A stretch of DNA of 64,000 nucleotides, from NCBI RefSeq assembly GCF_007671675.1, contig NZ_VCGW01000002.1, positions 248,001-312,000 on the forward strand. The letters run 5' to 3'. Below are positions 1-64,000 of this stretch, piece by piece; the first letter of the stretch is position 1; each line of letters starts with the position of its first letter. The notes beneath the pieces were generated by a model that saw nothing but the letters and a program-made list of their open reading frames with translations, had not been told where the DNA came from and made no database searches. Position numbers and translations under genes: made by a program. This DNA comes from Marinobacter maritimus (GTDB taxonomy: Bacteria; Pseudomonadota; Gammaproteobacteria; Pseudomonadales; Oleiphilaceae).

Positions 1-44
1 GTATGATTGCCCATCACTGGCCAAACAATCACAACAGGAATTGC

Positions 45-938
45 ATGCTCAGCTTTCTACCTGCTTCCGTTATCGGCGTACTCAACTCCATTTTGCTGGC
101 GATCAACACGCTGTTCTGGTGCCTGTTGCTCTATATACCAGCGCTGCTAAAACTTATTATCCCCCACAAAGGTTTCCGGGTTCTCTGCACACGCGTCATT
201 ATCTGGATTTCGGAATCCTGGGTAGCCTGCAATACCGGCTGGATGAAACTGACCCACGGTACGCAATGGCAGGTTACCGGCGCAGAAAACCTGCGTCGTG
301 AAAGCTGGTATCTGGTACTCAGCAATCACCAGAGCTGGGTGGACATTTTTGCAATGCAGCGAGTGTTCAACCGCCGTGCGCCTTTCCTGAAGTTCTTTTT
401 GAAGCAACAGCTTATCTGGGTGCCGGTCATCGGGCTTGCCTGGTGGGGGCTGGATTTCCCGTTTATGAAGCGCTACACCCGGGAGTATCTGATCAAGCAT
501 CCGGAAAAACGCGGAGAAGACCTGAAAGCCACCCGCCGCGCCTGCGAAAAGTTTCGCTACACCCCGGTGAGCGTGATGAACTTTGTGGAAGGCACGCGTT
601 TTACCCAGGCCAAACACGACAAGCAGAAATCACGCTATACCCATCTGCTGACACCAAAAGCCGGTGGCGCGGCCTTTGTTCTGGACACCATGGGTGATTC
701 GATACAGACGCTTGTTGACGTAACCATTGCCTATCCCGGCGGCGCGCCTTCGTTCTGGGACTTTATTTGTGGGCGGGTGCCGGAAGTGAAAATGGAGATT
801 CAGACGGTTACTATCCCGGAGCACCTGAAAGGGCGGGACTACTCAACCGATGGCGAACACCGGCGCAACGTGAAGAACTGGCTGGCAGAGCAGTGGCAGG
901 CCAAGGATGCCCGCCTGGAAGAAATGCTCCGCTCTTAG
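45..938 (+). CDS. YihG-like 1-acyl-glycerol-3-phosphate acyltransferase family protein
   Basis: Membrane acyltransferase of the PlsC/LPLAT superfamily, expected to transfer an acyl chain to a lysophospholipid at the inner membrane. The protein shows a hydrophobic N-terminal segment, then the HX4D catalytic motif (NHQSWVD, about residue 95) and the later EGTR substrate motif (FVEGTRF). Its size and the long N-terminal hydrophobic stretch resemble the YihG branch. I chose ATG at 45 because an AGGA precedes it at normal spacing; an in-frame ATG at 3 lies at the window edge and would add 14 polar residues. It runs convergent to the small gene at 972-1193. Family assignment is firm; the exact substrate is not known from sequence. 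Confidence 0.85.
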   Translation: MLSFLPASVIGVLNSILLAINTLFWCLLLYIPALLKLIIPHKGFRVLCTRVIIWISESWVACNTGWMKLTHGTQWQVTGAENLRRESWYLVLSNHQSWVDIFAMQRVFNRRAPFLKFFLKQQLIWVPVIGLAWWGLDFPFMKRYTREYLIKHPEKRGEDLKATRRACEKFRYTPVSVMNFVEGTRFTQAKHDKQKSRYTHLLTPKAGGAAFVLDTMGDSIQTLVDVTIAYPGGAPSFWDFICGRVPEVKMEIQTVTIPEHLKGRDYSTDGEHRRNVKNWLAEQWQAKDARLEEMLRS

Positions 939-971
939 ATCTCGCTAACACCCTGCCAGTCTGGAGCGACG

Positions 972-1193
972 TCAGCCTTCCCTGTCGTCGTTCTCCTTTT
1001 CGTCTGGCTCGACTTCATCGGGGTGTTCTTGTTTGTATCTTTCCCAGTCTTCCCAATCGTGAGGTGTGCCGGCATGTGGCCGGCGCAGGTGTTTTGCGTG
1101 CTCTCTCGCGTTGTGGCGAAGGCTGTGATCAGGGCTTTCTTCTTCCTTGTCAAAACCGTGTTTTTTCAAAAACTCGTCCGGGCTGATGGGCAT
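972..1193 (-). CDS. Small highly charged hypothetical protein (73 aa)
   Basis: A 73-residue, very hydrophilic protein rich in Glu, Asp, Lys, Arg and His, with no membrane segment or signal peptide. I do not recognise a family. It is likely real because a near-perfect ribosome binding site (AGGAGGTG) lies just upstream of the ATG and it follows the exoribonuclease gene on the same strand by about 70 bases. Function is unknown; co-transcription with the RNase is an inference from spacing. Confidence 0.7.
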   Translation of the reverse strand: MPISPDEFLKKHGFDKEEESPDHSLRHNAREHAKHLRRPHAGTPHDWEDWERYKQEHPDEVEPDEKENDDREG

Positions 1194-1265
1194 GGCGCAC
1201 CTCCTTGAAGGATCAGATTACTTCTACTGGTACGATGCGCCTGCTCCTATGGTTTTTCAACCGGC

Positions 1266-3242
1266 TCAGGACCTGGTAGCTACAGGAATTTCCTCGGCAT
1301 CCACCAGCTTGAAGTTAATCTGCCGGCGCTCTTCTTCAACCCCGGAGAAACGGACTTTCACCGCCTGTTCCACCTGGAAGATGCGCCCATTCTTGTTGTG
1401 AATCAGGCGAAGAGTGACCGGATCAAAGCTGTATTTGCCGTTCAGATCCTTACAACTGACAAACCCTTCCAGCCCGTTCGCCTCCAGGCGTACAAAAAAG
1501 CCGGCAGGAATCGTCCGGCTGATCACGCCGTCCATCGGCTCCTCGCCCAGAGTTTTTGCAAAGTCGCTCTTGAGCCAGGTTTCCAGACTATTGGCCGCTT
1601 GGCGCGCTTTGAACTGAGTGCTCTGAAGTGCCGACAGCTGGTCGCTGCTTAACGCCTTCATCGGAGTGTCCCAGAGCGCAGCTTTGATCACGCGATGAAC
1701 ATACAGGTCAGAATATTTGCGCAAGGGTGATGTAAATGTCGTGTAGCCGTTCAGCCCCATGCCCTGGTGCGGGGCTGCGGTAAACGCCAGTTCAGCCCGG
1801 GCCAGCTGGCGTGAGAGTATAGCTTTCACCGGTAATTCCGCGTCCAGGTCTGTCGTTTGCTTCATCAGCGCCTTGAAGCCTTCCGGCTTGGTGGCATCAA
1901 TGTCCGCAAGATGCGGCGCATAGCCTTCGATCAGGGCGCGTATGTTGTCTGCGCGGTCGTCCCGAAGCCCTGTGTGCTGGATAAACAGACCTGATGGCTG
2001 TTTGGCCAGGAAGTCCGCAGCACAACGGTTGGCAGCTACCATGCATTCTTCCACCAGGCGATGCGCTTCGTTCTGTACCGAAGGTTCAATGCTGCGAATA
2101 CGCCGGTTTTCGTCGAGCCGAAGCCGGAATTCGGGCCGATCGCCGCTCAGCAGAGCGTGTTCATTGCGCCATTTACGCAGCGCGGTTGCAGCCTGATGAA
2201 GCTGATCCAGGCTGTTGGCAACGGCGTCAGGCAGGGCTTTGATGTCTTCGTCTTCCCGCCCTTCAATCAGATTTGATACCAGGTCATAGCTGAGCTTGGC
2301 GCGGGAGCTGATAACCGCCTGATGGAAGCTGTAATCGCCCAGAGTCCCATCGTTGTTGACCTGCAAGTCACAGACCAGAGCCAGACGCTTCACATCGGGC
2401 ATCAGTGAGCACAGCCGGGTGCTGATGGTGTCCGGTAACATGGGTAGAGGGTCGCCAGGGAAATAGATGGCGGTTGCCCGGTTGAAAGCTTCCAGCTCGG
2501 CCGCACTTTCCGGGCCAATGACCGCGGAGGGGTCAGCAATGGCAATGGACAGTGCCCAGCCCGTGGCATTGGGCTCAGCCAGCAAAGCATCGTCCATGTC
2601 CTGAGTGGCAGGGCTATCGATAGTGACATAGGCGCGGTCGGTACGATCTTCCCGATCGGCTGCAAGGGCTTCTATGGCAGCCTCGTCGAGGCTTTCCGAC
2701 TGCTGTACGACGGTATCGGGCCAGGCGTCTGCCAGATCGAAGGTGGCCAGGGTAAGAGCGCGCTCAATACCCGCCTCGCCGGCCTTGCCAATGACCCGGA
2801 GTACTTTCGCCTGGCCTTTGCCGTCGTGGATCGGGTGCTTGTGTATGCAGCAATAAAGGTAGTCATCTGGCTGCGCGTTCATGCGCTCTTTCGGGGGAAT
2901 AAATATCCAGCGGTTGATGCCGGGCGTCTCCGGCACCACAAAATGCCCTTTGCCCTTCACCAGATAGCGCCCGACAAAGGTGGTCAGCCGGCTCTCAATG
3001 AGCTCGTCCACCACACCTTGGGTTTTGCCCTTGTCCACCTCCTGCTCGGTGACATTAACCCGATCACCGGGAAGCACTTTTTGCATTTCCTCGGGAGGCA
3101 GGAACACATCCCGCCCTTCATCCAGAGCGACGAATCCGAAGCGGCCATTGGTGGCTTTAACCGTCCCCGGAGAAACGATTTTGCTTTCCTCAATATCAGA
3201 CTTTAGCTGGCGCAACTGGTTGAGAGCGTCGGCGTTGAGCAT
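1266..3242 (-). CDS. rnb: VacB/RNase II-family 3'-5' exoribonuclease
   Basis: Processive 3' to 5' exoribonuclease that degrades single-stranded mRNA to nucleoside monophosphates. At 658 residues it fits RNase II (about 640) better than RNase R (about 800). Two cold-shock/OB-like segments come first (roughly residues 20-150), then the RNB catalytic domain with the metal-binding pattern D209, D215, D217, D218 (IDSPATQDMDDAL), and a C-terminal S1 domain (about 570-645). The gene is followed by a small acidic protein on the same strand. Calling it rnb rather than a paralogue rests on length and domain layout only. Confidence 0.85.
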   Translation of the reverse strand: MLNADALNQLRQLKSDIEESKIVSPGTVKATNGRFGFVALDEGRDVFLPPEEMQKVLPGDRVNVTEQEVDKGKTQGVVDELIESRLTTFVGRYLVKGKGHFVVPETPGINRWIFIPPKERMNAQPDDYLYCCIHKHPIHDGKGQAKVLRVIGKAGEAGIERALTLATFDLADAWPDTVVQQSESLDEAAIEALAADREDRTDRAYVTIDSPATQDMDDALLAEPNATGWALSIAIADPSAVIGPESAAELEAFNRATAIYFPGDPLPMLPDTISTRLCSLMPDVKRLALVCDLQVNNDGTLGDYSFHQAVISSRAKLSYDLVSNLIEGREDEDIKALPDAVANSLDQLHQAATALRKWRNEHALLSGDRPEFRLRLDENRRIRSIEPSVQNEAHRLVEECMVAANRCAADFLAKQPSGLFIQHTGLRDDRADNIRALIEGYAPHLADIDATKPEGFKALMKQTTDLDAELPVKAILSRQLARAELAFTAAPHQGMGLNGYTTFTSPLRKYSDLYVHRVIKAALWDTPMKALSSDQLSALQSTQFKARQAANSLETWLKSDFAKTLGEEPMDGVISRTIPAGFFVRLEANGLEGFVSCKDLNGKYSFDPVTLRLIHNKNGRIFQVEQAVKVRFSGVEEERRQINFKLVDAEEIPVATRS

Positions 3243-3312
3243 GGGTTAACCTGGCTGAAAAAATGAATGATGGGGCGGAGTATAACGTTTATGACGAGAC
3301 GAGTCAGACCCG

Positions 3313-5067
3313 TTACGCGGGGTTAATTTCCGTATTTTCCGGGGGATTGATGCAAATACGGTTGCGGCCTTCGTTCTTGGCACGGTAAAGCGCGTTGTCT
3401 GCATTTCGCAGCACCGTATCGATGTTGTCACCAGGCTTCGAGAAATAGCCACCAACGCTTACGGTGACAGGCGTGCCGGTTTTTCGGCTTTCCTGCTCAA
3501 CGGTCTCGCGAATACGCCGGGCGACATGCTCCAGCGTTATCGGGTCGCAGGGGGCAAGCAGAATTACAAATTCATCACCGCCCCAGCGCCCTGGTTGATC
3601 ATAGGGGCGAACGCCGGCTTTCAGCCAAAGAGCGACACGGCAGAGGATTTCGTCGCCGGCCTGATGGCCAAGTTGATCATTGATTGATTTGAAGTGATCA
3701 ATGTCCAGCCAGATCACGCCAAAACCGTTGCCCGATCGTTCTGCCCGCTGAATTTCCTCATCCAGAGCCTCGTCCAGCCCCCTGCGGTTTTTCAGATTCG
3801 TGAGCGGATCAATGCGTGCCAGTCGGTGCAGGTCGTCGGTACGTTGAATAACCTTGTTTTCGAGGTCCCGGGTAGTGTCACGCAAGCTGGCCGTCATTTT
3901 CTCAAAGTGGTCGACGAGCCTGCCAATCTCGTTATCCGGTTTGTCCAGTCGGGGCAGGGTAAAGTTGCCGTTGCGAACCTTTTCGACAGCTTCCTCCAGA
4001 CCAACAATGGGTTTAACAATGCGCGACTGGATAATGAGATGAAAGACGATCAGCGTGACCAGAAGGCTGGTGATAAAAACAGCCACCAGAGGCCAGAGAT
4101 AGCTTTGGGGTAGCAACGTGTTCAGATCAAGAAGGGTAATTTCAAACCAGCCGATTGCCGGCAAAAAAGCGACTCCGGCCAGCTGCTTTCGGCCTTCTAC
4201 GGTGACAAAGCTGCTTTCAACATAGCCTGTATTGCCCGCGTTTTTTTTCAGCAATTGCAGCATGCCGAGAATTTTCTGTTTGTCTTCAGTGTCGTCAAAC
4301 AGCAGGTCGACGGTATTCTTCTGGCCTTCGGGTTTGATAACGCTTGCAAAATCAATGTAGTTACGGTCCCGATATAGCTGAATCGCACCGTTGTAATCGA
4401 CAAACAGTGTGGTGATGCCTTCCTGGTTAATATCAACGATATCCTGCAGAAAAGCATCGAGATTCATACCCGTGCCGACCATGCCCACGATCTGTTCTTC
4501 AGAGTCGCGCATAAGCACATCGATCCAGAGCTTGGTAACGCCCAGTTCCGCATCGGGATTCACGTTCAGATGAAAATCACGGCCTTCGTCTATCAGTTGG
4601 TAGAACCAGGCATCATTGGGTTCTTCCGGGTTCAGAACGTAACGGAATTGCTGACCGCCAAACTCATCTTTTTCGTTATTGAAGTAGTAGCGACCATTTT
4701 CTTTCAGGGCTACAAAATAGCTATTGTCGCGAAAGTTGGCGCGAAAGCTTTCCATCTCGCGAATGGCAGTGTTTTCGAGGACCTGATCGCTAGGATCGGC
4801 AGCCCAGCTGAGCAAAGCGCTGGAGTCCGCCATCTGGCGAGCAAGGCCGATCTCGCGCTCCAGAGATTGCAGGAGGCGGGCGCTGTCATAACGCACCTGT
4901 ATCTCGGCAACCTGGCGTCCCCAGCGTTCGATGAGGTCTTCAGACAGCTTTTGGTAAGCTAACCATGAAGCACTTGCAGCGATGACGATCAGGGCGGCGG
5001 CAATGCTGAGAAACCGGGTTTTAAGGCTCAAAAATTTCCGTCTCCGTTTTCCGGGGGTCGGAGGCAA
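3313..5067 (-). CDS. Membrane diguanylate cyclase with dCACHE-like sensor, HAMP and GGDEF
   Basis: Makes the second messenger cyclic di-GMP from two GTP in response to an unknown periplasmic signal. The 584-residue protein has transmembrane helices at about 19-38 and 325-346 flanking a roughly 285-residue periplasmic sensor that looks like a double CACHE fold. A HAMP linker follows (about 348-400), then a GGDEF domain with an intact GGDEF motif at 496-500. An RxxD inhibitory site (RPYD, 487-490) sits five residues upstream, so product feedback is expected. It lies alone between rnb and the copper operon on the same strand. Confidence 0.9.
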   Translation of the reverse strand: MPPTPGKRRRKFLSLKTRFLSIAAALIVIAASASWLAYQKLSEDLIERWGRQVAEIQVRYDSARLLQSLEREIGLARQMADSSALLSWAADPSDQVLENTAIREMESFRANFRDNSYFVALKENGRYYFNNEKDEFGGQQFRYVLNPEEPNDAWFYQLIDEGRDFHLNVNPDAELGVTKLWIDVLMRDSEEQIVGMVGTGMNLDAFLQDIVDINQEGITTLFVDYNGAIQLYRDRNYIDFASVIKPEGQKNTVDLLFDDTEDKQKILGMLQLLKKNAGNTGYVESSFVTVEGRKQLAGVAFLPAIGWFEITLLDLNTLLPQSYLWPLVAVFITSLLVTLIVFHLIIQSRIVKPIVGLEEAVEKVRNGNFTLPRLDKPDNEIGRLVDHFEKMTASLRDTTRDLENKVIQRTDDLHRLARIDPLTNLKNRRGLDEALDEEIQRAERSGNGFGVIWLDIDHFKSINDQLGHQAGDEILCRVALWLKAGVRPYDQPGRWGGDEFVILLAPCDPITLEHVARRIRETVEQESRKTGTPVTVSVGGYFSKPGDNIDTVLRNADNALYRAKNEGRNRICINPPENTEINPA

Positions 5068-5129
5068 TCATAGAACACAGGCTGGCGGGTGTGTAGAGAA
5101 GAATGTCAGAAAAGCATGAGAATCTGTTA

Positions 5130-5170
5130 CAGATCCGTACCGGTGCTTCTATCGCTCCGGTACGGATCTG
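5130..5170. repeat. 14-bp perfect inverted repeat between dgc gene and DUF411 gene
   Basis: CAGATCCGTACCGG at 5130-5143 is mirrored exactly at 5157-5170 with a 13-base spacer. It lies downstream of the copper operon and upstream of the diguanylate cyclase start. No T-run follows on the minus strand, so it could be a Rho-assisted or imperfect terminator, a processing hairpin, or an operator for the diguanylate cyclase. Confidence 0.6.
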
Positions 5171-5212
5171 CGCTTCAGGCTGGGATCACTTTGGCCTGGC
5201 CATTCTCGTTGG

Positions 5213-5662
5213 CTAGTTGTGCTCGGCAAACACTTTGGTCTGGCCGTTGTCGTTAAACATCAGTACCTGGTAGTGGTCTTTGCGGTCGCCCATTTCCATA
5301 CCGGGTGAGCCGGCGGGCATGCCAGGCACGGCAAGGCCTCTGGCTTTGGGGGCGTTGGCGATCAGCCGGTGAATGTCGTCAGCAGGTACGTGGCCTTCGA
5401 TCACGTAGTCACCCACAAAGGCGGTATGGCAGCTCGCCAGGTTGGGACTGAGCCCGGCCTCCATTTTGACGCGGTTCATGTCGTGGGTCTCGGTGACTTC
5501 CACTTCAAAGCCGTTGCTTTCCAGGTGGTCGACCCAGTCTGTGCAGCACCCGCACGTGGGTGATTTATAAACGTGAATGCTTTGAGCGGCGCCCGCTGCC
5601 AAAAGTGGAGTGCTGAAACCGAGGGCGCCGACCAGGGCCATTCCGAGAATCTGTTTTTTCAT
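5213..5662 (-). CDS. Exported DUF411 metal-binding protein
   Basis: A 149-residue exported protein with an N-terminal signal peptide (about residues 1-22) followed by a DUF411 domain. A CGCC cysteine cluster in a thioredoxin-like context is visible (about 37-40), with a further SCHTAF motif that supplies another cysteine and histidine. DUF411 proteins commonly accompany copper and heavy-metal resistance genes and are thought to bind metal in the periplasm. It is the last gene of the minus-strand merR-copA-small membrane peptide-DUF411 unit, 25 bases after the peptide gene. A partial direct repeat of its 3' coding end lies just past the stop (5187-5210 copies 5231-5254 with 21 of 24 identical). 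Confidence 0.88.
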   Translation of the reverse strand: MKKQILGMALVGALGFSTPLLAAGAAQSIHVYKSPTCGCCTDWVDHLESNGFEVEVTETHDMNRVKMEAGLSPNLASCHTAFVGDYVIEGHVPADDIHRLIANAPKARGLAVPGMPAGSPGMEMGDRKDHYQVLMFNDNGQTKVFAEHN

Positions 5663-5687
5663 GGTTTTTCTCTCTTTAATGTCGTGT

Positions 5688-5804
5688 TCAGTGATGGCTG
5701 TGATCTTGTGCAGGGGCGTCGCTATCCGCTGACGAAAGCCAGAACCACCAGACGATGGCGGCCATCAGCGCAATTCCACCGGCATTGACCAGTATTGTTT
5801 CCAT
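5688..5804 (-). CDS. 38-aa single-pass membrane peptide coupled to copA
   Basis: A 38-codon gene whose ATG shares one base with the copA stop (TGATG), which implies translational coupling. The product begins [10 protein letters not shown], has one hydrophobic, Trp-rich helix (about residues 9-24) and ends in an acidic and histidine-rich tail (DHSHH) that could bind metal. It resembles the N-terminal anchor of cupredoxin-domain proteins found next to copper ATPases in other proteobacteria; that comparison is from memory. A role as a small regulator or metal relay for the ATPase is inference. Confidence 0.75.
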   Translation of the reverse strand: METILVNAGGIALMAAIVWWFWLSSADSDAPAQDHSHH

Positions 5805-8461
5805 CAGTTCCGCTCCTCCTTCGATTGTTGGCTTTGGTTTTGCGCTTGCACCGGCTTGTGACTGGTTTTAAACAGCCGCAACCGGTTGGCGTTGGTAACA
5901 ACGGTAACCGAGGACAGCGACATGGCAGCACCAGCAAGAATCGGGCTCATCAATATGCCCCAAATTGGATACAGAAGCCCTGCCGCTATGGGGATGCCCA
6001 GGCTGTTGTACGCGAAGGCACCGAAGAGGTTCTGGTGAATGTTTTTCACGGTAGCCCGGGAAATTTCGATGGCATCCGGTACTCCGTGCAGGGAACCTCG
6101 CATCAGGGTAATGGCGGCGCTTTCAATGGCCACGTCTGTACCTGTGCCTATGGCGAAGCCAACGTCGGCTGCCGCCAGTGCGGGTGCGTCGTTAATGCCA
6201 TCACCCACCATGGCGACGGTGTAGCCTTTACCGCGCATCTCGTTCACCACGTCGGCTTTGTCTTCCGGCAATACTTCCGCGCGGTAATCGTCGATGCCGG
6301 TCTTCGCGGCAATGGCTTTGGCGGTGGCGTCGATATCTCCGGTGACCATCATTACCCGGATGCCGGCATCGTGCATGCGCCGGATGGCGGCCTCCGAATC
6401 CGCTTTGATGGCATCGGCAACGCCCATAACCCCCAGCAACTCGGTGCCGCGGGCAAGAAACAGTGGCGTGCCAGCCTGCTCGGTGATGGTTTTTTCAGCA
6501 TCGATCATGCCTCCAAGCGAAATGCCCTCGGCTTCCAGCCAACGGCGGTTGCCGAGGCGAACCGGTTCGCCCTCAAACTGACCTGTCACGCCTTTGCCAT
6601 TCAACGCTTCGAAGTTCGTAACGCTCAGGGGCTGTGCGCTTTGTTCTTTGGCTTTATTAACGATAGCTTCCGCAAGCGGATGCTCGGAATGCTGCTCCAA
6701 ACCTGCGGCCAGTGCGAGCAACTGTTGCTCATCGCCATTTATCGCATGCACGCTGGTCACCGCCGGGTGCCCTTCGGTGATGGTGCCGGTTTTGTCGAGA
6801 ATCACCAAGTCCAGTTTGCCCGCGGTTTGCAGGGCATCCCCTTGGCGAATCAGTGCGCCGTATTCCGCCGCCTTGCCGACACCCACCATAACTGACATGG
6901 GTGTGGCCAGGCCCAGGGCGCAAGGGCAGGCGATGATAAGAACCGTGGTGGCTGCGATGATCATATGCACAACGGCTGGCTCAGGACCCACGTTGTACCA
7001 GACCAGTGCTGCGGCCACGGCAATTAGCATCACGCTGGGCACAAACACCGACGATATTTTGTCTGCCAGCCGCCCGATGGCGGGTTTTGAGCCCTGGGCC
7101 TTCTTCACCAGATGGATAATCTGGGCCAAGGCGGTTTCACTGCCCACCCGGGTTGCTTCGTACACAATGGCACCGTGGGTGTTTAGCGTACCGGCGGAAA
7201 CTTCGTCATCCACACCCTTACTCACAGGCATGGGTTCGCCGGTGAGCATGCTTTCGTCGATACGGGTGCTGCCTTCAACAACTCGCCCGTCCACGGGCAG
7301 ATTCTCACCGGGGCGAACCCGAATGTGATCGCCCTTGCGCACATCTTCTACCGGAATATCCTGCTCCTGCCCGTCACGGATAACCCGTGCGGTTTTTGCC
7401 CGTAAATCCAGCAATCGGCGAACCGCTTCGGAGGTCTTGCCCTTGGCCCTGAGTTCCAGCGCCTGCCCCAGATTTATCAAGCCGATGATCATGGCCGAAG
7501 CTTCAAAATACACATGCCGCGCCATCTCCGGCAAAGCTTCGGGAATGCTTACTACCGTGATGGAATACAGCCAGGCAGTACCTGTACCCAGGGCAATCAG
7601 GGTATCCATATTGGCGTTATGGTGCCGGAGCGCCTTCCAGGCGCCGGTGAAAAAATGGCCACCCGTGCCGGCCATAACCGCCAGTGTCAGCAGGCCCAAA
7701 CCAAACCAGATACTCTGGTTCGACTCGGTTATTGTCATGGAGCCAAAACCCATGCCCCAAACCATCAGGCCAACGCCCAAGCCGAGACTGATAGCCATCT
7801 TTACCAGCAGGGTCTTGTACCGCTTTTTGTCCTCTTCCTGCTTCTGATCGTCTGCGGCGTCTGCATCTTCAATTACACTGGCGCCGTAACCGGAGCTTTC
7901 TATCGCCTTGATCAGAGCTTGCGGGTCGGACACTCCGGTGGCCGTAGCCGTATTGTCCGCAAGATTCATATGGGCGTGAGTCACGCCCGGCACCGACTGC
8001 AGTGCCTTCTCAATGGTATTCACGCAGGAAGCGCAGGTAGCGCCGGTTACCGCAAGATGAACCTGATCGTCTTCGTGAGATGGGGTTGCTGATTCTCCAG
8101 GTGTATTTTCTGAAGAATGACGCTGCTCACTCGTATCTTCAGCAACCCTCTCATCCGTCTCTTTATCACGCTTTACGGCAGCGTTGGCGTCTGCCTTTGC
8201 GGATTTGGAAGAGCAGCAACTGCCGGACTTCCCAGTTTCAGCCATCGGTTCCGCCGGGTAACCCGTTTCCGTCACGATCCGGGCTGCTTCCGTGGCATCA
8301 ACATCCTCCGGCAAGGCTACTGTCTGATCTTCCAGATTAACCTCTATCAGGTCAGCATCACCGGTCAATGGTTCCAGAGCGTTACGGATTTTTTTCGCGC
8401 ATCCCTGACAGGTGGCGCCGGAAATACTGAGAGTGGCGTGTAGCACAGGGGCTTCACTCAT
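5804..8461 (-). CDS. copA: Copper-translocating P1B-type ATPase
   Basis: Inner-membrane ATPase that exports Cu(I) from the cytoplasm. The 885-residue protein has two N-terminal heavy-metal-associated domains (CxxC at 18-21 and 143-146), joined by a long hydrophilic linker with a Cys pair at 82-83. The membrane metal site CPC is at 512-514, the phosphorylated aspartate is D556 in DKTGT, and the hinge GDGINDAP is present. The last helices carry YN and MSLSS, the signature of the Cu(I) subgroup. It is encoded 6 bases after a MerR-type regulator and overlaps the next small gene, so the set is one operon. Confidence 0.95.
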
Positions 8462-8467
8462 AAAGAT

Positions 8468-8899
8468 CTACTCCTCAACCTGCTTTACGGGAGTGTTGTC
8501 ATCCCAATGTTCAATCAAACGGCAAATAGTATGACCATCCGGCGTACCGTCGGGCATATCCTGCCAGGCAGCCAGTGCCGTCTTCATCCGCTTATGCAAC
8601 TGCTGTAACTCGTTAATCTCTCGCTCCACCTCTGCCAGCCGTTGCTGGAATACATCCCGAACCAAAGGACAGGGCGAGTGATGGTCATCTGCCTGATCCA
8701 GAATTTGACGAACCTCGATCAATGAAAACCCCAACTGACGGGCCTTGCGGGCAAAACGCAGCCGCCGAAGATCCTCAGCGTCGTAATGCTGGTAGTTGTT
8801 ATCGGGGTTCCGAGACGGTTTAAGCAATCCCTCACGTGTGTAAAAACGCACAGTGTCCGGGTTCACACCCGCAGAGGTAGCAAGTTCTTTAACTTTCAT
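8468..8899 (-). CDS. MerR-family heavy-metal-responsive regulator
   Basis: A 143-residue MerR-type activator with an N-terminal winged-helix domain (VNPDTVRFYTREGLL) and a dimerisation helix. Candidate metal ligands are Cys77 (SPCPLV), His123, Cys126 and His132. A Cys near position 77-79 is typical of ZntR/CadR/PbrR-type members, while CueR has Ser there, so metal choice cannot be read simply from the copper ATPase that follows 6 bases downstream. It probably controls its own operon. A long palindromic element ends only 30 bases upstream of its start. Confidence 0.88.
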   Translation of the reverse strand: MKVKELATSAGVNPDTVRFYTREGLLKPSRNPDNNYQHYDAEDLRRLRFARKARQLGFSLIEVRQILDQADDHHSPCPLVRDVFQQRLAEVEREINELQQLHKRMKTALAAWQDMPDGTPDGHTICRLIEHWDDNTPVKQVEE

Positions 8900-8928
8900 A
8901 ATCAGCAGTGCCCGCCAAATTTAAACGA

Positions 8929-9038
8929 GCTTTGGTATGGGTGGCCCTTCCGAAAATGCTCGGAGCCAGGGAAGGCGGAGAGCAAGCGTACATGGACGTA
9001 TTCGCAGCGGTTTTCGGAAGGGCCACCCATACCAAAGC
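8929..9038. repeat. Long palindromic intergenic element, copy 1
   Basis: Perfect 28-bp inverted arms at 8929-8956 and 9011-9038 enclose a 54-base core. The core contains CGGAGCCAGGGA, AGCGTACA and GGACGTATTC in that order. The same core, in reverse orientation, lies inside the element at 56276-56384, whose arms are different in sequence but again perfectly complementary. No protein-coding logic is visible. The element lies between the zinc-ribbon gene and the merR start, so it is probably transcribed in the leader of the copper operon. This looks like a dispersed structured repeat family. Confidence 0.9.
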
Positions 9039-9087
9039 GGGTACAGCCCAAGTTGGATCGCCCAGGGTTTTAAGCTGACATTACAAT

Positions 9088-9121
9088 AAAACCTATGACC
9101 TGCTCACAGGTCAAAGGTTTT
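9088..9121 (-). terminator. Intrinsic terminator after zinc-ribbon membrane protein gene
   Basis: On the minus strand a stem with 14 of 15 paired bases (9107-9121 with 9088-9102), a four-base loop and flanking A and T tracts directly follows the stop codon at 9121. The trailing TTTTATTGT supports an intrinsic terminator. The dyad also has TTGACC in it, but its geometry does not fit a MerR promoter. Confidence 0.65.
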
Positions 9122-9441
9122 CAGGAAGAAGGGCTTTTCGCCCGGAGGAAGGTGCCGCAACTTTTGCACTGGTCAGGTGCCATCAACTTGGCCTGCCAGC
9201 CAATCTTTTGACCGCAAGCCGGGCAGGCCAGACGCAGCTGCAGAATAATGATTGGCGTAATCAGCGCAATAATCAAAAAGCCGAGAGGGCCCCAGCCGTC
9301 ACCGCTGGAAAGCCCGAGCTGGCTGCTGAACACCAGAACAACAACGAGAGCCACAAACGCAAATATAAAATAGTTCCGGTTCCAGCGCTCCCAGCGGCGA
9401 AGCTTGCTGTCCTGTTCCGGCGTCAGATAACCCGTGGCCAT
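9121..9441 (-). CDS. Two-helix membrane protein with C-terminal zinc ribbon
   Basis: A 106-residue protein with two predicted transmembrane helices (about 24-42 and 51-70), followed by a zinc-ribbon made of CPACG and CKSCG (about residues 73-96). I do not recognise a named family. The start has an AGGTGAG ribosome binding site at good spacing. It lies between a GGDEF-EAL gene and the copper operon on the same strand and ends at a terminator. Function is unknown. Confidence 0.75.
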   Translation of the reverse strand: MATGYLTPEQDSKLRRWERWNRNYFIFAFVALVVVLVFSSQLGLSSGDGWGPLGFLIIALITPIIILQLRLACPACGQKIGWQAKLMAPDQCKSCGTFLRAKSPSS

Positions 9442-9500
9442 AAAATCTCACCTGAAAATTTAATTGCTACCATCGTTATGTTGGGGGTGGCGGACGGCGA

Positions 9501-11768
9501 TTACAAATCTGTACCGGCCGTTGCAAGCTTTTCGAGAGCGCCGCTGTCCAACGCTTTTTCCAGCTTTGCTACAGGAACAGGGCGGCTGATCAGATAGCCT
9601 TGAACCACATCACAACCTTGGCTCTTGAGCAAATCCAGTTGGGGTTGAGTTTCTACGCCCTCGGCAACCACTCGCAAACCAAGGTTGTGAGCGAGATTAA
9701 TCACTGCCCGGGTGATCACGGCATCATCATGGCGTTCCGTGATTTCGGTGATGAATGAGCGGTCGATCTTCAGGATGTCTACCGGGAAATCTCTCAGGTA
9801 GGCCAGGGAAGAATAACCGACGCCGAAATCGTCAATCGCCAGGTGCACGCCAAGCTCGTGCAGTCGCGTTAGCTGATCCAGGTTGTGCTCAATGTTTTGA
9901 ATAAAGATTTCCTCAGTCAGCTCAACTTCAAGCCGATTCGCCGGAATATCCTTGGCTTCCAGAGCATCGCGTATACGTTCGACCAGATTTTCGTCGTCCA
10001 GCTCGCGTCCACATAGGTTTACCGCTACGGTGAAGCTCTCGAAGCGGGTTCCCTTCCAGGCCGCTAACTGCCGGCAGGCAGCCATCACTACCCAGCGCCC
10101 GATATCCGCAATCCGCCCGCTTTCTTCTGCCAGCGGAATAAACGCAGCCGGTGGCAGAAGGCCCCGGCGAGGATGCTGCCACCGGATAAGCGCTTCGACA
10201 CTGTTGATTTCGCCACTCTTCAGGTTCAACTGTGGCTGGTAATAGAGCACAAATTCGTTATTGGCAAGGGCCTGGCTGAGGTCTTTTTCCAGCTCCAGGC
10301 GCATCACTTCCCGCTCCTGCATCCCTTCGGTATAGAACTGGTAGGTATTACGACCCTGTTCTTTGGCGCGATACAGTGCGATGTCAGCGTTGCGCAAGAG
10401 GATATCGGCGTCGAGGCCGCTATGCGGGTATACGGCAACGCCGAGAGTCGAGGTAATGCTATGGGCTTCATCCTGGACAACAAAAGGCGACTCGAAACAC
10501 TGCTTGATCAGCCCTAGCAGGTGAATGACATCATCAATATCTTCAACATGCTGTTGGCAGATCATGAATTCATCGCCACCAGAGTAGGCCACCGTGATAC
10601 ATTCATTACTTAACTGATTCAGTCGATCGGCCACCTTAACCAGAAGTTCATCACCAAACTGGTGTCCAAGCGAGTCATTCAGCATTTGGAAACGGTCGAG
10701 GTCCAGCATCACCAGCGCCACCTGCCGCATTTGGCGATCCGCAATATTCAGCGTATGGGCCAGATCCTCCATGAAGAAACGCCGGTTAGCCAGCCCGGTG
10801 AGCACATCGGTGGACTCCAGTCGCACCAGGTCTTTCTGAATGGTTTTGCGCTGTGCAATTTCCTCGTCCAGTTCACGCCGGGTTGTCAGTAGATCCTGAT
10901 TGCGCTTCAGCATGAGCTGGAGCAATAGGGTCGTGAGGCTGGTTAGCAGGCCCATAACGAGTAGGGTAACGAAGGTCCAGCGAGGCCAGGGGCTACGCTG
11001 TTTGTCTACCCATGCCGGTGATGGCTCAAGAGTCAGTTGCCACTCCTGGGTAGGAAGCTTCACCGGCACGGTGTAAGAGATGGGGTCTCCGGTGCTTTCA
11101 AAATCACCCAGCGTATAAACCGGGGCCCCTTGGCTGTGAATCTTTATCCGGAACATGGCCGACTCGCGGCTTGCCAACAGTTGGCGTACCAGAGTTTCCA
11201 CCCTTACCACTCCCGCCACGAAGCCATTATTATCTGGCCCGGTGTCGACCGGCGCATAAATGACAACGCCTTTGCCGCCCTGGCGCAGCTCTATCACTCC
11301 TGAAACGTCATAATTTCCGGATTGCCTGGCCGCCTCCAGAGCCATGAGACGCTTTTGATCAAACGCAGCGTTGAAGCCAAGCACGTTCTCATTGCCGGCA
11401 GCCGGTACCAGCCAGCGAATGATAAAATCACGGTCTATCCACTCGATGGCCTGATAGATGCGGAAGTCTTCCAGGTGATTGAGCGCATCCTCGCGCCATT
11501 CGCTCTCCGGCGTTTTCGGATCTATTGCCAGACGGCTAGCTATCCGCTCAATAGCATTGGTATGAACCATAAACTCCCATTCCAGGGTGCTGGCCATACT
11601 TCGGGCTTCGTTTTCAAGGTTGGCCTGTATTTGGCCTGTGTACTGGTGGATCAGGCCGTACCGGAGCCCCGCTGCCATGGCAAGAAAAACAAGGAAGATT
11701 ACGACAGGAACGGCGGGATGCAGCAGTCGCTTGACCAAGAGCCCAAATTTATAGGGGGGGTGTTCCAA
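9501..11768 (-). CDS. CHASE-type sensor GGDEF-EAL protein (c-di-GMP turnover)
   Basis: A 755-residue membrane protein combining a sensor with both cyclic di-GMP enzymes. Helices at about 20-40 and 264-286 bracket a CHASE-like periplasmic domain. The GGDEF motif is intact (397-401) but no RxxD inhibitory site precedes it. The EAL domain retains EAL (525-527), the DDFG metal-binding motif (646-649) and EGVET (703-707), so phosphodiesterase activity is likely. The listed start is a TTG with GGAG upstream. A run of seven C on the coding strand falls at codons 4-6, so the start region could be slippage-prone. Confidence 0.9.
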   Translation of the reverse strand: MEHPPYKFGLLVKRLLHPAVPVVIFLVFLAMAAGLRYGLIHQYTGQIQANLENEARSMASTLEWEFMVHTNAIERIASRLAIDPKTPESEWREDALNHLEDFRIYQAIEWIDRDFIIRWLVPAAGNENVLGFNAAFDQKRLMALEAARQSGNYDVSGVIELRQGGKGVVIYAPVDTGPDNNGFVAGVVRVETLVRQLLASRESAMFRIKIHSQGAPVYTLGDFESTGDPISYTVPVKLPTQEWQLTLEPSPAWVDKQRSPWPRWTFVTLLVMGLLTSLTTLLLQLMLKRNQDLLTTRRELDEEIAQRKTIQKDLVRLESTDVLTGLANRRFFMEDLAHTLNIADRQMRQVALVMLDLDRFQMLNDSLGHQFGDELLVKVADRLNQLSNECITVAYSGGDEFMICQQHVEDIDDVIHLLGLIKQCFESPFVVQDEAHSITSTLGVAVYPHSGLDADILLRNADIALYRAKEQGRNTYQFYTEGMQEREVMRLELEKDLSQALANNEFVLYYQPQLNLKSGEINSVEALIRWQHPRRGLLPPAAFIPLAEESGRIADIGRWVVMAACRQLAAWKGTRFESFTVAVNLCGRELDDENLVERIRDALEAKDIPANRLEVELTEEIFIQNIEHNLDQLTRLHELGVHLAIDDFGVGYSSLAYLRDFPVDILKIDRSFITEITERHDDAVITRAVINLAHNLGLRVVAEGVETQPQLDLLKSQGCDVVQGYLISRPVPVAKLEKALDSGALEKLATAGTDL

Positions 11769-11867
11769 GAAGCGCTCCGTTTACCAGAAGATCAATTCAT
11801 CAGTTTAGCGGCTGCAGACCGATCATAAATCATTCTTTCCGGAACGCCTATCTTGATGCCCGATGGA

Positions 11868-12305
11868 TCAGGCTCTGGAGCCGACTGCCGGAATACCCTG
11901 GCGCGGAATCTCCTGCTTGGGGCACTTATCCATCACAACTGTCAACCCTTCGGCCTCGGCCCGGGCCGCGCCCGCCTCATTGATAACGCCGATCTGCATC
12001 CAGATCACGGGAACCTTCTGCTCGATAGCCTGATCAATCACCGCGTCCGTGCGTTCCGGAGCCAGGAACAGCTCAACCATATCGACAGGTTCCGGCAGAG
12101 AAGCAATATCGGCGTAAACGGTCTCGCCCAGAATCTTCTGGCCGGCAAGGCGAGGGTTGACCGGAATAACCCGGTACCCATGCCCCTGCATGAACTCCAT
12201 GACTTCATGAGAGGGGCGGTGCGTTTTCTCGCTAGCGCCTACAAGAGCAATGGTGCGGACGCTTTCAAGAATAGCGCGCATCTGGTCGGGTTGATTGCTT
12301 GGCAT
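11868..12305 (-). CDS. YccU-type CoA-binding protein
   Basis: A 145-residue protein of the CoA_binding_2 family with a Rossmann-like nucleotide site (TIALVGASEK, about residues 17-26) and the conserved PVNPR and VIWMQIGV segments. Members bind CoA, but their cellular role is unclear. It sits downstream of folE-folX on the same strand, about 50 bases away, without evidence of a shared pathway. Confidence 0.85.
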   Translation of the reverse strand: MPSNQPDQMRAILESVRTIALVGASEKTHRPSHEVMEFMQGHGYRVIPVNPRLAGQKILGETVYADIASLPEPVDMVELFLAPERTDAVIDQAIEQKVPVIWMQIGVINEAGAARAEAEGLTVVMDKCPKQEIPRQGIPAVGSRA

Positions 12306-12356
12306 CGTAACGAACCACCTGTATTGAATTTACGCTATTGAACGATCGGTATTGAA

Positions 12357-12731
12357 CTACCGGTGCGCCTCAAGGCAGACAGACACCGACTCCGCATAGC
12401 GTAGCGCGTGTGGCTTGTCGATTTCCACTTGCGCCCACTGCACGGCTCCGTGCTCCATAACGATATTCAGCACCTCGTGGGTCAGGCGCTCAAGAAGCGC
12501 AAAGCGATTGCTATCCACGTGGCCTATTATCTGCTTGGTAATGGTGCGATAGTTGAGCGCTGCCGTAATCTCGTTCCGGTCGATCGCTTCTGTGGCATCG
12601 TAGGTCAGGCGAACGTTGATGATAACGTCCTGCAGATTGTTAATCTCTTCTTCCTTGATGCCTATGTACGCTCGCAACAGCAAATTCTTGATCTGGACTT
12701 TTGCCTTGTGGTTGCAGGAAACCTCTGTCAT
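12357..12731 (-). CDS. folX: Dihydroneopterin triphosphate 2'-epimerase
   Basis: A 124-residue T-fold pterin enzyme that interconverts dihydroneopterin and dihydromonapterin triphosphates. It has the family features [19 protein letters not shown] and the C-terminal [14 protein letters not shown]. It looks closer to FolX than to the aldolase FolB. It is 25 bases downstream of folE on the same strand, consistent with a tetrahydromonapterin route in which FolE product is the substrate. Confidence 0.88.
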
Positions 12732-12756
12732 ATCGCCTCCATCCGAACCGCTGTGA

Positions 12757-13326
12757 TCAACGATGATTGCTGATCAGATTAAGAAATTCTGACCGCGTTG
12801 CCTGGGATTTACGGAACTGCCCGAGCATCATGGAGGTTTTCATTTTCGAGTTCTGCTTCTCCACTCCGCGCATCATCATGCACATATGCTGTGCTTCGAT
12901 AACCACCGCAACGCCTTTGGCATCGGTAACACTCTCTACGGCTTCGGCAATCTGACGTGTCAGGTTTTCCTGGATCTGCAGGCGGCGGGCATACATGTCC
13001 ACAATGCGTGCAAACTTCGACAGGCCGAGAACGCGACCCTGAGGCAGGTAGGCAATGTGGCACTTGCCAATAAACGGCAGCATGTGATGCTCGCACATGC
13101 TGTAGAGCTCGATATCCTGAACCACAACCATCTCGTCCATCGCCGATTCGAATACGGCATTGTTCACGAGATCGCCAAGATCCTGCTGGTAGCCTCGGGT
13201 CAGGAACTGCATGGCTTTGGCGGCACGCATCGGAGTGTCTTGCAGACCTTCGCGGTTGGTGTCTTCACCCAGCCCGTTGATGATGGCGCGGTAGTTGCCC
13301 GCGAGGTCGTCAAGGAGTTTGGTCAT
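12757..13326 (-). CDS. folE: GTP cyclohydrolase I
   Basis: Converts GTP to 7,8-dihydroneopterin triphosphate, the first step to folate and monapterin. The 189-residue protein has the zinc ligands C78, H81 ([10 protein letters not shown]) and C149 (QHMCMMMRG), plus the conserved [10 protein letters not shown] segment. It precedes folX on the same strand. The zinc-dependent fold is complete. Confidence 0.95.
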
Positions 13327-13523
13327 AGTGGTTTCCGATTCTCTTTATGGTACGAGCGCCAAAGCTTAAGCGAATTTGTTTGGCATCTCTACGGTTTACG
13401 ATGACGCGCTCAGAAAAGACCAGCACTCGTTCGCAGTTTATCAAACACAATTGCCTGCCTCTGGCGGGAGGGTCGGGTTTATTCTAAAGTCGCAGGCTAT
13501 GAAGGATCTATCGGGGACAGTGT

Positions 13524-14462
13524 GTGGAACAGCAGATACCGGGTATCAGGGAGGGAACGGCAGCGGGCGCTGGAGCGCTTGGGCTGGAAGAGTGGCAACA
13601 GGGCGGCAAATGGTTCACCTACGAGGGTCACGCGATATTCAGCCGCATGGCGGGCGGAGGAGAACCGCTGGTATTGATGCACGGATTCCCAACTGCAAGC
13701 TGGGACTGGAACCGGATCTGGCCCATGCTGATTCAGAACAACAACGTGCTGGCTCTGGATTTTCTGGGCTTCGGCTTTTCTGACAAGCCCCGGGAGCATG
13801 CGTACAGCATTGAAGACCAGGCAGATCTGGTGCAGGGACTACTGGAAGGCCTCGGCTTGGCGTCGGTGCATTTATTTGCTCACGACTATGGATGCAGTGT
13901 CACCCAGGAGCTTCTGGCCCGGGAACAGGAAGGGGTGTTGCCCTTTCAGATTGCCAGCGTCTGTTTCCTGAACGGCGCGTTGTTTCCGGAAGTGCACAAC
14001 CCGCTGCTGATCCAGAGATTGTTACGCAGCCCATTTGGCGGTTTGCTCGGTCGGGCTCTGACGCGGCGCAGCTTCGAGCGCAGCTTTCTGAAATTGTTTG
14101 GCAGCAAAAATCTCCCGGGCCAGCGGGATATGGACGATTTCTGGCACTTGCTCACCTACAACAACGGCCGCGGAATTCTGCACCACCTGATCCAGTTTAT
14201 GGAAGATCGCCGGTGTCATCGTCATCGTTGGGTGTCCGCGTTGCAAAATGCCAGGCAGCCAATGCGACTGATTTCAGGCTCGGCAGATCCGGTATCGGGA
14301 GCTGCGATGGCCCTGCGTTATCAGGAAATGATTCCTGAGGCCGATGTGGTGCAGTTGCGGAATGTCGGGCACTACCCGCATTTTGAAAGTCCCTGGGAGG
14401 TGTTCTGCGCTTACAGGGATTTTCGCAAACGCCGGTGCGACACCAACCCGAAATCTAGCTGA
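13524..14462 (+). CDS. Alpha/beta hydrolase with aspartate nucleophile (haloalkane dehalogenase/epoxide hydrolase-like)
   Basis: A 312-residue alpha/beta hydrolase with the oxyanion motif HGFP (53-56). The nucleophile elbow is AHDYG, making Asp121 the likely nucleophile as in haloalkane dehalogenases and epoxide hydrolases rather than esterases. A later Asp (SGSADPVSG, about 256) and His (VGHYPHFE, about 284) complete a triad. The chosen start is GTG with GGGGA upstream. Its end overlaps the convergent diguanylate cyclase gene by 8 bases. Substrate cannot be told from sequence. Confidence 0.85.
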   Translation: MEQQIPGIREGTAAGAGALGLEEWQQGGKWFTYEGHAIFSRMAGGGEPLVLMHGFPTASWDWNRIWPMLIQNNNVLALDFLGFGFSDKPREHAYSIEDQADLVQGLLEGLGLASVHLFAHDYGCSVTQELLAREQEGVLPFQIASVCFLNGALFPEVHNPLLIQRLLRSPFGGLLGRALTRRSFERSFLKLFGSKNLPGQRDMDDFWHLLTYNNGRGILHHLIQFMEDRRCHRHRWVSALQNARQPMRLISGSADPVSGAAMALRYQEMIPEADVVQLRNVGHYPHFESPWEVFCAYRDFRKRRCDTNPKSS

Positions 14463-15522
14463 CAATGGGCGTGGGAAATTCGTCCGGATTGCTGCTGTCT
14501 GTCGCAAGTTGGCGCGCCGCACCGACCACCTGATTACGCCCCCGGGATTTTGCGTCGTACAACGCCTGATCAGCGCGGTTCAGCCAAACGGACCAGGTTT
14601 CGCCTTTGCTTACCTCGGCAATACTGGCGCTGGCAGTTATCCTGATATCTTCGAGAAACGGCCGGGCACTAATGCTGGTCAGGAGCTGGTGAGCCAGAAG
14701 GTTGCCTTCTTGCTGAGTGGTCTCGGGCAGCACGATCATGAACTCCTCTCCGCCGATACGGAAAAGCTGGTCGTTTTCTCTGAGCCGATTGCGCAGCCGC
14801 AGAGCCATCTCTTTAAGAACCTTGTCGCCCGCGAGATGCCCCCACTGATCATTGATCATTTTGAAGTAATCCAGGTCCAGCAGGATCAGACTGGATACCC
14901 GATCATAGCGTTCCCGCATCTGAATCTGGCTGTTCAGAACATCGGCCAGCTGTGACCGGTTCAGGCAGCCGGTGAGCGGATCGGTAGTTGCAAGCCGGGT
15001 AAGTTCAGTCTGGAGTTTGCCGACCAGCCAGGAAAAAATCATCGAGAACAGGCAAGTAAGGCCGAGCGAAAAGGTAATGCGCCAGAAATCAGCCTCGGGA
15101 AACTTTATGAAAGAAACCACAGCCATAACGCTGACAAACACGACATTACTGGCAATAGCCTCACGCAGAGGTAACAGGAAAAACAGGGCTGAGGCGGCAG
15201 GGTAAGCCCAATATAAACCCGCGTGTCCGTTGATGGCCGTTGAGTAGGCGGCACAAACCACAGCCAGCAGAGGGAACAGGCGGCCCTTGAGGAAGTAGGT
15301 GCTGCGGAACCGCAACAGACCAATCACCAGAATGGCATTCACGCAGAAAAGAATCAGCAGGCTGGAGAGTAGGAAATGATGGTTTTGCCATTGCACGACT
15401 ACCAGCGGCGCCACAGCGATGAAGGCCCAGAAATGCAGGTGATAGACCAGCTGACGCTTGAAGCCAAGCACGGCAATCGTCGGATTGGTAGACCTGGAAT
15501 CGGTTAAGGGGAACGTATTCAC
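14455..15522 (-). CDS. Membrane diguanylate cyclase (multi-helix sensor plus GGEEF)
   Basis: Cyclic di-GMP synthase with about six transmembrane helices in its N-terminal half followed by a GGDEF-family domain. The active motif reads GGEEF and is preceded at five residues by an RxxD inhibitory site (REND). I prefer the GTG start at 15522 because GGGAG precedes it at six bases; the open frame extends to an ATG at 15624 with a poor ribosome binding site, which would add 34 polar residues. It overlaps the end of the hydrolase gene on the other strand. Confidence 0.85.
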   Translation of the reverse strand: MNTFPLTDSRSTNPTIAVLGFKRQLVYHLHFWAFIAVAPLVVVQWQNHHFLLSSLLILFCVNAILVIGLLRFRSTYFLKGRLFPLLAVVCAAYSTAINGHAGLYWAYPAASALFFLLPLREAIASNVVFVSVMAVVSFIKFPEADFWRITFSLGLTCLFSMIFSWLVGKLQTELTRLATTDPLTGCLNRSQLADVLNSQIQMRERYDRVSSLILLDLDYFKMINDQWGHLAGDKVLKEMALRLRNRLRENDQLFRIGGEEFMIVLPETTQQEGNLLAHQLLTSISARPFLEDIRITASASIAEVSKGETWSVWLNRADQALYDAKSRGRNQVVGAARQLATDSSNPDEFPTPIVS

Positions 15523-15723
15523 TGCATACTCCCGCTGTCTGGTTAGAGCCACTGCCGATCCTGAGTTTAAGTTTAGCACGGGTATTTGCCCGGCGATGCA
15601 CGAGTATTTGTTTATTGGCGCCATTAGTTTTGTTCAGTTGGCCCCTGGTACCTGGTTGGTTAAAATTCGGACCTTCGCTTTGCTGATTTCCATTCTTGCA
15701 GACATGCTGACGGGAAAACTGAT

Positions 15724-16806
15724 ATGACCGCCATTCATACTCGCGCCCCGGCGCTCACCATCCGTGCAGGCCGCAGAACCCTGCAGCGGCTACAGGAAAA
15801 ACCGCTGACCCCGGATGATGTGCACGTTATACCCGGAGCAGCCGGTGGCCCCAAGGCTCTTGGCCTTAGCGGCCTGGACAAGGCCATTTTTGGTGACTGG
15901 TTACCCCGTGTTGAACAGGAGCGCTCCCTTATTGGCTCGTCCATTGGCAGCTGGCGATTTGCCGCTATTGCGTCCTCGGATAACCCCCGGGCTCAACTTG
16001 CCAAATTGGCCGAACTCTACACCTCCCAGCGTTTCTCCAAAGGTGTCAGCGCTGCAGAGGTTACTCGTCAAAGTATTCTGTTCCTTGAAGAACTGATCGG
16101 TGGCCGGGAGGGTCACATTCTTGAGCATCCGTGGTACCGCCTGAACGTGGTTGTTGTCCGCAGCCTTGGCATGCTGGAGCCGGATACCAGAGCCCGCCTG
16201 AGTTTCGGACTGATGACTGCCATCAGCGCCAATATGGTAGGCCGGCGGCACTTGGGGCGTTTTATGGAGCGGGGCATTCTCCACGATGCCAGGCTGAAAG
16301 CGCCCTTGTCGCCACTGGCTGATTTCCACAGCCATGAGGTGCCGCTGAGCCGCGATAACCTGCTACCTGCGTTACTGGCATCAGCCTCTATTCCCATGGT
16401 GATGTCCGGTGTCCGGAATATTCCCGGCGCTCCAGAGGGTATATACCGCGATGGCGGGCTTCTGGATTACCATCTTGACCTGCCTTATGAGCAACCGGGC
16501 GTCGTTCTTTACCCGCATTTCGCGGATCGCATCGTGCCGGGCTGGTTTGACAAGACTCTGCCCTGGCGTCGCGGCGATGCAACTCGCCTGCAGGATGTGT
16601 TGCTGGTGGCGCCTTCCCCGGACTATCTGGAGCGCCTGCCAGATGGCAAGCTGCCGGATCGCAAGGATTTTGAAACTTACGCAGGAAACGATAGCGGTCG
16701 GGAGCGCTCATGGCGAAAAGCCATTGCCGAGAGTGAGCGTCTGGGCGACGAGTTTCTTGAACTGCTGGAAACCGGCCGCCTGCTGGACGTTCTCCAGCCT
16801 TTATGA
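15724..16806 (+). CDS. Patatin-like phospholipase
   Basis: A 360-residue lipid acyl hydrolase of the patatin family. The catalytic serine lies in GSSIGSW (GxSxG, about residue 73) and the partner aspartate in YRDGG (about 242), giving the usual Ser-Asp dyad. A glycine-rich stretch (PGAAGGPKALG, about 37-47) can serve as the oxyanion loop. No signal peptide is seen, so a cytoplasmic enzyme or secretion by another route is possible. It stands alone, convergent to znuB. Confidence 0.85.
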   Translation: MTAIHTRAPALTIRAGRRTLQRLQEKPLTPDDVHVIPGAAGGPKALGLSGLDKAIFGDWLPRVEQERSLIGSSIGSWRFAAIASSDNPRAQLAKLAELYTSQRFSKGVSAAEVTRQSILFLEELIGGREGHILEHPWYRLNVVVVRSLGMLEPDTRARLSFGLMTAISANMVGRRHLGRFMERGILHDARLKAPLSPLADFHSHEVPLSRDNLLPALLASASIPMVMSGVRNIPGAPEGIYRDGGLLDYHLDLPYEQPGVVLYPHFADRIVPGWFDKTLPWRRGDATRLQDVLLVAPSPDYLERLPDGKLPDRKDFETYAGNDSGRERSWRKAIAESERLGDEFLELLETGRLLDVLQPL

Positions 16807-16825
16807 CGGCTGGGGAGACGTCCGC

Positions 16826-17650
16826 TTAAGCAGAGCGCCTTGTTGAGAGCCGGCCAGCGCCGCCATAGACAACGAGAAACGTGACAAAGGCCGTTACCAC
16901 GACGGAGGGACCGGCGGGTGTATCGAGGTGCCACGACATGCTCAGGCCGCCTGCCACGGCAATAAACCCGAATACGACCGCCATGACAGCCATCTGTTCC
17001 GGAGTGCTGGCGAGCCTGCGCGCCGTGGCGGCCGGGATGATCAACAGTGCGGTAATCAGCAGAACGCCGACCATCTTCATGGCGACCGCGATCACCAATG
17101 CGAACATCAACATAAGCAACAGGCGCAAGCGCTCAACCGGTACGCCTTCCACTCGCGCCAGTTCTTCGTGAATGGTGCTCATCAACAAACCGCGCCAAAG
17201 CGCGGTTAACAGCGTCAGAATCAAAGCGGCACCGCCGTAGATCCACAGCAGGTCATTGCGATTCATGGCCAGCAAGTCGCCGAACAGCAAACCAGTCAGG
17301 TCGATTCGAACACCCGGCATGAAGCTGAGTGTTACCAGGCCGATGGCCAGAGCGCTGTGCGCGAGAATGCCCAACAGGGTATCGCTGGCGAGCGTTTTGT
17401 TGCGGGAAAACAGCATCAAGGCGATGGCCAGAATAACACTGGTAATAATAACCCCGAGATTCAGCGGAACACTGATCAAAAAGCTCAGAGCAATGCCCAA
17501 CAGCGCCGAGTGAGCCAGGGTATCGCCAAAATAGGCCATTCTCCGCCACACCACGAAACAGCCCAGAGGGCCGGCGATCAGCGCCACTCCAAGGCCACCA
17601 ATAAGCGCGCGCCAGAAAAAATCGTTCAGCAGGGCATCAATGATGGTCAT
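16826..17650 (-). CDS. znuB: Zinc ABC transporter permease
   Basis: The membrane subunit of the high-affinity zinc importer, with about eight hydrophobic helices over 274 residues and the ABC-3 family segment ARVEGVPVERLR that contacts the ATPase. I chose the ATG at 17650, which overlaps the znuC end by 14 bases and follows an AAGGG; a start 13 codons earlier is possible. It is the third gene of zur-znuC-znuB. The periplasmic binding protein gene znuA is not in this window. Confidence 0.93.
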   Translation of the reverse strand: MTIIDALLNDFFWRALIGGLGVALIAGPLGCFVVWRRMAYFGDTLAHSALLGIALSFLISVPLNLGVIITSVILAIALMLFSRNKTLASDTLLGILAHSALAIGLVTLSFMPGVRIDLTGLLFGDLLAMNRNDLLWIYGGAALILTLLTALWRGLLMSTIHEELARVEGVPVERLRLLLMLMFALVIAVAMKMVGVLLITALLIIPAATARRLASTPEQMAVMAVVFGFIAVAGGLSMSWHLDTPAGPSVVVTAFVTFLVVYGGAGRLSTRRSA

Positions 17651-18449
17651 GTTGACACCCTTTGTGGCTACCTTCTTGACTGTCGCCAAAGCTTATGGCC
17701 GGGCTGGAGTGGTCGCTGTCGACCACGTTGCCATGCAGGTCATGGCTGTGGTTGTGATGATGGTGGTATACCGCGAGAGCCTCCGCCACCGGCCGGCCGA
17801 AGGTTTCGACAAAAGCCGGGTCATGGGAAATATCTGCGGGATACCCGCTGCAGCATACGTGCTGGTTCAGGCAGATAACCTTGTCAGTTGCGGCCATGAC
17901 CAGATGCAGATCATGGGAAATCATGATGACGCCACAATTCAGCTCGTCCCGTAACTGGCGAATCAAATCGTAAAGCGCGGCCTGGCCATTAATATCAACG
18001 CCTTGGGCCGGCTCATCGAGTACCAGAAGATCAGGTTTTCGGGCCAGGGCCCTGGCCAGCAGCAGTCGTTGCTGCTCGCCCCCTGAAAGGTGATGCACTG
18101 AGGCGTCGAGCAGATGGCTGACACCGGTTCTCGCCAATGCAGATTCACACTCTGCCAGCGGCTGGCCACTGAGCAGCATGAAACGCCTGACGCTCAGGGG
18201 CAGCGTTGATTCCAGGCTCAAATGTTGGGGCACGTACCCGACAACCAGACCTTTTGTACGGATGATGCGGCCACTGGTTACGGTTTGAATGCCCAGAATG
18301 GCTTTGATCAACGTGGTTTTACCGGCGCCGTTGGGCCCGATAATGGTGATGATATCGCCGCGATACAGTGACAGGTTTACCCGGTCGACGACCGGCCGGT
18401 CACCAAACCGGACGGTAAGGTTTTCGATGGCAACCAGCGTGTCACTCAT
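17637..18449 (-). CDS. znuC: Zinc ABC transporter ATP-binding protein
   Basis: ATPase of the zinc importer. Walker A (GPNGAGKTT, about 39-47), the signature LSGGEQQR and Walker B (LLVLDEPAQG) are intact. The C-terminal tail of about 45 residues is rich in histidine, with a run of four HHHH and later HSHD and HDHH, suggesting zinc binding or sensing at the cytoplasmic face. It overlaps zur by 8 bases and znuB by 14, so the three are translationally linked. Confidence 0.95.
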   Translation of the reverse strand: MSDTLVAIENLTVRFGDRPVVDRVNLSLYRGDIITIIGPNGAGKTTLIKAILGIQTVTSGRIIRTKGLVVGYVPQHLSLESTLPLSVRRFMLLSGQPLAECESALARTGVSHLLDASVHHLSGGEQQRLLLARALARKPDLLVLDEPAQGVDINGQAALYDLIRQLRDELNCGVIMISHDLHLVMAATDKVICLNQHVCCSGYPADISHDPAFVETFGRPVAEALAVYHHHHNHSHDLHGNVVDSDHSSPAISFGDSQEGSHKGCQHDHH

Positions 18450-18933
18450 GGCTTGGTTCCGTTTGGCAGGCGGGGCAGAGGCCCGCTACTTCCAGCGTAA
18501 CCGCTTCCGCCCGGAATGCTTCGGCACCGGCCGCGTTGCGTATGGCTGCGGATACCGACGTATCGGTCAGCTCGAGAACATTGCCGCAAGCACGGCAGAT
18601 AAGAAACATACCCGTGTGATGTTCGCCCACATGGGCGCAACCGATAAATGCGTTGAGCGAGGCTATTCGATGGACCAGCCCGTGTTGTTGCAGAAAATCC
18701 AGCGCTCTGTACACCGTTGGGGGGGCTGCGTTATGGCCTTCAGCGGTAAGTTTTGCGAGTACATCGTAGGCCCCAAGAGGCTTGTGCGATTGCCATACCA
18801 GTTCCAGCACCCGCTCTCGAGTGGGCGTCAGGCGGGCACTCTGCTGCTGACAGATGATCCTGGCGTCGGCCAGAGCCTGGCTGACACAGGCATCGTGGTT
18901 GTGAGGGCGGTACGGAAGCGCGCGGGCGGACAT
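18442..18933 (-). CDS. zur: Zinc uptake regulator, Fur family
   Basis: Zinc-responsive repressor of the Fur family with an N-terminal winged helix (PPTVYRALDFL) and two CxxC pairs (CRACG and CPACQ) for the structural zinc. The frame is open for 47 codons further upstream, but the ATG at 18933 begins a typical Fur-family N-terminus and lies just behind a promoter with a dyad, so the shorter 163-residue form is preferred. It heads the operon with znuC and znuB and probably represses it. Confidence 0.93.
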   Translation of the reverse strand: MSARALPYRPHNHDACVSQALADARIICQQQSARLTPTRERVLELVWQSHKPLGAYDVLAKLTAEGHNAAPPTVYRALDFLQQHGLVHRIASLNAFIGCAHVGEHHTGMFLICRACGNVLELTDTSVSAAIRNAAGAEAFRAEAVTLEVAGLCPACQTEPSHE

Positions 18934-18959
18934 GGTCGGGATCCTGCATTTGCAAAAAA

Positions 18960-18982
18960 GTGCAACATTATAACAGTTGCAC
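18960..18982 (-). promoter_or_regulatory. Candidate Zur operator overlapping the zur promoter -10
   Basis: GTGCAAC (18960-18966) and GTTGCAC (18976-18982) form a perfect 7-bp inverted repeat around a nine-base AT-rich centre. On the minus strand this centre holds TATAAT, a consensus -10 box, 27 bases or more upstream of the zur ATG. A zinc-loaded Zur dimer bound here would block the promoter. The assignment is inferred from position and symmetry. Confidence 0.65.
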
Positions 18983-19019
18983 GGATCTTCCTGCCACGGG
19001 ACGTGCGAATAACCCGGGT

Positions 19020-19481
19020 TTAGACCAGCGATTCGCTGGCAAGAGATTCCAGGTAGTCCAGGTTGGGAATCCACGCGGCTTCGCCATCGACTTCGACCAG
19101 CATAAGGTCGGCAGGGCCGTTTTCGCCCTCTAACTGCTTGACCTGATCTTCGGCAATACGAACCTGACTGGGAATACCCTGAGTTATCAGGGCCATGAAG
19201 CGGAGTTTCTTGTTGTTGTTGCTGACGCTGTTGAGTACAACGATCCTGCCACGATTTTCACCGGGCACTGCAAGCGTACCGCCGTTCGCTGCATCGTAGG
19301 ATATAACGGGCAGATTCAACCCGCGCCACTCCAGTCGGCCGGCCAGCCAGTCAGGCGCGCCTGTGCCGGCGTCGCTGCTGGCGTAGTCCACCACTTCGGC
19401 AATGGATACGTTGGGCAGTATAAGCTGCCGCCTGCTTACGGGGATCATAACGCAGGAGAGGGTCTGGCTGCTGTCTTTCAT
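19020..19481 (-). CDS. chpC: CheW-like chemosensory adaptor ChpC
   Basis: A 153-residue CheW-domain protein of the Pil-Chp system, which couples transducer and kinase. The order LPNVSIAEVVDY, LPVISYDAANG and a hydrophobic core repeat fits CheW. It is the last gene of the minus-strand chp unit, 11 bases after chpB. In Pseudomonas the equivalent gene follows chpB in the same way. chpD and chpE, which follow there, are absent and zur comes next. Confidence 0.85.
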   Translation of the reverse strand: MKDSSQTLSCVMIPVSRRQLILPNVSIAEVVDYASSDAGTGAPDWLAGRLEWRGLNLPVISYDAANGGTLAVPGENRGRIVVLNSVSNNNKKLRFMALITQGIPSQVRIAEDQVKQLEGENGPADLMLVEVDGEAAWIPNLDYLESLASESLV

Positions 19482-19492
19482 TGCTTGTGTCC

Positions 19493-20566
19493 TCAGGCGG
19501 TGTCCCGTTTCTGCCGGCCTTTAAGCAAGCAGGATTTTTCGATGGTTTTAACCAGTTCACGGGCCAGTTGTTCGGGCGTGCCGGTAAAGCCGGAGCAGCC
19601 GGTCGCGGCTACGGAATCCGGCATCGAGCTGTTGCCACAGCTGGCGCTTTCCTGAACCCAGATCCGACTACCATAGGCCTTGAGCAATGGCGCTGCAATT
19701 ACGCCGTCGCTGCCCATGCCGGAAAACAGAATTGCATGACAATGCGCGCCGTAATGGTCTGCGGTATTCAGCAGCACCTGGTCAATTGAAGGGCCGTAAG
19801 GCCCGGGCCAGGCGGTATCCAGCTCGGTCAGTACACCAGTGCTTTCAAATGTCCATTCGTGCTCAACCGGCATTAGCACGACATCGCCATTTTTTACCCG
19901 GTAGTTTTCCTCTGCAGGCTTCAGCTTGTAGTGCGCATGACGACCGAGCACCCGGGTGAGTACCTCGGCAAAATTCCCATCAATATGTTGGGCGTATATA
20001 AAACCTACCGGCAAGCCTGGGGGCAGGCTATCCAGAAATGCCTTCACGGCGGCCGGACCACCGAGAGAGGCGCATAGTACCCAGACTTCTTCAGCGACAG
20101 AGCCCGGCGTAGCAGGCCTTAACCATTGCGGGAGTTCCGACGTTACATCGGTCTCCGGACCCTGCTCTGCAAGCTCTTCCAGGCTGGCTTTGGAATCCAG
20201 CTGTGCCGGCACAACAGGCACTCCCAACTCTCCCAACTGTTGTTCCAGTTTGCCCAGTAGCCTGCGCTCCCAGCGAAAATACTCCGGGCTTCCTGACGCA
20301 GGTGCCTGGTCCAGCCCGAACAGAACGGGGGCTTCGGTATTCTCCAACAAACAGTCGAACAGAGCCGGGTGGTCCGCCTCATCTGCCAGGGTGATCAGCC
20401 ACAAACCGGCCTCTGGAAAACCGGGCTGTGCCAGAAGCCTTTCAGGGTCACCGGAGAAGCAAACTTCAAGGCCAAATTTGGCGGCTGCAGCCTGCAGACG
20501 GTGCCGTTGCAAGACAACATCCGACACAATTCCGACCGAACCCCGACCGTTCTGGCCGGTCATCAC
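19493..20566 (-). CDS. chpB: CheB-type methylesterase ChpB
   Basis: A 357-residue protein with a C-terminal methylesterase domain that would remove methyl groups from PilJ. The catalytic Ser is in CASLGGP (about 165-171), His in YAQHI, and Asp in SGMGSDG. The N-terminal 150 residues look like a degenerate receiver domain with no clear phospho-aspartate. It overlaps chpA by 4 bases (ATGA), so translation is coupled. It opposes the methyltransferase PilK encoded upstream. Confidence 0.9.
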   Translation of the reverse strand: MMTGQNGRGSVGIVSDVVLQRHRLQAAAAKFGLEVCFSGDPERLLAQPGFPEAGLWLITLADEADHPALFDCLLENTEAPVLFGLDQAPASGSPEYFRWERRLLGKLEQQLGELGVPVVPAQLDSKASLEELAEQGPETDVTSELPQWLRPATPGSVAEEVWVLCASLGGPAAVKAFLDSLPPGLPVGFIYAQHIDGNFAEVLTRVLGRHAHYKLKPAEENYRVKNGDVVLMPVEHEWTFESTGVLTELDTAWPGPYGPSIDQVLLNTADHYGAHCHAILFSGMGSDGVIAAPLLKAYGSRIWVQESASCGNSSMPDSVAATGCSGFTGTPEQLARELVKTIEKSCLLKGRQKRDTA

Positions 20567-23500
20567 TGCTTACCGGTCAGCCGTTCAATGGTCTTCAGCA
20601 AATCAGTCTCCTGGAACGGTTTGCCGAGGTATTCGTTCACGCCGATGGCCAATGCCCGCTCACGGTGCTTCTCGCCGGTTCGCGACGTGATCATGCAGAT
20701 CGGCATATCGCGGAGGTTGTCATCGTGCCGCACGAAGCTCGCTACCTCAAAACCATCCATACGTGGCATTTCGATATCCAGCAACATGATGTCCGGTTTG
20801 TGATCCTGCAGCTGCGCTACCGCATCGAGGCCATCTTTCGCGGTGATAACTTCCATACCATTGCGCTCAAGCAGGCGAGAAGTAACCTTCCGCACCGTAA
20901 CCGAATCGTCCACCACCATAACGACCGTAGCGCGCTCTTCGTAGCGGGCTGACTCCCGTGCCTTTTCCAAATCGGCCAGGCGCTGGCGTTCAGACAGGAT
21001 GTCGGAGCGGATCATGGCCGGCAAGTCGAGAATGACCACCACGTTGCCATCACCAAGAATGGTTGCACCGGATACACCGCGAACGGTGCCGAACTGCGGG
21101 CCCAGAGACTTAACAACGATTTCCCGGCTACCCATCAGGTTGTCTACCTGCAGGGCCATTGGCTGCTCTGCGCCGCGAACCAGAATAACCGGTAGCGGCA
21201 GTGCCTGCCCCTGGAGCTTGGGATGATGGTCACTGTTCAGCAGGCTGCCGAGATACTGCAGGCGATACTCCTGGCCGGCATATTCGTACATGGGCGCATC
21301 CGGCTTGTAGTATTCCTCAAGCTCATAGGTGCTGACCCGGACAATACCTTCGATAGTGTTCAGCGGGATAGCGTAAAAATCTTCACCCGTGGACACCATC
21401 AGGGCGCGGTTTACCGAAACGGTAAACGGCAGTCGAACGGTGAATACAGCGCCCCGGCCCAGCTGTGACTCGATGTCCAGGCTACCGCCAAGCTGTTTGA
21501 TTTCGCTGGCGACCACGTCCATACCAACGCCTCGACCGGAAATCTGGGTAACCTGCTGTGCGGTCGAGAACCCGGGTTGCAGAATAAACTGCAGAATCTC
21601 CCGTTCCGAGAGATCTTCATCCTCCCGCAAGAGGCCCTGGCGTATAGCCTTGTCCCGGACGACTGCAGAAGGGATGCCCGCGCCGTCATCTATCATGCGA
21701 AGCACCACATCACCGCCTTCCCGGACAAGCGACAGGGTAATCTGGCCCGCTTCTTCCTTGCCATTTTTCAGGCGGTCGGCCGGTTTTTCGATGCCGTGGT
21801 CGATGGCGTTACGCAGCATGTGTTCCAGCGGCGCGATCATACGCTCCAGAATGTTGCGATCCATTTCGCCTTCGGCATTGCGCACATCAAAGTCTACTTT
21901 CTTGCCCAGCTCGCCGCTGATCTGGCGAACAATCCGGCGCAAGCGCGGCACCATGGAGGAAAACGGAATCATTCGGGTCTTCATCAGACCTTCCTGGAGT
22001 TCCGTGTTGATGCGGGATTGCTGAACCAGCAAGGTTTCCGTATCGCGAACCCGGTCAGACAATGTTTCGCGCAGATCTGCCAAGTCCGAAGATGACTCGG
22101 TCAGGGCTCGGGACAACTGCTGGATGGATGAGTAGCGATCCATTTCCAGTGGATCGAAGTCGTCGCCGTAGTCCGGGCCGTGCTCTTTCTCGGCACTGAA
22201 AAGGATTTGTGTCTCGGTTTCGATTTCCATCCTGCGCAGCTGTTCGCGCAAGCGCTCGATGGTTGCTGCCATTTCATCCAGGGTGTTGCCAAAATCACTG
22301 CTTTGCTGTTCGAGTCGGCCACGGGTGATACTGGTTTCGCCCGCCAGATTGACCAGTTCGTCCAGCAGAGGAGCGGATACCCGAATGGTCTCCTGTGCGG
22401 CAGTGCGTTGTGCGTCTGCGCCTTTGTTTCGGAGCTTTGCCGGCGCTTTTGCGGGTGCAGGTTTGGGCGTGGGCTCTAACGCAACTTCGCCCTGGGGTTC
22501 TTGTGCAACCGTGCCTGATGCGAAGCGCTTACGTACCTCAGCCACCAGGGCAATGATGCCGTCGTGGTCCTCGGTGATGGCCTGCCACTGGTTGTCGTCT
22601 GGTGCTTTGCCGCCAAGTTCAGTCAGGCGGGTTTCTAAACCATGGGCCTTGTCGCCCAGCATAGGGAGCTGGGACAAACGGGCACCGCCTTTGAGCGTGT
22701 GCAGAGCGCGTTGCGCTTCCTGATTGAAATGGTTACTGGACGGATCTTTACGCCAGTCATCAAGGAGCTGCTCCAGCTGATCCATGATTTCGCTGGCCTC
22801 TTCCAGGAAGATTTCCAGAATCTCCGGGTCAGCCGCTTCCTGATCTGCTGCTGCAGCCTGTTCCTTTGATAGTTCCTGGCTGCCAGCATCAGGGTTTTGT
22901 GCGCTGTTGAATGCTGCAAGAAGTTCGGGCTCCGCAGCGAGTTCGTTACCCTGCGCCAAAGCGTTGAGCATGGATGTCAGGTCGGCGAGACCGCGGTCAC
23001 TGAGCGTCAAAAGAAGCTTCTGGTTGCCGGGGCTGGAAATCAGCGCATCAAGTGCGCCCGACCAGGCGTCTGCCAGTTCCGCGATGGGGTCGACATCGGA
23101 TAGCCGTGCGCCACCCTTGAGCGTATGCAATTCTTGCTGCAGCTGCGCAACGCCGTCCATTGCTTGGGGATCTTCGCGCCACTGATCGAGGCACTCACTA
23201 ATGGCATCGTGGATCTCGTGGCCTTCATCCAGGAATATGCCGGTGAGCTCCTGGTCACCGGACTTCGTCTCGAAGGTATCGGCTTCCGGAATCGGTGCAG
23301 TAACGGCGTTGCTCGCAGGTATTGGTTCGCCGCGGAGGATGGCTTCAACCCGATCCACCAGGTCAGCAGCGGGGGGGCAGGGCTTCCGGGTTGCGACCTG
23401 TTCAACCATCTGTGCCAGCCGGTCGTGGCAGGCAAACAGCAGGTCATTCATGGCATCGCTGGCTTCCAGTCGGCCCTCTGCCACTTTCTCGAACAGATCT

Positions 23501-26500
23501 TCAAGTACGTGGGTCAGGTCGCCAATAGATTCCACGCCGGCCATCCGGGCGCCACCCTTGAGGGTGTGCACGTCCCGTTGCAGTTCTGCTGCTACCAGGC
23601 GGTTGGACGGATCCTCGCTCCAGGTGTGCAGCGCACTGCCTGTGGAGTTAATCAGATCGTAGGCTTCTTCGAGGAAGATACCGATCAGTTCCGGGTCCAG
23701 ATGCGCGAGGTAGGTCCCGTGCTCGCTATTTTCGGCTTCGTCAGCTTCCTCAAGTTCTGGTACCGGGAGCCCAATCTCATCAGATGCTGCTTCGATAGAC
23801 TCGTCGGATACCGCTACATCTGTGACCGGCCGCGAGCCGCTCGTGGTGTCGACGTAGGCGCGGATTTCGCTGATCAGGTCCGGCGCCGGGCGCGGAAGCG
23901 CCTTCGCTTCCATGTTTTCTACCATGCCGGCCAGCCTGTCATGACAGCGGAACAACAGGTCTGACAGTTCGTCATTAACCGACAACCGTTGTTCTGTCAG
24001 CCCTTCAAACAGGTTTTCAAGCTCGTGAGAAAGGTCGCCCACTGCCGGAATATCGGCAAGGCGCGCGCCACCCTTGAGGGTATGCAAATCCCGTTGAAGC
24101 AAGCGCAGGATATCCAGGTTGTCTGTTGAGTCGCTCCAGCTCTGCAGGGCATCGGCTGTGCTGTCGATCAGGTCACGGGCTTCATCGAGAAATATTTCCG
24201 CAAGCTCTTCATCCAACTCGCTGTCGGAGGCCGTGGCGCCTGCATCTTCAGTCCAGTCAGTTTCGGGCAGGGGCAGATCGGAAGCTGGCAGTTGATCCGT
24301 GCCGGCCTCCTCGACCGCAGACGTTTCAAACTCATCCATGTCAAAGCTGAGATCAATTTCTTCCAGGTTCTCGGTGAACTCCTGGTCGAAAGCGCTGGCG
24401 GCATGGGCTTCCTGCCCGGCTAGGGACAGGGTGAGAGTTTCGAGCCCGGAAACCAGCTCGTCGCCAGACTCGATTGCCAGCCCCGCTGCAACCTGATCCA
24501 TCATGTTGATCAGGTGTTCGTGGGCGTTGCGAACAGTCGGGAAAAACCGCTCATCCGGTTCTGCATTCCAGGTGATGGCCGCCCCGTAGACCTCCTGCAA
24601 CGCTTCCGATAAGACAGCAATATCTGGCACGCCTGCATCTGTCGCCGCATTGGTAAGCTTTACCAGTTCGGCATTGAGACGTTGGAGCAGATCGGTATCC
24701 TGTGGCTTATCTGCCCACTGATCAAGTATCAGATCGGCATCCAGAACAACGTCCAGGCCTTCACTAAGGAACAGCTGCAAAAGCTGTGAGGGTGCGAGCT
24801 GCTGTTGGTCGTAGTTTGCGTCTTCGGTGTAGGTGCGGAGCGTGTCGTTGGAAATGAGCTCCAGTTTTTCAAGGAAGGCTTCTGTGCCGGGCAGGGTGGC
24901 CTGGGGCTCTCTACGAATTTGTGCCAGCCCCTGGGTCAGGAAGCCGCAGGCTGTTTCGATCAGTGCTAGCACATCCCGGTCGGCGCGCAAGTTCTGGGCG
25001 CGGGATTCCTTGATAAAGCGCTCAAGCGGCGTAATGACCGCTGCAATCGGGGCAATTCCTGCTGTATGGGCGCTGCCCTTGAGAGTATGCAGAGCACGGG
25101 AAAGGTTGTCGGTATAGGAGACATTGACCTTGTCGCCTGCAGACGCCAGGAACTCGTTGAGAGTCTTCAGGTGGGTTTCTGTTTCGCTCTCAAAGATGTC
25201 CAGCAGTACCGGATCAACACCTTCATCTTCGTCGTGGTCAGTTTCGGTTAGCTCAATTGCCCCGGTAGCACTCTCGGTTTCCGCCGCTGGCATGGTGTCA
25301 GGGATTTCGCCGTTGGCCAGGGAGGTGGCTCGCGCTTCAAGGCCAGCCGAATCAATTGACGGCGGCTGATGGTTTTCAAAATCGCTTACCAGTGCCGGGA
25401 GAATGGCGGTGGCTTCATCCAACAGGCTGGCTATGTCGTCGTTCATGAAAATGCTGCCGTCGATCACGCGGTTCAGCATGTTTTCTACAGACCAGGCCAG
25501 TTCACCTACCACCATCGCACCAACCATGCGACCGCTGCCTTTCAGGGTATGAAATGCTCGACGCACTTCCGAAAGGGCACTGCGATCATCATGCTGGCGC
25601 AGGAGCATGGGCAGGTATTCGCGTACAGTATCCAGAACTTCGCCGGCTTCCTCGATGAAGATTTCCAGGATTTCATCGTCAATCAGATCGTCTTGCGTGT
25701 CATTGCTGGCGGTCGCTTCCAGCTCTGGGGTTTGTTCGTGGGCCGGCTCATCCAGGCCCGCCACAGGCGTATCCGTTGGCTCGCTGTCACTGCGGCGAGT
25801 TGTCGTCATGGATTCTGCACGCTCGGTTAGCTCGGCAATGTCACCTGCTACCTGACCATCACGGAATTCCTGAATCAGTGAAGGAATGCGGGCGTTGACC
25901 TCGTCCAGCAAAGTGAACAGGTCATCGTTCGGTTTGATGCTCTGGTCGATGACCCGGTTCAGCAGGTCTTCCACAGACCAGGCAAGTTCTCCAAGGCTGT
26001 TTGCGCCTACCAGGCGACCGCTGCCTTTAAGCGTATGGAAGGCCCGACGGACTTCGGTCAGTGCAGGACGATCATCGTGGTTCTGGCGCAGGCGTGGGTA
26101 ATACTCGTGGATGGTTTGCAGAACCTCCTCGGCTTCCTCCACAAAAATACCGAGAATCTCATCGTCCAGAAGGTCTTCATCCGACGTTTTGGTTTCGGTT
26201 TGCTCCACAACCGGTACGTCTTCCTGGGCAGGCTCGTAGCCCCAGGTGGGCGCCTCACCGACCGGGAAGCCGAGCTTGGCCAGGCTTTCTTCAGCAATTT
26301 TCAGGATGTCTTCGTTATCGCTGATACCCTCAGCCAGCCGCTCCAGGTAGTACTCAATACTGGTGACTGCGTCAGCCAGGGTGTCCAGTTGTTTCCAGTC
26401 GGGCACGTGTCGGTCACTGAGCAAAACGTCCGAAATGTAGCGCTCGGCGGAGGCTAGCATGCTGGCCACACGCTCCAGTGGGACCAGGCTTAGCCCACCG

Positions 26501-27957
26501 CGGATGCTGTGCAACAGGCCCGGGACATGTTCGATTTCCCGGGTGTCCCACTGGGAGGCAATAAAGTTGATGACAGCAGATTTCACCTGCTCCAGGGTGT
26601 TACGCGACTCCCGGAGGAGCGCGCTGCTGGCCTCGCCAAGTTCCCGTGAGCCGTGGTTGACCGGCAGGTTATCGCTGCCGTCTCCCGAGCGCTCGGGCTG
26701 ACGATCACTGTCCAGACCCGCGAGGCTGGCTTCTACGTAAAGCAAAGCTCCGGCGATGTCCATCAAGGTGCCGTCATCGACCGGTTCTGATTGTGCGCTG
26801 AGCTGCTCAGCCAGTTCGGTCTGCTCTGTAATGACTTTTCGCGGAATTCCCAGGCCCAATACTGCGAGTGTATTACCCACCTGCGTCAGGCCGGGCAGAA
26901 GGTCTTCGAGTTCGCTGTTCTGCCGCACTTCTGAGCGGACAAACAGATCGAGCTGATCTTTCAGCTTGGCAAGCTCTTCATTCAGCGCGCTGACAACCGA
27001 GTGGATGGCTTCACGTCCAGGGCCGGAAACCCGATTCCTGGCCGCATCGACGTCATCCTCGGAGGGCAGGGCCTGCTCGAGTTGATAGCGGCTGCGCAGT
27101 TCCTGGACCTTCTCGGAATCCAGGTCCCGTGCGCGGGCAACGTAGTAGAGCAGGTGCTTTAACAGCGCGTCGGGTGCTGGCTGAGCGAGGATATCGGTAT
27201 GTTCGTCTATGAGCCGACGGATCTCGCTGTCCAGATTCCGGAGCAGGGATTTAACCGCTGCGTTGACCGGATTGGCCCGCGCCTGGAGTGTTTCTACGAA
27301 GGCCGCTGCGGCTTTCCAGAGCTCTCCACGTGGCGTTTTCTGACACAGGCGAATCAGCCGGTTAATGACTTTCTGCAGGTAAACAAATTGGGCGTTGAGG
27401 TCTTCTTCACGAATGACGCCGGCAAGAGCGTACTGGTACATCTGGCGGAGCTTGCGGATATGGCCGAGTACCGTTGGATCCTGCAGGCGTTGCGAAATGT
27501 TGCCTGCAACCTGCATGCGCGAGGGGCTCAGATCGGGTTTGAACAGGGAGGTATCCGAGAGCAGGGATTCGCCCCGGGCAGCGCGGAGATCGTTCAGCAA
27601 GGGCAGCAGTACCATGGGGAAGTCATCCTGGCTGCTGGCCAGATGTTCCAGATACTGCGGAAGTTGCAGAATTGCCTGCATCAGCACGTTAACGGCTTCA
27701 TCTACGCTGGTGACGCTGTTGTTCAGCACCGCCTGGGTGAGCTTTTCCATTTCCTCGGTCAGCAAGGCTGCACCGTAAAGCTCAACCATCTTGAGAGTGC
27801 CATGCACCTGATGGAGATAATTCAGGCAGAAGCGCAGGCGAGCGGTGTCGTCACGATTCTCGACATACGCTTCCAATGCATGCTGACCCTGCGTCAGCGT
27901 GTCCTGTATCTCGCCCCGAACCCAGTCGAGGGCGATGCTGTCATGGTGGTTGCCCAT
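20563..27957 (-). CDS. chpA: Hybrid chemosensory histidine kinase ChpA
   Basis: A 2464-residue CheA-type kinase of the twitching-motility pathway. I see seven canonical HTLKG phosphotransfer motifs near residues 641, 804, 957, 1292, 1462, 1612 and 1754. Two divergent ones lie near 50 (HGTLK) and 484 (HSIRGG), and a histidine-less bundle near 1120. The CheA dimerisation and ATPase domain follows (NAIDHG near 2052), then a CheW-like domain and a C-terminal receiver with its phospho-Asp near 2389 (LLDIEMPRMDG). The linkers are acidic. Targets in the family are PilG and PilH, encoded upstream in the same operon. Confidence 0.95.
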   Translation of the reverse strand: MGNHHDSIALDWVRGEIQDTLTQGQHALEAYVENRDDTARLRFCLNYLHQVHGTLKMVELYGAALLTEEMEKLTQAVLNNSVTSVDEAVNVLMQAILQLPQYLEHLASSQDDFPMVLLPLLNDLRAARGESLLSDTSLFKPDLSPSRMQVAGNISQRLQDPTVLGHIRKLRQMYQYALAGVIREEDLNAQFVYLQKVINRLIRLCQKTPRGELWKAAAAFVETLQARANPVNAAVKSLLRNLDSEIRRLIDEHTDILAQPAPDALLKHLLYYVARARDLDSEKVQELRSRYQLEQALPSEDDVDAARNRVSGPGREAIHSVVSALNEELAKLKDQLDLFVRSEVRQNSELEDLLPGLTQVGNTLAVLGLGIPRKVITEQTELAEQLSAQSEPVDDGTLMDIAGALLYVEASLAGLDSDRQPERSGDGSDNLPVNHGSRELGEASSALLRESRNTLEQVKSAVINFIASQWDTREIEHVPGLLHSIRGGLSLVPLERVASMLASAERYISDVLLSDRHVPDWKQLDTLADAVTSIEYYLERLAEGISDNEDILKIAEESLAKLGFPVGEAPTWGYEPAQEDVPVVEQTETKTSDEDLLDDEILGIFVEEAEEVLQTIHEYYPRLRQNHDDRPALTEVRRAFHTLKGSGRLVGANSLGELAWSVEDLLNRVIDQSIKPNDDLFTLLDEVNARIPSLIQEFRDGQVAGDIAELTERAESMTTTRRSDSEPTDTPVAGLDEPAHEQTPELEATASNDTQDDLIDDEILEIFIEEAGEVLDTVREYLPMLLRQHDDRSALSEVRRAFHTLKGSGRMVGAMVVGELAWSVENMLNRVIDGSIFMNDDIASLLDEATAILPALVSDFENHQPPSIDSAGLEARATSLANGEIPDTMPAAETESATGAIELTETDHDEDEGVDPVLLDIFESETETHLKTLNEFLASAGDKVNVSYTDNLSRALHTLKGSAHTAGIAPIAAVITPLERFIKESRAQNLRADRDVLALIETACGFLTQGLAQIRREPQATLPGTEAFLEKLELISNDTLRTYTEDANYDQQQLAPSQLLQLFLSEGLDVVLDADLILDQWADKPQDTDLLQRLNAELVKLTNAATDAGVPDIAVLSEALQEVYGAAITWNAEPDERFFPTVRNAHEHLINMMDQVAAGLAIESGDELVSGLETLTLSLAGQEAHAASAFDQEFTENLEEIDLSFDMDEFETSAVEEAGTDQLPASDLPLPETDWTEDAGATASDSELDEELAEIFLDEARDLIDSTADALQSWSDSTDNLDILRLLQRDLHTLKGGARLADIPAVGDLSHELENLFEGLTEQRLSVNDELSDLLFRCHDRLAGMVENMEAKALPRPAPDLISEIRAYVDTTSGSRPVTDVAVSDESIEAASDEIGLPVPELEEADEAENSEHGTYLAHLDPELIGIFLEEAYDLINSTGSALHTWSEDPSNRLVAAELQRDVHTLKGGARMAGVESIGDLTHVLEDLFEKVAEGRLEASDAMNDLLFACHDRLAQMVEQVATRKPCPPAADLVDRVEAILRGEPIPASNAVTAPIPEADTFETKSGDQELTGIFLDEGHEIHDAISECLDQWREDPQAMDGVAQLQQELHTLKGGARLSDVDPIAELADAWSGALDALISSPGNQKLLLTLSDRGLADLTSMLNALAQGNELAAEPELLAAFNSAQNPDAGSQELSKEQAAAADQEAADPEILEIFLEEASEIMDQLEQLLDDWRKDPSSNHFNQEAQRALHTLKGGARLSQLPMLGDKAHGLETRLTELGGKAPDDNQWQAITEDHDGIIALVAEVRKRFASGTVAQEPQGEVALEPTPKPAPAKAPAKLRNKGADAQRTAAQETIRVSAPLLDELVNLAGETSITRGRLEQQSSDFGNTLDEMAATIERLREQLRRMEIETETQILFSAEKEHGPDYGDDFDPLEMDRYSSIQQLSRALTESSSDLADLRETLSDRVRDTETLLVQQSRINTELQEGLMKTRMIPFSSMVPRLRRIVRQISGELGKKVDFDVRNAEGEMDRNILERMIAPLEHMLRNAIDHGIEKPADRLKNGKEEAGQITLSLVREGGDVVLRMIDDGAGIPSAVVRDKAIRQGLLREDEDLSEREILQFILQPGFSTAQQVTQISGRGVGMDVVASEIKQLGGSLDIESQLGRGAVFTVRLPFTVSVNRALMVSTGEDFYAIPLNTIEGIVRVSTYELEEYYKPDAPMYEYAGQEYRLQYLGSLLNSDHHPKLQGQALPLPVILVRGAEQPMALQVDNLMGSREIVVKSLGPQFGTVRGVSGATILGDGNVVVILDLPAMIRSDILSERQRLADLEKARESARYEERATVVMVVDDSVTVRKVTSRLLERNGMEVITAKDGLDAVAQLQDHKPDIMLLDIEMPRMDGFEVASFVRHDDNLRDMPICMITSRTGEKHRERALAIGVNEYLGKPFQETDLLKTIERLTGKQ

Positions 27958-27968
27958 AACCTCTCCGG

Positions 27969-28868
27969 TTATTCTTCGTCAGCCTGGCGCTTTATCCACG
28001 CCAGTACATGTTCCGAGGGAACTCTTTGCAGGCCGGGGGGCTGCCATTCGGTCAGCTCTCCCTGGCCCAGAACCAGTAGTCCCCCGGGCGCCAGCCGCTC
28101 TGCAAGTCGCCTGACAATGTCCCGCCGGCGCCAGCGACGGAAGTAGATCAGCAGATTCTGGCAGAAAATAATGTTCATCCCGTGCATGGGTGCTTTATCC
28201 AGATCCAATACATTCAGTCTGGTGAAGCAGACCCGTTCCCGGATGCTATCGACAATTTCAACGGTATTTCGCTCGGCCGGGCGGAAATACCGGGTCTTCA
28301 TGTGTTCTTCCATACCCAGCAATTTGCGGGCATTAAACTGACCTGTCCGGGCTTTCTCGATCACCGGCAGGCTGATATCCGAGCCGGTCACGCCATAGAG
28401 CGAGTGCAGATCCAGTTGGTTCATACACTCATTCAATATCATGGCAAGAGTGTAGGGCTCTTCGCCGGTGGAGCACCCGACGCTCCAGGCTTCAAGCGCA
28501 TGCTTCCGGAACTGCTCTCTGGGCCGTGTGAGAACGTAGTCGGCGACCAGACGAAAGGCGTCAGGGTCCCGGAAAAAACGGGTTTCCTGCACCGTAAGCC
28601 GGTCCACCAGCGTCGACCATTCCCGTATGGCGTCTGGCCCCGAGATAATCGTCTCGTAGTAGGCCTGATAACTGCCGCAGCCTATTTCACGCATCCGGAT
28701 GGCCAGATTGGTTTCCAGAAACGAGCGGCGCTCTGCAGGCAGCGTCATGCCCGTGCGGTGCTCCAGAAGTTCCTGCCACTGGCTTAGCTGCGCCTCGTCC
28801 ATGTGAGGAAGACGGCGCAGAAACCAAGTGCTCTCAGCAGGTGACGGATGGTTATGAAGCTCAGACAT
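27969..28868 (-). CDS. pilK: CheR-type chemoreceptor methyltransferase PilK
   Basis: A 299-residue SAM-dependent methyltransferase for glutamates of the PilJ transducer. It has an N-terminal helical CheR domain (TLVDRLTVQETRFFRD) and the SAM-binding motif WSVGCSTGEEPY (about 151-162), followed by FCQNLLIYF. It lies between pilJ and chpA on the same strand with short gaps (27 and 11 bases), matching the Pseudomonas order. Confidence 0.92.
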   Translation of the reverse strand: MSELHNHPSPAESTWFLRRLPHMDEAQLSQWQELLEHRTGMTLPAERRSFLETNLAIRMREIGCGSYQAYYETIISGPDAIREWSTLVDRLTVQETRFFRDPDAFRLVADYVLTRPREQFRKHALEAWSVGCSTGEEPYTLAMILNECMNQLDLHSLYGVTGSDISLPVIEKARTGQFNARKLLGMEEHMKTRYFRPAERNTVEIVDSIRERVCFTRLNVLDLDKAPMHGMNIIFCQNLLIYFRRWRRRDIVRRLAERLAPGGLLVLGQGELTEWQPPGLQRVPSEHVLAWIKRQADEE

Positions 28869-28895
28869 AAACCGCCATTAACCCCGGGCTGTGTA

Positions 28896-30971
28896 TCAGC
28901 CCACCACCGGAACGTTGCTGTCTTCCTCTTCCTCGTGATCCGCCATGTCTTCTTCAGGCAGTGTGAAGCCGGCAACGGAGGACCGCAGCTCGGAGGCCAT
29001 TTCTGCCAGATTCCCGATAGATTTCGCGGTTGCGTTGGTACCGGACGATGTCTGGGAAGTGATTTCCTGGATAACGTTCATCGTGTTGGAAATGTGTGCT
29101 GCAGAAGATGACTGTTGGCGCGCGGCGTTGGAGATGTTCTGAATCAGCTCCGCAAGACTCATGGATACGTTCTCGATTTCCTCGAGCGCAATACCCGCGT
29201 CCTGTGCCAGGCGAGCACCACGTACCACCTCGGCGGTGGTGTGTTCCATGGAGATAACGGCTTCGTTGGTGTCAGACTGGATCGTCTTAACCAGCGCTTC
29301 AATCTGCTTGGTTGCCGCTGAGGAACGTTCCGCAAGGCGCTGAACCTCGTCCGCAACCACCGCAAAGCCTCGACCCGCGTCACCAGCCATGGAGGCCTGG
29401 ATTGCCGCGTTCAGGGACAGGATGTTGGTTTGGTCGGCAATGTCGTTGATCAGGGATACGATGTCACCAATTTCCTGGGAGGACTCACCCAGACGCTTGA
29501 TCCGTTTGGAGGTTTCCTGGATTTGCTCACGGATGTTGTCCATGCCGCGAATGGTATTCTGTACCACTTCAGCGCCTTTCTTGGCGATCGCAACCGAGCG
29601 CTCCGCTACCGCAGAGGATTCTGCAGCGTTGGACGATACCTGGTCGATGGATACGGCCATTTCGTTAACCGCTGCAGAGGCGCCGGCAATTTCCTGAGCC
29701 TGGTGCTCGGACGCATCTGCCAGATGCATGGCGGTAGACTGGGTTTCCTGGGCTGCGGAGGCTACACGTACCGCTGTGCCACGAATTGCCTGTACCAGAC
29801 CGCGCATCTGGTCAATCGCGTAGTTGATGGAGTCGGCGATGGCACCGGTAAAGTCTTCGGTTACCGTGGCTTCTGCGGTAAGGTCACCGTCGGCCAGATC
29901 GGCCAGTTCGTCCAGCAGGCGCAGGATCGCATTCTGGTTCTGCTCATTCTGCTCCTGGGTTGTTGCCAGACGCGCCTGAGCTTCCCGGTAAAGAGCCAGA
30001 CCGATAAACACAACCATGGCAGCCATTGCAGCCAGGATGATAAAGGCCAGCGTCGGGCTTACAAGCCGTGAGCCACTCTGGGCGCGGAAGCTTTCGGCCA
30101 GAACGGAGAGTTCAGAAAGCAGGATTTCGGAATTCTGGAAGATGTCGCTGGCGGCGGTGCGCACCTTGAAGAGGTCGGGAGAGGCTTCAAGGATCGCGTC
30201 TACGTTCTGGGAAACGAACTCGAACAGCTCATCAACGGCCTCAAGGCCGTAAATGGCGTCTTCGTCATTTACCTTGGAAATACCCATCGCCTGGTTGCCG
30301 TTGAGCTGGCCTTCGAGTACCCGGCCAAACAGGCTGGCGTCACGGCCGAAACGGTCAGCGGCGATAACCGCGTCTTCGTCACCGGAAAGTACGTTGTTTA
30401 CCGATCGAACAATCCGCTCTGCCAGCAGCGACTGACGCTGTGCCAGGGCAATCTGTTCCGCCGGTGCATCGTTATCCAGAAGGATCTGTACGATGTCGTC
30501 GTACTCGACCTGAAGCTGGGGGATGGTTTCGTTCAGGGTGCGCGCTACATCGTGCAGGCCGAGCACGGCGTCCTGTGTGGTCAGAATGCTGTCTGCGTTC
30601 TCTCGCACTGAATTCCACTGCTGCTGAACGCCGCTTTCGCTGGCCAGTTCACTGGGAGGCAGGCCGGTTTCGGGGTTGCCTTCAGTGACGTTGGCCCAGA
30701 GCTGCTGAAATTCATCGCGGGAGCGGCGTAACTGGTTGAATGCCTCGGCGGTACCACCGGCGGCCTCAGTCGCGTTCTTTGCGATTTCCTGAGAAAGCAC
30801 CCTGAGTTCAGCTGCGTTTGCGATGTATTCCTGGTCGTTCTGGCTGTCCCTGTTAACGATAAACAGGACCACAACGAGCAGGACGGTGAGTGCGATCAGC
30901 GAGGCGATCAGGCCAGCAACGAGTTTGTTGCCTCCCTGGCCCATACCGATTCTTCCGGCTCTGTTTTTCAT
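28896..30971 (-). CDS. pilJ: Type IV pilus methyl-accepting chemotaxis transducer PilJ
   Basis: A 691-residue membrane receptor that signals surface contact or pilus state to ChpA. Transmembrane helices lie at about 18-40 and 305-327 with a helical PilJ-type periplasmic domain between them. A HAMP region and a long coiled-coil MCP domain follow. The hairpin tip is centred on ADQTNILSLNAA and GDAGRGFAVVADEVQ. The C-terminus is acidic (EEEED) without a CheR-docking pentapeptide. It is preceded by pilI and followed by pilK. Confidence 0.95.
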   Translation of the reverse strand: MKNRAGRIGMGQGGNKLVAGLIASLIALTVLLVVVLFIVNRDSQNDQEYIANAAELRVLSQEIAKNATEAAGGTAEAFNQLRRSRDEFQQLWANVTEGNPETGLPPSELASESGVQQQWNSVRENADSILTTQDAVLGLHDVARTLNETIPQLQVEYDDIVQILLDNDAPAEQIALAQRQSLLAERIVRSVNNVLSGDEDAVIAADRFGRDASLFGRVLEGQLNGNQAMGISKVNDEDAIYGLEAVDELFEFVSQNVDAILEASPDLFKVRTAASDIFQNSEILLSELSVLAESFRAQSGSRLVSPTLAFIILAAMAAMVVFIGLALYREAQARLATTQEQNEQNQNAILRLLDELADLADGDLTAEATVTEDFTGAIADSINYAIDQMRGLVQAIRGTAVRVASAAQETQSTAMHLADASEHQAQEIAGASAAVNEMAVSIDQVSSNAAESSAVAERSVAIAKKGAEVVQNTIRGMDNIREQIQETSKRIKRLGESSQEIGDIVSLINDIADQTNILSLNAAIQASMAGDAGRGFAVVADEVQRLAERSSAATKQIEALVKTIQSDTNEAVISMEHTTAEVVRGARLAQDAGIALEEIENVSMSLAELIQNISNAARQQSSSAAHISNTMNVIQEITSQTSSGTNATAKSIGNLAEMASELRSSVAGFTLPEEDMADHEEEEDSNVPVVG

Positions 30972-31062
30972 TTTCTGGCTCCCGGCCTCTTCAATAATTT
31001 GGCAAGTTGTTTTAATCAGGCTTCAGGCAGTCAGGGCGTTTGTCCTGCCACGGTCATCACCC

Positions 31063-31608
31063 TTACCACTGTGCGACATCAAGAAAGCGTTCGTCTTCGA
31101 GCAGGTCGACGGCGGAAAACACTTTCCAGATTTCTTCGTTTCGTTCGTATCCGCCTGCGACAAACGGATGAACGCTTTCAGGCACGCCAGCTGGCGACGC
31201 CTTGAAACTGTCGGTTGCGAAGTACTGCATGCCCAGCACGGTATCGACAACCAGGCCACTGAAAATATCACCCTGCTCAATAACAAGAACCCGCCGTTCC
31301 CGCTGGCTGCGGGATGAGCGGGGAATGTCAAAGAATCCGGCGAGATCTATAAGGGGAAGGAGGCGTCCTCGAACATTGGCGGCACCCATCAGAAACGGCC
31401 GAACGCCCGGAATGTGCGTAAACCGGGGCACGTGCAAAATTTCAGTGACCTCACCCATGGGAGCCACATAGCGCTCACCTGCGAGAACAAAACCGATGCC
31501 GTTCCAGAGTTCTACGGCTTCCTGTTGTTCCGGCAGACCAGCGGCCATGGATCGGCTGCGCTGGGCGATATCCGTCAGAACGGCAAAAGGGGCGGCCTGG
31601 GCGGACAT
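31063..31608 (-). CDS. pilI: CheW-like adaptor PilI
   Basis: A 181-residue CheW-domain protein that links PilJ to ChpA. The core VLAGERYVAPMGEV, NVRGRLLPLIDL and LVVDTVLGM segments are typical of CheW. It lies 20 bases after pilH and 91 bases before pilJ on the minus strand, the conserved pil gene order. Confidence 0.9.
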   Translation of the reverse strand: MSAQAAPFAVLTDIAQRSRSMAAGLPEQQEAVELWNGIGFVLAGERYVAPMGEVTEILHVPRFTHIPGVRPFLMGAANVRGRLLPLIDLAGFFDIPRSSRSQRERRVLVIEQGDIFSGLVVDTVLGMQYFATDSFKASPAGVPESVHPFVAGGYERNEEIWKVFSAVDLLEDERFLDVAQW

Positions 31609-31628
31609 GCTTACTCCACGGTTGGGGA

Positions 31629-31991
31629 TCAGGAAATCAGACTGTTGATTGTCTTGATCAGGTCGTCTTCTTTAACCGGTTTTACCAGGTACCCTTTGGC
31701 GCCTTGGCGGGTGCCCCACACGCGGTCGGTTTCCTGATCTTTTGTGGTGACAATAATCACAGGAATGGACGCAGTCTCCGGAGCACGGGTCAGTTGACGT
31801 GTTGCCTGAAAGCCGTTGAGGCCAGGCATGACCACATCCATGAGCACCAGATCCGGGGTTTCGGCGCGAGCCTTGGCAACACCATCAGCGCCGTTGTCGG
31901 CGGTAAGCACGTCGTGCTTGTGCTTTTCCAGAATGGTGGAGATTTTCTTAACCTCGGTAGGAGAGTCGTCAACAATCAGAATGCGGGCCAT
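31629..31991 (-). CDS. pilH: CheY-like response regulator PilH
   Basis: A 120-residue single-domain receiver. The acidic pocket (DDSP), the phospho-acceptor Asp in LVLMDVVMPG (about residue 52) and the Lys of YLVKPV are present. In the Pil-Chp pathway PilH opposes PilG and is linked to pilus retraction or phosphate drain. Order pilG-pilH-pilI supports the name. Confidence 0.92.
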   Translation of the reverse strand: MARILIVDDSPTEVKKISTILEKHKHDVLTADNGADGVAKARAETPDLVLMDVVMPGLNGFQATRQLTRAPETASIPVIIVTTKDQETDRVWGTRQGAKGYLVKPVKEDDLIKTINSLIS

Positions 31992-32023
31992 GGGTTCCTC
32001 GATGGTTCTTTGCGTCAGCAGGT

Positions 32024-32416
32024 TTACTGTGACGTCACGGGTATGTAGTGACGGATCGTATTGAGCAGTTCATCCTTGCTGAACGGTTTCGTCAGGTACT
32101 GGTCAGAGCCGACGATACGGCCCTTGGCTTTATCGAAAAGCCCGTCCTTGCTCGACAGCATGATGACCGGCGTCTTTTTGAATGAGGAGTTGTTCTTGAT
32201 GAGCGCGCAGGTCTGATAGCCGTCCAGGCGGGGCATCATGATATCCACAAAAATGATGTCCGGTTGTGAGTCGGCGATTTTAGCCAGAGCATCAAAACCA
32301 TCTGTCGCCGTGATAACCTCACAGCCAACCTTTTTCAGGAGGGTTTCTGCGGTGCGACGGATGGTTTTACTATCGTCGATCACCATGATCTTCAAGTTCT
32401 CGAAGTTGTCATCCAT
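32024..32416 (-). CDS. pilG: CheY-like response regulator PilG
   Basis: A 130-residue receiver with IDDSK, the acceptor Asp in IIFVDIMMPRLDG (about 58) and YLTKPFS. It is the first gene of the minus-strand pil-chp operon. In Pseudomonas, PilG promotes pilus extension and raises cAMP. It is divergent from gshB across 299 bases. Confidence 0.92.
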   Translation of the reverse strand: MDDNFENLKIMVIDDSKTIRRTAETLLKKVGCEVITATDGFDALAKIADSQPDIIFVDIMMPRLDGYQTCALIKNNSSFKKTPVIMLSSKDGLFDKAKGRIVGSDQYLTKPFSKDELLNTIRHYIPVTSQ

Positions 32417-32715
32417 TGTCCAGGTGCCTTGCGCTCAGCGACTGTCATTGTTTTCAAACGGTGGTTTTTAGCATAAACCTTAAGGTTCTTCTATAAACCC
32501 CGCTCATTTATAGATTATCGATGGCCTGATAAAAAGTATTACTTTGTGACTAAATGTACTTCTGCCCGAAACATCACGTAATTGACCAAGGATTTCTGCG
32601 GATGCATTCAAGGCTCGGGTACAATACCATCTGACGTCTCAGCATAGCACTTATTGTCCGGCTCACTCTGCAGACCGGTTCGTGTTTTTAACTCCACAGG
32701 AACGCAAGAGGCTCT
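32417..32715. other. Divergent promoter region between pilG and gshB
   Basis: This 299-base gap must hold the promoters of the pil-chp operon (minus) and of the gshB-pyr operon (plus). Visible symmetric sites near pilG are the palindrome AACCTTAAGGTT (32477-32488) and CTATAAA/TTTATAG arms (32491-32497 and 32507-32513). A TACAAT near 32618 could be a -10 for gshB. No gene is visible. Confidence 0.5.
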
Positions 32716-33675
32716 ATGACAGTTCGACTCGGGATAGTGATGGATCCAATTGAGGACATCCATTTCAAAAAAGACAGCTCATTGGCGATGTTGCTGGCGG
32801 CTCAAAACCGTGGCTGGGAAATCGAGTACATGGAGCTGCCAGACCTGTATCTGGATGGCGGCAAGGCCATGGCCCACACGCGCAGCCTGACAGTGCACAG
32901 GGATCCAGAGAACTGGTATAGCTTCGGGCCTGCCAGAGACCGCGCCTTGGGCGATCTTGATGTGATCCTGATGCGCAAGGATCCGCCGGTGGATCGTGAG
33001 TTCCTGATTGCTACCTATATTCTTGAATCTGCAGAGCTGCAGGGCGCCTTGGTGGTTAACCCGGCAGCCACTTTGCGGGACTGCAACGAGAAACTGTTTG
33101 CAACCCAGTTTGAGGATCTGACGCCGCCTGTACTGGTGAGCCGGTCAACAAAGCGCTTCCGGGAGTTCTACGCTCAGCATGGCGACATCATCATGAAGCC
33201 GGTAGACGGAATGGGCGGCCACTCCATTTTTCGCGTCAAGGAAAACGACTTCAATCTGGGTGTGATTATTGAAACCCTGACCAACTATGGCACGCACCAG
33301 GCCATGGCCCAGAAGTTCATTCCTGAAATAAGCGACGGCGACAAACGCATTCTGATGATCGAGGGTGAGGCCGTGCCTTACTCTCTTGCACGAATTCCTT
33401 CGCAGGGCGAGAATCGCGGCAATCTGGCGGCCGGTGGCAGAGGCGAGGGTCGCGAGCTAACCGCCCGCGACCGCGAGATCTGTGCACGGGTGGCCCCGGT
33501 TATAAAGGAAAAGGGGTTGATGTTTGTTGGGCTGGATGTGATCGGTGATTACCTCACGGAAATCAACGTGACCAGCCCGACCTGTATCCGTGAGCTGGAC
33601 GACACTTTTGGAACCGACATCGGGGGTATGTTGATGGATGCCGTCGAGAAACGTCTCAACCAGAACCGGAGCTGA
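32716..33675 (+). CDS. gshB: Glutathione synthetase
   Basis: ATP-grasp ligase that joins gamma-glutamylcysteine and glycine. The 319-residue protein starts with the prokaryotic GshB fold (LGIVMDPIEDIHFKKD) and has the ATP-grasp segments IIMKPVDGMGGHSIF, GDKRILMI and FVGLDVIG with the metal-binding INVTSPT near the end. It heads the plus-strand operon that continues with tonB, 45 bases downstream. Confidence 0.95.
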   Translation: MTVRLGIVMDPIEDIHFKKDSSLAMLLAAQNRGWEIEYMELPDLYLDGGKAMAHTRSLTVHRDPENWYSFGPARDRALGDLDVILMRKDPPVDREFLIATYILESAELQGALVVNPAATLRDCNEKLFATQFEDLTPPVLVSRSTKRFREFYAQHGDIIMKPVDGMGGHSIFRVKENDFNLGVIIETLTNYGTHQAMAQKFIPEISDGDKRILMIEGEAVPYSLARIPSQGENRGNLAAGGRGEGRELTARDREICARVAPVIKEKGLMFVGLDVIGDYLTEINVTSPTCIRELDDTFGTDIGGMLMDAVEKRLNQNRS

Positions 33676-33720
33676 CGGGGAAAACATGGATCAGGGTCAA
33701 CGACAGAAACGGGCGCAGTA

Positions 33721-34587
33721 ATGGCAGTGCAGGTCAGCGATTTCGACAGGTTTTCCTTCACGCTGTTCATGGCGTTGGTGGTGCATGCGGTTGTGGTGCT
33801 GGGGATCACTTTTGCTCCGGAGTTGCCACGTTCTTCTGCCCAGACCATGGAGATCACCCTGTCGCAGTTTGATGACGAGCAGGCGCCTGAGAAGGCAGAC
33901 TTTTTGGCCCAGACCAGTCAACAGGGCAGCGGCACCGAGGACGAGCCCCGGGAGATGACCACGCCGCAACCCTCTGAAATCAGCCAGTCAGAGGTTGCTC
34001 AGGTACAGCCTGAACCGCAGGCACAAACTGCGCCGGTTCGCCGTCAGGAACAGGCGGTGGTGCAGACTCAGAGCCAGTCGACCCGACAGGTTCGGCAGCC
34101 GGAGCAACGCACCAGGCCGGAAGACGAGCCGCTACCGGTGAAAAAAAAGAAGAGCCTGATGGAGCGTAGTCTGGAAATCGCCAGTCTCGAAGCGCGCTTT
34201 GATGCCCAGCAGCAAGCCTATGCCCGTAAACCCAGAGTGATGCGGGTAACGGCTGCTTCCACCCTGAAGTCTACCAACGCCTGGTATGTTCAGAACTGGG
34301 TCAGCAAGGTGACGCGGGTTGGCAATATCAACTACCCCACAGAAGCCCGCCGTGCCGGAGTTTATGGCACCCTGCGCATGCTGGTATCCATGCAGAAAGA
34401 TGGCACAATCAAGGAAGTGGCTATTCTGCAATCGTCCGGAAGTACCCTGCTGGATGACGCGGCGATTCGTATTGTCAGGATGGCCGCACCTTTCGCGCCC
34501 TTTCCGGATGAAATGCGGAAAGACGTGGATGAACTGGAAATCATACGCACCTGGTCCTTCCAGCAAAGGGGGCTGACATCCGGATGA
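33721..34587 (+). CDS. TonB-like energy transducer (TonB3 position)
   Basis: A 288-residue TonB-family protein with an N-terminal membrane helix (about 14-34), a Glu/Gln/Pro-rich periplasmic linker, and a C-terminal TonB domain (about 215-283: NINYPTEARR, GTLRMLVSM). It occupies the place of Pseudomonas tonB3, which has been linked to twitching motility, between gshB and yqgE next to the pil-chp cluster. It ends in a four-base ATGA overlap with yqgE. Whether it energises outer-membrane receptors or pilus functions cannot be told here. Confidence 0.88.
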   Translation: MAVQVSDFDRFSFTLFMALVVHAVVVLGITFAPELPRSSAQTMEITLSQFDDEQAPEKADFLAQTSQQGSGTEDEPREMTTPQPSEISQSEVAQVQPEPQAQTAPVRRQEQAVVQTQSQSTRQVRQPEQRTRPEDEPLPVKKKKSLMERSLEIASLEARFDAQQQAYARKPRVMRVTAASTLKSTNAWYVQNWVSKVTRVGNINYPTEARRAGVYGTLRMLVSMQKDGTIKEVAILQSSGSTLLDDAAIRIVRMAAPFAPFPDEMRKDVDELEIIRTWSFQQRGLTSG

Positions 34588-35150
34588 CGGCATCGAAACA
34601 TTCTCCTCATAGCCTGAGGCACCACTTTCTGGTGGCTTCGCCGTATCTGGCGGACCCACGTTTCCACGGTGCTGTTATCTATCTTTGCGAACATTCTGAA
34701 GATGGCGCCCTCGGGTTGATGATCAACCAGCCTCTGGATATTCATCTCGGGGAAATTCTGGAGCAGCTTGACCTCCAGGGTGGCGAGCTCGACTTGCCTG
34801 TGTTCAGCGGTGGCCCGGTTGAGACCGAACGGGGCTTTGTTCTGCATTCGCCGGGCGCGAGCTGGCAGAACACGGCGAGAGTCACTGACGATGTCATGCT
34901 GACCACATCCCGCGATATACTCGCGGGTATTGGCCGCAATGACGGCCCGCAAGAGTTTCTGATGGCGCTGGGCTATTCCGGCTGGGGTGAGGGGCAATTG
35001 GAAGAAGAGCTGGGGGGCAATGCGTGGCTGACCTGTCCGGCGAACACAGACATTCTGTTCCGAACACCCTGGTCTGACCGCTATAACGCCGCCCTCAAGC
35101 TAATCGGGATTGATCTGAACCAGCTCAGTGAGACGGTTGGGCATGCCTGA
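34584..35150 (+). CDS. yqgE: YqgE/AlgH family protein
   Basis: A 188-residue cytoplasmic protein of the UPF0301 (AlgH/YqgE) family, recognised by FLVASPYLADPRF, GLMINQPLD, FSGGPVETERGF and ALGYSGWG. The family is widespread and almost always next to ruvX (yqgF), as here, but its biochemical role is not settled. It overlaps tonB by 4 bases and ruvX by 8. Confidence 0.93.
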   Translation: MTASKHSPHSLRHHFLVASPYLADPRFHGAVIYLCEHSEDGALGLMINQPLDIHLGEILEQLDLQGGELDLPVFSGGPVETERGFVLHSPGASWQNTARVTDDVMLTTSRDILAGIGRNDGPQEFLMALGYSGWGEGQLEEELGGNAWLTCPANTDILFRTPWSDRYNAALKLIGIDLNQLSETVGHA

Positions 35151-35589
35151 AGCGGGTCGTCGCAGTGTTATGGCTTTTGATTTCGGGCTGCGCCGCATTG
35201 GCGTAGCGACCGGCCAGGAAATGCTTGGTACAGGGCAGCCTCTGGCCATGATTCCCGCCGACAACGGAGCGCCGGACTGGGCTCACATCGAAAAGCTGTT
35301 GGAGGAATGGCAGCCGGATATCGTGTTGGTAGGTTTGCCTCTCAATATGGACGACAGTGAAAACGACATGTGTGGCCGTGCCCGCAAATTTGGCAAGCGC
35401 CTGCATGGTCGCTTTCATGTTCTTGTGGAAATGGTAGATGAGCGCCTGACCAGCTACGAAGCCAAGGGTGACATTATAGCCGCCGGAGGCAGTCGGGATT
35501 TTGGCCGCCACGGAGTGGATGATCGTGCAGCGGTGCTGATTCTGGAAACCTGGTGTCGGCTGCAAACAGAACAAAAAGCGAGGATTTAA
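35143..35589 (+). CDS. ruvX: RuvX/YqgF Holliday-junction resolvase-like RNase
   Basis: A 148-residue RNase H-fold protein involved in 16S rRNA 5' end maturation and possibly recombination. It has [12 protein letters not shown] near the N-terminus, VGLPLNMD and the late [10 protein letters not shown] with the catalytic aspartates. I chose the ATG at 35143, which overlaps the yqgE stop by 8 bases; an ATG 15 bases upstream is in frame. Its stop overlaps the pyrR start (TAATG). Confidence 0.9.
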
Positions 35590-36098
35590 TGAGCGCACTG
35601 CTTGATGTAGACCAGTTGATGGACAAGCTGGAAGCTGGGCTACGCCATCTGCTTACAGAACGTGGTATTAAATCGCCGGTGTTGATCGGTATACGCACAG
35701 GTGGCGTCTGGGTGGCGGATATTCTGGGTAAGCGCCTCGGTATTGATGAGCCGTTCGGAGAGCTGGATATCTCCTTCTACCGTGATGATTTCAGCCGTAT
35801 TGGCCTGAACCCCAAAGTAACGCCTTCAAGCCTGCCGTTTGATACCGAAGATCGGGACATCATACTGGTTGATGATGTCATCATGAGTGGCCGCACCATA
35901 CGTGCGGCGATGAATGAACTGTTCGATTATGGCCGACCCGCCAGTATCATACTCGCCACACTGATCGATCTTGGCGCCCGTGAATTACCCATTCAGCCCG
36001 ATGTGGCCGGACAGGCTCTGACGCTTGGCGCACAGCAGCGCGTTAAACTTCGCGGCCCGGACCCGCTCCGGATCGAAATCCAGGCAGCTGGACAGTAA
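35589..36098 (+). CDS. pyrR: PyrR bifunctional pyrimidine regulator/uracil phosphoribosyltransferase
   Basis: A 169-residue phosphoribosyltransferase-fold protein with the PRPP-binding loop [14 protein letters not shown] (about 95-108). In Bacillus it attenuates the pyr operon; in Pseudomonas-type bacteria it sits before pyrB and affects its expression. The ATG at 35589 has GCGAGGA upstream and overlaps the ruvX stop; a start 12 codons earlier lies inside ruvX and has no better signal. Confidence 0.93.
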
Positions 36099-36125
36099 AC
36101 TCCCGAACCCGACAGCAGGCACGCC

Positions 36126-37148
36126 ATGATCGCAAACGCAGCTTCCCCCAATCATTTGCAGCTCACCCGGGACGGCCAGTTGCGGCATTTTCTGACGCTT
36201 GATGGCTTGGGCCGGGATCTACTGACTGACATTCTTGATACCGCCGACTCGTTTATTGAAGTGGGTGAGCGACGCATAAAGAAAGTGCCTCTGCTGAGGG
36301 GGCGAACGGTGGTTAACCTTTTCTTTGAGTCCAGTACCCGCACTCGCAGCACGTTTGAGCTTGCCGCCAAACGGCTTTCTGCGGATGTGCTCAATCTCGA
36401 TATCAATACCTCTGCTACGTCCAAGGGCGAATCGCTCTCAGATACCCTTTTGAACCTCGAAGCTATGGCCAGCGATATGTTTGTGGTGCGCCATGCCCAA
36501 AGCGGGGCGCCACATTTTATCGCTGAGAGTGTTACCCCCGGGGTCGCTATTATCAACGCCGGTGACGGCCGCCATGCCCACCCCACCCAAGCCATGCTCG
36601 ATATGCTTACCATCCGCCAGCACAAGGGCGCTTTCGAAGGCCTCAAAGTTGCCATAGTGGGGGATGTCCTGCACTCGCGGGTTGCTCGCTCCCAGATCCG
36701 TGCGTTGAATGAACTGGGCGCTGAACAGATCCGGATTATTGCGCCCGGAACGCTGTTACCGCGCGATGTTGAGAGCCTCGGTTGCACTGTGGAATATGAC
36801 ATGGCCAGAGGCATGAAGGATCTGGATGTAGTGATTATGCTACGTCTGCAAAAGGAGCGAATGGAGGGTGCGCTATTGCCGAGCGAACGTGAGTTTTACC
36901 GGCTTTACGGGTTGAGTCAGGACAAGCTCGCCCTGGCGCATCCGGAATGCATAGTGATGCATCCGGGGCCGATCAATCGCGGTGTCGAAATCGAGTCCTC
37001 TGTCGCGGATGGCCCACAATCGGTCATTCTGAATCAGGTGACCAATGGTATTGCCATTCGTATGGCGGTGATGTCCATGGCGATGGGTGGGCAGGTGGCT
37101 GAGCGCCAGCAAAAACTGACTGAATTGACTGAGCGGGGCCAGGCATGA
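36126..37148 (+). CDS. pyrB: Aspartate carbamoyltransferase catalytic subunit
   Basis: Condenses carbamoyl phosphate and aspartate in pyrimidine synthesis. The 340-residue chain has the carbamoyl-phosphate motif [10 protein letters not shown] (about 69-78), RHAQSGAPH, and HPTQAMLDM. The N-terminal extension ahead of the first domain is longer than in E. coli, as in the Pseudomonas class that forms a dodecamer with PyrC'. It overlaps pyrC' by 4 bases, which fits stoichiometric assembly. Confidence 0.95.
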
Positions 37149-38446
37149 GTGGTAACGAGCGATCCTCCGGTGTCAGCCTGAAAATTACCGGAGGGCAACT
37201 ACTGGATGGCCACGGCGTTGAAACATCAAACATTGCCCTGCTGATACGTGGTGGGCGCATTGCTGCTACCGGTGAGGCGGCCAGGCATGCTGAAGCGGAC
37301 CAGACGTTTAATGCAGACGGCTGTTTCATCACTCCTGGGTTTGTGGATCTTTACTGCAATCTGCGGGAGCCAGGCAATGGCCAGAAGGGGAACATTGCCT
37401 CGGAAACCCGCGCTGCGGCCAAGGGCGGCTTCACGACGGTATGTGCCTCGCCCGAAACCTCACCAGTTAATGATTCGAGGGCGGTCACCCATCTTATCCG
37501 CGACGCAGCAGTTACCGATTCTCCCATCCGGGTATTGCCGGTAGGAGCGCTGACCCGGGGCCTGGAAGGGGAAATGCTCAGCGATATGGCGGGCCTTACC
37601 GCCGCCGGTTGTATTGCCGTAGGCAACGGATCCCGTGGAGTGCGCAATGCGCGAATATTGCGCCGCTGCATGGCGTACGCACAAACCTTTGGTCTTACCA
37701 TCATGTTCCGCCCGGAAAACCAGTCTCTGGCTGCAGACGGTTATGCACATGATGGCTTGGTGACGTCCCGGCTCGGTCTGCTGGGTATTCCGGAAGTGGC
37801 AGAAACGGCGTCGGTCATGGAAATGCTGCTGCTGGCGGAAGAAACCGGCGTGCGCCTGCACCTTAGCCAACTTTCGTGCGGCCGCAGTGTCGAAATGATC
37901 GCCGATGCGCGCCGCCGTGGAATTGCTGTGACGGCCGACGTAGCCATGCACCAGCTTGTCTTCACAGAAGACGCACTGGCGGGCTTCGACAGCCGCTTTC
38001 ATTTGCGTCCGCCACTGCGCTCGGAAGCGGATCGCAAGGCTCTGGTTGCCGGCGTTCGCGAGGGGGTAATCGATGCGATCGTGAGTCAACACCTGCCCCA
38101 TGACAGCGCTGCGAAACAGGCGCCATTGCCTGCGACCGAGCCCGGCCTTTCGAGTATAGAGAGCGTGCTTTCACTGGGTCTCAGTCTGGTAAAGCGCGGT
38201 GAATTAGCACTTTCAGATCTGGTTCGTGGGCTTACCTCGGGCCCGGCATCGGTGATTGGCCGGGTGGCCTCGATTGGTCATGACGACATCGCTGACCTCT
38301 GCGTGTTCGACCCCAAAGCGCACTGGACGCCTGATGACCAGTCTCTGATCTCCGCCGGTAGGCATGCGCCGGTGATTGGCCAAGCCTTGGCAGGCGTTGT
38401 TCGATTAACGCTGGTGGAGGGGCAAGAAGCCTGGGTCAGCGCCTGA
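37145..38446 (+). CDS. pyrC': Inactive dihydroorotase-like subunit PyrC'
   Basis: A 433-residue amidohydrolase-fold protein. Active dihydroorotases carry the metal motif DxHxHxREPG; here it reads [10 protein letters not shown], so both histidines are replaced. The later catalytic segment reads SQHLPHD. The protein should therefore be catalytically dead and act structurally with PyrB, as known for Pseudomonas PyrC'. An active PyrC must be encoded elsewhere. The start GTG or ATG overlaps pyrB by 4 bases. It ends the gshB operon. Confidence 0.92.
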
Positions 38447-38547
38447 CGCCGTAAATCCTCTCGAAAATGCGGCAGAGGTGGTTCAGCCTCTGTCGACGCC
38501 ATCACATAATCCCGCATGTTGCCTAAAAACTCTTGAAACAGGGTGCC

Positions 38548-38590
38548 TGTGCCAACGTATTCTTATGCCTGCCGGCATACCGTTGGCACA
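38548..38590. repeat. Nested inverted repeat upstream of solute-binding protein gene
   Basis: TGTGCCAACG (38548-38557) and CGTTGGCACA (38581-38590) are perfect 10-bp arms. Inside them TATGCC (38564-38569) and GGCATA (38574-38579) form a second stem, so the whole can fold as one long hairpin. It lies about 70 bases before the GTG of the solute-binding protein. It may be an operator or the end of the pyr operon. Confidence 0.6.
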
Positions 38591-38659
38591 ACGAAATGTG
38601 ACACGGCCGACGAAATGACAAGTGCTGCGGCCAGACAATAATAATTCAGGAGTCATCCC

Positions 38660-39709
38660 GTGAAACCAATAACCTTCCCGCATCGGGTGGCCTTGGCGGC
38701 TACTTTTTGCGTCAGCCTTTCTTTGCCCTCGCTCGGGCACGCACAGACAAATGCTGAAGCCGGCGCCGACATTCTGGAGAGAAGCTTTTGTGTGTTTGAT
38801 CCGGTAGGAGCCAGCGGGCCACTGTTTGCGATCACGAAAACGTTTCAGCCAGTTGCGCTTAAAAGTGGTATCAAGCTCAATCTTAGCGCCTACACCGATG
38901 AAAAGGTTGCCGCCGAAGACTTCAAGGCCGGCCAGTGCGACGCCGTGCTGCTCACCGGCACTCGCGCCCGCGAATTCAACAAGTTTACCGGTAGTCTGGA
39001 GGCCATGGGCGCTGTACCCGGCGAAGAAGAAATGCGTTTGCTTTATAACACCCTTAGCCAGCCTAAGGCCCGCCCACTGCTGATTGATGGCCAATACGAA
39101 GTGGCCGGTGTATTCCCGGGAGGCGCAATATACCTACATACCCGTGATCGCAGCATCGATTCCGTCGAGAAACTTCAGGGCAAGCGCATCGCAACGCTCG
39201 ATTACGACCAGGCCTCTGTGCGAATGGTGCGACATGTGGGCGCATCGGTAGTGGGTTCCAATTCCGCCAACTTTGCCGGTAAGTTCAACAACGGCAGTGT
39301 CGATCTCGCTTACGCACCGGCCGTTGCCTATACCCCTCTGGAGCTTTACAAGGGCGTTGAGCCTGATGGTGCCGTTGTGAAGTATGCGCTTGGGTATATG
39401 AATTTCCAGGTCATTATTCACCGCGACCGTTTCCCGGAATCTGCGGGCCAGATGGTGCGTGATGAATCCATCAAACGCCTCGACGAAGCCTACGAAATTA
39501 TCGCCCAGGCAGAAGCCGGGATACCGGAAGCCGTTTGGATGAATTTGCCACAGGAAGACACGGCCGAGTACGACAAGATGCTACGTAAGGTGCGCTTGTC
39601 ATTGCTCGAAGACGGGATTTACGACGAGCGAGCAATCAAGCTTATGAAAGCTATTCGCTGTCGTGTGGACGCAACTCGTTCCGAGTGCGCTTCAGTGGCT
39701 GGCAACTGA
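38660..39709 (+). CDS. Exported AdeT-like/TRAP-type solute-binding protein
   Basis: A 349-residue exported protein with a signal peptide cleaved near SLGHA-QT (about residue 29). The body resembles the putative solute-binding family that includes AdeT and is distantly related to TRAP DctP proteins. A GTG start follows CAGGAG at suitable spacing. A TRAP-type permease and a lipoprotein are encoded about 0.6 and 1.8 kb downstream on the same strand, with an opposing HU gene in between, so a shared transport role is likely but inferred. The ligand is unknown. Confidence 0.78.
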   Translation: MKPITFPHRVALAATFCVSLSLPSLGHAQTNAEAGADILERSFCVFDPVGASGPLFAITKTFQPVALKSGIKLNLSAYTDEKVAAEDFKAGQCDAVLLTGTRAREFNKFTGSLEAMGAVPGEEEMRLLYNTLSQPKARPLLIDGQYEVAGVFPGGAIYLHTRDRSIDSVEKLQGKRIATLDYDQASVRMVRHVGASVVGSNSANFAGKFNNGSVDLAYAPAVAYTPLELYKGVEPDGAVVKYALGYMNFQVIIHRDRFPESAGQMVRDESIKRLDEAYEIIAQAEAGIPEAVWMNLPQEDTAEYDKMLRKVRLSLLEDGIYDERAIKLMKAIRCRVDATRSECASVAGN

Positions 39710-39727
39710 TCCTCAGCGATGCAGTTC

Positions 39728-39755
39728 AAAAAACCCACCCGTGAGATCGGGCGGG
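39728..39755 (-). terminator. Intrinsic terminator of the HU gene
   Basis: On the minus strand a GC-rich stem (39748-39755 pairing with 39734-39741, one mismatch) is followed by six T. It lies 8 bases past the HU stop. It may also end plus-strand transcripts of the solute-binding protein gene, which converges here, since TTTT follows on that side. Confidence 0.75.
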
Positions 39756-39762
39756 ATTTTGC

Positions 39763-40035
39763 TCAGCGGAACGCGTCTTTGAATGCCTTGCCGGCTTTAA
39801 AGCCCACGGTTTTGCTGGCGGGAATGCGGATAGACGCTCCGGTTTGAGGGTTTCTGCCATCCCGTGCTTCGCGGGCACGGATGTTAAAGGTGCCGAAGCC
39901 AATCAGGGTCGTGTCCTCACCCCGCGCAGCGGCCGCTGAAATCTGATCTGTAAAGGCGGTGATCACCTCGCTGGCTTTTTCGCGGGTTAGGCCAGTACGT
40001 TCGGCGATAGTGGCAGCGAGTTCAGGTTTGCGCAT
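39763..40035 (-). CDS. HU-family DNA-binding protein
   Basis: A 90-residue histone-like protein with the HU/IHF fold: MRKPELAATIAERTGL at the N-terminus, the core TLIGFGTFNIRAREARDGRNPQTG and the C-terminal KTVGFKAGKAFKDAF. The frame runs 49 codons further upstream, but the ATG at 40035 has AAAGGAAT before it and gives the standard length. It lies between two plus-strand transport genes. It is closer to HU than to IHF subunits, by sequence pattern. Confidence 0.92.
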   Translation of the reverse strand: MRKPELAATIAERTGLTREKASEVITAFTDQISAAAARGEDTTLIGFGTFNIRAREARDGRNPQTGASIRIPASKTVGFKAGKAFKDAFR

Positions 40036-40307
40036 TGAGTATTCCTTTTTGTTTTTGTCCAGGGGAGTCGCAGCCAGGCTGGCGTGCGGCTGCCTCAATC
40101 TATAGTGCTTTGCTGCGCTTTGTGCAAATCCCGGTGCGGTTAAAACTGTGTACACAGGCGTCATTTGCGGTGCCTGTCTCAAAAACTACGGTCGCTCTAA
40201 GCCATAATGCCGCACTGGTTACAGTTTGTAACAATTTCCAGCACAACCAAGCGCGATGAGCGCGCGTTCAGAACAATAATGCAAAACGTTTAGAAGGTGC
40301 AGAAACC

Positions 40308-41417
40308 ATGATGTATTCCGGAATGCGATTCGCAAAGTCTTCCGTCCGGGGTAGCGCCCGCCTCCAGTCTCTCGGGAAAGCAACTATGTGTTCGGCAGCC
40401 CGGTTCAGGGGCTTTGCTGTTGCTCTGGCTTTTGGAGCGGTTCTGTCAGGTTGTAGCGCAGTCAACAACATGATGTACAAAACCACGGGTGATGTAATGC
40501 AGGGGTTTTCCCGTGAGCACACCATACCTTACCTGATGGCCAGCGGTGATCTGGCCATGGGTTGCGCCATGAGTGAGGCCACCGCGCCGCTGCTCATGTC
40601 TTTTGGTCGTGTGACCAGCGAGCCGGATCAGCTGGCCGTAGTGCTTTACCTCTCTGCCGGAGGATGTGCCGAAGAGAAGGGTCGTGAGCATGAGCTGGCA
40701 GCGTTGGCAGCCATGTACGAACGAAAAGGTAATGCTGCTGAAGACGCCATGATCCGCCAAAAGAGGGCTTACGCCCTGGCGTCCAGGCGTTATCTGAAAT
40801 CCTGGGAGTATCACAACACCTATTACGGAGAACCTGGCACAGGTGTATGCCCGGATTTTGACGACGATTTGGACGAGTTTATCTACCTTGCCGGCCTGCT
40901 TTCAGGTTTGCAGGCGCTTAACGCGGAGATCCAGTCTACTTCATCCGCAGGTGTTCCCAAGAACGTGGGTTCGGTGGTCGCGCGAGCCTCAAGTTGCCTT
41001 GAAAATGACAAGTGGTGGGGTGCGCCCATGGCACTGAAAGCGACGGTATGGGCCATGATGCCCGGCGCGCTGCCGGAAGGTGAGGATGCCTTTGAACGAC
41101 TGTCTATGACCGACCGTCAGGGCGAAGAGGCAGGTGTGCGTCTGAGCCATGTTTTCCACGCAATTGCCGCCACCAACAAAGGTGATGAGGCAATGGTGAA
41201 GGCGGTGGTTCGTCAGCACGCAGACTCGCTTGAAGCGCGCCTTGCCAATGAAGACTGGGCTTTTGTGGACGCCATGGCTACCAATATGATCGTCGCAATA
41301 TCCGATCGTTTGTGGGTAGAGAATACCGGCCATCGCACACCGCTAGGACAACTGGGCACCTTCTGGGACGACCAGCGCAAAGAAGTCGAGACCATGGACC
41401 TGGATGATCTGCTTTAA
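40308..41417 (+). CDS. Putative lipoprotein of a TRAP-type cluster
   Basis: A 369-residue protein with a lipobox (AVLSGC, Cys at about 49) and a helical body with tetratricopeptide-like character. The start at 40308 has AAGGTG upstream; a shorter signal peptide would begin at the ATG at 40386. It precedes the large TRAP-type permease by 40 bases on the same strand, so they are probably co-transcribed. I know no function; an outer-membrane or periplasmic partner of the transporter is inference. Confidence 0.75.
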   Translation: MMYSGMRFAKSSVRGSARLQSLGKATMCSAARFRGFAVALAFGAVLSGCSAVNNMMYKTTGDVMQGFSREHTIPYLMASGDLAMGCAMSEATAPLLMSFGRVTSEPDQLAVVLYLSAGGCAEEKGREHELAALAAMYERKGNAAEDAMIRQKRAYALASRRYLKSWEYHNTYYGEPGTGVCPDFDDDLDEFIYLAGLLSGLQALNAEIQSTSSAGVPKNVGSVVARASSCLENDKWWGAPMALKATVWAMMPGALPEGEDAFERLSMTDRQGEEAGVRLSHVFHAIAATNKGDEAMVKAVVRQHADSLEARLANEDWAFVDAMATNMIVAISDRLWVENTGHRTPLGQLGTFWDDQRKEVETMDLDDLL

Positions 41418-41457
41418 TCCGCCAACGTTTCAGAGCATCTAAATAGAGTATCCGGTT

Positions 41458-43521
41458 ATGTTCAAGGGTGGTTTTCGTCGTAGCGGTCTGGAGTGGTTTT
41501 CATCGCTGCCCGCGTGTCTGCTGTTGCTGTCTGTGGTTCTTTTCTCGACAAGCAGCGATATCCACAACCAGATGCTGCGGGGCGGCGAGCAGCTCTGGAG
41601 CGGCTATTACAAGCTTCGCATGGATCCTGTTGCTCCAACATGTAATCCCGAGCGGGATATTGAAGCAGCTGTTGCTCGGGAGCTCGCCCAGGCGCCCGCT
41701 GAAGACGACCCTATGGCGGCCTTGCTGGGAGCTCAGGAAAAAGATCCCGCTGATGTACGGCTGGCCATTGAGCGCTCGGTATCCGACTGCAAAACCGCAC
41801 ACCAAAGTTATGATGCCCTTCAGGGGCAACTTACGCCGGGTGTAAAAGTCTACCGTGTGGTGGAGCTGTTCGTGGCTGACCTGATCGCGTTTGGCCTTGA
41901 GTCCCAGCGTTACATTCTGGTGCTGTTGGTCATGCTGTGCGCAGGCACCGCAACCCTTACCCGTCACCATATCGCCATGCGACCCATGGAGACGCGTCTG
42001 GATTACACCGTCTCCCACACCTTGCAAACCGTTGCTAACGCGATGTTGCTGGGTTCGAGCCTGATCTTCCGGCAATCCAGTATGGGCGCTGAAACAACGA
42101 TTTCCTCCGATGAGCTCCTGCTCCACAACTTCTGGATTACCGGGTTTGCCTGCCTGACCCTGGCCAGCATCTACCGGCTGCTGCGTGTACCGCCGGACCT
42201 GGTTCCCGGCGGAAATCCGAACAAGGCATTTTTGTCAGTGCCCCTGTACACCGTTATGTGTCTGATTTCGGGAAGTTATTTCGCTCTGATTGGGCATGCC
42301 TCGGGTATCGGAATCTATCTGGGCAAAATGATGGAGCTGGCGGACATGTTCCTGAACGTGGGTTTGTACGTTTGGGTTGGCATGATGCTTAAGCAGACGC
42401 GGCTGGCGACGCTGGTGTTCAATCTGTTCCGGCCTTGGCGCATGCCGCCGGAACTGCTGGCTGTGGTTGCCGTGCTGGTAGCTGCTATTCCGACTGCTTA
42501 TACCGGTGCCTCGGGGATTTTCGTGATTGCTGCCGGTGCGGTTATCTACAGTGAGCTGCGGGCTGCTGGCGCCCGCAGGCAACTGGCACTTGCGGCCACT
42601 GCCATGTCCGGCTCGCTCGGTGTGGTGTTGCGACCGTGCCTTTTGGTTGTCGTTATCGCGTACCTCAACCGGGAAGTCACCACCGACGATCTCTTCGGGT
42701 GGGGTATCTGGGTGTTTGTGCTGACCGCTGCCATGTTTACTCTGGTCACGCTCACCGTAAACCGCCAGAGCAAGTTTAATATGGCGCCGGCATCCCAGGC
42801 TTTGCCGGCTATGCTTCAGGCATTCCGCCCGCTGATTCCTTACGTACTGGTGATGGCTGCTGTTGTATTGTTTTATCGCTATGCGCTGGATGTGCACATG
42901 GACGAGTTTTCGGCACCCAGGCTATTGCCAGTCATCATGTTGGCCATTCTGCTTTATGAGCACATTAGCCTGAAAAACCGAAAGGGCAGAGCCTCCGGCG
43001 AGCTGAACCACCAGGGCCTGGAACACAGCCTGCGCGGAGCCACCAACGACACCACGGCAGAAATTGGTGCATTGTTATTGCTACTGGGCCTGTCGGTGAG
43101 CATCGGTGGCGTAATTGAGCGGTCCCAGATCATGCAGAGCTTTCCGCAGGCCTTTGACAGCGCCTGGTCTGCGATGGTGCTGATGGTGGTTATTCTGGTT
43201 ATTCTGGGGATGATCATGGACGCCTTCGGTGCCGTAATTCTGGTTACTGCAACGGTGGCAACAATTGCTTATTCCAGCGGTATTCATCCCATCCATTTTT
43301 GGATGGTAACGCTCGTGGCTTTCGAGCTCGGCTACCTGAGTCCGCCGGTTGCTCTGAACCACCTGCTGGCGCGCCAGGTGGTGGGGGAGGCCGAGGTGCT
43401 GGCCGCACAGCAGGAAACCGGTACCTTTTACCAGCGCCATGAGCGTATCATCATGCCACTGATTGCTATGGGAATTTCACTGATTCTGGTCGCGTTTGTG
43501 CCTTTGCTGTTTTACGCCTGA
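41458..43521 (+). CDS. Large TRAP transporter permease (fused small and large subunits)
   Basis: A 687-residue membrane protein with one N-terminal helix (about 15-30), a hydrophilic domain of about 100 residues with two Cys, and then many hydrophobic helices. The C-terminal half carries DctM-like features such as LGMIMDAFGAVILVT and YLSPPVALNHLL. The first part probably replaces the separate DctQ subunit. With the solute-binding protein at 38660-39709 it would form a sodium- or proton-driven importer. The hydrophilic insertion near the N-terminus is unusual. Confidence 0.82.
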   Translation: MFKGGFRRSGLEWFSSLPACLLLLSVVLFSTSSDIHNQMLRGGEQLWSGYYKLRMDPVAPTCNPERDIEAAVARELAQAPAEDDPMAALLGAQEKDPADVRLAIERSVSDCKTAHQSYDALQGQLTPGVKVYRVVELFVADLIAFGLESQRYILVLLVMLCAGTATLTRHHIAMRPMETRLDYTVSHTLQTVANAMLLGSSLIFRQSSMGAETTISSDELLLHNFWITGFACLTLASIYRLLRVPPDLVPGGNPNKAFLSVPLYTVMCLISGSYFALIGHASGIGIYLGKMMELADMFLNVGLYVWVGMMLKQTRLATLVFNLFRPWRMPPELLAVVAVLVAAIPTAYTGASGIFVIAAGAVIYSELRAAGARRQLALAATAMSGSLGVVLRPCLLVVVIAYLNREVTTDDLFGWGIWVFVLTAAMFTLVTLTVNRQSKFNMAPASQALPAMLQAFRPLIPYVLVMAAVVLFYRYALDVHMDEFSAPRLLPVIMLAILLYEHISLKNRKGRASGELNHQGLEHSLRGATNDTTAEIGALLLLLGLSVSIGGVIERSQIMQSFPQAFDSAWSAMVLMVVILVILGMIMDAFGAVILVTATVATIAYSSGIHPIHFWMVTLVAFELGYLSPPVALNHLLARQVVGEAEVLAAQQETGTFYQRHERIIMPLIAMGISLILVAFVPLLFYA

Positions 43522-43527
43522 GAGGGT

Positions 43528-44625
43528 TCAGTCCGGCTCGAAAGCGCCTTTGTGAAAGTCGATGGCGATATCGACTTCCTCCATACCGGAGACTCTGGGT
43601 TCCGGCGGCTCAGCGCCGGCCAGTACGCGCAGGACTGAATGCACGCTTTTGGACAAGGATTCGGTGTTGTAGCCACCTTCAAGAATCATGGCCAAGCGGC
43701 CATTACAGTGTTTATCCGCAATCTGCTGCACAACGCCGGTCATTGAGGCAAAACCTTCATAGGTGACGTTGAGGGCGAGATCAAAAGAGTGTGCGTCGAA
43801 GCCTGCGGAGACCAAGATCAAGTCGGGTTTGAAATGGTCTGCAGCAGGCACCAGGATTTCCCTCAGCGCTTTCAGGTACGCTGCATCGCCCGCACCACCA
43901 GCCATGGGAACGTTGACGATGGTACCTTCACCCAGGCCCGCCCCGGTATCTGTGAGCGCGCCACTACCGGGGTAGAAGGGTGAGGCCCGGTGCAGATCGA
44001 AAAACAGGACATCCGGGTCGGCCCAGAAAATATCCTGAGTACCATTGCCGTGATGGGCATCCCAATCAATAATCAGGACTCGCTGGCATCCGAGCTCGGC
44101 CTGGGCGTGGGCCGCGGCCACAGCAACATTGTTAAAAAGGCAAAAGCCCCGCGCACGGGTGGGCTCGGCGTGATGCCCCGGCGGGCGTACAAGCGCAAAC
44201 GCGCTGTGGCTTTCACCTTTCATGACCGTTTCAACAGCGGCAATGGCGGTGCCAGCGGCTACTTCCGCCGCTTCAACGCTGCCCGGTGAGACAGCCGTGG
44301 TGTCTACGTCCAACCAAGCGCTTTGATTGCGCAGTTCAAAAATCTGATCCAGAAAACCGGTGGTATGAACCCGTGCCAGCTGGTCCCGGGTTGCTTTCTG
44401 CCCGCCGACAACCTGTACGCCGGGAATCGGCTCCCTTGCCAGCAGGTCCATGATGGCGGTCAGGCGACCGGGGTGCTCGGGATATTTCCATTGCACCTTC
44501 AATCCCGACAGAATTGCACGAACTCGTTTATCCAGCCTGCCTGGCAGGAACTCTGAGTTGGTATCGGGAAAATGGGCAAGCACCCTCTCGTCGTACAGGA
44601 CGGTCACAGTTTTATTGTCAGCCAA
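43528..44625 (-). CDS. Histone deacetylase-family amidohydrolase
   Basis: A 365-residue zinc hydrolase of the HDAC/AcuC/acetylpolyamine amidohydrolase superfamily. The catalytic His pair is in RPPGHHAEP (about 148-156), zinc ligands are in DWDAHHGNGTQ and SAGFDAH, and the transition-state Tyr is in LEGGYN. It stands alone, convergent with the TRAP permease gene. Bacterial substrates may be acetylated polyamines, acetyl-lysine proteins or similar amides; sequence alone does not decide. Confidence 0.88.
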   Translation of the reverse strand: MADNKTVTVLYDERVLAHFPDTNSEFLPGRLDKRVRAILSGLKVQWKYPEHPGRLTAIMDLLAREPIPGVQVVGGQKATRDQLARVHTTGFLDQIFELRNQSAWLDVDTTAVSPGSVEAAEVAAGTAIAAVETVMKGESHSAFALVRPPGHHAEPTRARGFCLFNNVAVAAAHAQAELGCQRVLIIDWDAHHGNGTQDIFWADPDVLFFDLHRASPFYPGSGALTDTGAGLGEGTIVNVPMAGGAGDAAYLKALREILVPAADHFKPDLILVSAGFDAHSFDLALNVTYEGFASMTGVVQQIADKHCNGRLAMILEGGYNTESLSKSVHSVLRVLAGAEPPEPRVSGMEEVDIAIDFHKGAFEPD

Positions 44626-44791
44626 GTTCTACCTCCACCAAGCTTGCTCACTGAAATACGCCGCCGGGTGCAATGTGCGGGCGGTTTGTGAACAAGCATA
44701 GCCGCAAAACCAACAACGGGCGATCAATCAGATGACAAGGCTCGGTGGGCTGTGCTCCCGGTGGAATGAGGAAAGTGTTGATTCGGGTACA

Positions 44792-44825
44792 AAAAAAGCG
44801 CCGTGCTTTCGCAGGGCGCTTTTTT
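44792..44825 (-). terminator. Bidirectional-looking intrinsic terminator after pckA
   Basis: AGCGCC (44797-44802) pairs with GGCGCT (44815-44820) around a 12-base loop that can pair further, and the stem is flanked by A and T tracts on both sides. It lies just past the pckA stop at 44839 and ends that transcript on the minus strand. Confidence 0.85.
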
Positions 44826-44838
44826 GTAGAAGGCAGGC

Positions 44839-46371
44839 TCAGAGTTTCGGGCCGGCCTCTACTATTGCGTCGGAGACATCAAATTTCTTGAAGTTCTCGA
44901 CGAACTGACTGATCAGCTCTTTGGCTTTCTCATCGTAGTGGTCAGCGCTGGCCCATGTTTTACGCGGGTTCAGCAGCCCGGCGTCTACACCAGGAATGTG
45001 CTTGGGAACATCTACGTTCAGAGCTGCCAGGTGCTCGGTTTCCACATCGTCCAGATCGCCGTTCTGAATCGCGCTGATAATCGCGCGAGTCGTCGGGATA
45101 CTGAAACGAGTACCTTCGCCGTGTGGACCACCGGTCCAGCCGGTGTTGACCAGGAAGACCTTGCTGCCGTACTCGTCGATACGCTTCATAAGCAGTTCAG
45201 CGTAAACGCCCGCTGGACGCGGGAAGAAGGGGGCGCCAAAGCAGGTAGAGAACGTGGACTTCAGTTTGGAAGATGAGCCCATCTCAGTGGAGCCAACCAA
45301 CGCGGTGTAGCCGCTAAGGAAGTGGTAGGCCGCGCCTTCACGGCTCAGGATCGACACGGGCGGCAGTACGCCGGTCATATCGCATGTCAGGAAAACGATG
45401 TGGGATGGCTCGCCGGCACGGTTTTCAAGCACACGTTTTTCCACGTGCTCAAGCGGATAGGCGCAGCGGGAGTTTTCGGTCAGGGATACGTCGTTGTAAT
45501 CCGGCTCGCGGGTCTGCGGATCAATGGTTACGTTTTCAACGATAGCGCCGAAACGTATAGCGTCCCAGATAATCGGTTCGTTCTTCTTGCTCAGGTCGAT
45601 GCACTTGGCGTAACAGCCACCTTCGATGTTGAAGACAGTGCCTGGGCCCCAACCGTGCTCGTCATCACCAATCAGGAAGCGGTGCGGATCAGCGGAGAGT
45701 GTGGTTTTGCCTGTGCCGGAGAGGCCAAAGAACAGGCAGGTCTCGCCATCTTCGCCCACGTTAGCTGAGCAGTGCATCGGAAGTACGTCTTTTTCCGGCA
45801 GCAGGAAGTTCTGCACGGAGAACATGGCTTTTTTCATCTCACCTGCGTAATGCATGCCGGCCAGAAGTACTTTGCGACGGGCAAAGTTAATGATCACACA
45901 TCCGTTGCTGTTGGTGCCGTCGCGCTCTGGCACACATTCAAAATTGGCAGCGTTCAGAATCTGCCATTCCTGTTTGTCAGCCTGATTGTAGTTTTCCGGG
46001 CGAATGAACAGGTTGCGGCCAAACAGGTTTTGCCAGGCGGTCTCGGTAGTCATTTTGACCGGCAGGTAGTGTTCGGGGTCGGAACCGACGTGAACCAGGG
46101 AAACAAAGCTGTCTTTTTCAGCAATGTAGGCTTCTACACGATCCCACAAGGCATCGAATTTATCGGCCTCAAACGGGCGGTTAATCGGCCCCCAGTGGAT
46201 GTCGTCAGACGTGCTCGGCTCTTCCACAATGTAGCGATCCATAGGGGATCGGCCGGTACGATGACCGGTTTTCACGACCAGTGAGCCATTGGAAGCCAGC
46301 TCGCCTTCGCTACGTGCCAGTGCCTGCTCAACCAGCTGTGCTGTACTCAGATCATTATAAGTGTTGCTCAC
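44839..46371 (-). CDS. pckA: Phosphoenolpyruvate carboxykinase (ATP)
   Basis: Gluconeogenic enzyme that converts oxaloacetate and ATP to phosphoenolpyruvate. The kinase loop [11 protein letters not shown], the metal site [17 protein letters not shown] near the N-terminus, and VNTGWTGG are all present. The GTG at 46371 gives 510 residues and an N-terminus ([18 protein letters not shown]) that matches Pseudomonas PckA; the open frame reaches an ATG at 46443, which would add 24 unlikely residues. It is downstream of hslO on the same strand, the order also seen in E. coli. Confidence 0.95.
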
Positions 46372-46545
46372 TTCGACCTCGCCCTCGGGATGTCTTGGTG
46401 ATTGCTCAGGCCGCCCCCCGGAAATTGGCGGAAAACTGAACAATCGAATCAGTTCAGGCGCGCTATTATGCCAGAGGCGCCGGTAAAAAACGACTGCTCC
46501 AGAAGCCGCGTGATTGCTGGCGTCCGGGCGAATTCGAAACCATTT

Positions 46546-47400
46546 CTAGTGTAACGTATGGCCAGTGAAAAGATGATCAATATCATTCCTGTCGAAGCGA
46601 TAGTGCGCGTGGCAGAACTGGCAGTCCATGTCGATGGCGCCCTGTTCCTCCAATATGCTGTAGCACTCTTCTTTGCCAATGGCCTCAAGCGCACTGAGCG
46701 TTCTCTCTTCGGAACAACTACAATGAAAAGCGACGGCTTCGGCATCAAAAAGCCGTACGGTTTCCTCATGGAACAGCCGATGCAGCAGGGTTTCGCTGTC
46801 CAGTTCCAAGAGCTCATCCGCTTTCACGGTTCGGGCAAGATGGTTGACCCGCTCCCAAAGCTCGTCGTCTTTTTCTGTGGCTCCGGGCAGGCGCTGAAGC
46901 ATGAGTCCGGCGGCCCCGTGCTCACTGGAAAACAGGAACAGACTGGTCGGAATCTGCTCTGAGCGTTCAAAGTACTCCTCAATACACCCTGCGAGGCTGT
47001 CACGCTCACGGGGAACAACGCCCTGATAGCGGCTGCCTTGCTGTGGCGTAATGGTAATAGCCATGCGCCCGTCGCCCAACAAGTCGTGGAAGCTTTCTTC
47101 GCTGACTGCGTGCTCGTCAAATCGCGCCAGCCCTCGGATTTTCCGGTCATGGCTGCACTCCGCCATCAGCGTTCGCAATGGCCCCTCACCCTGGGCCTGA
47201 ATGGACAGGGTGCCTTCAAACTTAAGGCTGCTGCTCATCACAATGCTGGCTACAAGCGCTTCGCCTAGCAGGCCGCGAATGGATTCGGGGTAGGGCGCCT
47301 GGCTGGTAATTTCCCGGTAGCTCTCGTCAAGCTTTACCCAGGCTCCGCGCACCTGGCTGTGCTCAAATATAAAACGCTGAAACTGGTCGCGGGATGCCAT
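46546..47400 (-). CDS. hslO: Redox-regulated chaperone Hsp33
   Basis: A 284-residue holdase chaperone activated by oxidation and unfolding. The zinc-binding redox switch is intact: CxC (HCSCSEER, about 231-233) and CxxC (DCQFCHAHY, near 264-267). Upstream segments such as FDEHAVSEESFHDLLGDGRM are typical. It follows hslR on the minus strand and precedes pckA. Confidence 0.95.
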   Translation of the reverse strand: MASRDQFQRFIFEHSQVRGAWVKLDESYREITSQAPYPESIRGLLGEALVASIVMSSSLKFEGTLSIQAQGEGPLRTLMAECSHDRKIRGLARFDEHAVSEESFHDLLGDGRMAITITPQQGSRYQGVVPRERDSLAGCIEEYFERSEQIPTSLFLFSSEHGAAGLMLQRLPGATEKDDELWERVNHLARTVKADELLELDSETLLHRLFHEETVRLFDAEAVAFHCSCSEERTLSALEAIGKEECYSILEEQGAIDMDCQFCHAHYRFDRNDIDHLFTGHTLH

Positions 47401-47480
47401 GGTGATTCTCCTGAAAACTGGGTGTCTGAATCGGTACGTGAAACGATGGGTGACAGAAACAAGTGGCAGAGCGGTTTGGC

Positions 47481-47888
47481 TCAGATGCCATTCTGATCAC
47501 GGAATCGTTGAATGTTGCGGCGGTCTTTCTTGGAAGGTCGCCGGGCTGGTGGCAGTTGAGCGGCTTGCATGGTCTTCCGCTGCCACGAGAGATCCTCCCG
47601 TTTTTTCACGCTGTCTTCGGTTTCGTGGTAAAGCTTTTGAGCCTCGGGCGCACCGCGTCGGCGCTCGCTTACATCGTCTACGACTACGATCTTTTCCAGC
47701 ATGCCGAGGCGTAAGGTGAGCGTAGCGCCGGGCTCTACCAGGCGACCGGGTTTGCAGCGCTGGCTATTATAATGAACCTTGCCGCCTTCAACCGCTTCTT
47801 TGGCCAGGGCACGTGTCTTGTAAAAGCGCGCAGCCCAGAGCCATTTGTCGAGCCTTACCCGTTGATCGTCCGAAGTGGATGCCGCCAT
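47481..47888 (-). CDS. hslR: Heat shock protein 15, ribosome-associated S4-domain protein
   Basis: A 135-residue RNA-binding protein that recycles free 50S subunits carrying nascent chains. The S4 domain is clear at the N-terminus (VRLDKWLWAARFYKTRALAKEAVEGG), followed by a basic tail (RRPSKKDRRNIQRFR). It lies between yrfG and hslO on the same strand, matching the heat-shock cluster of E. coli. Confidence 0.93.
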   Translation of the reverse strand: MAASTSDDQRVRLDKWLWAARFYKTRALAKEAVEGGKVHYNSQRCKPGRLVEPGATLTLRLGMLEKIVVVDDVSERRRGAPEAQKLYHETEDSVKKREDLSWQRKTMQAAQLPPARRPSKKDRRNIQRFRDQNGI

Positions 47889-47929
47889 GTCTCCTCACCT
47901 GATGGGCGTATGCCCGGATTATAGCGCTC

Positions 47930-48619
47930 TCAGCCTATAGATGGCAGGGGCCGTTGCTGGTGAATCTCCGCCAGAATTTCATCGAAGTGATGTACGCAAG
48001 GTATTTCCGGGTGAGTTTCCCGGGCGGTTTGCTTGCTATCAGGCGCCAGAATGCCCAGACACTGGGCGATACCGGCAGAGCGGGCGCTTTCCAGTACCGG
48101 GAAACTGTCATCCACCATCAAGGTGGCGTCGGCTCGGTAGGGTGCCAGTTGCTGTAGATCCTTCCAGAAGGTGATGTCTTCTTTGGGTCTGCCCAGTTGG
48201 TGGCTGGAGACAATGCCATCTACGAAGCTATCCAGGCCCGTGCGCTGGAGTTTAAGTTCCAGAGGATCGGGGTGGCAGTTGGTTACGATGACGGATTGCA
48301 GCCCGGTACTCTTGAGCGCCTGAAGGAAATTTGCAACATGAGGGCGATAGCCAATCCGGTCGCCGACCTCGGACTTAAGGCTTGTGATGTCCATGGCGAG
48401 GCGATCACTCCAGTAATCGGTGCAATACCAGTTGAGCGTGCCTTTTTCGGCCATGATCATGGTGATCAACTGGTCTCTGGCTTCCACCGGGTGCAGGTCG
48501 TATTGCTCGGCATAGCGCCGGGGCAGGTGTTCCAGCCAGAAGTGGTTATCGAAGTGCAGGTCGAGCAGTGTTCCATCCATATCAAGGAACACGGTTTCCA
48601 GGGAAGCCCAGTTAATCAT
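47930..48619 (-). CDS. yrfG: GMP/IMP nucleotidase of the HAD family
   Basis: A HAD-superfamily phosphatase of about 229 residues that dephosphorylates purine nucleotides. The nucleophile motif DMDGTLLDL, motif II VIVTNCHP, and motif III/IV GRPKEDITFW and MVDDS are present. The ATG at 48619 is preferred over a TTG two codons earlier. It starts the yrfG-hslR-hslO-pckA series; its leader overlaps a terminator hairpin of the gene upstream. Confidence 0.9.
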   Translation of the reverse strand: MINWASLETVFLDMDGTLLDLHFDNHFWLEHLPRRYAEQYDLHPVEARDQLITMIMAEKGTLNWYCTDYWSDRLAMDITSLKSEVGDRIGYRPHVANFLQALKSTGLQSVIVTNCHPDPLELKLQRTGLDSFVDGIVSSHQLGRPKEDITFWKDLQQLAPYRADATLMVDDSFPVLESARSAGIAQCLGILAPDSKQTARETHPEIPCVHHFDEILAEIHQQRPLPSIG

Positions 48620-48628
48620 AAACAAAAA

Positions 48629-48654
48629 CAGCCTGAAGAATTTTCCTCAGGCTG
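48629..48654 (-). terminator. Intrinsic terminator before yrfG
   Basis: CAGCCTGA (48629-48636) and TCAGGCTG (48647-48654) form a perfect 8-bp stem; on the minus strand it is followed by TTTTTGTTT and then directly by the yrfG ATG. It should end transcripts of the small exported protein gene (48725-49057), so yrfG may need its own promoter or read-through. Confidence 0.75.
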
Positions 48655-48724
48655 CCGCAGATCCCGGCGTGAGACAAGCCGGGATGATACTGATGTCATG
48701 CAAAGACCAGCTTGCAGGCCGGGA

Positions 48725-49057
48725 TCAGTTGCCAGTCTGCTCGACCGTCGCTGTTTTCCGGCCGGAGTTGGTGCAGCCCAGGCAGCGCACAAAGGTTGCT
48801 TTCGCAGGGCCTACGACCAGAACTTCTCCTGCCTCTTCAGCGTTGCCACCGAGCAGCGAGAACGGCAGAGACACCAGGTAGACAACGCTCCCCACAATGG
48901 TGGTGGCCAGCAGCACCGGGCGTACGAATACGGCGTCACCTGTCATAGCCAGTGCAGACGGGCTTTCGTCAACGGCGCGGGCGTGGCCTAAGGATGAAAA
49001 AGCCAGCAGGCAGGCTGCCACAGTGGCCATAAGGGTGCGTGAAATCTTGCGGGTCAT
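48725..49057 (-). CDS. Small exported or membrane protein (110 aa)
   Basis: A 110-residue protein with a signal peptide (about residues 1-25, ending near GHARA) and a second hydrophobic segment (about 45-68), followed by VVGPAKATFVRCLGCT. Similar short proteins exist in Pseudomonas, from memory, without known function. The ATG at 49057 follows AGGAGAC and is preferred to an open-frame start 34 codons upstream that would be basic and low in complexity. It ends at an intrinsic terminator. Confidence 0.75.
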   Translation of the reverse strand: MTRKISRTLMATVAACLLAFSSLGHARAVDESPSALAMTGDAVFVRPVLLATTIVGSVVYLVSLPFSLLGGNAEEAGEVLVVGPAKATFVRCLGCTNSGRKTATVEQTGN

Positions 49058-49259
49058 TAGTCTGTCTCCTGAACTTTTGGGCCCCGTTGGTACTGGGCGG
49101 TATGTTCCAGTACCGGATTTGTATCGGGCATATCGGCCCTTATTGTAACAATTGGGCATTAATCCTCTGTTAACTATGAATCATATTTGCGCATTTTCAA
49201 ACGAATTTTCGTTGCAAATTGTGCAGTCATGACCGGTTCAGACAGAGGGTTACTGCGGC

Positions 49260-50072
49260 CTAACGTTGACAGCGGGTGCAGTAAACTGTGGATCGGCCAC
49301 TCATACGGATTTCTTTCAGTGGCGTTTTGCACTCGGAACACGGATTTCCGGCCTGCCCATACACCAGAAGGGACTGGGCAAAATAGCCTGGCTTGCCGTC
49401 GCTGTTGACGAAGTCTCTCAGGGTAGTGCCGCCCATCAGAATCGCAGCGCTCAGGGTTTCCCGGATAGCCTCTGCCAGGCGCTGGTAACGGTCCAGGCTT
49501 ATGCGGCCGGCCTTGCGCCGCGGGTGAATGCCGGCTTTGAACAGCGCTTCGTTGGCATAGATGTTCCCTACGCCGACAACCACATGGCTGTCCATAATGA
49601 AGGCTTTTACCGGCGTGTTTTTGCTTCGGGACAAGTGGAACAGCATCCGCCCGCTGAACTCTGGTGACAATGGCTCCGGCCCGAGGTTGGCAATCAGCGG
49701 GTGTGCCGCTGCAGAATCAGACCATAACCAGCAGCCAAACCGCCGCGGATCGTTAAAGCGCAAAATAACACCGGAGTGCAGCACAAGATCGATGTGATCG
49801 TGTGTCAGCGCAGGCTTATTGTCGGTGATTATGCGAAGGCTACCGGACATGCCCAGATGAATGATGGCTGTTCCATGGTCCAGATTCAGAAACAGGTATT
49901 TTGCTCGCCGGTCCACCGTGCGGATAATCTGGCCTTCCATTTGTGCAGCAAGATCGCTGGGCACCGGCCAGCGCAGGCTGCCGTTGCGAACTTCAATCCG
50001 GGCGATGGTTTGTCCTTCGCAGTGGGGCGCAATGCCGCGCCGGGTTGTTTCAACTTCGGGTAATTCGGGCAC
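49260..50072 (-). CDS. mutM: Formamidopyrimidine-DNA glycosylase
   Basis: Base-excision repair enzyme that removes 8-oxoguanine and opened purines. The catalytic N-terminus PELPEVE is present, with the H2TH segment (NEALFKAGIHPRRKAG) and a C-terminal zinc finger (CSECKT...YCTRCQR). At 270 residues it is full length. It stands between a small exported protein gene and the divergent desaturase. Confidence 0.96.
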   Translation of the reverse strand: MPELPEVETTRRGIAPHCEGQTIARIEVRNGSLRWPVPSDLAAQMEGQIIRTVDRRAKYLFLNLDHGTAIIHLGMSGSLRIITDNKPALTHDHIDLVLHSGVILRFNDPRRFGCWLWSDSAAAHPLIANLGPEPLSPEFSGRMLFHLSRSKNTPVKAFIMDSHVVVGVGNIYANEALFKAGIHPRRKAGRISLDRYQRLAEAIRETLSAAILMGGTTLRDFVNSDGKPGYFAQSLLVYGQAGNPCSECKTPLKEIRMSGRSTVYCTRCQR

Positions 50073-50168
50073 GCAGCCGGTCTCCGGTCAGTTAAATAGA
50101 GGCTTTGTGTTCAACAAGTCTCAAGCGTAACAAATTTGCCTTGAAAGGCTGTTGTTCTGGCTAACACC

Positions 50169-50184
50169 TGTACGCTAAAGTACA
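50169..50184 (+). promoter_or_regulatory. Candidate operator upstream of desaturase gene
   Basis: TGTAC (50169-50173) and GTACA (50180-50184) form a small dyad with a six-base centre, about 50 bases before the desaturase ATG. Desaturase genes are often controlled by TetR- or FadR-type repressors that read such sites. The match is by symmetry and position only. Confidence 0.35.
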
Positions 50185-50233
50185 ACGAGTGGCGCTTTTT
50201 CGGTCGCCTTGGATTTTGATTTGAGGAATAACT

Positions 50234-51412
50234 ATGTGGTTAAACGGTCTTCTTGACCTGTCGGTGATGCAGCTCATTCTGGTTGTACTGGGTATGACCC
50301 ACATCACTATTATCAGTGTAACGCTTTATCTGCATCGTCATTCGGCTCACAACTCACTGGATCTGCATCCTGTACTGAAGCACTTCTTCCGCTTTTGGTT
50401 GTGGCTGACCACAGCGCAGAATACCAAAGAATGGACAGCGATCCACCGCAAGCATCACGCCAAGTGCGAAACCGCAGAGGATCCCCACAGCCCGGTGGTA
50501 CTGGGAATAAAGAAAGTGCTGTTTGAAGGCGCCGAACTCTATGCTTCCGCAGCAACGCCGGAGAATCTTGAGCGTTACGGTCAGCGCACTCCGGAAGACT
50601 GGGTTGAGCGCAATCTGTACAGCCGCTACAGAATGCTGGGCATTATGATGATGGCAGTGATCAATCTGGCGCTCTTTGGTGTTCATGGTATCTGGATATG
50701 GGCTGTTCAGATGGCGTGGATTCCCTTCTGGGCTGCCGGCGTTGTGAACGGGGTTGGTCACTGGGTGGGCTACCGCAATTTTGAGTGCGCAGATAACGCC
50801 CGCAATATTTCTCCGCTGGGGCTTCTTATTGGCGGTGAAGAGCTCCACAACAACCACCATACCTATCCGAATTCATCCAAGCTCTCGCGTCGCTGGTACG
50901 AAGTGGACATCGGCTGGGGGTACATCCGCCTGTTTCAGTTGTTCGGTCTCGCCAAACCCAAAGGGTATCGCCCGATCGCCCACTATGTGCCTGGCAAGCA
51001 GGACATGGATGTGGAGACCGTGCAGGCCATTGCCAATAACCGCTTCGATATTATGCGCCAGTACCGCAAGCGGGTGACGGAGCCGGTTTTGCGTCAGCAA
51101 AAGAGTCTTATGGATGAGGAGATTCGCCCCCGGTATCGAAAACTCAAGCAGCTTTTGTCACGGGAAGTAACGCTGATAAAGCCCCGGGAAAAAGAGACGT
51201 TGGAGTCCGTTCTGGAGAGCAACGCTGTTTTGCGCCAGATTTACGAGAAGAGCAACGAGTTACAGGCTCTCTGGCGCCAGCGTGGGCTCAAGCCCCAGGA
51301 TAAATTGCAGGCATTGATGGAGTGGTGCAAAGAAGCTGAGGCCAGTGGCATACGGTATCTGGAAGACTTTGCAGGCCATTTGCGAGCTTACTCGCTGCGC
51401 CCGGCTGCTTGA
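50234..51412 (+). CDS. Acyl-CoA/acyl-lipid delta-9-type fatty acid desaturase
   Basis: A 392-residue di-iron membrane desaturase that introduces a double bond in fatty acyl chains. The three histidine boxes are HRHSAH (about 35-40), HRKHHA (about 75-80) and HNNHH (about 214). Hydrophobic helices surround them. The C-terminal part (about 265-390) is hydrophilic and longer than usual, with charged, coiled-coil-like stretches. Its end overlaps rsmD on the other strand by 25 bases. Confidence 0.9.
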   Translation: MWLNGLLDLSVMQLILVVLGMTHITIISVTLYLHRHSAHNSLDLHPVLKHFFRFWLWLTTAQNTKEWTAIHRKHHAKCETAEDPHSPVVLGIKKVLFEGAELYASAATPENLERYGQRTPEDWVERNLYSRYRMLGIMMMAVINLALFGVHGIWIWAVQMAWIPFWAAGVVNGVGHWVGYRNFECADNARNISPLGLLIGGEELHNNHHTYPNSSKLSRRWYEVDIGWGYIRLFQLFGLAKPKGYRPIAHYVPGKQDMDVETVQAIANNRFDIMRQYRKRVTEPVLRQQKSLMDEEIRPRYRKLKQLLSREVTLIKPREKETLESVLESNAVLRQIYEKSNELQALWRQRGLKPQDKLQALMEWCKEAEASGIRYLEDFAGHLRAYSLRPAA

Positions 51413-52047
51413 GCTACCCGGAATAAACAGTAAGTGACCTGGCCGGCGGTTTTCTGACGGTGCAGTTGCCAACTGGCGGGTGCCGTCGGTGCCGGGAGGT
51501 CACTTTCGTGCTCCACATAGACCCAGCCACCGGGTTTTATCCAGCCATGAACATCAATCAGTGGGAGCAGGGTGGTCAGCCAACCCTTCCTGAACGGTGG
51601 GTCCATGAAGACAATATCGAACGGTTGCTGCGCTGGTTGGCTGAGATAGGTGTCGACACTGGTGCATGACACGGTGCCCGACTCTGAGCCCAGCATCCGC
51701 AGATTATCCCGCAGTGCTGTTGCCAGCGGCGCACTGCTATCAACCAGAGTTGCCCGGGCAGCACCCCTGGAAAGTGCCTCCAGACCCAGCGCGCCGGAGC
51801 CGGCAAACAGGTCCAGACAGTTACTCCCCGCGATATGAAATGAAAGCCAGTTAAAAAGCGTTTCCCGTGTGCGGGCAGGCGTTGGGCGCACACCCCCAGC
51901 GTCAGGAAAGCGAAGTTTTCGACTACGCCAGTCACCACCGATAATGCGCAACTCCCCTGCAGAACCCTGATTTTGGCTTTGACCTTTGGTCGCTCCCTTG
52001 GAAGGCTTGTTTGACAGGCGAGGGCCTGTGGACTTTCTGCGCGTCAT
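51388..52047 (-). CDS. rsmD: 16S rRNA (guanine(966)-N(2))-methyltransferase
   Basis: A 219-residue Rossmann methyltransferase that modifies G966 of 16S rRNA. It has VRPTPARTRETLFNWL, the SAM-binding CLDLFAGSGALGLEA and the catalytic DPPF. The basic first 28 residues are low in complexity. It is divergent from ftsY, the usual arrangement in gammaproteobacteria. Confidence 0.94.
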   Translation of the reverse strand: MTRRKSTGPRLSNKPSKGATKGQSQNQGSAGELRIIGGDWRSRKLRFPDAGGVRPTPARTRETLFNWLSFHIAGSNCLDLFAGSGALGLEALSRGAARATLVDSSAPLATALRDNLRMLGSESGTVSCTSVDTYLSQPAQQPFDIVFMDPPFRKGWLTTLLPLIDVHGWIKPGGWVYVEHESDLPAPTAPASWQLHRQKTAGQVTYCLFRVAQAAGRSE

Positions 52048-52207
52048 GTCGTTGGCTCTGGATGTGGGTCGCGGTCACTTGTGTGGGGTATATGTTAGCG
52101 GAAACCCGGCCCCCCGTGATAATCCACGCGATCCTCACTTCCCTGGGACAGTCTGCTAGAATGTGCGCTTTATTCGTCCCGCCCATTCAGACTGATGGTA
52201 TGACTTT

Positions 52208-53401
52208 ATGATGGCAGAGTGGATTTCCGTCGGCCTTCTGGCCCTTCTTGTGCTCGTGTTCGTGCTGGATATTGCCAGCAACCGCCGCCGCGTGCCGCGC
52301 CCCAAACCTGTTCCTCAGCGCAAGCCGGAAGCTGTAAAAGGCCCTGCGCCTGAGGCACCGGTTGAGAAGAAAGCCACAGAAGCGGTTCCCGAGTCCGTAC
52401 CTGAGGCAGCCGCGGAAGTACCGGCAGTCGCTGAGCTGGATGCTGTGCCAGAGCCTGAAAAGGTTCCGGAATCTGCGCCTTCGGTCAGTGTGTTTGAGCG
52501 TATCAAACAAGGCTTGGGTAAAACCCGTGCAAGCCTGACCGGCGGTTTGACGGACATGTTCTCCGCCGGTAAAAAAATTGACGAAGAGCTGCTGGAAGAA
52601 ATTGAAACCACGTTGTTGATGGCAGATGTGGGCGTAACCGCAACCTCGGAAATCATTGAGTCTCTTACAGACAAGCTCCAGCGCAATCAGCTCAAGGATG
52701 GCGAGGCGTTGCGCAAAGCCTTGCGTGACGAACTGCATGGCCTGCTCAGGGACGTCACCAAACCGCTAACGATTGATTCAACGAAAATGCCCTATGTAAT
52801 CCTCATGGTCGGCGTAAATGGTGTTGGCAAGACCACCACCATCGGTAAACTCACCAAGAAGTTTCAGGGCGAAGGCAAGTCCGTCATGTTGGCGGCCGGT
52901 GACACGTTCCGTGCGGCTGCCGTCGAACAGTTGCAGGTATGGGGGGAGCGCAACAACGTTCCAGTGGTTGCTCAGCACACAGGTGCAGACAGCGCATCGG
53001 TGATCTTTGATGCGATCCAGTCGGGTAAGTCCCGTGGCGTGGACGTGGTGATTGCCGATACGGCAGGCCGACTGCAAAACAAGGATAACCTGATGGGTGA
53101 GCTGGAAAAGGTCGTCCGGGTTATGAAAAAGTTGGACGACTCTGCGCCCCATGAAGTGATGTTGGTGCTGGACGCCGGCACCGGGCAAAACGCCCTGAGC
53201 CAGGCTCAGGTATTCCAGAAAGCTGTTGGCGTGAGCGGTATTACCTTAACGAAACTGGACGGCACTGCGAAAGGCGGTATCGTGTTCGCCATCGCCCGCC
53301 AGTTGCAGCTTCCCATTCGTTTTATCGGTGTTGGCGAGCAGGTGGACGACCTGCGCAGCTTCGATGCGGAAACGTTTGTAGACGCCCTGTTTGCTGAATA
53401 A
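52208..53401 (+). CDS. ftsY: Signal recognition particle receptor FtsY
   Basis: SRP receptor GTPase that delivers nascent membrane proteins to the translocon. The NG domain is complete: GVNGVGKTTTIGKL (about 202-215), DTAGR, and TKLDGTAKGG. The acidic, proline- and glutamate-rich A region (about 35-95) is preceded by a clear hydrophobic helix (residues 5-22), which many FtsY proteins lack. ATGs at 52208 and 52211 are adjacent and the ribosome binding site is weak. It is followed by ftsE and ftsX. Confidence 0.95.
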   Translation: MMAEWISVGLLALLVLVFVLDIASNRRRVPRPKPVPQRKPEAVKGPAPEAPVEKKATEAVPESVPEAAAEVPAVAELDAVPEPEKVPESAPSVSVFERIKQGLGKTRASLTGGLTDMFSAGKKIDEELLEEIETTLLMADVGVTATSEIIESLTDKLQRNQLKDGEALRKALRDELHGLLRDVTKPLTIDSTKMPYVILMVGVNGVGKTTTIGKLTKKFQGEGKSVMLAAGDTFRAAAVEQLQVWGERNNVPVVAQHTGADSASVIFDAIQSGKSRGVDVVIADTAGRLQNKDNLMGELEKVVRVMKKLDDSAPHEVMLVLDAGTGQNALSQAQVFQKAVGVSGITLTKLDGTAKGGIVFAIARQLQLPIRFIGVGEQVDDLRSFDAETFVDALFAE

Positions 53402-53428
53402 TCCGGTTTTTTGGAGCAGTAGCCCGCC

Positions 53429-54118
53429 ATGATCGAATTTCGTCAGGTTACCAAGCGGTATGACAGTGACCATACCGCACTGCGCCAGGTGAATTTTCAC
53501 CTGGATCGCGGAGAACTGGCGTTTCTGACAGGGCACTCTGGGGCCGGCAAAAGTACCTTGCTGAAGCTCCTTATGGTTATGGAGCGACCCAGTGCTGGCG
53601 AAGTTGTCGTGGGTGGCCAGGTGCTCAATCGTCTGCCGAGGCGACAAATCCCTTATATTCGCAGGCATATTGGTGTGGTGTTCCAGAATCACCAGCTGCT
53701 TTTCGATCGCACCGTGTTTGATAACGTTGCCATGCCGCTGGAAGTGATGGGCGCCTCTCCACGTGACATGGGCCGGCGGGTGCGAGCGGCGTTGGACAAA
53801 GTCGGCTTGCTCAGCAAGGAAAAAATGAATCCTTTGCAGCTTTCCGGTGGTGAGCAGCAGCGCGTGGGTATCGCCCGTGCGGTGGTAAACAAACCGCCCC
53901 TGCTGCTGGCGGATGAGCCTACGGGTAACCTCGACCCGAAACTGTCTGCCGATATCATGAATCTGTTTGCCCAGTTCAGCCAAGTAGGTGTGACCGTGCT
54001 GATTGCCAGTCACGACCTCGCGCTGATCAACGAAATGGGCAGGCGCACGCTGACTCTGGATCATGGCAATCTGATTGCCGGCGGTTCGCCGTTACAGGGA
54101 GGTTCAAGTGGCCGCTGA
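53429..54118 (+). CDS. ftsE: Cell division ATP-binding protein FtsE
   Basis: ABC-type ATPase that with FtsX controls peptidoglycan hydrolases at the septum. Walker [10 protein letters not shown] (about 36-44), the signature [14 protein letters not shown] and Walker [13 protein letters not shown] are intact over 229 residues. It follows ftsY by 27 bases and overlaps ftsX by 11. Confidence 0.96.
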
Positions 54119-55121
54119 CCCTTCATCCAGATCCCGCAAGCCTGATCCTGCTCGGGGTGCTAAAGTATCCCGCTCGCCGTGGCGAGAACAGGCAGAATCT
54201 TATTTCATGCACCACCGGAAAGTAGCCCGCGACAGCGCAGGCCGACTGTGGCGAACGCCGGTGGCAAGCCTGATGACCTGGGCTGTTATGGGCGTTGCAC
54301 TGGCTTTGCCGGTCGCGCTCCTGCTGTTATTAACCAGTCTTCAAGGCGTGAGCGCCGGGTGGGAAAGCAGTGCCCGTGTGACCGCTTATATGGATCTGGA
54401 TGCCAGTCTTGAGACGACCCGAAAGCTGGCCAGCGAAATCGAGTCAGACGGCCGCGTGGCAGAGCTGGAGCTGGTAGACCGGGACCGGGCGCTGGCAGAG
54501 TTCCGGGCATCGTCGGGGCTTGATGACGCGCTGGATTATCTGGAAGAAAATCCTTTGCCCCACACGCTGTTGATCACGCCTGAGGAGAATGCCCGGTCTG
54601 CAGATGGTGTCGCAGCGCTGGTCACCTTTATTGAAGGTATGGATTCGGTCGAGCGGGTTCAAGTGGATCTTGGCTGGCTGCAGCGCCTCAATGCCATGAC
54701 AGAGTTGCTTGCACGAGCCGTATGGGCACTTGCCATCTTGCTGGCTGTGGCCGTGGTGCTGGTAATCGGCAATACCGTAAGGTTGTCTATCGAGAGTCGT
54801 CGGGATGAGATTCTGGTGGCCAAGCTGGTTGGTGGCACCGATGGCTTTGTGCGTCGGCCGTTTTTGTACACCGGCGCCTGGTTTGGGCTGGGCGGTGGCG
54901 TTGTTGCCTGGATATTGCTGCAACTTTCGCTGTGGTGGCTGAGTGGGCCTGTTGAGCGTCTTGCCGGGCTGTATCGCAGTGATTTTTCACTCAGCGGCCT
55001 GAGTATTGACGGTGCGCTCGCATTGATTATTGCGGCGATGCTGCTAGGCTGGCTCGGCGCCTGGGTTGCGGTAAAGCGCCATCTGAGTGATATTGAGCCG
55101 GGCGAAATTGCCGGTGGCTAG
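54108..55121 (+). CDS. ftsX: Cell division protein FtsX
   Basis: A 337-residue membrane partner of FtsE with four transmembrane helices (one near 65, three from about 215 to 325) and a periplasmic loop between the first two. I chose GTG at 54108 because GGGAGG lies a few bases upstream and it overlaps the ftsE stop; an in-frame start 11 codons earlier is possible. The first 50 residues are basic and hydrophilic. It precedes rpoH. Confidence 0.93.
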   Translation: MAADPSSRSRKPDPARGAKVSRSPWREQAESYFMHHRKVARDSAGRLWRTPVASLMTWAVMGVALALPVALLLLLTSLQGVSAGWESSARVTAYMDLDASLETTRKLASEIESDGRVAELELVDRDRALAEFRASSGLDDALDYLEENPLPHTLLITPEENARSADGVAALVTFIEGMDSVERVQVDLGWLQRLNAMTELLARAVWALAILLAVAVVLVIGNTVRLSIESRRDEILVAKLVGGTDGFVRRPFLYTGAWFGLGGGVVAWILLQLSLWWLSGPVERLAGLYRSDFSLSGLSIDGALALIIAAMLLGWLGAWVAVKRHLSDIEPGEIAGG

Positions 55122-55197
55122 TGGTCCGGATTGCGGTAAAACCGTATTGTCACCGGGGTGCATTGCGAGTTAGCTTTATTGGCAGAAAAAGTCAGGG

Positions 55198-55243
55198 AGA
55201 ATTATCCATTTTGTTGATTTAAAACGTAATATTGGATAATTCT
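55198..55243 (+). promoter_or_regulatory. Inverted repeat and promoter-like sequence upstream of rpoH
   Basis: AGAATTATCCA (55198-55208) and TGGATAATTCT (55233-55243) form a perfect 11-bp dyad. TTGTTG (55211-55216) and GATAAT (55235-55240) between and within the arms have sigma-70-like spacing of 18 bases, so the right arm covers the -10. A regulator bound here could control rpoH. Another AT-rich stretch with TATATTATG lies nearer the start, around 55285. Confidence 0.5.
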
Positions 55244-55318
55244 GGAACTTTTAAGGTTCGTGGCGGTCTAAGTTTTATTCGTATATATTATGCGGTCGTC
55301 AGGTTCGGAGGATAAAGC

Positions 55319-56179
55319 ATGGGTACGAGCTTACAGCTCATTGAAAGACTGGTTCCGGGCGCCAATCTCGAGGCTTACATCCAGGCCGCGAGCCGCATCC
55401 CGGTACTTACCGTGGATGAAGAGCGGGAACTGGCTGAGCGTCTTCACTACGATGAAGACGTAGACGCGGCCCGTCAGATGGTACTGTCGCACCTGCGTTT
55501 TGTTATTCACATTGCTCGCAGCTATTCAGGCTACGGCTTGGCGCAGGCAGACCTGATCCAGGAAGGCAACGTGGGCCTGATGAAGGCCGTTAAACGTTTC
55601 AATCCCGAATACGGTGTCCGACTGGTTTCCTTTGCCGTGCACTGGATCAAGGCGGAAATTCACGAGTTTATTCTGCGCAACTGGCGCATCGTGAAAGTGG
55701 CCACCACCAAGTCCCAGCGCAAACTGTTTTTCAATCTGCGCAGCCAGAAGAAAAAGCTGGCCTGGTTGAGCCACGATGAGCTGCACGCAGTAGCTGAAGA
55801 TCTGGGTGTTGAACCAAGAGTCGTGCGTGAAATGGAAGGTCGGTTGTCTTCCCATGACACCGCATTTGATGGTCCCATGGATGATGACGAAGACAGCGCT
55901 TATAAAGCACCGGCGTATTATCTCGAAGATCGTCGCAGCGATCCGGCTGTCCAGCTTGAAAATTCGGACTGGACGGAGGATTCCAACGGGCGCCTGATGG
56001 AAGCGTTGGAAATGCTTGATGAGCGCAGTCAGGATATCCTGCGTGAGCGCTGGTTATCTGAAAGCAAGGCAACGCTTCATCAGTTGGCCGACAAGTACGG
56101 CATCTCTGCTGAGCGCATTCGCCAGCTTGAGAAGAATGCGATGAAGAAGATCCGGTTGCAGATGGTTGAAGCTGCCTGA
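55319..56179 (+). CDS. rpoH: RNA polymerase heat-shock sigma factor sigma-32
   Basis: Directs RNA polymerase to heat-shock promoters. The 286-residue protein shows region 2 ([38 protein letters not shown]), the RpoH box (QRKLFFNLR, about 132-140) and region 4 ([15 protein letters not shown]). GGAGG precedes the ATG. It follows ftsX by about 200 bases containing a strong dyad and is ended by an intrinsic terminator. Confidence 0.97.
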
Positions 56180-56206
56180 TCTGGTCGTTCACGCGTAAGT
56201 GTTCTG

Positions 56207-56245
56207 AAAACGCCACCACCGTTCAGGTTGGTGGCGTTTTTGTTT
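56207..56245 (+). terminator. Intrinsic terminator of rpoH
   Basis: AACGCCACCA (56209-56218) pairs with TGGTGGCGTT (56229-56238), followed by TTTTTGTTTG. It lies 30 bases past the rpoH stop. Confidence 0.9.
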
Positions 56246-56275
56246 GTCTCGTCTGTGGCTTATAGTTTGGTGCAC

Positions 56276-56384
56276 GAAACGATTGGGCAGGCCTTTCCAA
56301 AACACGCTGTGAATACGTCCGTGTACGCTCGGCTCCGCCATCCCTGGCTCCGCACGGTTTTGGAAAGGCCTGCCCAATCGTTTC
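56276..56384. repeat. Long palindromic intergenic element, copy 2
   Basis: Perfect 28-bp arms at 56276-56303 and 56357-56384 enclose a 53-base core. The core is the reverse complement of the core at 8957-9010, with GAATACGTCC, TGTACGCT and TCCCTGGCTCCG in that order on the plus strand. The arm sequence differs from copy 1 at about six of 21 aligned positions, yet each arm pair is perfectly matched. It sits between the rpoH terminator and the start of the next gene. Confidence 0.9.
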
Positions 56385-56414
56385 TTCCCGATACTTGAAG
56401 TCGAGACCGCTAAC

Positions 56415-57326
56415 ATGACAAGAAAACTCCCTCAGATCGCATTTCTCGGCATTGGCCTGATGGGCACCCCCATGACCCGTAACCTGCTCGATGCAGGCTT
56501 TCCGATGACCTTGTGGAACCGCACGACCAGCAAGTGCGAGCCGTTTGCCAGTGAAGCAACAGTTGCCGACGCCCCTGCAGATGCCGTGCGAAGCGCAGAT
56601 GTTGTGATTACCATGCTGGAAAACAGCGATGTGGTGGAACAAGTGCTGGTTGCAAGCGGAGCTATGGAAGCCCTGAAGCCGGGAGCTCTGGTGATTGATA
56701 TGAGCTCCGTTCAGCCGTCGGTCGCCCGCTGTCACGCTGCTCTTGCGGCCGAAAAAGGCGTAGGTTATGTGGATGCGCCGGTTTCCGGTGGCACCCTGGG
56801 TGCCCAGGAAGCACGCTTGAGCATCATGGCTGGTGGTTCGGAGGACGATGTGTCCCGGGCTCGGCCGGTGTTTGAGGTGTTGGGCAAATGCACGAGGATC
56901 GGCCCTGTGGGGGCCGGGCAGCTTGCCAAGCTGGCGAACCAGGCGATTGTGGGAATTACCATTGGGGCGGTGTCTGAAGCCCTGTTGCTGGCCGCCAAGG
57001 GCGGCGCTGATCCGGCAGCGGTGCGCGAGGCGCTGATGGGTGGCTTTGCCGGCAGCCGGATTCTGGAGTTGCACGGTCAGCGCATGATTGACCGGGATTT
57101 TGCACCCGGGGCGCCTGCCCGAATCCAGTTGAAGGATCTGCGTATGATTCTGGATGAGGCTCGGGCAGAGGGGCTAACGTTGCCACTGTCGCAACAGGTG
57201 CATAATGAATATCTGTCTTTGGTCGCTAATGGCCACAGTGATGCTGATCACAGCGGTTTGTTGCTGGAGTTGGAGCATATTAACGGAACCCGCCTCGGTG
57301 CCACTGGCCCGGGCCCCAAGGAGTAA
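56415..57326 (+). CDS. NAD(P)-dependent beta-hydroxyacid dehydrogenase (tartronate semialdehyde reductase-like)
   Basis: A 303-residue dehydrogenase of the 3-hydroxyisobutyrate family. It has the nucleotide motif FLGIGLMGTPM (about 10-20), the substrate loop DAPVSGGTLGAQ, and the catalytic Lys in LAKLANQ (about 176). The neighbour 6 bases downstream is hydroxypyruvate isomerase-like, which points to GarR/GlxR, reducing tartronate semialdehyde to glycerate. No glyoxylate carboligase gene is in view, so the specific substrate remains inferred. Confidence 0.87.
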   Translation: MTRKLPQIAFLGIGLMGTPMTRNLLDAGFPMTLWNRTTSKCEPFASEATVADAPADAVRSADVVITMLENSDVVEQVLVASGAMEALKPGALVIDMSSVQPSVARCHAALAAEKGVGYVDAPVSGGTLGAQEARLSIMAGGSEDDVSRARPVFEVLGKCTRIGPVGAGQLAKLANQAIVGITIGAVSEALLLAAKGGADPAAVREALMGGFAGSRILELHGQRMIDRDFAPGAPARIQLKDLRMILDEARAEGLTLPLSQQVHNEYLSLVANGHSDADHSGLLLELEHINGTRLGATGPGPKE

Positions 57327-57332
57327 TTGGCC

Positions 57333-58106
57333 ATGCCGCGTTTCGCTGCCAATCTGTCGATGCTGTTTACCGAAGTGCCGTTTACCGAGCGTTTTGGCAA
57401 AGCTGCTGAAGCAGGGTTTACCGGGGTGGAGTATCTTTTTCCCTACGATTGGCCCAAGGAAGTGCTCAGTAGTGCGCTGAAAGACAATGGCCTTATTCAG
57501 GTTCTGTTCAATCTGCCCCCGGGTGACTGGGATGCCGGTGAGCGTGGTATTGCCTGCCTGCCGGACCGGGTTGATGAGTTCCGCGCCGGAGTGGACCAGG
57601 CCATCGAGTACGCCCGGGAGCTGGGTTGCACGCAGCTGAATTGCCTGGCCGGGCTGAAGCCGACGGAGCTGGATGAAGACACGGCCTGGAAGACGCTGGT
57701 GGCCAATATTGGGTGGGCGGCTGAAAAGCTGGCGGATGAGGGGATTACCTTGTGCCTGGAAGCCATCAATTCGCGAGTCGATATGCCCAGATTCTTCCTC
57801 GACACATCCGGTAAGGTCATTGCGCTGATCGAGGAAATTGATGCCGATAATCTTCGCTTGCAGTACGACATCTATCACATGCAGATCATGCATGGTGATC
57901 TCGTACGTTCCATGGAGTGTCTGTTGCCGTGGATTGGTCACATTCAGTTTGCGGATAACCCGGGGCGGCATGAGCCGGGAACAGGGGAGATTAACTTTTC
58001 GAATATTTTCTCAGCGATAGATAAAATGGATTATGACGGCTGGGTAAGCGCGGAATACCGGCCCTCGGGTACCACTGCAGAAAGCCTTCATTGGCTGCCT
58101 GCATAA
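57333..58106 (+). CDS. hyi: Hydroxypyruvate isomerase-like TIM-barrel protein
   Basis: A 257-residue xylose-isomerase-like TIM barrel that would interconvert hydroxypyruvate and tartronate semialdehyde. Family segments include MPRFAANLSMLFTEVPF, GVEYLFPYD, CLEAINSRVDMP and HIQFADNPGRHEPGTGE, with the acidic metal ligands in the last two. The ATG at 57333 has AAGGAG nine bases upstream; a TTG two codons earlier is less likely. It follows the reductase gene and is probably co-transcribed. Confidence 0.88.
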   Translation: MPRFAANLSMLFTEVPFTERFGKAAEAGFTGVEYLFPYDWPKEVLSSALKDNGLIQVLFNLPPGDWDAGERGIACLPDRVDEFRAGVDQAIEYARELGCTQLNCLAGLKPTELDEDTAWKTLVANIGWAAEKLADEGITLCLEAINSRVDMPRFFLDTSGKVIALIEEIDADNLRLQYDIYHMQIMHGDLVRSMECLLPWIGHIQFADNPGRHEPGTGEINFSNIFSAIDKMDYDGWVSAEYRPSGTTAESLHWLPA

Positions 58107-58214
58107 AACTGACCGTCGCCATTGGCGACACCCTCTTACAAGATCGTAACTGGCCGGTGTCCCGAGTTATTCGTACTCTGTTGTTAATGTAATCCGCTAT
58201 CAGGAGGGGATCCG

Positions 58215-58895
58215 GTGAAAGCGCTGGTAATCGAAGACGATCAGGACGTAGCAAATTATCTTGTTAAAGGGCTGAAGGAATCAGACTTCGTGGTAGATCA
58301 CGCTGCCGACGGCAAAGACGGCATGATGATGGCCGCCAGTGAAGAATACGACATCATGATTGTTGACCGCATGCTTCCAGGCATGGATGGTCTCTCGATC
58401 ATCAAGACGGTTCGTGCCACGGGAAACCAGGTACCGGTGCTGATCCTGAGCGCCCTGGGTGATGTCGACGATCGCGTTGAAGGCCTGCGGGGCGGCGGCG
58501 ACGATTATCTGACCAAGCCCTTCTCTTTCACCGAGCTTCTTGCGAGGATTGAGTCGCTGGTACGTCGGAACCGCCAGTCTGCGGAAACCGAAACCGTGCT
58601 GCGGGTGGCCGATCTGGAAATGGATCTGCTTGCCCGGACGGTAAAGCGCTCGGGTCAGAATATTGATGTTCAGCCCCGGGAGTTCCGGTTGCTGGAATAT
58701 CTGATGCGCAATGCCGGCCAAGTGGTCACCCGGACCATGCTGCTGGAGAAGGTCTGGGACTATCATTTTGATCCCCAGACCAACGTGATCGACGTGCACA
58801 TCAGCCGTCTCCGGGCAAAGATCGATAAGGAATTCGAGACGCCCCTACTGCAAACCATTCGTGGTGCAGGGTACATGCTACGTGAAACTGCTTAG
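58215..58895 (+). CDS. OmpR-family response regulator
   Basis: A 226-residue transcription factor with a receiver domain (acidic pair D8-D9, phospho-Asp D51 in MIVDRMLPGMDG, Lys in YLTKPFS) and a winged-helix output domain (REFRLLEYLM, NVIDVHISRLRAKID). It has GGAGGGG upstream and overlaps the histidine kinase gene. It looks closest to the CopR/CusR/PhoP-like group, but the signal and targets are unknown. Confidence 0.92.
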   Translation: MKALVIEDDQDVANYLVKGLKESDFVVDHAADGKDGMMMAASEEYDIMIVDRMLPGMDGLSIIKTVRATGNQVPVLILSALGDVDDRVEGLRGGGDDYLTKPFSFTELLARIESLVRRNRQSAETETVLRVADLEMDLLARTVKRSGQNIDVQPREFRLLEYLMRNAGQVVTRTMLLEKVWDYHFDPQTNVIDVHISRLRAKIDKEFETPLLQTIRGAGYMLRETA

Positions 58896-60363
58896 CCAGC
58901 TCAGGACGTCGTCCTTCCAGCTTGCCCTGCTGTACATGGTGGTGTTTGCCACCTCGGTGTTTCTGTTGCTGGCCTTTATCTACTGGCGTACAGCGGGCTT
59001 TATGACCGCTCAGACCGACGAGACCATTGAAGCGGAAATTGCCGGGTTGGCGGAACAATACCGGGGGCGGGGTGTTAACGGCCTGATCACGATCATCCGT
59101 GAGCGGGTCGCCCGCGATCCCAATGCAAAAACCATCTACCTGCTGACTACCGAAGATTTCCTCAAGCTCGCTGGCAACATAGAGACTTGGCCGGAAGGTT
59201 CCCGTTCGGAAAGCGGCTGGATCAATTTTACACTTAGCTCGGCTGTTGGGTGGACAGGATCGGAACGTTTGGCGCGTGCCCGTATTTTTGAGGTTCAGGG
59301 CGGCCTGAGATTATTGGTTGGCCGGGATGTTGACGAGCTGACCAACCTTAAAAGGGTTATTGAAACCGCTATTAATTGGGGCATGGGAATCACCCTTGCA
59401 CTGGCGCTGCTTGGCGGCTTTCTGATGAGCCGGAGCACAACGCGCCGGATCGAAATCATCAACAATACCTCCCGGCGAATCATGAACGGACACCTCTCCT
59501 TGCGCATTCCGACTCGTGGGACAGAGGATGATTTTGACCAGCTCGCGGAAAACCTGAACCAGATGCTGGACCGGATTGTTTACCTGATGGAAGGTATCCG
59601 GCACGTGTCTGACAGTATCGCCCATGACCTTCGAACACCTCTCACGCGGTTGCGCAACCAGCTTGAAAACACCCTGATGTCCGTCGATAACGATGAGGCT
59701 CGAGAGCAGGCCGGGCGTGCTGTTGCAGAGGCGGATCAGCTGCTGGCGACGTTTAATGCTCTGTTGCGTATCGCGCGCCTGGAAACCAAAGGCAATTCTT
59801 CCGATATGAAGCAGGTCGCCCTCGATGAGCTGGTATCCGATGCCTGTGAGCTCTATGAGGCATTGTCTGAAGACAAAGATCAGATGTTTGAGCAGTCGCT
59901 GGAAGCGGGAGTCATCATTGAAGGTGACCGGGATTTGCTCTTCCAGATGATCAGCAACCTGATTGATAACGCTATCAAATACACGCCCGAGCACGGCACG
60001 ATTGGTGTGGCGGTGCGGAAAGAGGGTGAGGAGGCCGTTTTTGAAGTCAGGGACAGCGGTATTGGCATACCTGACGATGAAAAAGATCAGGTGTTCCAGC
60101 GTTTCTACCGCGTTGGCAAGAGCCGCTCATTGCCGGGTAACGGCTTGGGCCTCAGCCTGGTGAGTGCCGTTGCCGAGATTCACCAGAGCCGTATTGTGCT
60201 TAGTGATACTTATCCCGAAGAGGTGCCACCCGGCCTGACGGTAGCCGTGCGCATGCCCGCATTTACCGGCATACGCAAGCGCATCAGAGCGACTCAGGCT
60301 GAGCAGGCTGCAGGTTCTGCCGATAGCGACATTTCTGCCTCAGCCCAAACCGGTCGAGCCTGA
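58882..60363 (+). CDS. Membrane sensor histidine kinase
   Basis: Partner kinase of the upstream regulator. About 493 residues with helices near 15-38 and 167-183, a periplasmic loop of about 130 residues, HAMP, the H-box SIAHDLRTPLTRLRNQLE with phospho-His near 247, the N-box NLIDNAIKYTP, and the G-boxes DSGIGIP and NGLGLSLV. The GTG at 58882 overlaps the regulator's stop by 14 bases; an open-frame start at 58861 is possible. It converges with a small gene 4 bases away. Confidence 0.92.
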   Translation: MKLLSQLRTSSFQLALLYMVVFATSVFLLLAFIYWRTAGFMTAQTDETIEAEIAGLAEQYRGRGVNGLITIIRERVARDPNAKTIYLLTTEDFLKLAGNIETWPEGSRSESGWINFTLSSAVGWTGSERLARARIFEVQGGLRLLVGRDVDELTNLKRVIETAINWGMGITLALALLGGFLMSRSTTRRIEIINNTSRRIMNGHLSLRIPTRGTEDDFDQLAENLNQMLDRIVYLMEGIRHVSDSIAHDLRTPLTRLRNQLENTLMSVDNDEAREQAGRAVAEADQLLATFNALLRIARLETKGNSSDMKQVALDELVSDACELYEALSEDKDQMFEQSLEAGVIIEGDRDLLFQMISNLIDNAIKYTPEHGTIGVAVRKEGEEAVFEVRDSGIGIPDDEKDQVFQRFYRVGKSRSLPGNGLGLSLVSAVAEIHQSRIVLSDTYPEEVPPGLTVAVRMPAFTGIRKRIRATQAEQAAGSADSDISASAQTGRA

Positions 60364-60367
60364 AGCT

Positions 60368-60649
60368 TTAGTGACTCGGGCGGAACCGGTTGACTTGTGA
60401 CATCACCGGAGCGATCAATGCATCTGTGCGGGTTTCAAGCTGCTGAGTCATGCGCTCAAACTGTGAACGGCGAAGGTTGAGACGAACCTGAATGCTGTCC
60501 CACTCCCCTTCGAGATGCTTCTGCTCTGACATCAGGAAAGCCGCAATATTGTGGCGGTTAACCTTTCCGGTAATACCCATCTGATCGAGGCGAAAGCCCA
60601 AGGCATCGACGCCTTCAAGTGCCATATTCAAGAGCTTCTGTGTGTTCAT
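60368..60649 (-). CDS. Small cytoplasmic helical protein (93 aa), unknown
   Basis: A 93-residue protein with no signal peptide, predicted mostly helical (MNTQKLLNMALEGVDALG, then a coiled-coil-like stretch with RRSQFERMTQQLETRTD). GGAGA precedes the ATG at 60649; the open frame goes 25 codons further upstream without a ribosome binding site. I do not recognise it. The helical pattern is faintly phasin-like. It converges with the histidine kinase gene. Confidence 0.7.
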   Translation of the reverse strand: MNTQKLLNMALEGVDALGFRLDQMGITGKVNRHNIAAFLMSEQKHLEGEWDSIQVRLNLRRSQFERMTQQLETRTDALIAPVMSQVNRFRPSH

Positions 60650-60719
60650 GCTGCTATCTCCGTAGCTGGAAGCGTATATAAGATTCGATTCATGAAAACT
60701 ATCGGCGTTCCCTAGAGTG

Positions 60720-60900
60720 TACAACCTAATTTCCAGCCAGGGCCGCCCGACTTACCCTGACCAAAAGGTAATTCATCGGTAAGGGCGCGGTAATACCGGG
60801 TGTGGAGAATGGATATTGTAGATAGAGGCAAGCACCAATAGCCGCTTGTTTCTTCCTCCAGCACAGCGCTAGCCTTACCCCGTTCTTACGGGGTTTTTTT
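60720..60900 (+). ncRNA. Candidate small RNA ending at an intrinsic terminator
   Basis: This interval has no plus-strand coding gene, yet it ends at a strong plus-strand terminator. It contains pairing segments such as CTTACC/GGTAAG near 60751-60784 and GGA motifs near 60804-60812. The 5' end and promoter cannot be fixed; 60720 is only an approximate boundary set by the neighbouring gene. The opposite strand holds the leader of the 93-residue protein gene. Confidence 0.35.
60877..60900 (+). terminator. Intrinsic terminator on the plus strand near greB 3' end
   Basis: ACCCCGT (60877-60883) pairs with ACGGGGT (60888-60894) around a TCTT loop, followed by seven T in the plus direction. greB reads in the opposite direction and its stop overlaps the T-run, so the terminator serves some plus-strand transcript. 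Confidence 0.85.
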
Positions 60901-61372
60901 ATGCCTGGTATTCAATAGCATTGATATACCAAGTGGTTGTCCCCGCTTCGGTTCTCACCTCGGCTTCGTCGCCCACTTCCTTTTTCAGCAGGGCGCGGGC
61001 CATCGGAGAATCGATGGAAATATAATCGGTTCGGTTGAAAATCTCGTCGTAGCCAACGATTCTGAACTTCAGGATTTTGCCGTCATCGTTTTCGATTTCT
61101 ACCCAGGCACCGAAAAAAATCTTCCCCTCTTGCTCCGGGCGTTGATCAACCACCTTCAGGTTTTCCAGACAACGCCTCAGATACCGAACCCGTCGGTCGA
61201 TTTCCCGGAGCCGCTTTTTGTTGTACTGGTAGTCTGCGTTCTCACTGCGGTCACCCAGGCTGGCAGCCCAGGTGACCTTCTTCGTGATCTCCGGGCGCTC
61301 GAATCGCCAGAGTTCATCGAGTTCTTTCTGCAGGTCGTCGTAGCCCTGTCGGGTGATAAGCGGTGTTTTCAA
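60899..61372 (-). CDS. greB: Transcription elongation factor GreB
   Basis: Rescues backtracked RNA polymerase by stimulating RNA cleavage. The 157-residue protein has an N-terminal coiled coil with the acidic tip LGDRSENADYQ (about 39-49) and a C-terminal FKBP-like domain (ISIDSPMARALLKKEVGDEA). The basic central segment and length point to GreB rather than GreA. It stands alone on the minus strand. Confidence 0.95.
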   Translation of the reverse strand: MKTPLITRQGYDDLQKELDELWRFERPEITKKVTWAASLGDRSENADYQYNKKRLREIDRRVRYLRRCLENLKVVDQRPEQEGKIFFGAWVEIENDDGKILKFRIVGYDEIFNRTDYISIDSPMARALLKKEVGDEAEVRTEAGTTTWYINAIEYQA

Positions 61373-61540
61373 GGCTGCTCCTGTGTTGCATGGTATGCGA
61401 ATTCCAGTGTTCGATGGCTCGCACTGGTGAAAGTTGTCACAAAACGGTCAATCAGCTGAGAAATACGACTGGCTTGGGGATAAACTGATCAAAAATTGAC
61501 AGCTTTCGGAGAAGGCGTGTCGCAGATCAGGATTGAGTCC

Positions 61541-61999
61541 ATGAATATCTTGCATCGTATTGCCAGATCATCTGAATTGATACGCCTCCGGATTACCCCG
61601 GCGGCTTTCCTGATCATGGTAGCAGGATCGGCAAGCGCGCAGACCAGCCCTGGCGACAGTCTGGTATTTGAGGTGGAGCAACGTTCAACGCTGGAAACCA
61701 TCCGCTTCCGCTCCATTGCCGAAGACGTCTTGTCTGATACGGTAATTGAAGGTGGCTTGGCGGCTCCAGCTGAGGGTGTTCCAGTGCAGCCGGCGGGCAA
61801 CGATGACTTCTATCTGGACCCCCTGGCGCTGCAGCCGGGCGACGGCCGGACAGATCTCGGGCGTTCGGAAATACCGGTAGAGTTTCGCTTCAGCACACCC
61901 AAGTCCATTCCCGGACAGACGCACAGTAACAATTATGTGATCCGCCCGCCGGAAAACCGCACTTACGACGCACTCAATGTGAATATGACCGACCGCTGA
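61541..61999 (+). CDS. Exported hypothetical protein (152 aa)
   Basis: A 152-residue protein with a signal peptide (about 1-34, ending SASAQ) and a mature part rich in acidic residues, Pro and Gly. No domain is recognised. The ATG at 61541 follows AGGATTGAG and gives a normal signal peptide; an open-frame ATG lies 15 codons upstream. Neighbouring genes give no hint of its role. Confidence 0.7.
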   Translation: MNILHRIARSSELIRLRITPAAFLIMVAGSASAQTSPGDSLVFEVEQRSTLETIRFRSIAEDVLSDTVIEGGLAAPAEGVPVQPAGNDDFYLDPLALQPGDGRTDLGRSEIPVEFRFSTPKSIPGQTHSNNYVIRPPENRTYDALNVNMTDR

Positions 62000-62038
62000 C
62001 AGTGGCTCTGTATCAACAGGGCTCCGAATCAGGAGTGC

Positions 62039-62065
62039 GATCCCGGCGAGGTTTTTGCCGGGATC
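62039..62065. repeat. 9-bp inverted repeat between exported protein and acbP genes
   Basis: GATCCCGGC (62039-62047) and GCCGGGATC (62057-62065) form a strong stem with a nine-base loop between two convergent genes. It probably helps end transcription from one or both sides, although no T-run follows on either strand. Confidence 0.55.
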
Positions 62066-62083
62066 GGAATGCAGGGTAGCTTA

Positions 62084-62344
62084 TTACTTGAGGGCCTCGA
62101 GCTTGTCGATGTACTTCTGCATGGCGTCGTCTTTGGACATGCCTTTGCACTGTTCCCAGGCGTCGTATTTGGCGCGGCCCACAAAATCCATCATGCCCGG
62201 GCGCTTGCCCGACACATCGCCTGCAGTTGCCTGCTTGTACAGAGCGTAAAACTCCAGCTTCATCTCGTTGGAAGGTTTGAAATCACCTTCTGCATTCTGG
62301 ATGTAGTTTACCGCCTCATCGAACCTGGCTCTCAGGTCGCTCAT
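62084..62344 (-). CDS. Acyl-CoA-binding protein
   Basis: An 86-residue four-helix protein that binds long-chain acyl-CoA esters in the cytoplasm. The ACBP signature is visible: LYKQATAGDVSGKRPGMMDF and RAKYDAWEQCKGMSKDDAM, with the acyl-CoA-contacting Tyr and Lys. The ATG at 62344 has AGGAGGAAA upstream. The open frame upstream is longer but lacks such a site. ACBPs are less common in bacteria than in eukaryotes but occur in several marine gammaproteobacteria. Confidence 0.93.
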   Translation of the reverse strand: MSDLRARFDEAVNYIQNAEGDFKPSNEMKLEFYALYKQATAGDVSGKRPGMMDFVGRAKYDAWEQCKGMSKDDAMQKYIDKLEALK

Positions 62345-62635
62345 ATCAATTTCCTCCTTGGTTTTTGGGATCTTGCAGTGATATTCCGCAATTGTTTGCA
62401 AGAGTATAGCCACGGCGCTGCCTGCAGTCATTGACCCATTCTCCGGTTGCCGTGGCTCACAGGGCACAGCCGTGGCGATGTGGCAAAAGTTTGCCCGTGC
62501 TCACAAGTTGACGGATTGCTGGCCAGTTTTTGCTTGAGAAACCCTGGCCACATGTGTACAGTTTTGACGTCGCGTACCAGGATGGTTCGCACAAGGGATT
62601 GAACAACTGCAAATGATTTGCACAGGGAGCAAGCC

Positions 62636-63130
62636 ATGTCGTCCAAAGACGGTTCTGTCGCGCCGAAAGAGCGCATCAATATCAAGTATGTCCCCGCCAC
62701 CGGAGATCAGCAGGCTGAAACTGAACTGCCGCTGAAAATGTTCGTTGTTGGTGATTTCAAGGGACACGCTGAAGAAACCCCCATCGAAGAACGTAAGGCC
62801 ATTTCTGTCGACAAGAACAACTTTCGTTCTGTCATGAAAGAGGCGGGCCTCACGCTATCCACCATCGTATCCAACCAGCTGGAAGAGCAAGCTGACGAAC
62901 TGCCGGTCAATCTCGAATTCCAGACCCTGGATGATTTCTCCCCCGACAGCATCGCCCGTCAGGTTCCCGAGATGAAGAAACTCATTGAACTGCGGGAAGC
63001 ACTTGTCGCCTTGAAAGGCCCGTTGGGTAATGTTCCGTCGTTCCGGGCCAAGCTTCAGGAATTACTGGATAACGACGAAGCCAGGGAAACCCTGTTGTCT
63101 GAGCTGGAACTGGCTACCGACAGCGAGTAA
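62636..63130 (+). CDS. tssB: Type VI secretion sheath small subunit TssB
   Basis: A 164-residue VipA/TssB-family protein that forms the contractile sheath of a type VI secretion system with TssC. Typical segments are RINIKYVPATGD, KMFVVGDFKGH, the mid-region LEFQTLDDFSPDSIARQVPEM and FRAKLQELLDN. The ATG at 62636 has AGGGAGC upstream. tssC begins 65 bases later. Confidence 0.94.
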   Translation: MSSKDGSVAPKERINIKYVPATGDQQAETELPLKMFVVGDFKGHAEETPIEERKAISVDKNNFRSVMKEAGLTLSTIVSNQLEEQADELPVNLEFQTLDDFSPDSIARQVPEMKKLIELREALVALKGPLGNVPSFRAKLQELLDNDEARETLLSELELATDSE

Positions 63131-63195
63131 ACAGAGCTGCCGCCCGAGCGCGGTGCACACCACTGAATATCAATCACGTACTAAAGGGATGTGGT

Positions 63196-64000
63196 ATGTC
63201 TGATACTACTGTGCAGCAATCTGCTGCCTCCGAATCCGTAATGGAAGGCTCGTTACTCGACCAGGTCATGGCCAACAGCCGTATGGCCCCGGCCGACGAG
63301 GGCTATGATGTCGCTCGCAAAGGCGTCGCAACATTTATTGCCAACCTGCTGAAAAGTGAAGAGAAAGGTCAGCCCGTCAACAAGGCGCTGGTTGACCAGA
63401 TGGTGGTCGAACTGGATCGCAAGATCAGCGCCCAGATGGATGCAATCCTGCATGCACCAAAACTGCAGGAACTGGAATCCTCCTGGCGCGGCCTCAAGCT
63501 GATGGTTGATCGCACCGATTTCCGCGAAAATATCAAAGTGGATATCCTGCACGCCACTAAAACCGAACTGCTTGAAGACTTCGAGTTTGCCCCCGACGTT
63601 ACCCAGACCGGTTTTTACCAGCACATCTACTCCACGGAATATGGCCAGTTTGGCGGCGAGCCCGTGGGTGCCGTGGTGGGTAATTACTCGTTCACACCCT
63701 CCACCCCGGACATGAAGCTGTTGCAGTATGTATCGTCTGTTGGTGCCATGGCCCACGCGCCTTTCCTGTCTTCGGTTGCTCCATCGTTCTTTGGCGTGGA
63801 TAGCTACCAGGAACTGCCTGCCATCAAGGAGCTGAAAGCTGTTTTTGAAGGCCCGAAATACGCCAAATGGCGTTCACTGCGTGAATCCGAAGATGCCCGT
63901 TACCTGGGCCTGACGTCTCCGCGTTTTCTGCTGCGGGTGCCATACGACCCCAGCGAGAATCCGGTGCGCAGCTTCAACTACAAGGAAGACGTGTCCGGCG
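63196..64000 (+). CDS. tssC: Type VI secretion sheath large subunit TssC (partial, runs off window)
   Basis: The first 268 residues of a VipB/TssC sheath protein. It starts MSDTTVQQS after AAAGGGATG. Typical segments are ELESSWRGLKLMVDRT, YGQFGGEPVGAVVGNY, SSVAPSFFGVDS, KWRSLRESEDARYLGL and PRFLLRVPYD. The frame is open to the window end, so roughly half the gene is missing. With tssB it marks the left end of a type VI secretion cluster. Confidence 0.95.
   Translation, partial: MSDTTVQQSAASESVMEGSLLDQVMANSRMAPADEGYDVARKGVATFIANLLKSEEKGQPVNKALVDQMVVELDRKISAQMDAILHAPKLQELESSWRGLKLMVDRTDFRENIKVDILHATKTELLEDFEFAPDVTQTGFYQHIYSTEYGQFGGEPVGAVVGNYSFTPSTPDMKLLQYVSSVGAMAHAPFLSSVAPSFFGVDSYQELPAIKELKAVFEGPKYAKWRSLRESEDARYLGLTSPRFLLRVPYDPSENPVRSFNYKEDVSG

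Follow-up and report, generated by a model that had tools for sequence, protein, structure and literature searches.

A dispersed palindromic element in Marinobacter and other Gammaproteobacteria: a probable multicopy TwoAYGGAY-type RNA with a putative dual CsrA site

Two palindromes of Marinobacter maritimus, found in the 64,000-nucleotide stretch of DNA analysed here and called the window below (contig NZ_VCGW01000002.1, positions 248,001 to 312,000), are copies of a real and widespread structured element. This element is best read, with a probability a little under 0.6, as a dispersed multicopy RNA of the TwoAYGGAY type that carries a putative dual site for one CsrA dimer. A transcript of the strand that bears the GGA loops (the GGA strand) would fold into an outer stem of about 28 bp, largely free in sequence and kept in pairing, around a junction with two ANGGA-loop hairpins.

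Both palindromes lie where the original prediction had placed them, each with perfect inverted arms of 28 bp (Table 1), and they are the only perfect pairs among the 25 longest of the 44 inverted pairs listed for the window. That prediction described a shared core of about 53 bases with few differences; the loops between the arms measure 54 nt in copy 1 and 53 nt in copy 2 and, when aligned by eye, are separated by about nine substitutions and one gap. It also counted about six differences over 21 aligned arm positions, where the inner 21 positions hold seven and the full 28 hold 12. Its statement that every change is matched in the opposite arm is correct, because both arm pairs are perfect. 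The two copies are in opposite orientation, with GGA loops on the plus strand at 8929-9038 and on the minus strand at 56276-56384. Copy 1 is flanked by a MerR-type regulator gene (8468-8899, minus) and a CHASE-GGDEF-EAL gene (9501-11768, minus), and copy 2 by a sigma-70-family gene (55319-56179, plus), presumably RpoH-like from its size and layout, and a 3-hydroxyisobutyrate-dehydrogenase-like gene (56415-57326, plus). The GGA strand of either copy is antisense to both flanking genes and would therefore need antisense transcription or transcription of its own.

Table 1. Position and parts of the two copies of the element in the window
Feature	Coordinates	Strand	Details
Element copy 1, 110 nt	8929..9038	+ (GGA strand)	R1 84 bits; TwoAYGGAY 33.2 bits, full length
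Copy 1 left arm, 28 nt	8929..8956	+	Perfect complement of 9011-9038
Copy 1 hairpin 1	8957..8984	+	ANGGA motif AGGGA at 8968-8972; from sequence, fold and covariation
Copy 1 hairpin 2	8986..9008	+	CsrA-like GUACAUGGACGU; motif ATGGA at 8992-8996; 2 departures from SELEX consensus
Copy 1 right arm, 28 nt	9011..9038	+	
Element copy 2, 109 nt	56276..56384	- (GGA strand)	R1 97.9 bits; TwoAYGGAY 31.9 bits, full length
Copy 2 left arm, read on GGA strand	56357..56384	-	
Copy 2 hairpin 1	56331..56353	-	ANGGA motif at 56341-56345; from sequence and fold
Copy 2 hairpin 2	56306..56328	-	ANGGA motif at 56318-56322; 2 departures from SELEX consensus
Copy 2 right arm, read on GGA strand	56276..56303	-	

On the GGA strand, two hairpins are enclosed by a long outer stem of about 28 bp. 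The stem of hairpin 1 varies, being often GCC/GGC above a GGA/GGA internal loop and elsewhere plain, and the tip of this hairpin nearly always carries ANGGA; exceptions include L023 and L125, and 12 of 234 copies have no scorable motif. Hairpin 2 follows the scheme GC-N-TAC-ANGGAN-GTA-TTCAC-N'-GC, with a bulge on the 3' side. Its N and N' are mostly G and A, a non-standard pair, and this third outer pair is unpaired in 48 of the 52 diverse copies assembled in alignment A1; variants exist with C-G or T-A at N/N' or with a CAC/GTG stem. In A1, 87.1% of the cells assigned to pairs are indeed paired, whereas shuffles reach 57.3% and slid controls 32.0-42.4%; covariation is 0.732, as compared with 0.181 after shuffling. 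Two-sided changes affect all 24 modelled outer pairs and six of the seven hairpin-1 pairs, three middle pairs of hairpin 1 being often non-standard. The number of pairs with a two-sided change, one of five covariation measures, is no higher than in shuffles (31 against 29.8, with 119 of 500 shuffles as high) owing to the high variability of the columns. In A1, the inner stem of hairpin 2 is nearly invariant and says little on covariation. A covariance model, R1, was built from these 52 copies, as the original prediction had proposed, and stem pairing is kept in them while the sequence changes.

The strand on which folding is favoured can be read from the arm positions left unpaired. In a set of 234 copies, chosen by core pattern and a strand-symmetric arm filter (arm score of at least 10, loop of 40-160) and including orthologs, G.T outnumbers A.C on the GGA strand by 130 to 29, G.G outnumbers C.C by 31 to 2 and A.G outnumbers C.T by 58 to 12. 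Among the 129 copies outside ortholog sets, G.T is in excess in 52 and A.C in 10. The mismatches tolerated by a folded GGA strand therefore exceed their complements, and this asymmetry points to the GGA strand. A transcription bias is an unlikely cause since the copies are of mixed orientation to genes (16 sense and 15 antisense among codirectional ones). By setting in the source genome, from which the window was taken, the ratio of G.T to A.C is 19:3 for sense, 11:1 for convergent and 10:3 for divergent copies, and the wobble bias is weak in the antisense class (8:6). Covariation and mismatch asymmetry together support selection on a folded single strand, one of the two explanations first offered for the maintained pairing.

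The element is present in many copies. With up to three mismatches allowed, the core pattern occurs at 26 places in the source genome, window copies included, and its reversed control at none. All 26 matches are flanked by inverted arms, 20-33 bp long and differing by 0-4 mismatches, nine of them being free of mismatches over the length reported; the element is thus neither confined to two copies nor flanked by non-complementary arms elsewhere, either of which would have spoken against the original prediction. In a survey of 61 genomes of the genus, the source genome among them, 56 contained matches, with 0 to 55 per genome and no control match. In a public species collection, at least 119 stretches carry the core pattern, and the genera among the matches listed are Marinobacter, Halomonas, Vreelandella, Microbulbifer, Thiofilum, Pectobacterium, Rheinheimera, Zobellella, Catenovulum, Saccharospirillum and others. 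Pattern matches also occur in bins labelled Klebsiella pneumoniae and Nitratireductor (L125, L134, L101), which may be contaminant contigs. The R1 model, with 150 of 1237 candidates scored, finds 62 copies in the source genome at E<=0.01. It has matches in 52 of 276 genomes sampled from Gammaproteobacteria, with 14 candidates scored per genome.

Three of the 26 pattern-found copies of the source genome are long forms, in which the loop extends to 136-137 nt and extra hairpins occur. Long forms are also seen in L021, L041, L042, L267 and L271, where the extra hairpins lie near the tip of hairpin 1 and some bring more GGA loops. The same orthologous place holds a long form in some genomes and a short form in others. 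Short forms were found in at least 39 of 50 orthologous stretches at locus 1 and at least 31 of 50 at locus 2; these stretches were taken as the best BLAST hits from 124 genomes, and the counts therefore do not measure how frequent the element is in the genus. One stretch, L194, carries the element by eye and fell under the arm threshold of the script. Among 14 further locus-2 stretches are some with a long form, with a different hairpin 2, with arm remnants or without any element. At these orthologous places the element is old and has been lost at times. In one genome (G078), a group II intron with three Rfam matches over gathering lies between the upstream terminator and the locus 2 element (L266 695-2497).

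The original prediction could name no described family. This part does not hold: the Rfam family TwoAYGGAY (RF01731) matches each window element, searched alone, on the GGA strand and over its full length (alignment 1-168), with 33.2 and 31.9 bits, below the gathering threshold of 43. A scan of the whole window up to E=5 returned five matches below gathering, TwoAYGGAY not among them. In the source genome, the same model gives 29 matches at E<=1, one of which reaches gathering (43.8 bits), and none in 14 control genomes. All 29 coincide with R1 copies on the same strand, as judged by eye from the coordinate lists; the window copies are not among these 29. The element shares with TwoAYGGAY the strand, two hairpins with GGA in the terminal loop and an outer stem closing both. 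It differs in being shorter, with long well-paired arms, loops of the wider type ANGGAN instead of AYGGAY, and dozens of dispersed copies. TwoAYGGAY is listed for the human gut, gammaproteobacteria and Clostridiales (Weinberg et al. 2010, PMC2864571) and has been proposed to bind CsrA (PMC4333381); Rfam types it as Cis-reg, where the discovery table has 'n' for cis-reg (PMC2864571). A second family, Ysr224 (RF02770), matches the Pectobacterium copy L100 with 73.3 bits (gathering 70) on the opposite strand, and window copy 2 with 14.8 bits, under that gathering. Ysr224 is an enterobacterial relative, its core being homologous in the Pectobacterium copy; Rfam models its RNA on the strand opposite GGA. 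This Yersinia sRNA has been reported to occur in multiple copies, whose expression profiles differ in Y. ruckeri, and to rank among the most prevalent sRNA families (PMC9029176, PMC12112432). Among the literature matches listed, no paper joins TwoAYGGAY with Ysr224 or describes the element as a dispersed CsrA-like repeat. Matches of the element to miRNA and other eukaryotic Rfam families were rejected, as they reflect the long hairpin only.

The two loops resemble sites of CsrA. The SELEX consensus for this protein is RUACARGGAUGU, presented mostly in hexaloops closed by AC/GU, and CsrA bridges sites 10-63 nt apart with an optimum near 18 (PMC7652899). Two ANGGA motifs are present in 56 of the 59 short-form copies found by R1 in the source genome, at a spacing of 18, 19, 20 and 33 nt in 29, 22, 1 and 4 of them; 51 of 56 thus fall at 18-19 nt, and all, at 18-33 nt, lie inside that bridging range. 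Hairpin 2 shows 0, 1, 2 and 3 departures from the consensus in 55, 102, 70 and 7 of the 234 copies, a comparison that is partly circular because these copies were picked by a pattern containing most of the consensus. Hairpin 1 fits it poorly, with four mismatches in 137 of 234. The CsrA domain PF02599 was found in 242 of the 276 class genomes, in 51 of the 52 R1-positive ones against 191 of the 224 R1-negative ones (p 0.005, one-sided; the lists were matched by eye); this association may reflect genome reduction. In the remaining R1-positive genome, G298, no CsrA was found over the cut-off, the relaxed search included.

Most probably, transcripts of the GGA strand would offer one CsrA (or RsmA) dimer two sites, mostly 18-19 nt apart, and many copies together could act as local docking sites or as a distributed decoy. 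CsrB, CsrC and RsmX/Y/Z are decoy RNAs of CsrA. Like them, the element has GGA in hairpin loops and would be expected to bind CsrA. Those RNAs come from dedicated genes with many sites each, whereas the element has two sites per short copy and many copies.

The evolution of the arms is the most unusual part of the element. Along spanning-tree edges at two orthologous loci (50 of 68 edges kept, 18 being dropped for more than 9 changed pairs or a flank distance >=0.30), 135 double and 60 single changes were counted in the arms. On the same edges, the per-base divergence is 0.118 in arms, 0.045 in loops and 0.140 in flanks, and four-fold sites carry 0.44 substitutions per site (51 edges, nearly the same set). 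A 16-state mutation-selection model, set to the standing mismatch and wobble frequencies and to this four-fold divergence, expects 20 doubles (13 by transition, 7 by transversion) and 103 singles; 84 and 51 doubles are seen, six- to seven-fold above the model. The 51 transversion doubles cannot pass through G.U. Under the model the doubles would need a clock about four times faster, and six two-class mixture models still leave their excess unexplained. In addition, the orthologs L298 and L305 have in common an indel of 2 bp with a matching counterpart in the opposite arm. A third locus gives 181 doubles and 32 singles after swaps are allowed, and is left out of this count because orthology is uncertain there.

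These results suggest that arm-to-arm copying acts besides selection, and both can act together. The idea of a copying mechanism that rebuilds palindromes, already part of the original prediction, gains support from the excess of doubles and from the matched indel. Changes in one arm would be copied to the other by template switching or by conversion inside the palindrome, and the arms would stay paired partly for this reason. A role for template switching in the origin and maintenance of RNA hairpins has been proposed (PMC8794818). The doubles may also arise by conversion from other copies. An unlikely alternative is that the arms stay paired by ordinary selection and independent compensatory changes, no copying being involved. 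It is in line with the excess of G.T states and with several close ortholog pairs that differ by single changes alone, but it is at odds with the observed proportion of doubles to singles and with the number of transversions among the doubles.

A more far-reaching form of the preferred reading is a genome-wide, distributed CsrA decoy made of dozens of separately located RNA copies that have spread and persisted across gammaproteobacteria, with long stems continually rewritten by palindrome-templated copying, so that pairing and not sequence is inherited, and with inverted pairs flipping as units. It is put forward tentatively, as a possibility that we rather doubt.

REP/BIME and MITE repeats are short dispersed intergenic palindromes, and like the element they sometimes form inverted pairs. 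It could be supposed that the element is likewise a mobile palindrome acting at the level of DNA, folded as single-stranded DNA for recognition by a transposase or replication enzyme, its likeness to CsrA sites being secondary. Folded single-stranded DNA would be compatible with the mismatch asymmetry too, the range in pattern matches per genome across the genus is wide, and the copies have no preferred orientation to genes. The source genome moreover holds four head-to-head inverted pairs. One of them, located between convergent genes at C4:181 kb (L335 1504-1800), is shared by 26 of 27 full-length best-hit relatives (L353-L379), and its members are swapped between close relatives, among them L360 and L373, which show 12 and 10 pair differences when compared straight and 2 and 5 when swapped. 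The swap looks as if the whole pair had been inverted. This mobile-DNA explanation is nevertheless rather improbable. REP/BIME and MITE repeats have conserved ends, whereas here the core and loops are conserved and the arms vary from copy to copy; conserved terminal inverted repeats of the MITE kind were not seen, the flanks carrying only a weak motif. Many species carry the element at an identical genomic position, and arm remnants persist in some that lack it. The linked REP-associated transposase that the original prediction had suggested looking for did not appear: more than 100 kb separates both Y1_Tnp matches of the source genome (C5:992-999 kb) from the closest R1 copy listed for that contig. 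No phage matched, and plasmids gave six records, one of them covering at least 80% of the query. REP and MITE readings are not supported, Rfam being the database searched for a family match.

The flanks show two minor regularities in the source genome: a weak motif, approximately CnCCRAA, reaching up to 0.55 bits per position in the first 24 nt after the right arm, and the recurrence of AGGCTA within 25-30 nt after several copies.

The genomic setting led us to weigh a structural role at 3' ends, either as a bidirectional terminator or as a protector of mRNA ends, the loops being incidental. With genes called by a simple open-frame rule, the 62 source-genome copies are convergent in 24 cases, codirectional sense in 16, codirectional antisense in 15 and divergent in 7, with no preferred orientation, and the 48 element-free gaps of the same stretches are convergent in 8, codirectional in 31 and divergent in 9. 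In raw counts, convergent gaps are thus favoured (24/62 against 8/48), and, where a neighbouring gene ends at the element, the model match begins no more than 60 nt from it in 22 of 40 cases upstream (GGA side) and in 30 of 39 downstream. A scan of a single inverted pair (L335 1450-1880) gave five terminator-like sites, where shuffles gave 0.3; these sites arise from the inner hairpins together with the T-rich inner end of the arms. Against such a role, seven sites are divergent, termination does not need conserved ANGGA loops, and each window copy has, by eye, a separate terminator-like hairpin between it and the upstream gene. Beyond the outer stem, TTTT follows within 14 nt in one of the 62 copies on the GGA strand and in four on the opposite strand, and a terminator acting through such a T-run was rejected on account of this rarity. 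Taken as a whole, the 3'-end explanation is improbable. The same region of L335, the one scanned for promoters, contains no sigma-70-like site.

At locus 3, one genome without elements (L386, G044) has an empty convergent site with an ordinary terminator-like hairpin, arms TAGCCTTT/AAAGGCTA. This site gave rise to the idea that the element inserts into the loop of a pre-existing terminator. As a general rule this was rejected, the complementarity of upstream and downstream flanks being near that of shuffled partners in 60 source-genome copies (mean 5.77 against 5.68; at least 7 in 15 copies against 9.9 expected, at least 8 in 4 against 2.9).

If the dispersed TwoAYGGAY-type RNA favoured here is indeed transcribed, about 60 two-site copies in one genome would constitute a large set of CsrA sites overlooked until now, and a single element would bring together the orphan Rfam families TwoAYGGAY and Ysr224. 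Whatever its function, the presence of many long stems at orthologous places makes the choice between one-by-one and template-switched compensatory change directly testable in bacteria.
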